Assembly: GCA_003021235.1 (NCBI GenBank)
Contig: PXQR01000111.1
Location: forward strand, 27,454-80,342
Source of the DNA: Halobacteriales archaeon QH_6_64_20
GTDB lineage: Archaea > Halobacteriota > Halobacteria > Halobacteriales > Halococcaceae
DNA: 52,889 bases
Direction of reading: 5' to 3'
In this document: positions 1-52,889 of the stretch, one piece after another
Layout: each line of letters opens with the position of its first letter
How positions within the stretch are numbered: position 1 is the first letter of the stretch
The notes under the pieces: generated by a model
The model's database searches: none
Seen by the model: only the letters and a program-made list of their open reading frames with translations
What the model was told of the DNA's origin: nothing
Translations under genes and position numbers: made by a program

Positions 1-579
1 CGCAGGTCGATGAAACACAGCAGGTGTGTTCGGGCTTCAAAGGGCAGGAGCCGCCGCGAGAGGGGCTCGACCGCGGCGGCTCACCCGAAGGAGGACGGAC
101 ACGCTGGACGGGAGAGCAGGGTGACGAACTGACGCTCGTCGCGGCGTGCCGCGACGTGCTTCGGGTGGTATCCGCAGAGGAAGGAACTGACTACGACGAG
201 GACTTAGCACCGGTGATCGAGGAGGCAGGCGACCTCTCCCAGCGGCTGGGAGAGGTCTGGACTGACGGACTGCCCGCCTACCAAGGCATGGATCACGATC
301 ACCGAACCGTAATTCACGACGAGCGATACGTCTCGCCCGAAGGAGTGCATACGAATCAAGTCGAGTGTCTCTGGTCACTGGTACAGCCGTGGTTGGCGAA
401 ATTCCGCGGCCTCTCTAAGCGGGCTTGGAGCAGGCCGCTCGCACCTACGGCTTTCTCCGGTCGCTGAACCTTACCGGAGCACCGATTCACGGCCTCGTTG
501 ACTGCATCGCCGTCGATGTATTCCGCTAGACTACCGAAGAGCGTTACGGTAACTCATTAAATCACGGCTGACAGAGCAC
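1..579 (+). mobile_element. 3' part of an IS1595-like (ISXO2-type DDE) insertion sequence; transposase frameshifted and truncated by the window edge
   Basis: ORF 24-467 encodes ...VWTDGLPAYQG...HTNQVECLWSLVQPWLAKFRGLSK, typical of IS1595/ISXO2-type transposases. The C-terminus (GLEQAARTYGFLRSLNLTGAPIHGLVDCIAVDVFR*) continues in another frame to about 530. Putative terminal repeat near cacggctgacagagcac (about 563-579). Confidence 0.65.
24..531 (+). pseudogene. IS1595-family transposase fragment (frameshift near 415-425)
   Basis: Conserved transposase motifs split across two frames. Confidence 0.6.
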
Positions 580-696
580 TAGTACTAAAGCCGCCTCGCG
601 AGGCCCGTGAGCAGATGACGAAAGACGCCTTCGGCGTCTTTTGAATCACCTCACTCTCTCGAACCACGAGCGAGGAAACCCGAGGTCGAAAAAAGG

Positions 697-720
697 TGCG
701 CGGGACCGGATTTGAACCGG
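697..720. repeat. 24-nt direct repeat of the tRNA-Leu 3' end (att-like)
   Basis: tgcgcgggaccggatttgaaccgg at 697-720 is identical to 809-832 inside the tRNA-Leu gene. Confidence 0.85.
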
Positions 721-808
721 GGCGAGACAATCACCCTCGCTCCGCTCGGGTGCTGCGACTCGCTCGCTTCAAATCGCGCTCCTGCTCGTTCGTCGCGTCG
801 CTCCTCAC

Positions 809-893
809 TGCGCGGGACCGGATTTGAACCGGCGGACCCCTACGGGACAGCGTCCTAAGCGCTGCGCCGTTGACCTGGCTTGGCTACCCGCGC
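809..893 (-). tRNA. tRNA-Leu (anticodon TAG)
   Basis: Reverse complement gcgcgggtagccaagccaggtcaacggcgcagcgcttaggacgctgtcccgtaggggtccgccggttcaaatccggtcccgcgc: acceptor stem pairs, long variable arm, cagcg-cttagga-cgctg anticodon arm, GGTTCAAATCC T-arm. Confidence 0.93.
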
Positions 894-953
894 ACGGCGG
901 GCGCTTCCGGCGAACGAAGCAAGAACCTGTCGGCTTCCCGGCCCCTCCTCCGC

Positions 954-1535
954 TTACTGTCCGGTCAGGCGCTCTCTGATCGCGTCGGCGAGCCCATCGG
1001 GATCGGAGACCGTTTCCAGGGCTTCTACTTCGTCGCCGACTTCGAGGACACCGCCTTCGGCGACGCTCGCACAGATCCCGCCGCGCTCGTTCTTGAGCGC
1101 GCGGGCCACGCCGCTCTCGCCGGCGACCTGCTCGACGTGGGCACACGGCGGCCGCGGCCGGGTTCCCTCGAAGAGAACGTCGCCGACGCGGAACTCGGCG
1201 TTCAGTAGATCGTGGACGGACACGCCGCTCGTGACGACGTTTCGGCGGTGACGGCCGTCCGAGAGGTCGATGTCGTACTCCTCGCGGATCTCGGTTATCG
1301 CCTCGCGCTCGATGAAGGTCACCTCGCACTCGTCGAGCCCCGAGTAGTAGCCGGTGCCTTTCATGTACCGATCACCCTGCAATCCCTGACGCGAGACGGC
1401 CTCGATCTCTCCTACCTCCTCCATCGGGGCCGATCCCTCGGGGGTGGTGAAGATCGTCTCGACGACGCCCGAGGGTATCTCCTCGTCCGCGTCGGTCGTC
1501 GCCTCGCTCTCGGTTTCGGTTTCCGTTCCGGCCAT
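954..1535 (-). CDS. MOSC domain-containing protein
   Basis: 193 aa; VSRQGLQGDRYMKGTGYYSG...RRNVVTSGVSVHDLLNAEFRVGDVLFEGTRPRPPCAHVEQ, typical MOSC. Confidence 0.85.
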   Translation of the reverse strand: MAGTETETESEATTDADEEIPSGVVETIFTTPEGSAPMEEVGEIEAVSRQGLQGDRYMKGTGYYSGLDECEVTFIEREAITEIREEYDIDLSDGRHRRNVVTSGVSVHDLLNAEFRVGDVLFEGTRPRPPCAHVEQVAGESGVARALKNERGGICASVAEGGVLEVGDEVEALETVSDPDGLADAIRERLTGQ

Positions 1536-1633
1536 GTAATCGGATCGGCCGCTCGGGACATAAGGAGTTCGTCGCGGCTTCGAGGTCTCGGGCCACGAGA
1601 AGGGTTTAAGCGCGTCGCCTGCCGACAGGAAGT

Positions 1634-1942
1634 GTGTTTCGAGCGCGCGATCAGGTCGCGAACGAACGCTGGCTCGCCGAACTCGACGGCGCGGCGGACG
1701 CCCTCGATCTGAGCGCCGAGGCGCGCGAACGCGCGACCGATCTGTTCCTCTCGACGATCCCGGCCGAGGACCGCTCGAAACGTGCAGTCCTCGCCGCGAG
1801 CCTGTATGCCGGGGCGCTCATCGCGGGGGATCGACGCTCACAGGGCGCGGTCGCCGACGCCGCCGGGGTGTCCCGGCTGACAGTTCAAAAACGCTGGAAG
1901 CCCCTTCTTGGGGAGGCCGGCCTCGAACCGCCGACCTGGTAG
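1634..1942 (+). CDS. TFIIB/cyclin-fold domain transcription initiation factor-like protein
   Basis: 102 aa; AVLAASLYAGALIAGDRRSQGAVADAAGVSRLTVQKRWK resembles a TFB cyclin repeat; start uncertain. Confidence 0.6.
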   Translation: MFRARDQVANERWLAELDGAADALDLSAEARERATDLFLSTIPAEDRSKRAVLAASLYAGALIAGDRRSQGAVADAAGVSRLTVQKRWKPLLGEAGLEPPTW

Positions 1943-2073
1943 TTCCGAACCGCAGGCCCGCGACGGGCGAGGGCCGCACACACGGGAGCTGACCCGCGAT
2001 ACGTTCGAGAGGGGTCGATTCGCTCCCGCGTTCCTGTGGGGTTTATGTTTCCGCCCGAGGACTCGCCTCCGTT

Positions 2074-2565
2074 CTACTCGGCGACCTTGGTTCGACTCTC
2101 GCGCTCGGGCGTGAGGGTGCCGTGCTCGTCGATCTCGCCGTTGACGATTCGCGTCGAGGAGATGCGTTCGCCGTCCTCGGCGGGGACGTGATCGACGATC
2201 TCGATGCGGAGCGGGTCGAGTCCCTCGGTACGGCGCAGGTCGTTGACGCGTTCCGCGCCCTCTGCGGTTTCGGGCGAGACGACGAGGACGTCGAACTCCG
2301 GTTCAGTTGCGATCCCGGTGGGTTCGGTGAGTTCGCGGATCTCGACGTCCCGATCGTATTCGTCGGCCAGCGAGTCGAGTTCGGCAGCGAGGTCGCGCTG
2401 GCGCTCGTCGAACGAACGGATGAAGCGGTTCTCGTGGCGGGTCTCGGGTGCCAGGTCGTCGCTCGTCAGGCCGACGGTTACGTCCCCGAGTTCGAACGCC
2501 CGCTCGAACAGGCGTCGGTGACCGTCGTGTACCGGATCGAACGTCCCGCCCAGCGCGACCTTCAT
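2074..2565 (-). CDS. coaD: phosphopantetheine adenylyltransferase (archaeal type)
   Basis: MKVALGGTFDPVHDGHRRLFERAFELG...ISSTRIVNGEID. Confidence 0.9.
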   Translation of the reverse strand: MKVALGGTFDPVHDGHRRLFERAFELGDVTVGLTSDDLAPETRHENRFIRSFDERQRDLAAELDSLADEYDRDVEIRELTEPTGIATEPEFDVLVVSPETAEGAERVNDLRRTEGLDPLRIEIVDHVPAEDGERISSTRIVNGEIDEHGTLTPERESRTKVAE

Positions 2566-2775
2566 ACCCTCACCGGGCGGTCCGGCGGCTTAGTGCCTTC
2601 GGCCTGCGTTTCGCTCGTCGCTCGCGCTATCCGGCGCGCCCCCGTACCGACGTTCGCCCCTTGTCGTCACTGTCGCTCGTCGTCATTGTCACTGCTACTG
2701 CTACGGTCATTGTCACCGCCGTCGTCGCCTGATTTCAGCCGTGTTCCGGCCGTCCGCGAGCTTCCGACCCCTCCC

Positions 2776-3606
2776 TCACTCGCTTTCGTCGCCGCTCTCG
2801 CGCCCGCCGTCTTCGTCCGCGTCGTCCGTTTCGCTCGCCTCGCTCTCGGCGCTCCCCTCGTCCGTCGTCGTGTCGCGTTCGGTGCGTTCGCCCTCGATCT
2901 CCTCGACGTCGATCCGTACGGGGGGACTGTCGTCGCTGGCCGACCCTGCCCCGAAGTATCGATCGAGATCGAGTCCGTCGGGGAGTCCGCCGTCACGCCC
3001 GCCGACTACGTCGGTCAGCACGTCGCTCGGCTCGACCGCGGCGTACTCGGACTCATCGGCCGATCCGTCCTCGTCCGTTTCGCTCGCCGTGCCCGCGTTC
3101 GCGTCTCCCGCGGGTCCCCGGCGCGAAACGACCCCGCGTGCTTCGAGCGTCTCCAACGCGTCACGGGCGGCCTGCGGGTACAATCCCGCTTCCTCGGCTA
3201 CCTGTTCGGGGGTGCTCCAGGGCCGCCGTCGCACGGCGAGGTAGACCCGTACGTGTGTTTCCGTGCCCAGTCCTCGCGAGAGCAGACCGACGAGAGTTCG
3301 ATCGAGCCGCTCGAACAGGCTTTCAGCACCCGAACCGCCGCGATCGACTTCGGTACTCTCGTCCGGTCGGCGCTCGACGTCGGGACCCGGTGAGCCGGTC
3401 TCGACGTCGATCTCGACCCCGTCGTCACCGCTATCGGCTCCGTCGGCGTCGCCGTCGCCGCCGTCACCGCCATCGGTCGCATTCGTCACGTCGCCTTCGT
3501 CATATCCCTCTCCGCCGGTCGAGATCGGGATCTCAGCGCCCGGCTCCGGAGCCGATTCGGATTCGTCGTCCGCGGGTCCCGCGTCCGTGTGCTCGTCGTC
3601 GCTCAT
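2776..3606 (-). CDS. winged-helix/TrmB-like transcriptional regulator with acidic low-complexity flanks
   Basis: ETHVRVYLAVRRRPWSTPEQVAEEAGLYPQAARDALETLEARGVVSRRG. Confidence 0.65.
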   Translation of the reverse strand: MSDDEHTDAGPADDESESAPEPGAEIPISTGGEGYDEGDVTNATDGGDGGDGDADGADSGDDGVEIDVETGSPGPDVERRPDESTEVDRGGSGAESLFERLDRTLVGLLSRGLGTETHVRVYLAVRRRPWSTPEQVAEEAGLYPQAARDALETLEARGVVSRRGPAGDANAGTASETDEDGSADESEYAAVEPSDVLTDVVGGRDGGLPDGLDLDRYFGAGSASDDSPPVRIDVEEIEGERTERDTTTDEGSAESEASETDDADEDGGRESGDESE

Positions 3607-3775
3607 AGCGAAGCGGAGGTGCGTGAACGCTAAAGGCTTGACCCCGCTGTTACCCTCGGCTCGTCGTCCGCCGTTCCGTAGCTCGCGTCCGTTCGCGGCG
3701 CGCGTTCCCCTCGCTCGCCGCCCGCGGGTGGCCCGGACCCGTGTCCCCCGTTATGATCGCCGCCACCGATCGGGA

Positions 3776-4855
3776 TCACGACTCCAGCCGAAGCGCCCGA
3801 CAGAGGTCGTCGAGGCCCTCGGCGTCGAGCAAACGGCGCTGTCTCGCCGCCCCGCTCCCCCGGTCGTAGAGTTCGCCGATCCCCGAGACGCCGAGACGCT
3901 CACACTCGCGCTCGACGACCTCTCCCAAACCCACTTCGCCGGTCGTCTCGCGGTCGATGAAACTCGCCTCGTACCCATGGCGCATCGCGCGCCACTTGTT
4001 CTCGTCGAGCACCTCCCGGCGGTGATCTCGACTCCGTTCGCCGTCCTCGTAGCGTGCGGCGAGATCGGACACGAGCGCGCCCGCGTACTCGACGAACGCC
4101 TCTACGTACTCGGGATCGCGCTGGCCGTCGGGCGCGCGGATCTCGACGGTTCCTAATTCGGTGTGCGGACGGACGTCGTACCACAGCTCCCCCCGGTCGG
4201 CGATCGAGCCGTGCTCGAGCATCAGTCGCTCGAAGCGCTCGAACTCCTCGAAGGAAGCGAACGACGTGGGCATCCCGGTGTGGGGCAACGCCTCGAAGAT
4301 CTTCGCGCGGGCGGAGGCAAGCCCCGTATCGAACCCGTTCCAGTACGGCGAGTTCGCCGACAGCGCGAGTAGAACAGGTAAGAACCAGCGGATCTCGTTG
4401 GCGACCCACATCGCTTTTTTGGCGTCGTCGACGCCGACGTGGACGTGGACCCCGGCGGTGGTGTTTCGGTGCTGAGGGTACTGGATCCGATCGAGTTGAG
4501 AGCGATAGCGGGGTTTCCGGGCATGATCGAGTTCGCGCCACCTCGCCGCCGGGTGCAACCCGGCCCCCGCGATACCGTAGCCGTGGGCCTCGGCGTGGGC
4601 GAGCAAGGCCGCTCGCACCTCCCGAAACACCTCCAGGGCCTCCGCGACGCCGCTACAGGTCGGCGTCTGGGTCTCGATGATACATTTAAATAGTTCGTGA
4701 TCGAGTCTGTCTTCCAGGATCTCGGGCGGTTCGGTCTCGTAGACGAGTTCGTCGGTACCTGACGTCGGGTAGCCACGATCGTCGACGACGTAGAACTCCT
4801 CTTCGATTCCGACGGTACCCATCCGATCGAACGGATCGTCCGACCCCTCGTCCAT
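3776..4855 (-). CDS. gshA: glutamate--cysteine ligase (YbdK/GCS2 family)
   Basis: [26 protein letters not shown]...[13 protein letters not shown]...[40 protein letters not shown]. Confidence 0.9.
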
Positions 4856-4976
4856 CCCGCGTACCTAACGTGTGACCCGGTTAAAGCGTTCCTGTGTCCG
4901 TCGTCCTCGCCGCCACCGTCGGTAGGTCTCGCACACCGGCTTGCTCTCGATTCTCTCGGCCCGCTTTCCGAGCACG

Positions 4977-5575
4977 CTACCGGGGCCGCGCGACGACCGC
5001 GAGGTGATCGGCGTGAAACGGCTCTAAGGACCGGGTATCGAGGACTTCGTAGCTCTCGCGCAGATCGGCGAGCACGCCTTCGAGTTGTCGCGCAGGAACC
5101 GCCGGTTCGCCCGTGCAACGCGGGCCTGCCCGCGGGTTGCGACGTCCTGGACGATCGCGTCGACCGGCTCGACGACGTGCCCGTAGGTTTCGGGTTGCCG
5201 GGCGTCTTTGAGCAACGGAAAGAGGTTCGGGCGCTCCTCGGCGACACCCACGAGATCGCGGGTCGGCCGGGCGGCGAACTCGACGGCGTACACGGCGTTA
5301 GAGAAGTCGGCGACGTGGCTCGCGGTCGTTCCCGACGCCGCGCCGAGGTACAGCACCTTCTCGTCGCCCGCGAGCCTGAGATCCAGCCCCTGCTCGTACA
5401 TCGCGCCGACCTTCGATCGTCGGGCGTCCCAGAGACGCCACTCGCCACTGCTCGGCTCGCCGTAGACGGGTGCGCCCCGCGTCGCGAGCCTCGATTCGCC
5501 GTCGAATCCCCGATAGGTGACACCCGCCGGAAGGGGAGGTGAATCCCTCGACGCGCCATCGTTATCGTCGCTCAC
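4977..5575 (-). pseudogene. flpA: fibrillarin-like rRNA/tRNA 2'-O-methyltransferase with internal deletion and frameshift
   Basis: N-part PPLPAGVTYRGFDGESRLATRGAPVYGE...VLYLGAASGTTASHVADF...VEPVDAIVQDVATRGQARVARANRRFLRD. C-part LEGVLADLRESYEVLDTRSLEPFHADHLAVVARPR* is in another frame, junction about 5083-5092. GTG start overlaps the nop5 stop. Confidence 0.8.
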
Positions 5576-6441
5576 GATCGCGACTCGCCTCCTCCCCGCT
5601 CGTCGCGCGCCCGAATGCGTTCGATACGCGCGTCGAGCTCGTCGTCGAGTTCGGGACGGCGATCGCCGGAGTAGTAGTCGACCCGGGCGGCGATGGTCAA
5701 CTTGCCCGCGAGCGCCCGGGCGGCCGACCCACGATGCTCTCGGCTCGTGCCGCGGACGTACTCGTGGGTGTAGATGATCCCGTGTTTCGGCGACGGGGCC
5801 TGCCCGCGTAGGTGGGCGAACAGGGCCTCTTCGGCACCCAAGACCTGGAGGGTGCCGCTCGGCTTTCGCGCGAGGGGCTTCAGCCCGCCGGCGAGCGCGA
5901 TCAGCCGCGCCGCGAGCACCGGTCCCGCCAGTGCCGCGAGGTTCGGCGCGACGTCCCCTGCTACGCGCTCGACGAACGCCCGGAGCCGGATAGCCTCCTC
6001 GTCGAGCGCGACGACCCGGGCGGCGAGGTCGATCAGCCGTTCGTCCGCCGGCTCTCGGGGATCGCGCTCGGCGACCGTGCGGGCACCCTCGATACCCGGC
6101 TCGGCCGCCTCGAACCGGCTTCCGGCCCACTCGGCGACCCGTTCGGCGAGTTCGTTCGCAGTACGGTCGGCGTCGTCCATCGCTCGAACGGCGTGGATCA
6201 GTTGCTGATCGTCCGCACGCTCGCGCTCCGTGGCCGCCGCGCGGGCTGTTCCACGAGTCGCCGCGCCGAGCGCGTCGTAGTACTTTGCTTCGCTCGCGAC
6301 GAACCCGGACTCGACGGCGAGCGCGGGCCACTCTCGGGGCATGTCGGCCGCCCTCGACTCGATGGCGTTCCGGGCGGCCTCGGTGTCCCCCCGATCCAGG
6401 CCGTCGAACCACCCCTCGTGTTCGCTCGTTCGCTCGGTCAT
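5572..6441 (-). CDS. NOP5/NOP56 family C/D-box RNP protein
   Basis: MTERTSEHEGWFDGLDRG...KPSGTLQVLGAEEALFAHLRGQAPSPKHGIIYTHEYVRG...RGSAARALAGKLTIAARVDYYSGD. Confidence 0.88.
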   Translation of the reverse strand: MTERTSEHEGWFDGLDRGDTEAARNAIESRAADMPREWPALAVESGFVASEAKYYDALGAATRGTARAAATERERADDQQLIHAVRAMDDADRTANELAERVAEWAGSRFEAAEPGIEGARTVAERDPREPADERLIDLAARVVALDEEAIRLRAFVERVAGDVAPNLAALAGPVLAARLIALAGGLKPLARKPSGTLQVLGAEEALFAHLRGQAPSPKHGIIYTHEYVRGTSREHRGSAARALAGKLTIAARVDYYSGDRRPELDDELDARIERIRARDERGGGESRS

Positions 6442-6636
6442 ATACTGCTTCGACGGCGAACTCCCATAGCCGTTCCCAACGCTGCCGGGGACCCACAATC
6501 GAACGCCCCTCGTCGATAGCTCGCCGGGGCCTCCCTTCGAGTCGGGTTAGGCTCCTCGCGTCGAACCAGCAGCAAACCCCGGTACCGTGGCCGAGAGACG
6601 CGGGATACTTGCCTCCGTGTCCGATAGACCGCGATC

Positions 6637-8544
<1,908 letters not shown>

Positions 8545-8655
8545 CCTCGAGCCCGTTCGATCGCTACGAACGAGCGAGGCATCGACTGCGCTCGTGCTCT
8601 CGGTGCCGTGCTACGACCGGCGGAAAAGAGCGATCGGCACGATCCCGAAGGCGGC

Positions 8656-8895
8656 TCAGTTCTTCAGGATTATCTTGTCGTCGCCGACGGCATCGATCTG
8701 GTCGTCCTCGATCGGATTGGTGTTCTCGCCCGACGTGTCGCCGAAGCCGAGGCGGGATTTGATCTCGTCGGTGGTATCGGGATCGAACTCGACCCACGCC
8801 GTGTCGTCCTCGACCTCGGCGACGACGCCGATCTGATCGTCGCGCGGACCGACGACTGGCTTGCCCTCGTCCTCCTGCGTGATGTTCTTCGGCAT
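8656..8895 (-). CDS. PRC-barrel-like small haloarchaeal protein
   Basis: MPKNITQEDEGKPVVGPRDDQIGVVAEVEDDTAWVEFDPDTTDEIKSRLGF. Confidence 0.7.
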   Translation of the reverse strand: MPKNITQEDEGKPVVGPRDDQIGVVAEVEDDTAWVEFDPDTTDEIKSRLGFGDTSGENTNPIEDDQIDAVGDDKIILKN

Positions 8896-9229
8896 TACGT
8901 CCCGATTCCGGCTTTCGTGTGTTAATACCTATGGCCCGCTTTCGCAAGCCGTTGTTGTGTCTTAGCTACCGTACGCCGTTTCGCTCGAACGGCCGGACGA
9001 GACGCTTACTCGAACGCTTCGAACGGCTGTTCATACACGTCACAGTAGTGCCTCGACCGACACGGCCGGGGACCTTCGGAGCGCTCGTGGACCCTCTTAA
9101 CCCGACCTGCGACTGCGAGTCAGCCGTGGTCACGACCGAACCAGCGTCGAGCGCGTCGCAGCGTGGCGACAACGGCTCGGGGACTGCCGCGGTACCAACC
9201 TTTGTTAGCCGGGCTGTCGTGCGGACGAT

Positions 9230-9619
9230 ATGTACGCCGTTACCGTCCGCGATCGGTTCATCGCGCAGTACTTCCTCACGGTACCTGACGCCGGCCCGGA
9301 GGGCGAACCGCACTCCCGGGAGTACGGCATCGAACTCGCCTTCGAGGGTCCCGAGCTCGGCACTTATGGATATCTCCTCGACATCGACGAGGCGAAAGCC
9401 GCCCTCGAAGCGATCGAGGAGCGCTACGGCGACCGGCTCATCAACGACCTCCCGGAGTTCGAGGACACGAACCCGAGCGTCGAGCGCTTCGCCCGCGAGA
9501 TCGCGAGTCGAGTGATCGAAACGATGGATCTCGAAGGTGTCGGGACGGTCGAAACCCTTCGCGTTACGCTCCACGAGGACGAAAGCGCGTGGGCGGCCTA
9601 CGAGCGATCGGTCGCATGA
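9230..9619 (+). CDS. 6-pyruvoyl-tetrahydropterin synthase (PTPS)-like protein, probably degenerate zinc site
   Basis: FIAQYFLTVPDAGPEGEPHSREYGIELAFEG...GYLLDIDEAKAALEAI...LPEFEDTNPSVERFAREIASRV: PTPS/QueD-type fold pattern. Confidence 0.65.
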   Translation: MYAVTVRDRFIAQYFLTVPDAGPEGEPHSREYGIELAFEGPELGTYGYLLDIDEAKAALEAIEERYGDRLINDLPEFEDTNPSVERFAREIASRVIETMDLEGVGTVETLRVTLHEDESAWAAYERSVA

Positions 9620-9632
9620 CTGCGAGGTTCGA

Positions 9633-10823
9633 ATGAACGTCGGCTTCGTCGTCTACGGCGACATCGAAACGACCTCCGGGGGGTTCCTCTATGATCGGAA
9701 GTTGATCGAGGGCCTGCGCGAGCGCGGCGACACGGTTCAGATCCTCGAACTGCCCTGGCCGAGCTACCCGCGGGGACTGTACGAGGGGTTCGTCGCAAGG
9801 CTCGATCGGTTCGTCGCCAGCTTCGACGTCCTCCTCCAGGACGAACTCGCTCATCCGACACTGTGGGGGCTCAACGCCCGACTCCGGCGACGGTGTGACG
9901 TACCGATCGTTTCGGTCGTTCACCACCTGCGTTGTAGCGAGGCCCATCCCCGCCCGGAGCGGGCGTGCTACCGGGCCGTCGAACGACGCTACCTCGAAAC
10001 CGTGGACGCGGCGGTCTGTAACAGCGTCTTCACCCGCGAGAGCGTGACCGACCTCGTGCCCCTGCCGACCGTGATCGCCCCGCCGGCGGGAAACCGCTTC
10101 GATCCCGCGATCAACGCCGACGCGATCACCACACGCGCTCACCACGGCCCCCTGGAGGTCTGCTTTCTCGGGAGTATCGTTCCTCGGAAGAACCTCCACA
10201 CGCTGATCGAAGGACTCGCGCGCCTGCCCGACGAGCGCTGGCGATTGCGGGTCGTCGGCGATACTGGCGTCGATCCGTCGTACGTCCGACGCGTCCGCCA
10301 GGTGGTTACACGATCGGGTGTCGGCGATCGAGTTTCGATGTTAGGGGCGCTCGGCGACGACGCGCTCGCAGGCGTTCTTCGCGGAAGCCACCTACTCGCG
10401 ATCCCTTCAATCCACGAGGGCTTCGGCATTGCCTATCTCGAAGGGATGAGCTTCGGCTTGCCGGCGCTCGCGACGACCGCCGGGGGCGCTCGCGAGGTCG
10501 TGGCCCACGGCGAGACGGGCTATCTGTGTTCGCCGGGCGACGTCGAAGGGATTTCCCGCCGAATACGAGCGCTCGCCGACGATCGCGAATCACTCGCGGA
10601 GATGGGCGTCGCGGCGCGCGAGCGCTACGAGGCTCATCCGACGTGGGCCGAGAGCGCGACGCGGGTCGGACGGTTCCTCGATCGGGTCGTGAGCGAGACG
10701 GGACGGGAGGACACGAACGGCGACGACGGTGACGGCGGCGACAGTAAGAACGATGAGCATGGCCGGAACGCCAACCGCCGGGATCGACGCCGGCATACGG
10801 GGGGACGACGTGCCCTCGCTTGA
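9633..10823 (+). CDS. glycosyltransferase family 4 (GT-B)
   Basis: MNVGFVVYGDIETTSGGFLYDRKLIEGL...VCFLGSIVPRKNLHTLIEGLARL...LLAIPSIHEGFGIAYLEGMSFGLPALATTAGGAREVVAHGETGYL. Confidence 0.9.
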   Translation: MNVGFVVYGDIETTSGGFLYDRKLIEGLRERGDTVQILELPWPSYPRGLYEGFVARLDRFVASFDVLLQDELAHPTLWGLNARLRRRCDVPIVSVVHHLRCSEAHPRPERACYRAVERRYLETVDAAVCNSVFTRESVTDLVPLPTVIAPPAGNRFDPAINADAITTRAHHGPLEVCFLGSIVPRKNLHTLIEGLARLPDERWRLRVVGDTGVDPSYVRRVRQVVTRSGVGDRVSMLGALGDDALAGVLRGSHLLAIPSIHEGFGIAYLEGMSFGLPALATTAGGAREVVAHGETGYLCSPGDVEGISRRIRALADDRESLAEMGVAARERYEAHPTWAESATRVGRFLDRVVSETGREDTNGDDGDGGDSKNDEHGRNANRRDRRRHTGGRRALA

Positions 10824-11805
10824 TTCGGATTACCCGCGATACTTGGCGACGAAACGCACCGTCGACGACCGGGCGGTGAACGAACGAGTGCTCCGCCGAC
10901 TCGCAACCGAATTGAGCGGCCGAGACCGACTCCGCGTGCTCAACCTCGGAGCCGGGATCGGCGGCGCGATCGAACGGCTGATCGAGCGCGACGTCTTTCC
11001 GGCCGACGCCGAGATCTCCTGCGCCCTGGTCGATGTCCGCGAGGCGAACGTCCGGGCCGCTCGCGAACGGCTTCCCGAGTGGGCGCGCTCGCAGGGGTAC
11101 ACTGTCAGCGAACTCGCCGACGACCCCGATCCCGATTCGGCGTTCGACCTCGACTCCGATTCCGATCCCGGCTCCGACGGCGACGGTAGGGACGGCGAAC
11201 GGGACGGGGGGAGTCCCCGAATACGGATCGAGACCGGCACTCGGGAGATAGATTTGCGGATACTCGTCGCGGACGCCTTCTCGGTGATCGAGGAAGGCGA
11301 GTGGGACCTGCTCGTCGGCCAGGCGTTCCTCGACCTGTTCGATCTCGACGAGGCGCTCCCGGCGCTCCTCACAGCGCTCGCGCCGGGGGGGGACTGTTAC
11401 TTTCCGATCACGTTCGACGGCGGAACGGTCTTCGAGCCGGCGATCGAGGCCGTCCCTCGCGACCGACTCGAACGGGCGTTTCACGACCATATCGATCGCA
11501 ACGGCGGCGACCCCTACGCCGGCCGGCCCCTCCTGACCCGGCTCCCGCGCGAGAACGCCGAGGTCGTCGCCGCCGGAAGTTCCGACTGGGTGATACACGG
11601 CCGCGACGGTACCTATCCGGACGAGGAGGCGACGTTTCTGGGCTTCATCGTCGATACGGTCGCCGATTCGCTCGCCGAGGATCGAGAGAGCAATCTCGCT
11701 TCCGACGCGCTCGCCGACTGGCGCGAGCGCCGACACGAGGCGATCGAAACCGGAGAGCTCGTCTACGTCGCCCACCAACTCGACGTGCTCGCGAACTACC
11801 AGTAG
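10753..11805 (+). CDS. class I SAM-dependent methyltransferase
   Basis: LRVLNLGAGIGGAIERLIERDVFPADAEISCALVDVREANVRAAR...WDLLVGQAFLDLFDLDEALPALLTALAPGGDCYFPITFDGGTVF; overlaps the 3' end of the GT gene; start uncertain. Confidence 0.75.
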   Translation: MSMAGTPTAGIDAGIRGDDVPSLDSDYPRYLATKRTVDDRAVNERVLRRLATELSGRDRLRVLNLGAGIGGAIERLIERDVFPADAEISCALVDVREANVRAARERLPEWARSQGYTVSELADDPDPDSAFDLDSDSDPGSDGDGRDGERDGGSPRIRIETGTREIDLRILVADAFSVIEEGEWDLLVGQAFLDLFDLDEALPALLTALAPGGDCYFPITFDGGTVFEPAIEAVPRDRLERAFHDHIDRNGGDPYAGRPLLTRLPRENAEVVAAGSSDWVIHGRDGTYPDEEATFLGFIVDTVADSLAEDRESNLASDALADWRERRHEAIETGELVYVAHQLDVLANYQ

Positions 11806-11872
11806 CGAAACCGGTCAGCGCGCGGGGAGGACTTCCCCTAACCAAAGAACGATACTACTTCGGGGAGTACCA

Positions 11873-12646
11873 ATGGTATCCGTGACGAACACCCAGATCA
11901 CCCTCGTTCAGATCGACAACTACGGGCCGTGGACGGTCACCCCCGAGCCCCGGCGGGAGGTCGACCTCCAGACGTTGCAGTCACGGCTGTACGCCGATCT
12001 CGCCCAACTCATCGGTACCAGGGAGGGCTACGTGTTTTTCACCCGCTTCGACAACATCGTCGCGGTCACCAACGGCCTCGACATGGAGGCCCACGGCCTG
12101 TTCCAGGAGTCGATCGCGAACCGGTATCCGGTGACGGTGAGCCTGAGCGTCGCGACGGACGAAACCCCCGCAGAGGCGCTCCGAACGGCCTCCGAACGCC
12201 TCCAGCGTGCCGGTAGCGCTCAGGACGCCGGCCGCCAGGAGATCCTGCGCGGTCAGGTGGTCGGCGAACCCGCCCGTACCGAAGGGGACCTGCAGATGGC
12301 ACACTTCGACGTCAACGACGCCACCGGTAAGTACACTGATCGACTAAGCGAGTACGACACCTTTGTTCACATTCAGCAGGGTTACTCCGAACTCATGCAA
12401 TACATGTACGAAGCGCACGATTCGCTGTCGTTTTTCGTCGGCGGGGACAACATCATTACCACGTGTCCGGCCCTCGACGCCGACGCCTACTGGGACGCGA
12501 TCGAACACGTCCGCGGGACCGTCGACGTCGAACTCAAGGTCGGTGTCGGTCGCGGGCGGAGCGCCCAGCGAGCCGGCATGGCCGCCAAACACGCTCTGGA
12601 GGTCTGTCGGGACGGCGGCGACGAGGTCGAACTCGCCGTCGACTGA
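11873..12646 (+). CDS. gch3: GTP cyclohydrolase III (IIa)
   Basis: TQITLVQIDNYGPWTVTPEPRREVDLQTLQSRLYADLAQLIGTREGYVFFTRFDNIVAVTNGLDMEAH...FFVGGDNIITTCP. Confidence 0.92.
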   Translation: MVSVTNTQITLVQIDNYGPWTVTPEPRREVDLQTLQSRLYADLAQLIGTREGYVFFTRFDNIVAVTNGLDMEAHGLFQESIANRYPVTVSLSVATDETPAEALRTASERLQRAGSAQDAGRQEILRGQVVGEPARTEGDLQMAHFDVNDATGKYTDRLSEYDTFVHIQQGYSELMQYMYEAHDSLSFFVGGDNIITTCPALDADAYWDAIEHVRGTVDVELKVGVGRGRSAQRAGMAAKHALEVCRDGGDEVELAVD

Positions 12647-12890
12647 TTTCGACCGATCGGCACTCTCTACAACGGCAGGCGCCCACGTCCCCTATCGTCG
12701 GGAAAGGCGGTGGCTCGGTCACACCACCCGAACGATCCGTCCCGAGAACGGAGCAATCGCCCTCGGGTGAGCGGTTCGAACGGATCGACGGGGGCCGATA
12801 CGATATAGATAACCAGCAGATTACGATTCGAGCGGTCTTAACCCTTGTTGACGTAGTTTTTAGTCGGTGTACGTTCTGTTGGTACGCATG

Positions 12891-13448
12891 AACGCCGATG
12901 TAAGCGTCAGAGAGGTGATGAACAGGGAATTCGTCGGCGTGAGCGAGTCCGACTCCGTAGCGTCGACCGCCCGTCTCATGCTCGAAGAAGACGCCGACTG
13001 TGCCGTTGCGCTCCGCGGGGACGATCCCGTAGGGATGATAACCGTACGCGACGTGCTCTCGTCGGCTTTGGATAAAAGCGACGTCGAAGCGGCGACGATC
13101 GCCGACGTCATGCGGGCGGTCCCGTCGGTCCGTTCCGACCGCGACGTTGCGATGGCGACCGATCGTCTCATTGCGGCGGACGTCCCCGGGGTGGTCGTGA
13201 TCGACGACGGTAGCGCCGAACCGGTCGGATTGGTGACCTACCGTGACGTCGCGACGACGCTCACCCACTCGCTGCGATCTCCGAACGAACCGTACGACAG
13301 CGTGGAGACGTTCCCGACCGGCACGAACGGCTTCGAAATCGAACGGGACAGCGAGTTCCAGAGCGTCTGTGAGTCGTGTGGTACCCTCTCGCGCTCGCTT
13401 TCGGCCGTCGACGGGCAGTTGCTCTGTTCGAACTGTCGGGACGTCTGA
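12891..13448 (+). CDS. CBS-domain pair protein with C-terminal zinc ribbon
   Basis: SVREVMNREFVGVSESDSVASTARLMLEEDADCAVALRGDDPVGMITVRDVL...VPGVVVIDDGSAEPVGLVTYRDV...CESCGTLSRSLSAVDGQLLCSNCRDV; start near 12889-12891. Confidence 0.85.
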   Translation, partial: NADVSVREVMNREFVGVSESDSVASTARLMLEEDADCAVALRGDDPVGMITVRDVLSSALDKSDVEAATIADVMRAVPSVRSDRDVAMATDRLIAADVPGVVVIDDGSAEPVGLVTYRDVATTLTHSLRSPNEPYDSVETFPTGTNGFEIERDSEFQSVCESCGTLSRSLSAVDGQLLCSNCRDV

Positions 13449-13616
13449 TCGTCCCGGAGCGTTCGGCCACCCGGCTATCCGGCCACCCGACCACCCGGCC
13501 ACTCAACCGATCGCCGGACCGGACGAACACGGGAGGTTGCTCGGCCTCGAACGCTTGAATCGCGTTCGATGCCCGGGGCAGATTTATAAGGCGAAGCCAC
13601 AAACACCTCGTCGGAC

Positions 13617-15002
13617 ATGGTACGGAAGATCAAGCGCCGGGACTTCCTCGCGGGAGCCGGTGCGGCGGGTATCACTACGGCAGCCGGTTGCATCGGAAGC
13701 CCCGACGGCGGCGGTGACGGCGGTGGCGGGAGCACCGGGACGAGCACGAACGGCGGGAGCGAAAACACCGAAGCCAGTACGGACAGTGGTGGCGGGAGCG
13801 GTGACGGGCCCGGATTGCTCGTCGTTATCGGTTACCCCGAGAGCGGGATCCAGCTGTTTCGCGATTACTACAGCAGGGCCACTACCGACGAGGACATCCT
13901 GGTTCCCGACGGCCTCCGCGACGGGGACTTGCCGAACCAGGTCGGCAACGACATGAACAACGTTGTCGGAACGGCACCCGCTTCGGGCGGGCCGAACCAA
14001 CAGAGCTTCACCCAGCTCTTCCAGCAGCAATACGACAGCGCCCCGAGCGTCTTTACCTCCCAGTCGTACGATTCGGTCGCGACGCTCATCCTCGCGAACG
14101 TCGCGGCGGGCGAGAACAGCGGCCCGGCGATCCGCTCGCAGATGCGAAACGTCGTGAACCCGCCCGGAACCGATATCGGACCCGAAAACCTCGTCGAAGG
14201 GGTCCGGATGGTCGCCAACGGCGAGGACATCAACTATCAGGGCGCATCGAGTACCGTGAACTTCGACGAGAACGGCGACCCGGCGTCGGCAGCGTATGCC
14301 ATCTGGGAGTTCGCCCGCCAGCAGAACGCGGCCGAGACGCTCAGCACCGAGACATTCGAGAGCGATAGCCCCGACGGAACCGGTCCGTCGGCGGACTCCG
14401 TTTCCGGTAGCTCGATGGATCGGACAGTGCAGGTCGGCATCCTGTTACCCGAGACGGGTGACCTCGCGTCGGTCGGCGGCCCGATGATCCAGGCCGCACA
14501 GATCCCACCGATGCAGGTGAACGACTCGGATCTCGGCCTTACGGTCGACGCCCAGGTACAAGACACCCAGACCCAGCCGGAAGCGGGCATCAGCGGCGCT
14601 GAAGCGCTCGTCAATGACGGCGTTCCCGCAGTGTGTGGCACCGCTTCCTCGGGCGTGAACGTTCCCGTTTCTCAGGAGGTGTTCATCCCGAACGAAATCG
14701 TCGGGTGCTCGCCCTCCAGTACGGCGCTCAACGTCTCGACTTTGGAGGATGACGACTTCATCTTCCGGACGGCACCATCCGACTTCCTGCAGGGGCGCGT
14801 GATGGCTCAGGTCGGCACCGACCGGTTGGGCACGACCAGTGCTGCGACGCTGTTCGTCAACAACGAGTACGGTCAGCAGCTCTCGAATCGGTTCGCAGAA
14901 GTCTATCAGAGCGAGTTCGGTGGCCAGGTATCCCAGCAGGTCGCGTTCAACATCGGGGAGTCGTCCTATACCTCGGTGATCGAACAAGCCCTCTCGGCGT
15001 AG
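13617..15002 (+). CDS. LivJ-type (Peripla_BP_6) ABC transporter substrate-binding lipoprotein, circularly permuted domain order
   Basis: Tat/lipobox signal MVRKIKRRDFLAGAGAAGITTAAGCIG; linker; GLLVVIGYPESGIQLFRDYY...AIWEFARQ; linker; RTVQVGILLPETGDLASVGGPM...SYTSVIEQALSA*. The C-half precedes the N-half of a canonical type-I PBP. Confidence 0.88.
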   Translation: MVRKIKRRDFLAGAGAAGITTAAGCIGSPDGGGDGGGGSTGTSTNGGSENTEASTDSGGGSGDGPGLLVVIGYPESGIQLFRDYYSRATTDEDILVPDGLRDGDLPNQVGNDMNNVVGTAPASGGPNQQSFTQLFQQQYDSAPSVFTSQSYDSVATLILANVAAGENSGPAIRSQMRNVVNPPGTDIGPENLVEGVRMVANGEDINYQGASSTVNFDENGDPASAAYAIWEFARQQNAAETLSTETFESDSPDGTGPSADSVSGSSMDRTVQVGILLPETGDLASVGGPMIQAAQIPPMQVNDSDLGLTVDAQVQDTQTQPEAGISGAEALVNDGVPAVCGTASSGVNVPVSQEVFIPNEIVGCSPSSTALNVSTLEDDDFIFRTAPSDFLQGRVMAQVGTDRLGTTSAATLFVNNEYGQQLSNRFAEVYQSEFGGQVSQQVAFNIGESSYTSVIEQALSA

Positions 15003-15059
15003 GAATCGAATCCCGCTGTCCTCGTCGCCGGCTCCGAACCGTTTTGTCCCGTGATCGTT

Positions 15060-15574
15060 CCTACTCGGAGTCGGTAGCGAGATCACCCGCGACCGCATCG
15101 AGCACCACGACGGTCAGTCGGTGGGTGCCGACGAGAACGATCACGGCCCACGACGACGATCGCGACCTCGCGAGGTGTCGAGAGCAATCCCAAGGCGACG
15201 ATGAGCGTCGTTGCACAGGCCGGCGCATGGATCGCGTCGGCCCGAATCATACCCCATCCCGTGAGCGCGATCGAGAGTACGGCGCTCGCTGCTAGCCTGA
15301 CTCCAGCGGGCGAAAACGCTGGGAACGGCCCGGTGATCGTAACGCCGGTCGCGAGACTCGAGTAAGCGACGAACCCGGCGACGGCCTCGATACAGTGAGC
15401 GCCGACGATCCGGAACGGACGAGCGCGATCCCCGTTCGGTTCGAGCGCGAGGACGAACGCCGACGGTCCGAGGCTCGGGAAGACGAACGGCTGGCCGCTC
15501 GCCTACGTAAGGAGGCCTACCACGGCGATCAGCGACGCCGCGCGAACGCTGGTCGCTATCCGTCCACCGCTCAT
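15060..15574 (-). pseudogene. HPP-family membrane protein remnant with in-frame TAG and a downstream frameshift
   Basis: MSGGRIATSVRAASLIAVVGLLT*ASGQPFVFPSLGPSAFVLALEPNGDRARPFRIVGAHCIEAVAGFVAYSSL...AGVRLAASAVLSIALTGWGMIRADAIHAPACATTLIVALGLLSTPREVAIVVVG, then frameshift to AVIVLVGTHRLTVVVLDAVAGDLATDSE*. Confidence 0.75.
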
Positions 15575-15623
15575 ACGAGTCGTCGCCGAGCGACGTACGG
15601 GATCGTGTGCCTCCCGGCAGCGC

Positions 15624-16448
15624 TCAGCCGCCGAGGAACTCCCGACGGACCTCCTCGTCGTCGAGCAGTGTCCGTCCCGAGTCGACGAACCGGTTGCGCC
15701 CCTGGACGAACACGTACCCGCGATCACAGCGCCGCAACGCCTCCTTTGCGTTCTGTTCGACCATCAAGATTGCAGTGCCGCTCTCGTTGATCTCGTCGAT
15801 CTTATCGAACATCTCGTCTACCAGATCCGGTGCGAGTCCTGCCGAGGGTTCGTCGAGTAACAGGAGATCGGGTTCGAGCATGAGCGCTCTGCCCATCGCG
15901 AGCATCTGTCGCTGACCACCGCTCATGGTGCCGGCTTTCTGGTCGCGGCGTTCGTCGAGGATCGGAAACCGCTCGTAGACTTCCCTCAAAGCCTCGTCGG
16001 GCACGTCGTCGAGGATGTACGCGCCCATCGCCAAGTTCTCGGCGACCGAGAGGCTCGTGAAGACGTTGCCGTTCTGCGGGACGTAGCCTAGTCCTTCGTG
16101 GATGATCTCCTCGGGATTCCGGCCGGTGATGTCGGTCCCGCCGAAGGTGATCGACCCACTCATGTAGGTCGCGAGCCCGAAGACCGACTTCATGACGGTA
16201 GACTTTCCCGCTCCATTAGGGCCGACGACGGTGACGTACTCGCCCTCGGTGACGTCCAGGTGGACGTCGTAGAGGATCTGGAGATCGCCGTAGCCGGCGT
16301 CCAACTCGCGGACGGCGAGCAGGGACTCCTCGGCGTCCATGCGCGGCGTGTCGGCGGTCGATCGAATTCCCCGCTCGCCGTCGGTCGCCGCAGCGGTGTC
16401 GCCGCCGGCGTTCGCAGGGTGTTCGCCGGCCGATTCGCTCTCGCTCAT
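15624..16448 (-). CDS. livF: branched-chain amino acid-type ABC transporter ATP-binding protein (LivF-like)
   Basis: VVGPNGAGKSTVMKSVFGL...MSGGQRQMLAMGRALMLEPDLLLLDEPSAGLAP. Confidence 0.9.
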   Translation of the reverse strand: MSESESAGEHPANAGGDTAAATDGERGIRSTADTPRMDAEESLLAVRELDAGYGDLQILYDVHLDVTEGEYVTVVGPNGAGKSTVMKSVFGLATYMSGSITFGGTDITGRNPEEIIHEGLGYVPQNGNVFTSLSVAENLAMGAYILDDVPDEALREVYERFPILDERRDQKAGTMSGGQRQMLAMGRALMLEPDLLLLDEPSAGLAPDLVDEMFDKIDEINESGTAILMVEQNAKEALRRCDRGYVFVQGRNRFVDSGRTLLDDEEVRREFLGG

Positions 16449-17395
16449 ACGGTGCCCCCGAGGTAGGCGTCGATGACCTGCTCGTCCTCCAAGATCGCCT
16501 CGGGTGCGTCGTCAGCGAGCACTCTGCCCTGGTGCATGACGATCACGCGCTCGCAGTTGTCCATGATGAGGTCCATGTCGTGTTCGACGATCAGGAACGT
16601 ATATCCCTCCTCGCGCAGTTCGTGGATATGAGAGAGGAGGCGCTTTTCGAGGGTGGGATTCACCCCGGCGAACGGCTCGTCGAGAAGTAGCATATCGGGA
16701 TCGGTCGAGAGCGCGCGGGCGAACTCAAGTAGCTTACGTTGCCCCCCCGAGAGGTTGCCGGCGTCCTCGTGGGCGAGATGGGAAATATCGAAGAAGTCGA
16801 GCGTGTCCCACACTTGGGTGAGGAGTTCGCCTTCCTCGCGGCGAATACCACGGCGGGCAAATGGAAGTACCGATCGCCAAAGCGACTCGCCTGATTGGTG
16901 CTGGGGGGCAAGCATAACGTTTTCGAGCACGGTCATATCCGCGAGCTGGCGAGCGATCTGGAAGGTCCTCACCAGCCCCTTGCGTGCGGTTGCGTGAGGG
17001 GGCAGGCCCGTAACGTCCTCACCGTTGAAATACACGCTACCGCTATCGAGTGCGATCGTGCCCGTGATAAGGTCGAACGTCGTTGATTTGCCTGCGCCGT
17101 TCGGGCCGATAAGCCCCGTAAGCGATCCCGATTCGACGTCGAAGCTCGCGCCGTCGACTGCGGTGATACCACCGAAACTCTTGTGTAAGTCATCGACACG
17201 AAGGGGTGTCTCGGTCAACGACGCCGTCTCGGAGATCGTCTCCGATTCAGTTGCGGCCGTCGTTCCCTCGATTCGCTCGGCGTTCGCTTCGCTGTCGGCC
17301 CGACTCGCCGAACCCGTTTCGGTTTCGGTCCCGGTTTTCGTCTCGGCCTCGGCGCTGGTCTCGACATCGGCTTCGGCTTCGGTCTCACCCATCAC
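16445..17395 (-). CDS. livG: branched-chain amino acid-type ABC transporter ATP-binding protein (LivG-like) with Glu/Thr-rich N-terminal extension
   Basis: LHKSFGGITAVDGASFDVESGSLTGLIGPNGAGKSTTFDLITG...LSGGQRKLLEFARALSTDPDMLLLDEPFAGVNP. Confidence 0.9.
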   Translation of the reverse strand: MMGETEAEADVETSAEAETKTGTETETGSASRADSEANAERIEGTTAATESETISETASLTETPLRVDDLHKSFGGITAVDGASFDVESGSLTGLIGPNGAGKSTTFDLITGTIALDSGSVYFNGEDVTGLPPHATARKGLVRTFQIARQLADMTVLENVMLAPQHQSGESLWRSVLPFARRGIRREEGELLTQVWDTLDFFDISHLAHEDAGNLSGGQRKLLEFARALSTDPDMLLLDEPFAGVNPTLEKRLLSHIHELREEGYTFLIVEHDMDLIMDNCERVIVMHQGRVLADDAPEAILEDEQVIDAYLGGTV

Positions 17396-18839
17396 TCCGT
17401 CCTCCGTCGGCCGCCGTTGCCGGCGTCGAATCCGATCGCGTCTCCCGACGCTCGGGTCGCGAGAGGTCGATCGTTGAGGCGGTCTCGGTGCGATGACCCA
17501 TCAGTCCCTCCGGTCGATTCTTCATGATCAGGACTAGTACGACACCCATGATGACGAGCCGAAGGGTGGACATGTTGTCGAGCGTGAAGGCAATTAGGGG
17601 GATGACGTCGAGCGCCGAGAGCAGCGGCGAAAGAGCCTCGCCGAACGTCGTGGGTGCGTTCCCGACCGGAAACGCTCTGACGACGAGGTTCCTGAAGTAA
17701 AGCGGCCCCTCGAAGAGCACCGCAGCGAAGACCGCCCCACCGATCACGCTACCCGTATTCGAGCCCGCGCCGCCGATGATGAGCGCGATCCAGACGAAGA
17801 AGGTGATCTGTGGGCGAAAGGAAAGCGGCGTTACGGCCCCTTGGCCCATGTACCAGAGGATCCCCCCGAGACCCATGAGCGCACAGCCGAGCATGAACGA
17901 CTTGATCTTGAAGCGGTTCGTGTTCTTTCCGAGCGAACTCGTGGCGTCTTCGTCCTCGCGGATCGCCTTGAGCACCCGGCCGAACGGCGACTCGCCGGTT
18001 CGTTTGAGCAACCAGTAGAAACCCGCGACGAAGCCCATGAGCAGCGCGGCGTAGACGAACTGGTTGACGACGGGTGCGGGGTTGTTCGGGATAACCGTAC
18101 TGACGGCGCCCACCAGACCGTCGTAGACCTCTGAGAGCCCCAGGAAGGCGAGCAACGCGGCGAGCGGGTCGGCGTAGTTGAGGATCAGTCCGCTACCGCC
18201 GCCGGTACCGAGCTGTGCGCCGAACAGAGTGAACTCTTGAAACTGGCCCGACATGTAGATGAAACGGACGATCTCGCTCATTGCGATCGTGACGATCGCG
18301 AGGTAATCGGCCCGCAGGCGAAGGGCCGGCAGGGCAACGAGGAGACCCAACAGGGTGGCGACGACCACCCCGGCGATGATGCCGACCCAGATGGGTAGTC
18401 CCAAGCCGGGGACCTGGGCGGAACCGCCGGTGCCCACGGGCTTCGAGACCATCGCCATCGTATAGATACCGACGGCCATGAACCCGACGACGCCGATGTT
18501 GAAGAGGCCAGTGTAGCCCCAGTGGAGGTTGAGCGCGAGCGCGAGCATCGAGAAGACCCCGATGAGGAAGGTCAATCTGGCGACGACGTTGATGAGTCCT
18601 CTAGCTTCGAAGCCGAGTGCGAGCCCGGCGAGCAAGTAGGCGAGATAGATCCCGCCGATCACGGCGAGGATGAGCGTTATGTCCCGGTCGAAGAACGATC
18701 CGACGGTGTCGCCGGTGCCGGTTCCCTCATTGTCGGGACCGGCACTCGCCGAGTCGCCCCGTTCGACCGAGGGCGTTTCCTGATCGGTCTCGCCGCCGGC
18801 GGCGATGGTATCGGCGTCGCCGTCCGGACTCGTGCTCAT
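17385..18839 (-). CDS. livM: branched-chain amino acid-type ABC transporter permease (LivM-like)
   Basis: ALALNLHWGYTGLFNIGVVGFMAVGIYT...RLRADYLAIVTIAMSEIVRF...FGRVLKAIREDEDATSSLGKNTNRFKIKSFMLGCALMGLGGILW. Confidence 0.9.
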   Translation of the reverse strand: MSTSPDGDADTIAAGGETDQETPSVERGDSASAGPDNEGTGTGDTVGSFFDRDITLILAVIGGIYLAYLLAGLALGFEARGLINVVARLTFLIGVFSMLALALNLHWGYTGLFNIGVVGFMAVGIYTMAMVSKPVGTGGSAQVPGLGLPIWVGIIAGVVVATLLGLLVALPALRLRADYLAIVTIAMSEIVRFIYMSGQFQEFTLFGAQLGTGGGSGLILNYADPLAALLAFLGLSEVYDGLVGAVSTVIPNNPAPVVNQFVYAALLMGFVAGFYWLLKRTGESPFGRVLKAIREDEDATSSLGKNTNRFKIKSFMLGCALMGLGGILWYMGQGAVTPLSFRPQITFFVWIALIIGGAGSNTGSVIGGAVFAAVLFEGPLYFRNLVVRAFPVGNAPTTFGEALSPLLSALDVIPLIAFTLDNMSTLRLVIMGVVLVLIMKNRPEGLMGHRTETASTIDLSRPERRETRSDSTPATAADGGRSDG

Positions 18840-19948
18840 GCGGTGGACCTCCCCTGGAACAGTCCCTCCGGACGGAATATCAGTACGAGGATCATTACGA
18901 GAAAGGCCGCCGCCCGCGCGAAGTCGGACGGTATCCAGAGCACCGACAGCGAACTCGTCAGGCCGATCACGAGCCCACCGATGATCGCACCATAGACCGA
19001 CCCGATCCCGCCGAGGATCACCGCCGCGAAGACGAGCAGGAGAAGCAACCAGCCGTCGTTGAATCCGATGGTCCCCTTCCAGAGCACGAACATGTAGCCC
19101 GCGACGCCGGTGAGCGCGCCGCCGATAACCCAGGTGGCACGGACGACGCGTTCGGTCGGGATGCCGGTTACCCGTGCCAGGTCCTCGTTGTCGGCCATCG
19201 CGCGCATCGCGGTGCCAAGCTTCGTCCGCTGGAGTAGGAAATGCACGCTCAGCATCAAGCCCACGGCGACGACGAGCAGAGTGGCGTCGTGGGCGCTTAC
19301 CGTGACGAACCCGTCGAGGAGATAGCCCCGGACCTCGGGGACACCGCCGGCGTCGGTCACGCCGCGGTTCTCGGTCGTGAAGACGAAGGCGATCAGGTAC
19401 CTGAGTGCGAAGGCGACGCCGACGCTCGCGATCAGAAGCGAGATGCCCTCCTGATCGCGCATCGACCGGTAGACGAGCCGATCGATGACGAGTGCGAGCA
19501 CGACGGCGAACAGACCCGCGATAACGAGCCCGCCGAGCACGGCAACGGGCGTCGCCGTGACGCCGATGCCGAGCGCCCCGCCGAAGACCGACCCGCCGGC
19601 ACCGATCAGGAGGAGCGAGCCGACGTCCGCGCGGCCGAGACCTGCTAACAGATAGGTCACTGCCCAGCCGGAAAACGCGCCGCCCGTGATGTAATCGCCG
19701 TGCGCGAAGTTCGCGAAGTTCAGAATGCTATACGTCATCGAGAGGCCGATCCCCGCGAGTCCGACGACGAGGCCCTGCATGAGCCCATCCCAGACGAGCG
19801 TGGCGACGTCCGAAACCGCGATCCGTCCGGTCGCCAACCCGTCGACGAAATCGACGGCCAACAGTATTACCAGGAGGCCGACGACGAGCGCGAAGGGCCG
19901 GTCGACGACGTATCGTCGTCCGTCCGAGTACGTGTCTGCTATTCCCAT
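18836..19948 (-). CDS. livH: branched-chain amino acid-type ABC transporter permease (LivH-like)
   Basis: GLMQGLVVGLAGIGLSMTYSILNFANFAHGDYITGGAFSGW...RTKLGTAMRAMADNEDLARVTGIPTERVV...GSVYGAIIGGLVIGL. Confidence 0.9.
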   Translation of the reverse strand: MGIADTYSDGRRYVVDRPFALVVGLLVILLAVDFVDGLATGRIAVSDVATLVWDGLMQGLVVGLAGIGLSMTYSILNFANFAHGDYITGGAFSGWAVTYLLAGLGRADVGSLLLIGAGGSVFGGALGIGVTATPVAVLGGLVIAGLFAVVLALVIDRLVYRSMRDQEGISLLIASVGVAFALRYLIAFVFTTENRGVTDAGGVPEVRGYLLDGFVTVSAHDATLLVVAVGLMLSVHFLLQRTKLGTAMRAMADNEDLARVTGIPTERVVRATWVIGGALTGVAGYMFVLWKGTIGFNDGWLLLLLVFAAVILGGIGSVYGAIIGGLVIGLTSSLSVLWIPSDFARAAAFLVMILVLIFRPEGLFQGRSTA

Positions 19949-20179
19949 TGAAACCGCACCTTACCAGCAAGCGGTCGGGCGAGTAGAATAAACCTTCGCC
20001 AGTGCGCGGCGGGAATACGGTCCCTAAATCGGACCGAGTCGGATCGATGAGGCGAGCAGGACAACGGGACCAACGGATCAGCAGGGTCAACAGTGCCGAC
20101 GGTGCCGGCGGACGGATACAGTCGCCGATCCGGTCGTGGGACGGAAAGGAATTTGATAGGCCGTCCCGGATTCGGGACA

Positions 20180-21364
20180 ATGGTTCGAACCCTCGACGAC
20201 CTCGCGCTCGACGGGGTCACCGTCGGGGTGCGTATCGACGTCAACAGCCCGCTTTCGGGCGGGGAGCTCGCCGACGACGCCCGACTGCGCGCGCACGTCG
20301 ACACCCTCGAGGAGCTACTCGACCGCGGGGGGCGCGTCGCAGTGCTCGCCCACCAGGGCCGACCCGGCGGCGAGGATTTCTCCTCGCTCTCGCCCCATGC
20401 CGCCCGCTTGGACGAGTTGCTGGAGTTTCCGGTATCCTACACCGACGCGCTCTGGTCGGCGGACGCACGCGAACGGATCGCGGCGCTCTCGCCAGGGGAA
20501 GCGCTCGTACTGGAAAACACCCGGTTTTACGCCGAGGAGTACATGGAACTGTCCCCCGAACGGAGCGCCCGGACCCATCTGGTCGAACGCCTCGCCCCTG
20601 CGTTCGGCGCCTTCGTCAACGACGCGTTCGCCGCCGCCCATCGCTCCCAGCCCTCCTTGGTCGGCTTTCCCCAGGTCGTACCGGGGTATGCCGGTCGCGT
20701 GATGGAACGCGAACTCGATGTCTTGGGAACGGTCGCCGAAACGCCGACGCCACGGGTCTACGTGCTCGGCGGCACGAAGGTCGGCGACTCGATCGCGGTC
20801 GCGCGAAGCGTGCTCGAACGCGGCCTCGCCGATCGGATCCTCACTACCGGCGTCGTCGGGAACGTTTTCCTGCTCGCCGACGGCGTCGAGCTCGGAACGC
20901 CGAGTGCGGAGTTCATCTACGAAGGAGGCTACTTCGACGAGATCGACGCGGCGAGCGATCTCTTGGAGAGCTATGAGGTAATCGAACTCCCGACCGACGT
21001 CGCGGTCGACCGTGACGGCGAGCGCGAGGAGGTCTCGGTAGGCGACCTGCCGGCCGACGCACCCGCCAAAGACGTCGGCAGTGAGACGATCGCGGGCTAC
21101 TCGCTGGTACTCGAAAACGCCGGAACAGTGGTACTAAACGGACCTGCCGGGGTGTTCGAGGAGCCGGCGTTCGCCCGTGGCACCGAGGGGATCTACGAGG
21201 CGGCGACGCGGGCGACTCACAGCATCGTCGGCGGCGGCGACACCGCGGCAGCGCTCCGTCGATTGGGACTCACGGGCTTCGATCACGTGAGCACCGGCGG
21301 CGGGGCGGCGCTTCGGATGCTCACCGACGAACAAATGCCCGCCGTCGAGGCACTCCGGCAGTGA
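20180..21364 (+). CDS. pgk: phosphoglycerate kinase
   Basis: VTVGVRIDVNSPL...VAVLAHQGRPGGEDFSSLSPHAARL...VLENTRFYAEE...FVNDAFAAAHRSQPSLVGFP...VLNGPAGVFE...SIVGGGDTAAALRRLG...STGGGAALRML. Confidence 0.95.
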   Translation: MVRTLDDLALDGVTVGVRIDVNSPLSGGELADDARLRAHVDTLEELLDRGGRVAVLAHQGRPGGEDFSSLSPHAARLDELLEFPVSYTDALWSADARERIAALSPGEALVLENTRFYAEEYMELSPERSARTHLVERLAPAFGAFVNDAFAAAHRSQPSLVGFPQVVPGYAGRVMERELDVLGTVAETPTPRVYVLGGTKVGDSIAVARSVLERGLADRILTTGVVGNVFLLADGVELGTPSAEFIYEGGYFDEIDAASDLLESYEVIELPTDVAVDRDGEREEVSVGDLPADAPAKDVGSETIAGYSLVLENAGTVVLNGPAGVFEEPAFARGTEGIYEAATRATHSIVGGGDTAAALRRLGLTGFDHVSTGGGAALRMLTDEQMPAVEALRQ

Positions 21365-22173
21365 CCGATCCCGGCACCGACGGAAACGAGAGGACCGACA
21401 CCGAGTCCGACGTCGATACCGATGGCGACGCCGATACCGAATCCGGCCGTGATCGTCGATCGCCGGCGGCCGAGGTCACGATCGATGCCCCGGACGTCGA
21501 GACCGCCGAACGCCTGGCAGCGTGGTGGGTCGTCCTCGCCAACGAACAGCGCGTACACGACTCGCACCTGCTCGGCGATCCCAACAGGCGATTGATCGAG
21601 GAGGCGATGGCTCGCCATATCGTCACCGATGGTCTGCTCGTCGCTCGGGTCGATTCCCCGCGCGTTCCGAGCACGCCCGGCGATCGAACGACCGGGGCGA
21701 ACGAAGAGCGAACGACCGAGGCGGATAGGAGAGACAGAACGGACGGGAGGGACGGGGCGGGCGAGAAAGGAAGAACGGACGAGAGAGAGCCGACGGACGG
21801 CATCGTCGGGTTCGTGATGTTCGGCCCGGAGACGGGCAGTTACGAACAGTCGGTCGACCGGGGGATCATCGAGAACGTCTTCGTCCGCGCCGACTACCGG
21901 AATCGCGGGATCGGCGGAGCACTACTGGGGGCCGCCGAGGACGCCCTCGCCGAGAGTGGGGTCGATACGATCGCACTCGAAGTCATGGCGGACAACGAGG
22001 CCGCCCGACGGCTATACCGTCGACACGGCTACCGCTCCCACCGGATCGAACTCGAAGCGCCCGTCGAACGGCTCGGTACCGGGGCCGAACCCGATACCGA
22101 AGCCGAGGACGGATCCGAACCCGAACGTGACTCCGAACCCGGAAGCGATAGGCACACAAACGAGCGCGAGTAG
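21361..22173 (+). CDS. GNAT-family N-acetyltransferase with charged low-complexity insert and tails
   Basis: GIIENVFVRADYRNRGIGGALLGAAEDALAESGVDTIALEVMADNEAARRLYRRHGYRSHRIEL; ATGA-type overlap with pgk. Confidence 0.85.
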   Translation: MTDPGTDGNERTDTESDVDTDGDADTESGRDRRSPAAEVTIDAPDVETAERLAAWWVVLANEQRVHDSHLLGDPNRRLIEEAMARHIVTDGLLVARVDSPRVPSTPGDRTTGANEERTTEADRRDRTDGRDGAGEKGRTDEREPTDGIVGFVMFGPETGSYEQSVDRGIIENVFVRADYRNRGIGGALLGAAEDALAESGVDTIALEVMADNEAARRLYRRHGYRSHRIELEAPVERLGTGAEPDTEAEDGSEPERDSEPGSDRHTNERE

Positions 22174-22183
22174 GAGTACTCGT

Positions 22184-22257
22184 GCCAGGGGAGCTTGGGC
22201 GGTGCAAGCACTCGATTTGTAATCGAGACTCCGTGGGTTCGAATCCCACCCCTGGCT
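22184..22257 (+). tRNA. tRNA-Thr (anticodon TGT)
   Basis: gccaggggagcttgggcggtgcaagcactcgatttgtaatcgagactccgtgggttcgaatcccacccctggct; ctcga-tttgtaa-tcgag anticodon arm; acceptor stem pairs. Confidence 0.93.
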
Positions 22258-22457
22258 ACTCACACTGAATATGGTCGCCTACACTGGCCCATCGCTCGGC
22301 GAGTATTGGCCTGTGCCGTCGAACGGGCGTGCTCGAATTCCCGTCGCCCGGGTTTCGACTGCTTTCCTTCGTCGGGGTGCTACTCCGTCAACCCTTGACT
22401 TCCAACTCGACAATGAGATTCGGAACCTGAGTGGAACAGTGGCCGTTCAGGCCTCGT

Positions 22458-23157
22458 TTACGACTCCACTGTCCGCCATGCACTCAAGTTCCCGTTCGAC
22501 ATCGAGGCGTTGGCCGCCCCGTCGGTTGTGACGATGAGGTCGAACGGCATCTGAGCCGGTTCGTCGCCGGGGTCACGTACCCCGCGGCGAACGCACTGTA
22601 GGCAGTGCCGCCCTCAACGCTCACGTCGTAGCTGGCCATGATGGGACCGGTGTTGTCCTCGGTCGTAGCACGGATGTCAAGCGTGTAGCTGCCCGGCGGC
22701 ACCTCGACGTAGTCGGTCGCGTTACCGAAGGTAACGTTATCGGCGATCGTCGCGGCCAGCGTGTACGCGCCCGCTTCGAGCGTCACGTTGTCATCGAAGA
22801 CGACCGCGCTCTCGTTGCCGGCCGCCGTGATCCGCACGGCGTACTCGCCCGGCGGCACCGAACTGTAGTTGCTAATCGTTCCGAAGGAGACGTTCTCGAG
22901 GAACGTCTCGTTGTTCACGTAGACGTCAACGTTCGGCGCATCGGGCGACATATGAGCCACCCGCAACGAACTGCTGTTGTTCATCCCGCCCATCTGTTCG
23001 CTTCGATCGCCTCGTCGGTCGTGACTTCTCCGGCGGTCGCCCCGCCCACACCCAGATAGCCGGCGGATGCCAGCATCACTGCCGCTAAATCGACCGCGAG
23101 TATACGTTTCGATCGGAGAGCTGTACTGATTCTGGCAAGTGTTCTGTCGGTCGTCAT
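22458..23157 (-). pseudogene. secreted DUF4397-like domain protein, split by two frameshifts
   Basis: Signal part MTTDRTLARISTALRSKRILAVDLAAVMLASAGYLGVGGATAGEV; central MSPDAPNVDVYVNNETFLENVSFGTISNYSSVPPGEYAVRITAAG...; tail GDEPAQMPFDLIVTTDGAANASMSNGNLSAWRTVES* in a third frame segment. Confidence 0.7.
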
Positions 23158-23447
23158 TTCGACGGGTATATCACCGTTCGCCAACATGATAAGGAATCGT
23201 AGATGGTTTCTATAGCATAACTATAACTTTTAGTCCTGGAGAGAACCGGGCTACCGCTAGGTCCCTCAGCAACACGGGTACAGTAATGTGACAATTTTTA
23301 TATCAATTACGTATGATTTTGTTTAACCGATATGTCGGAGAGCAGGCGTGCGGACGAGCGGGACGAACGAGGCTCGGCTCCGGCTCTCGGTCCCGACTGG
23401 AGTCGCTTCCGTGCTACGTACTGATCGTGTCGGTCTCGTGTCAGCTC

Positions 23448-23711
23448 TCAGTAGCGGTACTCCTCGTCGAACGTGCCTCTGGTCGTATCCGAACCCCAGA
23501 GCACGGTCGTCGCGATCCCGATAGCGACGGCGGTCTCGATGACGAACACGAGTCCGATCCCGACGAGCGGCGAGAGACCCGATTGCTCGATGAGCCACTG
23601 GCCGGGCGCGAGCAACATCGAAATAGCGATAACACCCAGCACGATCACGATCGCCCACCGTACCGGGCCGAACGTCCCCCAGGGACTTCGATTACGGTCG
23701 TCGCTCACGAT
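23448..23711 (-). CDS. small two-TM membrane protein
   Basis: (V)SDDRNRSPWGTFGPVRWAIVIVLGVIAISMLLAPGQWLIEQSGLSPLVGIGLVFVIETAVAIGIATTVLWGSDTTRGTFDEEYRY; GTG start likely. Confidence 0.55.
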   Translation of the reverse strand: MVSDDRNRSPWGTFGPVRWAIVIVLGVIAISMLLAPGQWLIEQSGLSPLVGIGLVFVIETAVAIGIATTVLWGSDTTRGTFDEEYRY

Positions 23712-23959
23712 CGATCCTCTCTGTACGGTTCGGTCGTATCCGCTCGCCGGTTTGTACTGCGACCCGTTCTCCGGGAGTCCGAGAAACCCGAGAGCCTCCG
23801 GAGTTCGCGGTCGGGACGCTTCGAGCGCATACCACTCGTTCGTGCTCGGAACCGATAGACGTGTCGGGGCTCGACGGAACGAGGCAAGAGGCGGTGAACC
23901 GAGCCGATCCGGCGTCGGGTCGGCGAGGCGTTTTTGTCCGGGCCGAACCGCTCTCACTC

Positions 23960-24136
23960 ATGGACACTGTTCGGCTGGTGCTCGCGGTCCACGTCCTCGC
24001 CTCACTGATCTTTTTCGTCGGTGCCGGGCAGTTCCTGCTCGACGGCGAACTGGCCGGCGCGGCGCTCCAGTCGCTCATCGGGGTGTTGATCGTCGGACTG
24101 GGCGTTGCGATCTCCCGGATCGTCGCCCGGCGGTAG
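23960..24136 (+). CDS. small two-TM membrane protein
   Basis: MDTVRLVLAVHVLASLIFFVGAGQFLLDGELAGAALQSLIGVLIVGLGVAISRIVARR. Confidence 0.6.
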   Translation: MDTVRLVLAVHVLASLIFFVGAGQFLLDGELAGAALQSLIGVLIVGLGVAISRIVARR

Positions 24137-24311
24137 CTGAGTCGTAGGGAAACCGAGCCGACGTCGATATGGCGAGGAACTCCGAGAGCGCCGTTCCGGT
24201 GAGGCTGTTCGCTTATCCGGCCTCGTCGACGAACGAGCGGAAACCGCTATCGGACGGACGATCGGTTGCCGCAAGGCCACCCCTTAGGTACGGATGGGTC
24301 CTCCTCTGCCT

Positions 24312-25034
24312 ATGTCGTTCGAGGCGACTATCACGTCGATCCATCAGATGACGCCGGAAGTAAAACAGTTCGTCGTGCGGGCCGACGAGGAGTTCGAGTA
24401 CGAACCCGGCCAGCATACTACCGTGCAGTTCGATCCCGAGGAAGCAGGTATCGACGCCGAGGAAGACGGCGACGTAGTCCGACCCTATACGGCGACGAAC
24501 CTCCCGGGAACGAACGCGATCACGCTGGCGATCAAGCGCTACGACGAGGGTACCGCTTCGGTCTACATGCACGAGCGAGACACCGACGACACGATCACGC
24601 TCGGCGACCTGAGTGGAAACCTCACGCTCCGGGACACCGACGAGGACGTTGTCTTCGTCTCCACAGGCACGGGAATCACGCCGATTATCCCCATGTTGCG
24701 CCAGTACGTCGAGGAGGGAACCGGAGAGATACACTTCTTCTACGGCGAGAAAACCCAGGAGAACATCATGTACCGTGAGACGATCGACGCGCTCGATGCC
24801 CAAAACGAGAACCTCTCGGTCGTCTACTCGCTGTCGGACGAGGACTGGGACGGCCCGACCGGCCACGTCCAAGAGCACATCGAGGAGTACATCGAGGACC
24901 TCGACGATCGGCGCTATTACACCTGTGGCGTCCCACAGATGGTCGTCGACACGAAAGAACGCCTCGACGAGTTGGGCGTTCCCGACGATCACGTCGTCAG
25001 CGAAGGCTGGGAGGACGGCGCGGTCGAGGACTGA
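24312..25034 (+). CDS. ferredoxin-NADP reductase-type FAD/NAD(P)-binding oxidoreductase
   Basis: YEPGQHTTVQFD...RPYTATNLPG...VFVSTGTGITPIIPMLRQYVEEG...YYTCGVPQMVVDTKERLDELGV. Confidence 0.88.
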   Translation: MSFEATITSIHQMTPEVKQFVVRADEEFEYEPGQHTTVQFDPEEAGIDAEEDGDVVRPYTATNLPGTNAITLAIKRYDEGTASVYMHERDTDDTITLGDLSGNLTLRDTDEDVVFVSTGTGITPIIPMLRQYVEEGTGEIHFFYGEKTQENIMYRETIDALDAQNENLSVVYSLSDEDWDGPTGHVQEHIEEYIEDLDDRRYYTCGVPQMVVDTKERLDELGVPDDHVVSEGWEDGAVED

Positions 25035-25206
25035 GCAGTCGAAAGAGTAACTCGCGTTTCTCGCCGAACGGCGGCCGTCGTATCGAAGGATCCGCCGAGT
25101 CCCTGACTCGTCTCGGCCGATCCGTTGAACCTACTACCGGGGAACGATCGCGGCCTGAAAGCTTATATTTTACCACTCACATTATCCGGTTAAGGTTGCA
25201 TTACCG

Positions 25207-26388
25207 ATGGACGACAGAGGTTCCCTCCACCACGCGAACGAACGGATACCGGACGTAGGCGTCTCGCGGCGACGGATACTCGCCGGCGTGGGTTCGGGCG
25301 CGCTCGCGCTCGCCGGTTTCAGTGCCACCGCCAGCGCAGCCCCATCGCGCTCGCTCGTCGTCGAAGCCACCGGCGAGTTCGCCCAGTACGACTTCACCGT
25401 GAGCGAAGGCCTGGCGTCGAGGTCGCATTTCGACGGGCGAACCGACTGGGTCTGGCAGTCGAGCGGCGGCGGGACGGTCGACGGGCAAGGACGCGACGAG
25501 TTCGTCTTCGCGGGCGAGATCACCGCTTTCTCGCACGACGGCCCGCTCCGCGTGACTGTCGACGGCGAGGTCGTCGATCCAGCTACGCTCGGCGGGACCA
25601 CCGGCACCGGCGCTGCTGTCGGCGGCGCTGGGACCGACGTCACTAACGCCAACACTGACGCCGACGCTGATACCGAGGTCGATGCCGATACCGAGACTGA
25701 CGCCGACACCGATACTAATAGTACCGACGACGAACGCGAGACCGTACAGGTCGTCCTCTCGTTCGACGACGGCGAACCGTCGGCGAAGACCGGAGCCAAG
25801 CCGATCATGGACGAGTACGGCTATCCCGGCGTCACCGGTATCTCGACCGGCCGGATCGCCCAGGACGGCGAGGACGACGAACTGACCGTCGCCCAACTCG
25901 AGGAGATGCAGGCGGACGACTGGGAGGTCGCGAGCCACACCGTCACGCATCCCGATCTCACCGAGATCCCGACCGAGGAGGTCCACGAGGAGTGTCGTCA
26001 GTCCCGCCAGTTCATCGCCGAGAACGGCCTCCTCCCGCCGGATCCGACGCTGATCTATCCTTCCGGCGGGGTGAACGACGAAATCGCGGAGATCGCGAGT
26101 GAGTACTACACGTATGGGTTCGGGGGCGGCGAGGACGACCCGACCGACGGCATCGACCAGCCCCTCCAGATCAGCCGAGCGGCGGGCGAGGTCCCGAGCG
26201 AGGGCCGCGAGCAGATCGATCGGGCGATCGAACGGGGCGGCGTGTCGGTACTCATGTTTCACCGGATCGGCTCGTCGTTCGACGAACCGAAGGACAGCGA
26301 CATGCCCGAGGACGAGTTCGCCGAGTTGATCGGCTATATCGACGAGCAGGGGGATGCGCTCGAAGTCGTCACGGCCTCGGGACTGTAG
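25207..26388 (+). CDS. Tat-exported polysaccharide deacetylase-family protein
   Basis: SRRRILAGVGSGALALAGFSATASA; VVLSFDDGEPSAKTGAKPIMDEYGYPGVTGI...WEVASHTVTHPDLTEI...YPSGGVND. Confidence 0.88.
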   Translation: MDDRGSLHHANERIPDVGVSRRRILAGVGSGALALAGFSATASAAPSRSLVVEATGEFAQYDFTVSEGLASRSHFDGRTDWVWQSSGGGTVDGQGRDEFVFAGEITAFSHDGPLRVTVDGEVVDPATLGGTTGTGAAVGGAGTDVTNANTDADADTEVDADTETDADTDTNSTDDERETVQVVLSFDDGEPSAKTGAKPIMDEYGYPGVTGISTGRIAQDGEDDELTVAQLEEMQADDWEVASHTVTHPDLTEIPTEEVHEECRQSRQFIAENGLLPPDPTLIYPSGGVNDEIAEIASEYYTYGFGGGEDDPTDGIDQPLQISRAAGEVPSEGREQIDRAIERGGVSVLMFHRIGSSFDEPKDSDMPEDEFAELIGYIDEQGDALEVVTASGL

Positions 26389-26476
26389 CCGTTCCCCTTC
26401 GGTCGGCGCGATCCGAGTCCTCCGGTCCCGACGGCGAGGGAGGCGAGTCGGCCGATCGGTCGAGTGCGATCGCCCG

Positions 26477-27715
<1,239 letters not shown>

Positions 27716-28747
27716 TCAGCGAACCCCGTCGTCGTCGGCGTCGGCGTCGGCGTCAGCGCTACCGTCCGTCCCAGTACCCGAGCGCGTTTCCCTCCTCGAA
27801 TCCGATCCCGTCGTCGCGTTCGTCTCCGTGCTCGTATCTGTGACCTCGTTCGAGCGCGAGCCGCCGTCGACGGCGATCGAGTCGGCATCGGCGTCGGCCG
27901 AGCCGGCGACTCGCCGCGGGGCATCGACGGCTTCGATCTCGTCGATTTGGCCGTCCATGAGGTGGACGATGCGCTCGGCGTGTTCGGCGACGTGGCGCTC
28001 GTGGGTTACCATGAGTACCGTATTACCGGCGTCGTGCAGTCGCTCGAACAGGCCGAGGATCTCGCTTCCGGTGTCGGTATCGAGGTTCCCCGTGGGTTCG
28101 TCGGCGAGGACGATCTCGGGGTCGTTCGCGAGCGCCCGGGCGATCGCGACGCGCTGGCGTTGCCCCCCCGAAAGCTCGGTCGGCTGGTGGGTGAGTCGGT
28201 CGCCGAGGCCGACCTGGGCGAGCAAGTCCTCGGCACGGTCGTCGCGTTCGGTTCGCGAGCGGCCGCGAAAGACCATCGGGAGGGCGACGTTCTCGGCGGC
28301 GGTGAGCCGGGGCATCAGATTGAACGTCTGGAAGACGAAGCCGACTTTCTCGCCCCGTAGCGTCGCCTTGCCGTCCCCCGCGAGGGAAGCGACATCCTCG
28401 CCGCCGACCTCCACTCGGCCCTCGGTGGGCGTATCGAGACACCCCACCAGGTTCATCAGCGTGCTCTTGCCCGATCCGCTCGGGCCCATGACCGCCGTGT
28501 ACGATCCGGAGGGAACGGCCAGCGAGACGTCGTCGAGCGCGTGGACCGGTTCGCCGAGGTGGTAGGTTTTCGTGACGTCGCGTAATTCGACAGCGGTTTC
28601 GCCCGCGGCGGGGTCGCTACCGATGTCGGTGTCGCTTGCCTCCTCATCGTCGGCCTCCTCACCGTCGGTGTCGACGCTGCCGTCGCCGATGCCGGCGCTT
28701 CCAACGTCGCCGGCGAGCGAGTCGGTCGTCCCGTCCCGGTCGGTCAT
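27716..28747 (-). CDS. MacB/LolD-type ABC transporter ATP-binding protein with acidic tails
   Basis: VMGPSGSGKSTLMNLVGCLDTPTEG...LSGGQRQRVAIARALANDPEIVLADEPTGNLDTDTG. Confidence 0.93.
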   Translation of the reverse strand: MTDRDGTTDSLAGDVGSAGIGDGSVDTDGEEADDEEASDTDIGSDPAAGETAVELRDVTKTYHLGEPVHALDDVSLAVPSGSYTAVMGPSGSGKSTLMNLVGCLDTPTEGRVEVGGEDVASLAGDGKATLRGEKVGFVFQTFNLMPRLTAAENVALPMVFRGRSRTERDDRAEDLLAQVGLGDRLTHQPTELSGGQRQRVAIARALANDPEIVLADEPTGNLDTDTGSEILGLFERLHDAGNTVLMVTHERHVAEHAERIVHLMDGQIDEIEAVDAPRRVAGSADADADSIAVDGGSRSNEVTDTSTETNATTGSDSRRETRSGTGTDGSADADADADDDGVR

Positions 28748-28902
28748 TACGCGCGGCTACGGAGCGGCCGCATGAGGGGTTGTCGGTCGCCGCTGTCGGT
28801 TCCCAGGGCCACCTCCGGTCGTGAGCCGACGTCGGCATCGACGCCGACGCGACAGTGCTACGACCGCGAGGAGGTATCGGCGCTTTCGGTGCCCTTGGGC
28901 CG

Positions 28903-29091
28903 CTAGCGCCCGTCGTTCCACTCCTTCAGACAGGTCTCGTCGCAGAAGTGACGCGTCTCTGTCACCCCCTCTTCGACCCAGGTCACGACGCGGTGGGTCG
29001 GTTCGTCGACGATCGGGTCGTCACAGCTCGCACAGTGCGGGGCGTTCTCCGCGGTTACGTCGGTGCCGAGATCGGACGTCGGGTCCACCAT
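28903..29091 (-). CDS. small zinc-finger protein
   Basis: MVDPTSDLGTDVTAENAPHCASCDDPIVDEPTHRVVTWVEEGVTETRHFCDETCLKEWNDGR. Confidence 0.7.
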   Translation of the reverse strand: MVDPTSDLGTDVTAENAPHCASCDDPIVDEPTHRVVTWVEEGVTETRHFCDETCLKEWNDGR

Positions 29092-29514
29092 TCGTACCCC
29101 CACCCACTCGGCGGACGTACTTACGTGATGCTCTCCGCCGGCGAGAACGGGGAGGTGACGACACCGACGTCCGACGCGGCCGGACCGAGGTCAGACACCG
29201 TCGTCACACGACGATACGGACGGTACTGATGGGGCTCGATCGAGTACAACCGCGCGGACGGCGGAGTGGTGTAGTGCTCCCGGCGCTGTCTTTCCGCCTC
29301 CTGAAAGGACCTATCGTATCGATAGCGAACGATCCTCGGCGCGGACTCGAACGCGTACGCTGGTGAAACCCTCGGACGAAGCGAGCATACGACCGGAATC
29401 GACTCTCGTGGACCCGAACAACGCCGATCAGGCCGTAGACAGGCCTATCGACGAACTCGAAGGGCTCGAAGAACTCCGTTCCGACCCTGAATCGGACGAA
29501 GAAAGCATAAATTT

Positions 29515-31539
29515 ATGAACTATACTAACAGGAAACGCGACGAGAGCACTCCGATGAACGGGCCAGAACAGCCGTCGATTCCCGCTCGCAAGCGAGGCGA
29601 CGACCGGATCGACGTCCTGTGTGTCGACGATGGCCCGGACGTCGCCGACGCCACGGCACTCGGCCTCGGTCGGGAGAGCGACCGGTTCGTTGTCGAGACG
29701 GCCACCGATCCGAGCGAAGGACTCGACGTCCTCCGAGCGGGCGACGTCGACTGCGTCGTCAGCGAGCATCGAATGACCGGTACAAGCGGGCTCGACTTTC
29801 CGATCGCCGTCCGCGAGCAGTACCCCCACCTGCCGATCGTCCTCTTTGCGCGGAAGGAAGGCGGTGACGTAGGGGGCGAAGCGATCCCGGGGGGCGTCAC
29901 CGACTGCTCCCGGAAGAAGGCAGGCACCGCCCAGTACGCGGTGCTGGCCGAGCGCGTCGAAGACGCGGTCGAGGAGGCCCGCGACCGTGACCGACTCGAA
30001 CGGACCTGTCGGTGGTTCCGCACGCTCGCGGAGCGTTCGTCGGCCCTTCTCCTCGTCGTCGACGAGAACGGAACCGTCGTCTATCGAAGCGGGACGAACG
30101 ACCCGGTGCTCGGGACTGCCCCCGGCGAGACCGTCGGTAGCCACGTGTTCGAGGAGTTCGTTCATCCCGACGACCGCGGGCGAGCGAGCGACCGGTTCGA
30201 TCGACTCGCGAACGACCCCGACGTCGACACCACGCGACTGGAGTTCCGCGCGGAAGACGCCGACGGCTCCTGGCGACAGGTGGAGGCGACGGCCTCCGAC
30301 CGGCGGGACACGCTCGTCGAGGGCTTCGTCGTCACGATCCGGGACATCACCGACCTGAAAGAACGCGAACGCCAGTTCGAGACGCTCCACGAGGCCAGCC
30401 AGGAGTTGATGGGTGCAGTCACCGAACCCGAGATCGCAGCCGTCACCGCCGACGCCGCGGAGAACGTCCTCGGTTACGCGAACACGACCGTCAGACTCTA
30501 CGACGAGGCGGCGGGCGTGTTGCGAACGGTGACGGCGACCGAGGGGTCGGTCTCACAGGCCGGCGAGCGACCCGATTACGACGTCGACGGCGACACGCCG
30601 GCCGCACGGGTGTTCACGAGCGGCGAACCGGAGATCTATCACGACCTCACGGAGGTCGGGGACGGCTACGACCGCGGCGGTCTCGTCTCCGGCATGTATC
30701 TCCCGATCGGAGAGCACGGCGTCATGAGCATGGGCGGCACCACCACCGACGCCTTCGGCGAGACGGACCAGCGAGTCGTCGGCGTTCTCGCCAAACTCGC
30801 GGCCGAAGCGCTCACGCGCGTCACGGCGGCCACCGAACTCCGGCACAAGAACGAACGACTCGACGAAGAGCGCGAAAAGGTGGCCGCCGAACGCGAGAAA
30901 CTCACGCTGTTGAACCGCGTTCTCAGACACCACGTGCTGAACGGGATGGCCGTCGTTGCCGGCCACGCCGAGTCCGGGAAAGCTCGGGCCGATCCGGAGC
31001 TGCGGTCGGAGCTGGACGTGATCACGGATCGAGTCGAGGACGTCGTTGCCTTCGTCGAGAACGTCCGCGTGTTCATCGACCGGATCGCGGGCGAGGGCGA
31101 CCGTCCGCTCGAAGCGATGGACCTCGCTCGAGCGCTCGAGGACGGACTCGACGCCGCTCGCGGCGGGCGCTCGACGACGATCGCCGGCCAGGTACCGGGC
31201 GACGTCTACGTGATGGCCGACGAACTGCTACCGAAGGCGTTCGAACCCCTCCTGGCGAACGTTCTCGATCACGAGGAGGGCAACGAGCAGGTCGCGGTGT
31301 CGGTCGACACGGGGACCGATACCGTCACCGTCGCCATCGAGGGCGACGGAGGAAGCGTCCCCCGGGAGGCGGGAGCCGACCCCTTCGAGTGGGACCCATG
31401 GCACAGTTCGAACCCAGCCGGCGGCGTCGATCTCAGTCTCGCGGCGACGATCGTCGAGCAGTACGGCGGTTCGATCCGAGCCGAGACCGACGAACCCGGG
31501 AAAGCGGTCTTTCGAGTCGAGTTGCCGCGAGCGGTCTGA
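29515..31539 (+). CDS. hybrid sensor histidine kinase (receiver-PAS-GAF-HisKA/HATPase)
   Basis: IDVLCVDDGPDVADATALGL receiver; PAS VDENGTVVYRSG...HPDDRGRASDRFDRL; GAF; H-box VLRHHVLNGMAVVAGHAE; HATPase ...GGVDLSLAATIVEQYGGSIRAE. Confidence 0.85.
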   Translation: MNYTNRKRDESTPMNGPEQPSIPARKRGDDRIDVLCVDDGPDVADATALGLGRESDRFVVETATDPSEGLDVLRAGDVDCVVSEHRMTGTSGLDFPIAVREQYPHLPIVLFARKEGGDVGGEAIPGGVTDCSRKKAGTAQYAVLAERVEDAVEEARDRDRLERTCRWFRTLAERSSALLLVVDENGTVVYRSGTNDPVLGTAPGETVGSHVFEEFVHPDDRGRASDRFDRLANDPDVDTTRLEFRAEDADGSWRQVEATASDRRDTLVEGFVVTIRDITDLKERERQFETLHEASQELMGAVTEPEIAAVTADAAENVLGYANTTVRLYDEAAGVLRTVTATEGSVSQAGERPDYDVDGDTPAARVFTSGEPEIYHDLTEVGDGYDRGGLVSGMYLPIGEHGVMSMGGTTTDAFGETDQRVVGVLAKLAAEALTRVTAATELRHKNERLDEEREKVAAEREKLTLLNRVLRHHVLNGMAVVAGHAESGKARADPELRSELDVITDRVEDVVAFVENVRVFIDRIAGEGDRPLEAMDLARALEDGLDAARGGRSTTIAGQVPGDVYVMADELLPKAFEPLLANVLDHEEGNEQVAVSVDTGTDTVTVAIEGDGGSVPREAGADPFEWDPWHSSNPAGGVDLSLAATIVEQYGGSIRAETDEPGKAVFRVELPRAV

Positions 31540-31591
31540 CCTACCGGACGGGTCAGGTCGTCGAGTGCTTCGTGGTGAGGTTCGAACGCAC

Positions 31592-32653
31592 TCAGAGCAG
31601 ACCGAACGCGCTTAATCCGCCGAATAGCAGGTCGCCGTAGACGAGCGCGATACAGAGTCCGGCGAACAACGGTACTAAAAAGGGGATCCCCGGCGTGATC
31701 CACACCGTGTCCTCGGTGGTCAGGGTGTCGAGCCCCTCGCGCAGGTCCGCAGGCGTGGTGCCATACGCTGCCGAATCGATGTCGTCGAAGAAAGCTGCCG
31801 CTCCCCAGGGGTCCTCGCGGTCGTCGGGGCCGTTGCTGGCCCCCGTGTCGACGATCCCCTCGGGGTCCACCTCGGCGGCCGTTCCGCGCTCGGCGGCAGG
31901 GTTGGGATCGTCCGTTTCGGTATGGACGCCGCCATCGGTAGCAGGTCCGCCGTCAGCGGCGGTATCGCCGATCGCGCCGTCGCCCGGCGCGTTGGCGTTC
32001 GCCGGGAGGCTCTCGGGATCGCGGTAGGTCGGTCGGTCGGCGCGGAGTTCCCCGAGCGTCAGCCCGCGCCAGCGTAAGTACATCCGTAGCGCGTCGAGAT
32101 CGAGTCCGCCCCGGGTCGAACCGGTATCGAGCAGCCGACCGTACCGTGCTGTGGCCTCCCTCGCGGGGATCGGCCTGCCGACGAACCCCCGGAGGGAGAA
32201 CTCCCCGTCCAGCGCGTTACGGACAGCGAGGACCAGCGGGTAGAGAGCGCCGACGAGCACGGTATCGGTAACGACCGTCAGCGAAAACACCCCTATCGTC
32301 GTCTCGACGCGCGGCAGCGCCACTCCGAGCAGTTCGTAGGCCGGGTACGCAGGGAAGAGGAGGGCGAGAACCACGAAGGCCTTCGCGTCAGCGCCGCCGA
32401 ACCCGCCGACGTACCAGAAGGCGTACGAAAGCGGAACGAGAAGGCCAACGCTCAGACCCGCGCGGATGAAAAAGAGCCGCCGCGTCGCACCGGTGTCGAT
32501 CAGCGAGAGGTCCCAGACCACCACCACGAGCGCGAGACCGACGAACGGGATCCAGGTTCGATCCGACACCCGCCGGGTCGCGACGTCGCGCCAGGCGACC
32601 CACGCGAACGCCGGCACCGCGAGCAGGCGAAGCAGGTCCGGGATCGAGTTCAC
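31592..32653 (-). CDS. pibD: archaeal prepilin peptidase (A24 family)
   Basis: AWVAWRDVATRRVSDRTWIPF...VGGFGGADAKAFVVLALLFPAYP; TM-rich; aspartyl GxGD-like GGAD. Confidence 0.85.
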   Translation of the reverse strand: MNSIPDLLRLLAVPAFAWVAWRDVATRRVSDRTWIPFVGLALVVVVWDLSLIDTGATRRLFFIRAGLSVGLLVPLSYAFWYVGGFGGADAKAFVVLALLFPAYPAYELLGVALPRVETTIGVFSLTVVTDTVLVGALYPLVLAVRNALDGEFSLRGFVGRPIPAREATARYGRLLDTGSTRGGLDLDALRMYLRWRGLTLGELRADRPTYRDPESLPANANAPGDGAIGDTAADGGPATDGGVHTETDDPNPAAERGTAAEVDPEGIVDTGASNGPDDREDPWGAAAFFDDIDSAAYGTTPADLREGLDTLTTEDTVWITPGIPFLVPLFAGLCIALVYGDLLFGGLSAFGLL

Positions 32654-32901
32654 GCCATCGATTGAGCGGTGGACCGAACATAATCATACCGACGATTTCA
32701 GATACAATAACGCCCGCCGAGGAGCGCTGGCGGCCCGGAGCGGCGGCGCGGCAGTGAGCGTACCGACCCGCGGCGGCCGCGGGAAGGTGGAGCGTATCGC
32801 GGCTTCGGACCCCGGTCAGTAGCTCCCGCTCGGCGGTCTCGGCGGCGGTCGAACCGTACCGGGGACGGCGGTCGAACGGGGTTCCTCGCGTCGAGAGCCG
32901 G

Positions 32902-33411
32902 TCAGGCGCTCGGGCCGGTCCACTTCGGGAGCACGAACTGCTCGGTACCGTCGGGGGACGCCCGGGCGAGACGGATCGCTGTGCCGTCTAGATCGAGGTA
33001 GTCGGTGCCGTCGATCGGATCGCCTTCAGGAGCTTCGCTGGAGTGGGTTCGATAGCGCCGTACCGTCTCGCCGCTCTATAGTTGATCGCTGGTCGCCGAC
33101 TCGAAGACGTCCGAGTCGGTGTAGACGGCCCGCTCGTTGTCCGGATTCGCCGTATCCCGACTTCGAGCACCCTCGACCATGAGATCGGGCGCCGACGTGT
33201 CGAGAGCGTCGCCGCCCTGATGCGTAATAGCGAGCGTGTACCCGTCACCTACGGTATCCCGTGTGTAGTCGGCTGAAAAGGCAGCCTGCAGGGGCTCGGC
33301 CGAGGTCAGATCGTCGATCGTGCCGGTGAGATACCCGCCGATCGTCGCAGCCAAGATGACGACGGTCGCGACCAGTAACACCGTCGAGAGAACCGAGCTG
33401 ACGCGCCTCTA
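32902..33411 (-). pseudogene. type IV pilin-like protein remnant (no clear start, internal in-frame TAG)
   Basis: RVSSVLSTVLLVATVVILAATIGGYLTGTIDDL...FESATSDQL*SGETVRRYRTHSSEAPEGDPIDGTDYLDLDGTAIRLARASPDGTEQFVLPKWTGPSA*. Confidence 0.6.
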
Positions 33412-34010
33412 TGGTGACCGCCGAATAGGAACTCACTGCGTATCGTTGCCGGATAGTTGCTTCGATTATCTGTGTAAAATCAAAGACGGGTAGACCACAG
33501 CGTATCAGCGTCGAGTGCAAGCGCAGATAGAGATCGGTTCACAGGCCCTCCTCGCTCACTTTCCGACGCGCTAGGTAGTTCGGACCGACCGTCATCGGTC
33601 GTTTCGCGCGGGACGACGTGACTTTCGCTCGGTCCGTTCCGGTTTCCCGAGGCGGTTCACGAACCATCGAAACGCGACTTTCGCGTACCGGATAGGGTGG
33701 ATCGGCACCGAAGCACCCGGGCCGAGTCGGCCACTGTACCCGCTCGTCTCGCCGTCGGTTCGCACCCGGCGCAGAAAGGGGAAAGGAGGACATCACTGAC
33801 CGCTATTCATGGAAGAGGTGGGGTTCGATTCGAGTCGGTTTCGGATCGAGACTACTAGTGAGACCTCACGGCAAATCGCCCGGTAGTCGTGGTCGTGCCC
33901 GAACCCGATGCCGGACGCACGGTTCTCGCACACACGGCTCTCGTCGGTTGGCGTCGGCACCGGCGAAAGATGGTGCTACGGGACGAGTGCCCTCCAAGCG
34001 GCCGGCCGGC

Positions 34011-34400
34011 TCAGATAACGCGGTTCTGGAGGTAATCGAGGTGTTTCGCGTTGTAGACGATCTTGACCTCGTCGGTCGCGGCGCTCCCGATGCAGGTCAG
34101 ACGGACGTCCCTGTCCTCGACCTCCTCGTCGGAGAGGATCTGTTGCATGTCCATGTCGATCTCGCCTTCCTTGACGATCGCGGCGCAGTTCGCACACGCG
34201 CCGGCCCGACACGAAAAGGGCCAGTCGTAGCCCTGAGCCTCGGCGGCTTCGAGGATGTACTCCGATTCGTTGACGTCCAAGCTGCCGTAGTCCTCGTCGC
34301 CGAGGTCGGCGTCGGCGGCCTCCTCGAAGAGGTCGTCGTCGTCCATTTCCCAGCCGTGATCGTCCAGTACTTCGTAGTTCAGGTACTCTACGGTAGGCAT
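34011..34400 (-). CDS. fer: 2Fe-2S ferredoxin (haloarchaeal plant-type)
   Basis: [33 protein letters not shown]...[42 protein letters not shown]. Confidence 0.95.
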
Positions 34401-34852
34401 CACCCGAAAGTTCAACCCAGAGGTTGTTAACTCTGCTGTTTTCCGTGTTCGGTTTTTAGGCGCGCCGTATTCGATCCCCGTCCCGTCCGGCGATTTCGGA
34501 CCTCTCGACTCGCGGTTCGTGACCGGCCGTTCGTGCCTATCGGATCGTCCGTCCGGTCGTCCGAACGGGCTCGGCGTTGCCCTACTGGCCGCGCTGTCGG
34601 ATCGGGCGGTAGCGATCCCGTGTTCCGATGGAACTCGGCCCGGAACTCGAACGTCCCTCGTCCCCCCGTCACGCCGGGAGGTCGGGCGATCGAGGCGGTT
34701 TCGCGGGTCGATCGATCGGCGTTTCCGGGGAGCGAATCGGAGCACGACGACCCCTGGATTTCGACCGATCGATCGGAGGACGAGGCCTTCGTCCTAAGCC
34801 GATTACACATGCATCGGTAATACCCATTGCTGTAGCGCTCTTTCCACTTCCA

Positions 34853-35008
34853 ATGAAGGACGGCTGTGCCTACTGCCGGAACTGTAGCTGGGAGTCCTGC
34901 GAACCGGACAAGAGGGAACTGAACGAGCAAATGATCCGTCACGCGGGCCGGTACGAACACGACGTCGTCCTGGCCGGGAGTGCTAACGATCCGCTCGTGG
35001 GCCTATAA
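34853..35008 (+). CDS. small Cys-rich (putative zinc-binding) protein
   Basis: MKDGCAYCRNCSWESCEPDKRELNEQMIRHAGRYEHDVVLAGSANDPLVGL. Confidence 0.5.
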   Translation: MKDGCAYCRNCSWESCEPDKRELNEQMIRHAGRYEHDVVLAGSANDPLVGL

Positions 35009-35196
35009 CCCGACGTCCCCTGATCCCCGGCGCCGGCCCCGCTGTCGGTCGAAGACCGACGACCGAGAGGGCCCGTCGGAGGTATCGACGATCGGGAGAG
35101 GACACCGTCCAGTCATCGACACGCTCGCCGTCTCCCTGAACTGCCTCGACTTCCGAGTATCATAGCTAATCGCAGGACCGTCCTGTAGCTCGTGTG

Positions 35197-35394
35197 ATGA
35201 TCGAGGCCGGAAGTCGGGAAGACGGCATCGTTAGCCGCCTACTGGTCTGTACCCACTGTGGATGGCCGCAGGCGGGGAGAGTGACCGACGACGGCGAGGT
35301 GATTCCGAGTGCTCCGGTCGAGTGTGGAAACTGTGGCTCCGGGGCGTTCGCGCCCGTCGATGCCGAGGACCTGGGTCTGAAGTCGGGATCGTGA
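35197..35394 (+). CDS. small CxxC zinc-ribbon protein
   Basis: LVCTHCGWPQAGRVTDDGEVIPSAPVECGNCGSGAFAPVDAEDLGL. Confidence 0.6.
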   Translation: MIEAGSREDGIVSRLLVCTHCGWPQAGRVTDDGEVIPSAPVECGNCGSGAFAPVDAEDLGLKSGS

Positions 35395-35526
35395 CGGAAC
35401 GGGTCGTAGCGGTAGCTCTCCAACCGGGGTCTACCGGGGGAACCGCCTCCGAACGGGGCGATAGCCGGTTCTCGGTCCCCACTACGACGAATACAGCCGC
35501 GAGCGAGCGCCGGGAGCGTTTCGGTC

Positions 35527-36507
35527 TCAGCGCTGTGAGTCCCGGAGGATCAGCGGCTCCATCGCGAGCGTCCGCTTCGCGATCGTCGCAACCCGCGCGA
35601 TGTACGATAACAGTAACAGGAACGGAAGCAACGTGACGGTGATCGCACCGACGAGCACCCACAGGAGGGTCGGAAGGGCGAGCGTCGTGCCGGTGAACGT
35701 ATCCGCCCCGACGAACGCCAGCATCGAGATGGCGACGAGCAGCGACGGCACCGAGAGGTAGATGATCAACTGCGAGAGGTCGATCAGCGTCCACTCGAAG
35801 TACAGTGTCTTGATATGTTCCCTGGCCGGGCCGGACATCGACAGCGTCGTCTTCAGGTCCTGGAGGATCGCCTCGTCCTCGGCGGTGAGGTCCGCGCCGT
35901 GTTCGTGAGCGATGCGTTCGGTCTGAAAGACCTTCCAGGTGTGATTGTAGTTGAGTGCGGCAAAGAGCACGTCGAACGAGCCGAACGACGCCCCTTCGAG
36001 TTCGTCTCTGACTTCCTCGGAATTGCCGGTAATACTATCAGTGAACTCGTCGACCTCCGCTCCGAGCTGGTCGTTGTCGCTGTCGGCGACGGCCTCGCGC
36101 AGTTCCTTCGTGCGCTGTTCGCTCGCGTCGATGATCGCCCGCAGGAACGCCGACGGGTCGGCGGGACTGGGCCGACCGATCAGCTCCTGGGTGTACTCGC
36201 GGAAATCCATCGCATTGCTCATGCGTTCGCGCTGTTCGCCGAGCGGGCCGTTCTCCTGGCTGATCACGAGCTGGCTAATCGTCACCACGAGCGTCGTGCC
36301 CGTAATGATCGCGCCGATCAGCGTCGAGACGATCGTCTCCATCGTATCGCCGGATTCGAGCGCCGACTGGAACGCCGCGAAGGACGTCGCCCCGACGATC
36401 GTGAGCGTAACGAACACGAGAATACCCAACAGCCCGGTGATGAGCAGGCGGTTCGCGCCGAGTACCGCCCAGAGCTTGAATCGGCTCTCGTCGGCCCGTG
36501 CGCGCAT
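35527..36507 (-). CDS. conserved haloarchaeal multi-TM membrane protein
   Basis: MRARADESRFKLWAVLGANRLLITGLLGILVFVTLTIVGATSFAAFQ...LSYIARVATIAKRTLAMEPLILRDSQR; ORF open to 36600, start uncertain. Confidence 0.7.
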   Translation of the reverse strand: MRARADESRFKLWAVLGANRLLITGLLGILVFVTLTIVGATSFAAFQSALESGDTMETIVSTLIGAIITGTTLVVTISQLVISQENGPLGEQRERMSNAMDFREYTQELIGRPSPADPSAFLRAIIDASEQRTKELREAVADSDNDQLGAEVDEFTDSITGNSEEVRDELEGASFGSFDVLFAALNYNHTWKVFQTERIAHEHGADLTAEDEAILQDLKTTLSMSGPAREHIKTLYFEWTLIDLSQLIIYLSVPSLLVAISMLAFVGADTFTGTTLALPTLLWVLVGAITVTLLPFLLLLSYIARVATIAKRTLAMEPLILRDSQR

Positions 36508-36569
36508 CGTATCGGCCGTACTGATGTCGGCGGCCGCGTCGCTGTCGATGACGGTCTCGGCGTCGACGC

Positions 36570-36837
36570 GCTCACGAACGCCGACCACCCGGTGGCCCAT
36601 AGGGGGTTTACCTTCACGCTCGCCGACGTGGGTGGGGCCGCGCTCGTCTCGCTGGTCGATCAGCCGGTGCTGACGATCGACATGCGTATCGACTACCTCG
36701 AAGCCGGCGCGGACGATCTGCGCGCCGAGGTCGATATACGTCGTCAGGATGGCACTGTCGGCGTCGTTGATATCGAGGTGACCGACGAGAACGGAGCTGC
36801 GGTCGCGGACGCTCGGGGCGTCTACAAAACCAGCTGA
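36570..36837 (+). pseudogene. C-terminal part of a PaaI/hotdog-fold thioesterase
   Basis: LTNADHPVAHRGFTFTLADVGGAALVSLVDQPVLTIDMRIDYLEAGADDLRAEVDIRRQDGTVGVVDIEVTDENGAAVADARGVYKTS*; N-terminus not recognisable. Confidence 0.5.
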
Positions 36838-36942
36838 ACGACCGGGGGCCGAAGAGAACGGAACCCAGAGGCAGGGCCGAAGCGAGGAGCGTATCGCTAG
36901 TCGAGGAGCGCGAAAAATCGGGGTTCGAGGGCCGCAAATCGC

Positions 36943-38055
36943 CTATTCGTCGCTAACGATGAAGTCCGATGCGATCGCGAGGACTTCGTCCATCGTCCGC
37001 GCAGGATCGAAGGCGTTGGGGAACGGACTCGTCGTGTCGAGCACGTTGAAGTAGCTAGTATGACGCGCCTCAACCGAGTGGATGCTCAGTGCGGGCGGGA
37101 TGAGGTCGTCGTTCTCGATCGACGGCGCCGCACCGGCATACGCCGAGACTCCCACTGCTTCGATCGTCGCCGACAGACTCGCGAACTCCTCGATCGAGTC
37201 GTACGGGAACTCGTACTCGGCCGGTTCGACCGGATCGCCACCCAAGTCCTCGATGGTCTGCGTGAGGGTCTCGACGTGAGCCTCCTCGTGATCCCGAACC
37301 GCCTGAACGAACTGGTAGGTCGAGTAGCGAAGCGAGTCGTTCGCGAAGATCGCCGCGACGTCCGAGCGCTCGACATCCGACTCGGAGTATTCGTCCAGGA
37401 ACTCGTTGTAGTACGCCGCTTCTAAGTGTTCGAGCGTTAGCGCGTAGTTCAGGATATCGATGTCCGAGACGTCCTCGGCGTCATCGTCCTCGGCGTCGGT
37501 CTCCTCGACGACATCGACGTGTGCGTCGTCAACGACGGCCTCGCCGTCCGCGGTGTAGGGACCGTCGTCCTCGCCGCCGCTTTCGACGAAGTCGTACTCC
37601 TCGTCGCCGTCGGTGTCCTCGTGGGGCATCGCGATCAGGGTCTGGTCCTCTTCGAGGGTGTCCGTCTCGAATTCAGCACCGTCGACCTCGAACAGCGATA
37701 CCTCGACGTCCTCGTAGCTACCGGATTCGAGGTAGTGCGAGACCCCGATCACGCTGTCGAGCACTTCGCCGTCGAGCAGTGAGGAGTCGTGAATGGCGAC
37801 GAACCCGTCCTCCGGGACGTATACCGAAGCGACGGTAACGCTCGTGCCGGTCGTCTCCTGGTCGTCGAAGGTGACCGTCGCGACGCCCTCGGCTGCGGCC
37901 GTGCCGGCTCCGGCGGCCGACAGTGCCACCCCACCGGCACCGACTTTCGCCGTGTTTCCGAGGAACTTCCGGCGGGAGCTAAGTTTCTCTGTCACTCGTT
38001 GCATCAGTTCGATCGGCGTTTCGCTCTCAGCCGTGGTGTCGTCGTTTGCTGTCAT
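36943..38055 (-). CDS. Tat-exported DUF7282-like plus ferritin-like domain protein
   Basis: SSRRKFLGNTAKVGAGGVALSAAGAG; VTFDDQETTGTSVTVASVYVPEDGFVAIHDSSLLDGEVLDSVIGVSHYL; NYALTLEHLEAAYYNEFLDEY...AVRDHEEAHVETLTQTIEDLGG. Confidence 0.82.
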   Translation of the reverse strand: MTANDDTTAESETPIELMQRVTEKLSSRRKFLGNTAKVGAGGVALSAAGAGTAAAEGVATVTFDDQETTGTSVTVASVYVPEDGFVAIHDSSLLDGEVLDSVIGVSHYLESGSYEDVEVSLFEVDGAEFETDTLEEDQTLIAMPHEDTDGDEEYDFVESGGEDDGPYTADGEAVVDDAHVDVVEETDAEDDDAEDVSDIDILNYALTLEHLEAAYYNEFLDEYSESDVERSDVAAIFANDSLRYSTYQFVQAVRDHEEAHVETLTQTIEDLGGDPVEPAEYEFPYDSIEEFASLSATIEAVGVSAYAGAAPSIENDDLIPPALSIHSVEARHTSYFNVLDTTSPFPNAFDPARTMDEVLAIASDFIVSDE

Positions 38056-38406
38056 TGTCGTGCGCTGTGCGCAGAGGATATCGTGCCGTCCAATCATAAA
38101 GGGATTCGCCGGATTGACACCCAAATTTCTATATGATTACGTTTACTTAAGATCCGAACTAAAACGAACGCACCGAACCAACGGCTGAGAGGTGAGGCGA
38201 GGAACGACGGTACAGTCACCGTACGCTCGCGTGATGGACGAGGACTACTTCGAGTCGGTTCAGAGTAGTACGACGAGTCGGCGGAGAGGAGACCACAACC
38301 ACAGCGGTCGTTGCGGTAGCGGATGTGGTCAGGCCAGCATTGCACGCGTGAGTGAGGGCCGTCCGAACGAGCGTTTTTGGTGCGACGGTCGTTCCCGTTC
38401 GTGGTT

Positions 38407-38518
38407 CAAGAGAGCGAAGCTCTCTTGTCATCACGAAAGGCGCTTCGTGCCTTTCGAACGACTTCGCTCACGAGAACAGATTTTTGCTGGCTCTGCAGTG
38501 AACGAGCACCGGAGGTGC
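38407..38518. repeat. cluster of three short hairpin palindromes
   Basis: caagagagc-gaa-gctctcttg (38407-38427), cgaaaggc-gcttcgt-gcctttcg (38434-38456), gcacc-gga-ggtgc (38506-38518). Confidence 0.75.
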
Positions 38519-38551
38519 GAGTGAGCGAAGACGCCAGGAAAAAGCTGCGTG

Positions 38552-39769
<1,218 letters not shown>

Positions 39770-39894
39770 TTGACAGCGATAGTAGGAGGTAGACCTAAAA
39801 GTGCCTTTGGGTCACGGTCGGCGTCCCTCTCACCGGTACGCCGGCACTCGATTCGACGGGTCGTGTTCCGGTTAACGAACCCGATCCGATCGTG

Positions 39895-41685
39895 CTACCG
39901 GAGGTCGGCAAAGGCCGAGAGGCGCTCGTCGTACTCGGCAATCGCCGCCTCGATCGGGGCCGAGGCAGTGACGTCGACGCCGGCGTCGTCGAGTAGTGCA
40001 ACCGGATACGCGCGCGACCCGCGTCGAAGGAACCCAAGATACTCGTCGACGGCGGGCTCGCCCTCGTCGAGAATCCGCCGGGAGAGCGCGAGCGCCGTGC
40101 TGATCCCGGTGGCGTACTGATAGACGTAGTACGACCGGTAGAAATGCGGGATCCGCATCCACTCGCGAGCGATTCGGTCGCCGAGCGTAGCCGGCTCGTA
40201 GTACGCTTCCTTGAGGTCGTAGTAGCACTCGTCGAGGCGGTCAGGGGTCAGCGCGTCGCCGGCCGCCTCGATCTCGTGGGCACGGAGTTCGAACTCCGCG
40301 AACATCGTCTGTCGAAACAGCGTCGAGCGCACCCGTTCGAGGTACTCGTCGAGGACGTGTTCGCGCAGGCGGTCGTCGTCGAGCGTATCGAGCAGGTGTT
40401 CGGTCAACAGCGCCTCGTTCAACGTGCTTGCGACCTCGGCGACGAAGATCTCGTAGCCGCTGTAGACGTACGGTTGGGCCTCGCTCGCGAGCTCGGAATG
40501 TAGCGAGTGGCCGAGTTCGTGGGCCAGTGTGTACATCGAGGCGACGTCGTCCTGGTAGTTCATCAGGATATACGGCTGGGAATCGTAGGTCCCGCCCGAG
40601 TACGCTCCCGACTGTTTGCCTTCGGATTCGTAGACGTCGACCCACCGCGAATCCAGTCCCGTCGCCAGCCGCTCTTGATACTCGTCGCCCAGCGGCGCAA
40701 CCGCCTCGATCACGTACTCGCTCGCGTCGTCGTAGGGAATCTCGGGTTCGTCGCTCTCGGCCATCGGAGCGTAAAGATCCCACATCCGGAGTTCATCGAC
40801 GCCGAGCGCGTCGCGCTTCAACTCGGCGTGACGGTGCAGTGGCCCCAAGTTCTCCCGCACCGTGTCGACGAGCGTGTCGTACACAGAGAGAGGGATGTTC
40901 GCGCTGTCGAGCGACGCTTCGCGGGCGCTCTCGTAGAAACGCGCTTCGGCGTGTTTCCGGTCGGCTTTGACGCTGTTGCGGTAGGCGGCCCCGACGCTGT
41001 TTCGCACCGTTTCCCACTCGTCGTAAAACGCCTCGTAGACGTCGCGGCGAAACGCCCGATCGGGACGCTTCTGTAAGGTGGTGAAGTTGCTAAGCGTGAT
41101 CTCGACCGGAACTCCTTCCGGGTCCTCTACCGCCGGAAAGGACATATCGGCGTTCGAGAGCAGGTTGTAGACCTCGCCCGTCCCGCCAGTGACCTCGCCG
41201 AGTTCCGAGAGCAGTTGTTCGATTTCGGCCGAGCGGGTGTGGGGTTTCATCCGCAGAACCTCGTCGAAGTAGTGCCCGTACGTTTCGAGCGCCGATTCCG
41301 CCCCGGCGAACTCGTCTAACCCCTCGCGGCCGAGTGCCTGGAGTTCGGGCTCGATGAAACTCGCCGCGCTCGACGCGTCCGACGCGAGCGACCCGGCCCG
41401 GGCGGCGAGCGCCTGGTAGGTCTGATCCCTGGTGTCCTCGTCGCGGCGCATCCGAGCGTAGGCCGAAACGTTCGCTACTGCCCGCATGACCGCCTCGCGG
41501 GTCTCCAGAACCGATAGCAACGTCTCTGCGCTCTCGGCGACTTGCCCTTCGTAAGCGCGCAGGTCGTCGAGGCGGTCTTCAGCCTCCTCGTAGGCCGCCT
41601 CCCACTCCTCGTCGCTCGCAAAGATCGCCTCTAACTCCCAGGTGTACTCCTCGGGAAGGTCGCTACGGGCGGGCACCGAGCTCAT
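39895..41685 (-). CDS. pepF: oligoendopeptidase F (M3 family)
   Basis: MSSVPARSDLPEEYTWELEAIFASDEEWEAAYEE...YTLAHELGHSLHSELASEAQPYVYSGYEIFVAEVASTLNEALL. Confidence 0.93.
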   Translation of the reverse strand: MSSVPARSDLPEEYTWELEAIFASDEEWEAAYEEAEDRLDDLRAYEGQVAESAETLLSVLETREAVMRAVANVSAYARMRRDEDTRDQTYQALAARAGSLASDASSAASFIEPELQALGREGLDEFAGAESALETYGHYFDEVLRMKPHTRSAEIEQLLSELGEVTGGTGEVYNLLSNADMSFPAVEDPEGVPVEITLSNFTTLQKRPDRAFRRDVYEAFYDEWETVRNSVGAAYRNSVKADRKHAEARFYESAREASLDSANIPLSVYDTLVDTVRENLGPLHRHAELKRDALGVDELRMWDLYAPMAESDEPEIPYDDASEYVIEAVAPLGDEYQERLATGLDSRWVDVYESEGKQSGAYSGGTYDSQPYILMNYQDDVASMYTLAHELGHSLHSELASEAQPYVYSGYEIFVAEVASTLNEALLTEHLLDTLDDDRLREHVLDEYLERVRSTLFRQTMFAEFELRAHEIEAAGDALTPDRLDECYYDLKEAYYEPATLGDRIAREWMRIPHFYRSYYVYQYATGISTALALSRRILDEGEPAVDEYLGFLRRGSRAYPVALLDDAGVDVTASAPIEAAIAEYDERLSAFADLR

Positions 41686-41903
41686 ACCCGGGAAACGACC
41701 CGAGGAAACAAAACGTACCCGGCATCGACCGCCCGCGAGAAGGGGAACTCGCCCCGTCCGCCGTGATCGATCGCCCCGTTTCCATCGGTGCCGTTCCCGG
41801 CCGTCGCCGTTCCCGGTCGTCATCGCTCCTCGGCCGGGGCGATCGCTCCGAACGCGGTACGTTTCGATCCCCGTAGCGGCCGAAAGAACTACGTAGTAAT
41901 CCA

Positions 41904-42323
41904 GTGATACTTACTACCGTGGCCCCTGCAAACGCCGGTCGAAACGTTCGCGTCGATCTCGCGACGCTCGTGGGACTCGGGCTAGCCGCCCTCGCGTTTT
42001 ACGCCGGTCTCCGGGGCCTCTCGCTCGTTCGCCTCCTCTTAGAAATGCCCTACGTTCGGGGTACGGACGTGTTACTTTCCGCACCCGACGTGCTGGCCGG
42101 CCTCCTCGTTCCGGCGATCGGACTCCCTGTTCTCGCGGTCGCGCTCGGTTACGTCGCCGTCTTCGATCGGCGTTCGATGGCGGTCGTTGTCCTCGTCGGA
42201 CTGACGATCGGCCTGCTGTACTGGTCGAACGGCGTCGCCTTCGCGGCGGCCGCCGCCGTGCTCGCCGGTGCCTTCGCGGTTCTCGACGTCGTCTCCGCAC
42301 GGACACGCGCTCACGAGGACTGA
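41904..42323 (+). CDS. conserved multi-TM membrane protein
   Basis: 139 aa with hydrophobic helices LATLVGLGLAALAFYAGLRGLSL...LLVPAIGLPVLAVALGYVAVF. Confidence 0.7.
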   Translation: MILTTVAPANAGRNVRVDLATLVGLGLAALAFYAGLRGLSLVRLLLEMPYVRGTDVLLSAPDVLAGLLVPAIGLPVLAVALGYVAVFDRRSMAVVVLVGLTIGLLYWSNGVAFAAAAAVLAGAFAVLDVVSARTRAHED

Positions 42324-42482
42324 CCGGTTCCCGACACTCCCGACGCTCGGCTCCCGACATCCGGCTCCCGAGTCCGACTCCCGACGTCTCGATTCGGGAG
42401 ACGAACTCCCGGTCGTCACTCGGGATCGACGCCGCAGTGACGGGTGACCGGTCTTTTCACCGAGGCGCACCTTCCGACCGGC

Positions 42483-43815
42483 ATGCGAGAGACCTCGATC
42501 GACGCCGTCGTGGGACGCGCCTGGTGCGACGACTTCCCGTGGGATTTTCTCACCGCGCTCACCGAGATCGGCGACCGCTCGGGTGGTGGGCCGGGCGAAC
42601 GCCGCGCCGCCGACCTCCTCGTCGAGGCGCTCGAAAGCGCCGACGCCGATCCGACCATCGAACCCTTCGAGATGCGCCGCTGGCATCGGGGCGGCGCGTC
42701 GCTTTCGGTTCGCGTACCAGCCGACAACCCAAGCGATCCCGACGGCTTAATCCTCAAACAGGTCATTCAGGGCCCCAGGCCGGCTCGTCGACGTCGGGGA
42801 CGGCACGCCCGACGAGATCGATCGAGCGAACCTACAGGGCGCGATCGCCGTCACCGGGACGACGACGCCGCCGGGCCAACGGTACGTCCACCGGATGGAG
42901 ACGTTCGGCCACGCGATCGAGGCGGGTGCGGTGGGCGTGATCTTCGTCAATCACGTCCCCGGACAACTGCCGCCGACGGGTAGTCTGGAGTTCGATCTCG
43001 AAGCGGATGCGCCGGGCGTCGGCGTCTCCGCGGAAACCGGCGCGTGGCTCCGCGAGTACGCAAATCGGGACGGCGACGCGGTGCTCGACGTCGACGCAAG
43101 TACGGAGGGGGGAACGAGCCGGAACGTCTCGGGTACGCTCGGACCCGACAGCGACGAGGAGGTGGTGGTGCTTGCCCACTACGACGCCCACGACGTCGCC
43201 GAGGGCGCGCTCGATAACGGCTGTGGGGCCGCCGTGCTCGTGGCTGTTGCCCGCCTGCTCGCGCGATTCGATCTCGACATCCGGGTCAGGGTCGTTGCGA
43301 CGAGCTGTGAGGAACTCGGGTTGATCGGTGCCGAAACCCTCGCCGACTCGCTCGACCTCGATCGGGTGAAGACGGTCGTCAACATCGACGGTGCCGGACG
43401 CTTTCGGGACCTACGGGCGCTCACCCATGGCTCGGAGGACCTGTCCGACCTCGTGACCCGCGTGCTCGACGACGCGGGCCACCCGCTCGTTCTCGAAGCG
43501 TCGCCCCATCCCTACAGCGATCACTGGCCCTTCTTGCGGGCGGGAGTGCCCGCGCTCCAGTTCCACAGCGAGCGCCCGAACGCGACCGGCCAGTGGGAAC
43601 GGGGCTGGACCCATACCCGCGCGGACACCCGCGAGAAGGTCGATCGCCGAAACCTCCGCGAGCACGCGATCCTCGCCACGCTCGTCGTCCGCGAACTGGC
43701 GAGCGGGGACGTCGAAATCGATCGCGTGCCGCCCGCCGAAACCCGCGAATGCTTGGGGGAGGCCGGCGCGGAACCCGGGATGCGTGCGGCGAGGATTTGG
43801 CCCGACGACTGGTGA
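42483..43815 (+). pseudogene. M28-family aminopeptidase disrupted by an indel near 42740-42785
   Basis: N-part MRETSIDAVVGRAWCDDFPWDFLTALTEIGDRSGGGPGERRAADLLVEAL in frame 1; C-part GRLVDVGDGTPDEIDRANLQGAIAVTG...VVVLAHYDAHDVAEGALDNGCGAAVLVAVARLL...TSCEELGLIGAETLAD in another frame. Confidence 0.78.
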
Positions 43816-43897
43816 GATGCCGGCCTCAGACGTTAAATACCGACGGCGACCGGCCGACTATCACAACCGACTCGCCAGTGGGCGTCGTAGAACGGCT

Positions 43898-44305
43898 ATG
43901 ACTCCCGGTGGCTGTCCGCACTGTGGCGCGCCGTATCGAAAGACCGTCTCGGCCGACGAGGATACCCTCGGCGAACTCGCCCTCCCCGGCGAGGAGTACG
44001 CCGCAGTCTGTTACAACGTCCGCGCCCGAGCGGAAGCCTATCTCGGCTTCACTCTCTACTTCCACCCGGCTACCGTTCACGCGGTCGAGACGCGTCCCGA
44101 GAATGCCATGGACCCCGAGGAAGACGAACGGACGGACCGAGTGCCGGAGTGGTCCCGCGAGGACGTCTATGCCTCGATGGCGACCGCACGCTCACACCGC
44201 GATCGTCTCTCGCGCTGCGACGGCGTCGCCGCCAGGATACGCGACCTCCCGCTATCTCACGCGCGATTGTTACCGGAGAACCGACCGCGGGAACCGCTAT
44301 CGTGA
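43898..44305 (+). CDS. conserved haloarchaeal protein with N-terminal zinc-binding CPHC motif
   Basis: MTPGGCPHCGAPYRKTVSADEDTLGELALPGEEYAAVCYNVRARAEAYLGFTLYFH. Confidence 0.6.
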   Translation: MTPGGCPHCGAPYRKTVSADEDTLGELALPGEEYAAVCYNVRARAEAYLGFTLYFHPATVHAVETRPENAMDPEEDERTDRVPEWSREDVYASMATARSHRDRLSRCDGVAARIRDLPLSHARLLPENRPREPLS

Positions 44306-44378
44306 TTCAAGGGCACTGAGCAAGTAACGTACAACCAGTTTTGGCGGAGTTCGACTCTCGCTCGCTGTCATCGGTCGA

Positions 44379-45182
44379 CTATCGGATGCGGCTACCGATC
44401 GTGCCGGCCACGCGCGCTCGCGTCTCGTGTTCGACTCGCCGTGCCTCGAAGACGTCACGGGCGCTCGTTGCCGCCTCCTCGTCGATCTCGAACTCGACGC
44501 CGGGATACGTAACACTCGTGAGCACGAGCGGAGCCGGGGAACTCGGCCCGATCCCCGCCGGGCCGTCGAGCGGCTCGGCCGAGAGCACCCGCTCGACGCG
44601 CGAGAACGGTAGCTCGCCGCTCGCTACACCCGCTATCAGCGCCACGAGCCGGCGAACCAGCTGTCGGGAGAAACCACCGGCGCGGAACCGGAGGCGGAGG
44701 TATCGGCCGTCCTCTTCGACGTCCGTTTCGAGGGTTCGTGTCGTGTTCCGGTCGTCGGGCGTCAAATCGTAGAAATCGTGCGTGCCCGAGAGCGCATCGA
44801 GGACTTCCCTCGCTCGTTCCGTCTCGACGTCGGGCGCGTGGAGGTGGTAAGTATACTCTCGAGCCATCGCGTCGTGGGTCGCGTGAAAACCGGGTGAAAC
44901 CTCAGCGGACACCCACGCGCGGACGGAACTCGGGAGTTCGGCGTTCAGCGCTCGCGGCCCGAGCCAGTCGGGACACTCGAAGGCGACGGTCTGAGCAAGT
45001 GCCGAGACGCCCTTATCAGTACGACCGGCGGCGGCGTAGCCCGCGGGCTTCGACGCGCCCTCCGCGAGAAGGTCGAGCGCACTGAGTGCGTCGAACAGCT
45101 CGCCTTCGATCGTCGGGACGTCCGGCTGGCGCTGAAAGCCCCGGTAGCCCTGTCCGTCGTACGCGAGGCGAAAGGCACGCAT
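44379..45182 (-). CDS. truA: tRNA pseudouridine synthase A
   Basis: MRAFRLAYDGQGYRGFQRQPDVPTIEGELFDAL...AAGRTDKGVSALAQTVAFE...GFSRQLVRRLVALI. Confidence 0.93.
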   Translation of the reverse strand: MRAFRLAYDGQGYRGFQRQPDVPTIEGELFDALSALDLLAEGASKPAGYAAAGRTDKGVSALAQTVAFECPDWLGPRALNAELPSSVRAWVSAEVSPGFHATHDAMAREYTYHLHAPDVETERAREVLDALSGTHDFYDLTPDDRNTTRTLETDVEEDGRYLRLRFRAGGFSRQLVRRLVALIAGVASGELPFSRVERVLSAEPLDGPAGIGPSSPAPLVLTSVTYPGVEFEIDEEAATSARDVFEARRVEHETRARVAGTIGSRIR

Positions 45183-45187
45183 CCCGT

Positions 45188-46504
45188 TCAGGAGTCGTCG
45201 GCGAAGGTTCCGTAGGTCGGCCGGTCGCCCTCGCCGGGGAAGCTCTCGACCGGAGCCGTGGTCTGGTCGCCGCTTTCCATCTCTTTTACCGTCACGACGC
45301 CGTCTGCGAGGTCCTGCTCGCCGACAACGACGACGGTCTCGGCACCGATCGAGTCCGCATAGCCCATCTGAGCCCCGAAGCTCCGGCCCGAAACGTCGGT
45401 TTCGGTAACGTGTCCCCGCGATCGAAGCTCGCGGGTGATCCGTGCGGCTTGCGTTCGGACCTCCTCGGCGTCGCCGACGCGAAGCACGTAGTAGTCGGTC
45501 TCGATCGGATCGTCGGGCCACACCCCGGCACGCTTCAAGAGCAATCCTAGTGGTGCGAGCCCCGGCGCGACGCCCACCGCGGGAGTCGGCTGGCCCCCGA
45601 CGCTCTCGATGAGGTCGTCGTACCGGCCGCCGCCGAACACCGACCTCGATACCTCGCCCGTCGAGTCGAAGCACTCGAAGACCACCCCCGTATAGTAATC
45701 GAGCCCGCGGGCGGTATCGAGCGAGAGGGTGAGGTACTCCCCCACGCCGAAGTCCTCGGCGGCCGCGAGCACCGCTTCGAGGTTCGAGACCGCCTCGTCC
45801 ACCCAGTCGGTATCGGCGAACGAACGGACCTCTCCTACGTCACCGGCCGAAAGCACCGCGTCGAACTCCCGTGCACCCTCCCGATCGAGGCCGGCGGCTT
45901 CGAGCAAGTCGTAGTACTCGGCCGTCTCGATCTTCTCGCGCTTGTCGACCGCGCGGATCGCTTCGGTCGTTCGAACCCCCGGATCGATCGATTCGAGGAG
46001 GCCACCCAGGATATCGCGGTGAGAAACCCGGAACTCGAAGTCCTCGCTCCCCAATCCGAGGTCGGTCAGCGCGTCGGCGGCGAAGGCGAGTACCTCGGCG
46101 TCGGCTTCCGGAGCACCGGACCCGAATATGTCGGCGTTCAGTTGGTAGAACTCCCGGTACCTCCCTTGCTGGACCTGTTCGTAGCGCCAGAAGGGGCGCG
46201 TCGAGAACCACTTGATCGGTTTCGCGAGTTCCTGTTGCTTGGCGACGATCATCCGTGCGACCGTCGGCGTGAGTTCGGGCGTGAGCGCGAGTCGGCGGCC
46301 GCCCTTGTCCTCGAAGCTGTATAGTTCGTCGACGATCTCCTCGCCGCTCTTGTCGATATAGAGGTCGGCCCCCTCGATCGCCGGCGTCCCGATCTCGCGG
46401 AAACCGTAGCGGCGGGCGACGGCTTCGAGCGAATCGATGACGCGCCGGCGCGCGCGCATCTCGTCGGGGTAGAAATCCCGGACGCCCTTCACGTGGTCGT
46501 ACAT
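45188..46504 (-). CDS. hisS: histidyl-tRNA synthetase
   Basis: VKGVRDFYPDEMRARRRVIDSLEAVARRYGFREIGTPAIE...RFWRYEQVQQGRYREFYQLNADIFG...GGGRYDDLI. Confidence 0.96.
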   Translation of the reverse strand: MYDHVKGVRDFYPDEMRARRRVIDSLEAVARRYGFREIGTPAIEGADLYIDKSGEEIVDELYSFEDKGGRRLALTPELTPTVARMIVAKQQELAKPIKWFSTRPFWRYEQVQQGRYREFYQLNADIFGSGAPEADAEVLAFAADALTDLGLGSEDFEFRVSHRDILGGLLESIDPGVRTTEAIRAVDKREKIETAEYYDLLEAAGLDREGAREFDAVLSAGDVGEVRSFADTDWVDEAVSNLEAVLAAAEDFGVGEYLTLSLDTARGLDYYTGVVFECFDSTGEVSRSVFGGGRYDDLIESVGGQPTPAVGVAPGLAPLGLLLKRAGVWPDDPIETDYYVLRVGDAEEVRTQAARITRELRSRGHVTETDVSGRSFGAQMGYADSIGAETVVVVGEQDLADGVVTVKEMESGDQTTAPVESFPGEGDRPTYGTFADDS

Positions 46505-46655
46505 GGCTGTGGGTTACCGAGCGGATGGGTTGGCCCTTTCGTTCGTCGTTCGCTGTTGTGACAGTACTGTGTGGTCCGGCCCACTAACGCACCGACGCGA
46601 AGCGGGTCGCGTCGCAGCGACATCGACTCTCAATGATCGAGGCGATCGGGGCCGA

Positions 46656-47369
46656 TCAGGTATCGGTCTCGTCGTCGCCGGCAGTCACGCCGCTGGTCAC
46701 GAGCGCACTCACTGCCTCCTCGACGGTCATGTTGACGTCGTAGGTCCGCTCGCGGGGAACGTAGGTCAGAAAGCCGCCCATCACCGGGTTCGGCGCGAGC
46801 GGGACGAACAGCGTCACCATTTCCGACTCGCCGGCGGCCCGTTCGATCGCGCTGATGGATTCGGCGGTGACGAACGCGATCGAATACGCACCTTCGTGGG
46901 GGAACTCGACGAGTCGCACCTCCTGGAAACTGTCGGTGTCGCTTTCGACGAGCACGTCGCTCATCCGCCGGAAGCTCGTATACACGGTCCCGATGCCGGG
47001 AATCGCCTCCATCCCGGCGTGAAAACCGCTCGCGAGCCGTTCGCTCGACGTCGATTCGGCGACGAACCCGATCACGAGCACGACACCGACGAGCGAGAGT
47101 ATCGAGGCGAACTGGATGAACCACGCCGGCGGCGTGTCGGCGAAGACCACGTTCACCGCATTGACGATCGGCGTGAGCACGTTCGCAAGGAAGTTGAGCG
47201 CGAAGGTCACGACGAACAGCGTGACGACGGTCGGGATCGCAAGCGCGCTCCCGGCGAGCAACCATCGGCGAAGCGAGTCGACGATCGATCCGTCCGGATC
47301 GGCGTCGGAATCGGAGCCGGGACCGGGATCGGAGTTCGAACGGGAGGGAGCGGTCGTCGTGTTCGACAT
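46656..47369 (-). CDS. DUF502-family membrane protein
   Basis: LRRWLLAGSALAIPTVVTLFVVTFALNFLANVL...GFHAGMEAIPGIGTVYTSFRRMSDVLVESDTDSFQEVRLVEFPHEGAYSIAFVT...VPLAPNPVMGGFLTYVP. Confidence 0.88.
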   Translation of the reverse strand: MSNTTTAPSRSNSDPGPGSDSDADPDGSIVDSLRRWLLAGSALAIPTVVTLFVVTFALNFLANVLTPIVNAVNVVFADTPPAWFIQFASILSLVGVVLVIGFVAESTSSERLASGFHAGMEAIPGIGTVYTSFRRMSDVLVESDTDSFQEVRLVEFPHEGAYSIAFVTAESISAIERAAGESEMVTLFVPLAPNPVMGGFLTYVPRERTYDVNMTVEEAVSALVTSGVTAGDDETDT

Positions 47370-47484
47370 GTAAACATATACTCGACGGTCGGAAAGAGTG
47401 TTATGGGCGCGATAGCAACCCAGCGATTCGAGGCGGCCGCTATTATCGTTCTGTCGCTGGAATACGAGCCGACTTTTCAGTGAA

Positions 47485-47844
47485 CTACCGCCGTCGGATG
47501 TTGTACTCCTGGGAGTCGGGTTTCAGTTCCTGAAGGAGGTCACGCATCTGGTCCTCGTCGATCTGGTCGCCGAGCCGGCCGCTCCGGGCGAGCGCGAGCA
47601 CCTGTTGTTCGACCTGATCGGCGAAGTCGGGTTTGGACATCCGCACCGAATTGAGCCGCTTTCTCGCCCCATCGGTGAGGTGCTTGCGGAGCTGAGCCTT
47701 TTTTTGTGCTTCTGCCTGCTCGCGTTGGGCCTGCTGGGCCTCGCGGGCGGCTTCCGAATCCCCGCCACCCTGTTGTTCCTGAAGCTGTTCGAGCCGTTCC
47801 CGTCGGAGCTGTTCGATGTCTTCCTCGCTTCCGTCGCCGCTCAT
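47485..47844 (-). CDS. PDCD5/TFAR19-family DNA-binding protein
   Basis: [27 protein letters not shown]...[52 protein letters not shown]. Confidence 0.93.
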
Positions 47845-48052
47845 ACCTCCACTTGGGGCCACACGAGTAAAAAACCACACGGAGCGCGTAGGCTCGAACC
47901 CGCTCGTGCGGGACGACTACCCCGTCCTTTCGATCCGGCCGGTCCCGACGTCGGATGATCGAGTCCTCGGTGTGGTCGATCCGATGGAACTGCACCGACC
48001 GTATCGGCCGTACCGGGCATATCGACCGTACTGGCCGGCGACGACCGTATGC

Positions 48053-49093
48053 TTACAGCAACTCGCCCGTCGCGACCGGGATCACCCGGCCGCCTACGTA
48101 CACGTCGATCACGGTCTCGCTTCCGTTGCTTCCGTCGCTTCCGTTGCTTCCGTCGCTTCCGTTGCTTCCGTCGCTTCCGTTGCTTCCGTCCTCGCTTTCG
48201 TTCTCGTTTCCCGTGCCGTCGACGTCCTCGGACCCCGATCCGTCCGCCGCGTCCTCGGTGCGGAGATAGAGCAACGACGGCCGATCGAGTTCGTAGCCCT
48301 GTTCGACGCGGACGTCGATCGCCGGCGAGCCGAAAAAGCGCTTGCGGGCGAGGTAGGCTGCGAGACAACCGTTCGACGAGCCGGTTGCGGGGTCCTCGGG
48401 AACCCCGTGAACCGGCGCGAACACCCGAACGTGCAGGTCGTTGTCGCTCTCGACGGTCTCGGGACAGAAGACCAGGACAGTTTCAGCGTCGCTCGCCTCG
48501 ATCAGCTCCCGATAGTGCTCGTCGTCGATCCGTGCCCGCCGGACGGCGTCGAGCGACCGGCACGCGAGAACGAGCGTCGGCAGTCCCGTCGAGACGACCC
48601 GGGGCGCGAACTCCCCGTCGAGATCCGGTTCGTCGAGGTTCACCGCCCTCGCCGCGAGTACGGGCTCGACCCGCTCGCCGAAGGAGGGGTCGGGCTGGCG
48701 CATCCAGAACAGCTCGTCGTCGCCCTCGCCCTCGATCGTTACCGGCACCTCCCCGACGCCGAGCGAGAGCGCGATCTCGTCGCCCGGTTCGTCGGTTTCC
48801 CCGTCTCCGTCCTCAGCACTGTCGAGAACCCGCTCGCGGAGTACGGACGCGGTGCCGAGCGTCGGGTGGCCGGCGAAGGGCAGTTCGGTCTCAGGCGTGA
48901 AGATTCGTACCGGATAGCCCTCCCCGGTCGGCGTCGCCGATTCGATAAAGGTCGTCTCCGAGTAGTCCATCTCCGCTGCGATCCGTTGCATCTCGCTGTC
49001 GGAGAGGTCCCCGGCATCCCACACGACGGCTAACTGATTGCCCGTGTACCGTTCCTCGGCGAAGACGTCGACGATGTGAAAGGGACGAGACAT
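48053..49093 (-). CDS. PhzF-family isomerase/epimerase with low-complexity GSNGSD insert
   Basis: [46 protein letters not shown]...[16 protein letters not shown]...[17 protein letters not shown]. Confidence 0.93.
48118..48189. repeat. four perfect tandem copies of an 18-bp unit (cgcttccgttgcttccgt)
   Basis: Units begin at 48118, 48136, 48154 and 48172; encode (GSNGSD)n in the PhzF ORF. Confidence 0.95.
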
Positions 49094-49158
49094 GGGGCAA
49101 GGCGTCGACCCGTAGCGACGAAAGCCTCGGGCCTCGGCTTCACGTTCGGCCGACCTAC

Positions 49159-49614
49159 TCAGGCGTAGCGTTCGAGTTCCGGACGGTCGAGGTCCTCTAA
49201 GACTTCGCCGGCGGTCTCGTCGAGCAGTGCTCGTCCGTCCGCGGAGATCCGTCGGCCCTCGCCCTCGGCGTGGTCGACGTAGCCCGCTTCCTCTAACTGC
49301 TGGAGGATCGTGCGAACGATCTTTCCGCTTCCCTGCGTCGAGCGCGGCGGGGCGGTGCGATACCTGGTCGAGCCCTGCTTCGTGCCGCCGTACTCGCTAC
49401 GCAAGCGCTCGACGCCGATCGGACCGGATTTCGCGACCTTCCTGAGCACGCTCGCGGCGCGTCGTTCCCAGAAGTCGGCCTCTTCGGGTGGGAGTTCGCG
49501 GCCGGCGCCGGTCTTCGCGAAGGTCGCCCACGGCGGTGCGTCTACGTCCTCGGCGAGACGCTCGGCCAGCACCTCGTAGAGCGCGTCGGCCGGCACGTCG
49601 TAGAACGTCGTCAT
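49159..49614 (-). CDS. rps19e: 30S ribosomal protein S19e
   Basis: MTTFYDVPADALYEVLAERLAEDVDAPPWATFAKTGAGRELPPEEADFWERRAASVLRKVAKSGPIGVERLRSEYGG. Confidence 0.96.
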   Translation of the reverse strand: MTTFYDVPADALYEVLAERLAEDVDAPPWATFAKTGAGRELPPEEADFWERRAASVLRKVAKSGPIGVERLRSEYGGTKQGSTRYRTAPPRSTQGSGKIVRTILQQLEEAGYVDHAEGEGRRISADGRALLDETAGEVLEDLDRPELERYA

Positions 49615-49777
49615 AGGTGAAAATAGCTCGACGGCGAAACTTAACCTCGTCGTCTCGACCCCGCTTTTCGCCGGTGTTACCGTCGCCGTTGTCGTTGTCG
49701 TCGTTGTCGCTACCGTTTAGCGCCGTCGCCATCGCTGTCGTTAGCCGTCAGCGTTACTGTCGCCGCCGAGCGTTCTC

Positions 49778-50797
49778 TCAGGCCTCGGCGCGGTTGACGC
49801 CGAGCGCCGCGGCGGTACCCCCGCCGACGACGGTCGGCAACACGTACGTTGCCCCGCGATGGATCGCCACGGCGGCGGTCGCGGTCGCCGAATCGATGCC
49901 GAAGGCCACCAGCAGGAGAATCAACACCGCCTCGACGCCGCCCAACCCGCCCGGAAGGGGAGTGATACCGGCGATCGCGCCGACGGGAATGGCGACGAGC
50001 ACGACCGCGAAGTTCGCGCTCACTCCGAGTGCGAACAACGAGAGCCACAGCGACGTGGCGAGTCCGATCCAGCCGAGCGTCGAGAAGCCGAGCGCCAGCG
50101 CCAGCGTCTCCCGATCGCCGGCCACCCGATCGACGGCGGTGAAAAAGCCCTCGACCCGTGCTTCGAGCGCTCCGGCCTCGGGCGGCGACAGTCGGGGGAC
50201 GAGTTTTCCGAGCGCCTGAAGCACCGGCGTCAGCACGTCGATCGTTCGCGCCTCGATAGCGTAGCGGTGGCGCCATCCCAGAAAGGCACACACCGGAAGC
50301 GCGATCGCGATCGCGACGACTGCGGCGGCCGCGAATTCGAGCCGGCGGCCGAGCGTGATCGTCGCGGCGAAATAGCTCACTCCGACGAGGGCGAGCATCG
50401 TCGAGGGCACGAAGTTGAGCGCGTCGACGCTCGCGATCGCCGCCAGTCCCGTCTCGTACTCGCTCCGGGAGGCCCGCGAGATCAGCAGGGCAGAAACCGG
50501 CTCGCCGCCGGCTTGGCCGAAGGGCGTGACGTTGTTCGCAAAGGTCGCTGCGGCGTAGACGAACACGGCCGTCGGCGCAGTGATCGTCGCGCCGAGCGCC
50601 GTGAGTACAGTTCGGAGCGACAGTCCCCACGCCGACAGCCACGCGATCGCGACCGCCCCGATACCGAAGAGGACGCTCGTCCGTGCGTTGACCAACGCCG
50701 TGAGCACCTCGCCGATGCCGACGAACCAGAAGAGCACCGCGAGAACGACGAGCGCGCCACAGAAGCCGACGATCGTCGCTCTGAGATCGCCGTTCAT
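49778..50797 (-). CDS. lysylphosphatidylglycerol synthase/UPF0104-type flippase-like membrane protein
   Basis: NNVTPFGQAGGEPVSALLISRASRSEYETGLAAI...GVSANFAVVLVAIPVGAIAGITPLPGGLGGVEAVLI. Confidence 0.85.
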   Translation of the reverse strand: MNGDLRATIVGFCGALVVLAVLFWFVGIGEVLTALVNARTSVLFGIGAVAIAWLSAWGLSLRTVLTALGATITAPTAVFVYAAATFANNVTPFGQAGGEPVSALLISRASRSEYETGLAAIASVDALNFVPSTMLALVGVSYFAATITLGRRLEFAAAAVVAIAIALPVCAFLGWRHRYAIEARTIDVLTPVLQALGKLVPRLSPPEAGALEARVEGFFTAVDRVAGDRETLALALGFSTLGWIGLATSLWLSLFALGVSANFAVVLVAIPVGAIAGITPLPGGLGGVEAVLILLLVAFGIDSATATAAVAIHRGATYVLPTVVGGGTAAALGVNRAEA

Positions 50798-50941
50798 TGC
50801 TCTCCCAACGACTGTACTCGGCTTGAACCCTCCGAAACGTAATTACCGTGTCCTATCGGCGTTCCGACCCGGCTCCGACCGACGGGGACCGCCGGATCGG
50901 ACCGACCCGGTTTTTGTCCTCCACGCGTCGGTGAAGTACAT

Positions 50942-51814
50942 ATGAACGAACGGGATGCACTGCAATCGATCGCGGCGTGGCTCCCGGCCGCCGGCGACGA
51001 CGCGGCGGTCGTCGGCGAGAACGTGCTCACGACCGACATGCTCCACGCGAGCACCGACTTCCCTGCAGGCGTCACCCGCTACACCGCGGGCTGGCGATCG
51101 GTCGCCGCGTCCCTGTCCGACGTCGCGGCGATGGGCGCACAAGCAGTCGCGAGCGTCGCGGTCTACGGTGCCCCGGCGTTCGACGAAACCGAACTCTCGG
51201 ATTTCGTCGCGGGCGCACGGGACGCCTGTGAAGCCGTCGGCGCGGCGTACGTCGGGGGCGACCTCGACACTCACGAGGAGTTCACCGTGTCGACGACGGT
51301 GCTCGGACGGGTCGACGAACCGGTCTTCCGGTCGGGCGCGTCGCCGGGCGACCGACTCTATACCACCGGCACGCTCGGACGGAGTGCGGTAGCACTCGGG
51401 CTGTTCGAGGCCGGCGACCCCGAGCGGGCGAACGACCTGTTTCGGTTCACCCCGCGCGTCGAGGCGGGAACCGCGCTTCGCCCGCACGCGAGCGCGATGA
51501 TGGATATAAGCGACGGGCTCGCCCGCTCCGTACACCAACTGGCCGACGCGAGCGATTGTGGGTTCGACGTCGAGTCGCCGCTCCCGATCGATGACCGCCT
51601 GGGCGAGGTCATCGACGACGCCGCCGAGGCCCGTGAACAGGGAATCACCTTCGGCGAGGACTTCGAACTCCTCGTGACGGTCCCCGAGAGCGCGACCGCC
51701 GCCGTCGAGTCCGCGTCGCTTCCGACCGCCCTTACTCCGATCGGCCGCGCCGTCGGTGAGGGAATAACGCTCGACGGCGACGCGCTCGGCGATCGTGGGT
51801 ACACCCACGGATAG
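50942..51814 (+). CDS. thiL: thiamine-monophosphate kinase
   Basis: GDDAAVVGENVLTTDMLHASTDFPAGVTRYTAGWRSVAASLSDVAAMGA...YVGGDLDTH...MMDISDGLARSVHQLADAS...GEDFELLVTVP. Confidence 0.93.
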   Translation: MNERDALQSIAAWLPAAGDDAAVVGENVLTTDMLHASTDFPAGVTRYTAGWRSVAASLSDVAAMGAQAVASVAVYGAPAFDETELSDFVAGARDACEAVGAAYVGGDLDTHEEFTVSTTVLGRVDEPVFRSGASPGDRLYTTGTLGRSAVALGLFEAGDPERANDLFRFTPRVEAGTALRPHASAMMDISDGLARSVHQLADASDCGFDVESPLPIDDRLGEVIDDAAEAREQGITFGEDFELLVTVPESATAAVESASLPTALTPIGRAVGEGITLDGDALGDRGYTHG

Positions 51815-51989
51815 AGCGGAGCGGTCGGCGAAACCGAACTCTCGGAAATTCTATATCGAAACGACGATTGACGGGTGCCACGACACCGACTCGTGAGCCG
51901 ATCGTTGGGGGCCCGACTGCCGGCGCGTTCGGCCCTCGGTCGTCGGGCGGGAACGCTCCGGATCGACCCCGTTCTCCGAAACCGAACGA

Positions 51990-52811
51990 TCACTCCTCGG
52001 CGGCGTCGACGACCTCGTAGCCGAGGTTCGCCTCGCGGAGCCGGTTGGCGTGTGCCGATAGCTCGCTCGTGACCGCGATCAACAACACGTCGAGGCTCTT
52101 CGTCGCCGCTCTCGGACGGCGTGGGGCGTCCCGAACCAGGCGTCGGGTTCGATCGACGCCCGGCGGGCCGCGACGAGCGTTTCGATCCCGGCGGTCGCGA
52201 CCAGATCGCGACTCGCGGCGAGGTCCGCGAGCACCGCCGTGTCGGCCGCGTCGCTCCCGCCCTCTCGTGTGGGAGGAATCGAGACGACCGTCACCGTCCC
52301 GAGATCGTAGTCGAGCACGCCCTCGGAGTTCGTCACCCCGACGTCGCCGCCGGCCTCGGCGTCGGTCACCGCGACCGCGGTCGCACCGCCGTTGTCGTCG
52401 GCCGTCGCTCGGAGTGTGCCCTCACCCATCGTCAACGAGACGAGCTGTCCCTCGTCGATGGGCGTCGTCGCGATCGCCGTCTCGACGTCGACCCGGCCGA
52501 TCACGTCCGTCGAAACGTGCTCGACGAGATCGCGCAACGCGTCGGTCTGTGAGATGAGCCAGTCGACGCCCTCGTTGGTGACCGTATAGCGCCCCCGACC
52601 GCTCGTCTCGACGTAGCCCTCCTCAACGAGGCCTTTGAGGTAGTCGCTCACGGCCTGGGGGGATAACATCGATGGCCTCTGCGATCTCCTGTTGGCTGAC
52701 CGCCGGCTGTCGTTCGGCGATTCCCACTAAGATCTCGTAGCGGGTGGCGTTGCGCTTGCTCCGGAGCACGCCGGCGTTCGCGGCCGCCTCGGCGTTCGCC
52801 TCGCGCGCCAT
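51990..52811 (-). pseudogene. MarR/ArsR-type winged-helix transcriptional regulator, split by two frameshifts
   Basis: MAREANAEAAANAGVLRSKRNATRYEILVGIAERQPAVSQQEIAEAIDV | TPQAVSDYLKGLVEEGYVETSGRGRYTVTNEGVDWL...WFGTPHAVRE | SLDVLLIAVTSELSAHANRLREANLGYEVVDAAEE*. Confidence 0.75.
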
Positions 52812-52889
52812 CGACGGTACTGAGCACCGTTAGTTCAAGTAGCTTCGTGCTATCGCTACTGGACTCGCCTCGAATCGGTCGCTGGCGCT

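Follow-up and report, generated by a model that had tools for sequence, protein, structure and literature searches.

A natural circular permutant of a LivJ-type solute-binding lipoprotein at a conserved transporter locus of haloarchaea

The window, which is the whole stretch of 52,889 nucleotides analysed here, encodes a solute-binding protein (SBP) that is a circular permutant of the Peripla_BP_6 (LivJ-type) family. It is very likely that this protein is a natural permutant of the SBP serving a LivFGMH transporter, that it has kept its fold, and that the new order arose in place, probably on more than one occasion. Natural circular permutations are usually recognised long afterwards, when only distant relatives are left and the path has gone unrecorded. 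Here, the canonical and the permuted orthologues are about 50% identical, they share the same locus and the same pump, and the order of the chain has apparently been switched repeatedly at one loop.

Results

The features of the gene and of its neighbours are given in Table 1. The open reading frame has no internal stop codon and, as the earlier note on this DNA had stated of its two halves, it is read through as a single protein. The order signal peptide, tether, C half, linker and N half will be hereafter referred to as type 1, or C-N1-N2.

Table 1 Position of the SBP gene, its segments and its neighbours in the window.
Feature	Position	Strand	Basis or remark
GTP cyclohydrolase III	11873..12646	+	PF05165; in conserved synteny
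CBS-domain protein, upstream	12867..13448	+	PF00571; in conserved synteny
Circularly permuted LivJ-type solute-binding lipoprotein (SBP), ORF	13617..15002	+	461 aa; signal, tether, C half, linker, N half (type 1 order)
Tat-type signal peptide MVRKIKRRDFLAGAGAAGITTAAGC with lipobox-like Cys25	13617..13691	+	Sequence and profile matches
Gly/Ser/Asp-rich tether, aa 26-64	13692..13808	+	Sequence
C half, aa 65-248, equal to the second half of an ordinary SBP; begins PGLLVVIGYPESG	13809..14360	+	Peripla_BP_6 190-311, ANF_receptor 232-352
New linker, aa 249-267, from old C terminus to old mature N terminus	14361..14417	+	Missing from canonical orthologues
N1, canonical N-lobe strand 1 and helix 1 (DRTVQVGILLPETGDLASVGG...)	14418..14522	+	Pfam and comparison of relatives
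N2, remainder of the canonical first half; ends ...SSYTSVIEQALSA at the canonical helix-to-strand loop	14523..14999	+	
livF, ATPase	15624..16448	-	PF00005; arrangement same in relatives
livG, ATPase	16445..17395	-	PF00005 and PF12399
livM, permease	17385..18839	-	PF02653
livH, permease	18836..19948	-	PF02653

The Tat/lipobox signal noticed earlier is found in the profile search, where TIGR01409 scores 16.8 bits (cut-off 16.7), and in the lipobox-like Cys25, which sits in the motif TAAGC; the Pfam family TAT_signal scores 19.2 bits, under its cut-off of 22.7. The twin arginine is present in 99 of 99 type-1 relatives and the lipobox-like cysteine in 94 of them. With both elements, the window SBP would qualify as an archaeal Tat lipoprotein, exported by Tat and anchored via Cys25. 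The tether measures 9 to 46 residues among the type-1 relatives (median 26), and the linker measures about 17-21 residues in most of them.

The halves of the window SBP are in the order C-N, because Pfam places positions 190-311 of Peripla_BP_6 (residues ~65-180 of the SBP) before positions 1-188 (residues 270-460). The C half was located by a Pfam test of the separate stretch 13803-14360. Each half is also detected on its own, and the E-value of 4.1e-20 obtained with Peripla_BP_6 for the N half alone rules out a chance similarity of this second half. When the chain is rotated to the order N-C, a single Pfam match runs from 1 to 311 with 107.7 bits, compared with 93 bits in two stretches for the native order. 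Likewise, the rotated protein aligns to LivK of T. maritima (3TD9) in one stretch, residues 14-320, with an E-value of 5.5e-18, against 1.1e-13 for the native protein. Joining the two ends was expected in the earlier note to restore a canonical type I binding protein, and this continuous match is what the rotated chain gives.

Canonical orthologues are present in many haloarchaea and are about 40-60% identical to the permuted protein in each half. In these orthologues, the residue that ends the permuted protein is followed within a few residues by the one that begins it. The canonical junction reads ...SYTSxLExALAxxPDLLVVIGYPxSG..., while permuted proteins start with (x)PDxLxVIGYP and end with SYTSxIExALSx, so that the break falls in a helix-to-strand loop. 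The alignment offset to the leucine-binding protein of E. coli (2LBP) is near-constant, and together with the lobe boundaries known for LIVBP it places the break in lobe 2. The linker, which the canonical orthologues lack, runs from ETxxFEG, the old C terminus, to xRxVxVGILLPETGDL, the old N terminus of the mature protein. There is one breakpoint, just before the residues PD, and the linker sequences are lineage-specific. The permuted chain begins at the lobe-2 strand that normally comes after the helix ...SYTSxLExAL, continues through an ordinary C-terminal half and the linker, and finishes with an ordinary N-terminal half. The claim of a C-N order behind a kept signal peptide is therefore borne out by the sequence, by close canonical orthologues and by the structure prediction described below.

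Two sets of trees bear on the number of permutation events. The SBP trees, which have moderate support, were built on rotated sequences, with 78 and 76 rows in two tests. They contain a large clade A, which includes the window SBP (100/100), and they nest the B2 permutants among the canonical proteins of loci L088, L190, L230 and L079 (98/98, whole set); the L126 group and the single L115 are placed apart from clade A. A single clade of all permuted proteins, a group defined by topology, is rejected under the tests run, with p_AU of 0.0049 (78 rows) and 0.0197 (76 rows). An independent test, which rotation does not affect, is a tree of the LivFGMH proteins encoded next to the SBP at 61 loci. 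In this tree, whose genes may carry their own transfer history, one permuted clade is rejected with ΔlnL 196 and p 4.6e-29, and clade A together with B2 is rejected with p 7.6e-4; B2 joins the canonical L230 (100/99) and L126 joins the canonical L168 (100/90). Trees of the N half and of the C half both group the B2 permutants with the same four canonical proteins. For subsets chosen after the tree was seen, the AU test on the SBP alone does not reject a union of clade A with B2 (p 0.107) or with the L126 group (p 0.303), and L115 fits equally well inside clade A or apart from it. The number of events is consequently not fixed by these non-significant pairwise tests.

Since the outgroups are canonical, the permuted order is derived. 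The permuted proteins form no single clade, they have different linkers and they share one breakpoint, and hence the permutation probably recurred in situ, at the same loop, within the haloarchaea. The trees most probably reflect two to four independent events. We lean, by a little, towards a more specific account in which C-N1-N2 arose independently three or more times, always at one loop and one locus and with one transporter, with two secondary rotations to N2-C-N1 in addition. A single permutation, after which reversions to the canonical order or horizontal spread took place, would make the multiple origins a product of tree error or transfer. This is unlikely. It agrees with the pairwise SBP tests, with the identical break, with linkers that are mostly 17-22 residues long everywhere, and with the clade-A-like linker of L115. 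However, the all-permuted clade is rejected in both the SBP and the transporter trees, which concur on the placement of B2, and the linkers of B2 and of the L126 group have no evident sequence in common with that of clade A. Moreover, any reversion would need to rebuild the canonical loop and remove every sign of the linker.

The secondary rotations concern a second topology, N2-C-linker-N1, which was found in three genomes, G389, G381 and G311 (loci L218, with the gene at 5161-6492, L219 and L220). The chain starts after helix 1 of the N lobe and the canonical N2-C loop is present again; a clade-A-type linker comes next, and the strand and helix of N1 form the end. Both trees put these type-2 genes inside the type-1 clade, with that of G389 beside L145-L147 (99/99 and 100/100) and that of G311 elsewhere. 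The simplest account is therefore that a gene of type-1 order was rotated a second time, possibly on two occasions; a single origin of the two type-2 lineages is not rejected by the SBP AU test (p 0.302). The end (..VNGEI, stop) and the start (..GSEIGL..) of the protein in G389 and G381 share a short overlap, which would fit a duplication with later trimming, although so short an overlap is not proof.

Tandem pairs of type-1 SBP genes are seen at L030 (4332-7269), L134 (6180-8992) and L135 (5999-8830); in each pair, one copy has the lipobox cysteine and a Gly-rich tether, and the other has neither. Because such tandem copies exist at three loci, permutation by duplication is the favoured mechanism. 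A canonical orthologue would have been converted to the permuted form at its own locus, most likely through a tandem duplication and deletions, and in a few lineages the permuted gene would have been rotated again to N2-C-N1. The duplication and fusion put forward in the earlier note is thus plausible in view of the tandem copies, but a duplicated N-C-N-C intermediate was found at none of the retrieved loci. Matches past the stop codon of the canonical genes of G086 and G322 were considered as a half-duplicated intermediate and rejected, as there is no second N1 there.

The genomic context of the permuted gene is that of its canonical orthologues. The common order is GTP cyclohydrolase III, CBS protein, SBP and the convergent livF-livG-livM-livH, often with phosphoglycerate kinase. 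In the window, the series that includes the kinase spans 11873-21364, and it recurs across many haloarchaeal families. The transporter genes had been described as divergently encoded; in fact livFGMH lies on the reverse strand, tail to tail with the SBP gene. Canonical genes (L217, L228) and permuted genes (L013, L030, L136 and others) lie in an identical neighbourhood, from which it follows that it was the SBP gene of a single importer that became permuted, without leaving its locus.

By its adjacency to livF, livG, livM and livH, the SBP would be a component of an ABC importer of the branched-chain amino acid type (HAAT). If fold and pocket are kept, as proposed here, the ligand is most likely still a branched-chain amino acid or a similar one, which the protein captures and passes on to LivHM. 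An alignment to Atu2422 shows that the window SBP has an alanine where the F77A mutant (3IPC, solved with leucine) has its alanine, which would be compatible with a branched-chain ligand and proves nothing. Fifty-two alignment columns reach 90% conservation or more in each of the four groups compared, namely the canonical proteins, clade A, B2 and the L126 group. The only conserved column that differs is 371, which is proline in the canonical, B2 and L126 groups and leucine in clade A, to which the window SBP belongs. That the permutation came with a switch of ligand specificity, a possibility raised in the earlier note, is quite improbable: nothing was found in its favour beyond the change of topology itself, whereas these conserved columns and the unchanged locus and LivFGMH partner speak against it.

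The native permuted chain was modelled with AlphaFold2, with a pLDDT of 95.7 and a pTM of 0.92, and the linker is included in the model as an ordered segment. The alignment had 102 rows, made of 46 full-length type-1 permutants, with the window SBP among them, and of canonical halves, each in a row of its own. When the alignment was shallow and contained just 11 close permutants, the pLDDT was only 57. The model supports a complete type I fold in the permuted chain, which was the outcome that the earlier note had asked AlphaFold to check. A Foldseek search with the model matched structures of LivK, LIVBP and LivJ, and the SBP matches spanned only about 190 columns, that is, one half. Foldseek aligns in sequence order, and half-length matches are therefore expected of a permutant; among the best 50 matches, no solved structure superposes on the whole chain.

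In the proposed structure, the three-dimensional fold and the pocket would be kept despite the exchanged halves. The amino acid would be captured between two lobes that are rebuilt from these halves, and the closed form would dock on LivHM. The lipid tether would enter lobe 2, and not lobe 1. It is reasonable to infer that the hinge is changed as well, with the linker adding a fourth crossing between the lobes as it does in TpMglB-2. Alternatively, the halves might not be reassembled within one chain, and the protein would be a domain-swapped dimer or two linked half-proteins with another role. This is very improbable. The sequential structure search matched halves only, and the fold is known from prediction; yet the monomer model is confident, the canonical elements are all present, the locus and the transporter are identical to those of the canonical orthologues, and TpMglB-2 shows that a permuted type I SBP can function as a monomer (PMC4990184).

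The distribution of the permuted order was studied in several collections. A scan of 84,980 species genomes gave 22 haloarchaeal loci with the same C-N order, among them loci on two complete chromosomes, that of Halostella pelagica (CP040678.1) and that of Haladaptatus halobius (NZ_CP085335.1). About 170 of 394 sampled haloarchaeal genomes had a best match with an E-value of 1e-85 or less, a prevalence that rests on E-values for the weaker rows (those with E-values above about 1e-110; a subset was searched again). Nearly all strong rows listed in this search are collinear over the whole mature protein, and the order C-N1-N2 was seen in 88-99 distinct retrieved proteins. In all, well over a hundred related genomes have the orthologues of permuted order that the earlier note had proposed to look for, and such conservation excludes chance as the cause of the exchanged order. 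In the 197 genomes that sample the phylum beyond this class, the observed matches covered the halves separately, and the proteins retrieved had the canonical order. Cyanobacterial relatives were considered as further permutants and rejected, having the canonical order. In the plasmid collection, all matches were below 60% identity, with the best ones in two pieces. The genome that contains the window is fragmented into 152 contigs, but an assembly error, frameshift or chimera is virtually excluded, since the same order, with a conserved linker and at high identity, recurs in many isolate genomes and in independent complete ones.

Discussion

The closest known system is TpMglB-2 (Tp0684) of Treponema pallidum, a "Type Ic / Cluster Bc" SBP in which the first ~100 residues of E. 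coli MglB have become the last 100 (Brautigam 2016, PMC4990184). TpMglB-2 is monomeric, binds glucose and changes its conformation on binding (PMC4990184). Like the window SBP, it is a natural circular permutant of a type I SBP that is tethered by a lipid. However, TpMglB-2 belongs to the bacterial sugar-binding MglB family and its break is in the N lobe, whereas the window SBP belongs to the archaeal LivJ family and its break is in the middle of lobe 2, with about 195 residues moved. By this measure the window SBP would not be a member of Type Ic by descent, although it probably works like TpMglB-2. The fourth lobe crossing is present in TpMglB-2; for the window SBP it would follow from the observed order and from the linker that is ordered in the model. 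A further difference from TpMglB-2 is that closely related canonical orthologues of the window SBP occupy the same locus, and that its family includes a second, derived topology. Brautigam and colleagues suggested that the permutation of TpMglB-2 is an adaptation to tethering (PMC4990184). In the haloarchaeal family, five type-1 members have no lipobox cysteine, and tethering cannot therefore be the sole use of the new order and is at most part of the reason for it. When compared with canonical LivJ, LivK and LIVBP (3TD9, 1Z15, 4GNR; PF13458, Peripla_BP_6), the window SBP has all of their elements and is adjoined by livFGMH, but its halves are exchanged, its linker is new and its tether would be on lobe 2.

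The permuted classes of DNA methyltransferases and of saposins/swaposins are old and divergent. These natural circular permutations have been explained by permutation by duplication, and permutation intermediates are documented for the DNA methyltransferases (review, PMC3320104). In contrast to both, the present family has canonical, once-permuted and apparently twice-permuted orthologues at one syntenic locus within one class of organisms. Our search, made in an open-access library that lacks most subscription papers, brought up no description of a permuted LivJ or of a permuted haloarchaeal SBP.

One gene family thus appears to record a repeated rewiring of the chain order, with fold and pump apparently unchanged. 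It makes testable whether a permutation is neutral or selected, why one breakpoint recurs and which intermediates evolution uses, as well as whether it matters to a Venus-flytrap protein that its lipid tether is moved from one lobe to the other. If serial permutation is true, nature would have run an evolution experiment with this family, whose canonical, once-permuted and twice-permuted orthologues exist side by side. Routine annotation can label such permutants as ordinary substrate-binding proteins, and the order of the chain is then overlooked.

Incomplete or displaced copies of the gene were also observed. The start of a contig from a Rhodospirillales metagenome-assembled genome (L047, 1-189) carries the end of a C half and a linker of clade-A type, and is probably haloarchaeal contamination. 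In G318, a second type-1 copy (L141, 17340-19157) has lost its C-terminal end in masked sequence. A truncated type-1 copy with the C half and N1 only is found in G353 (L223, 5813-6489), whose genome also has canonical copies. The type-1 gene of G065 (L221, 4268-6865) looks disrupted, with its N2 segment split by other sequence over about 1.4 kb, and the edges of the interruption show a short repeat of coding sequence.
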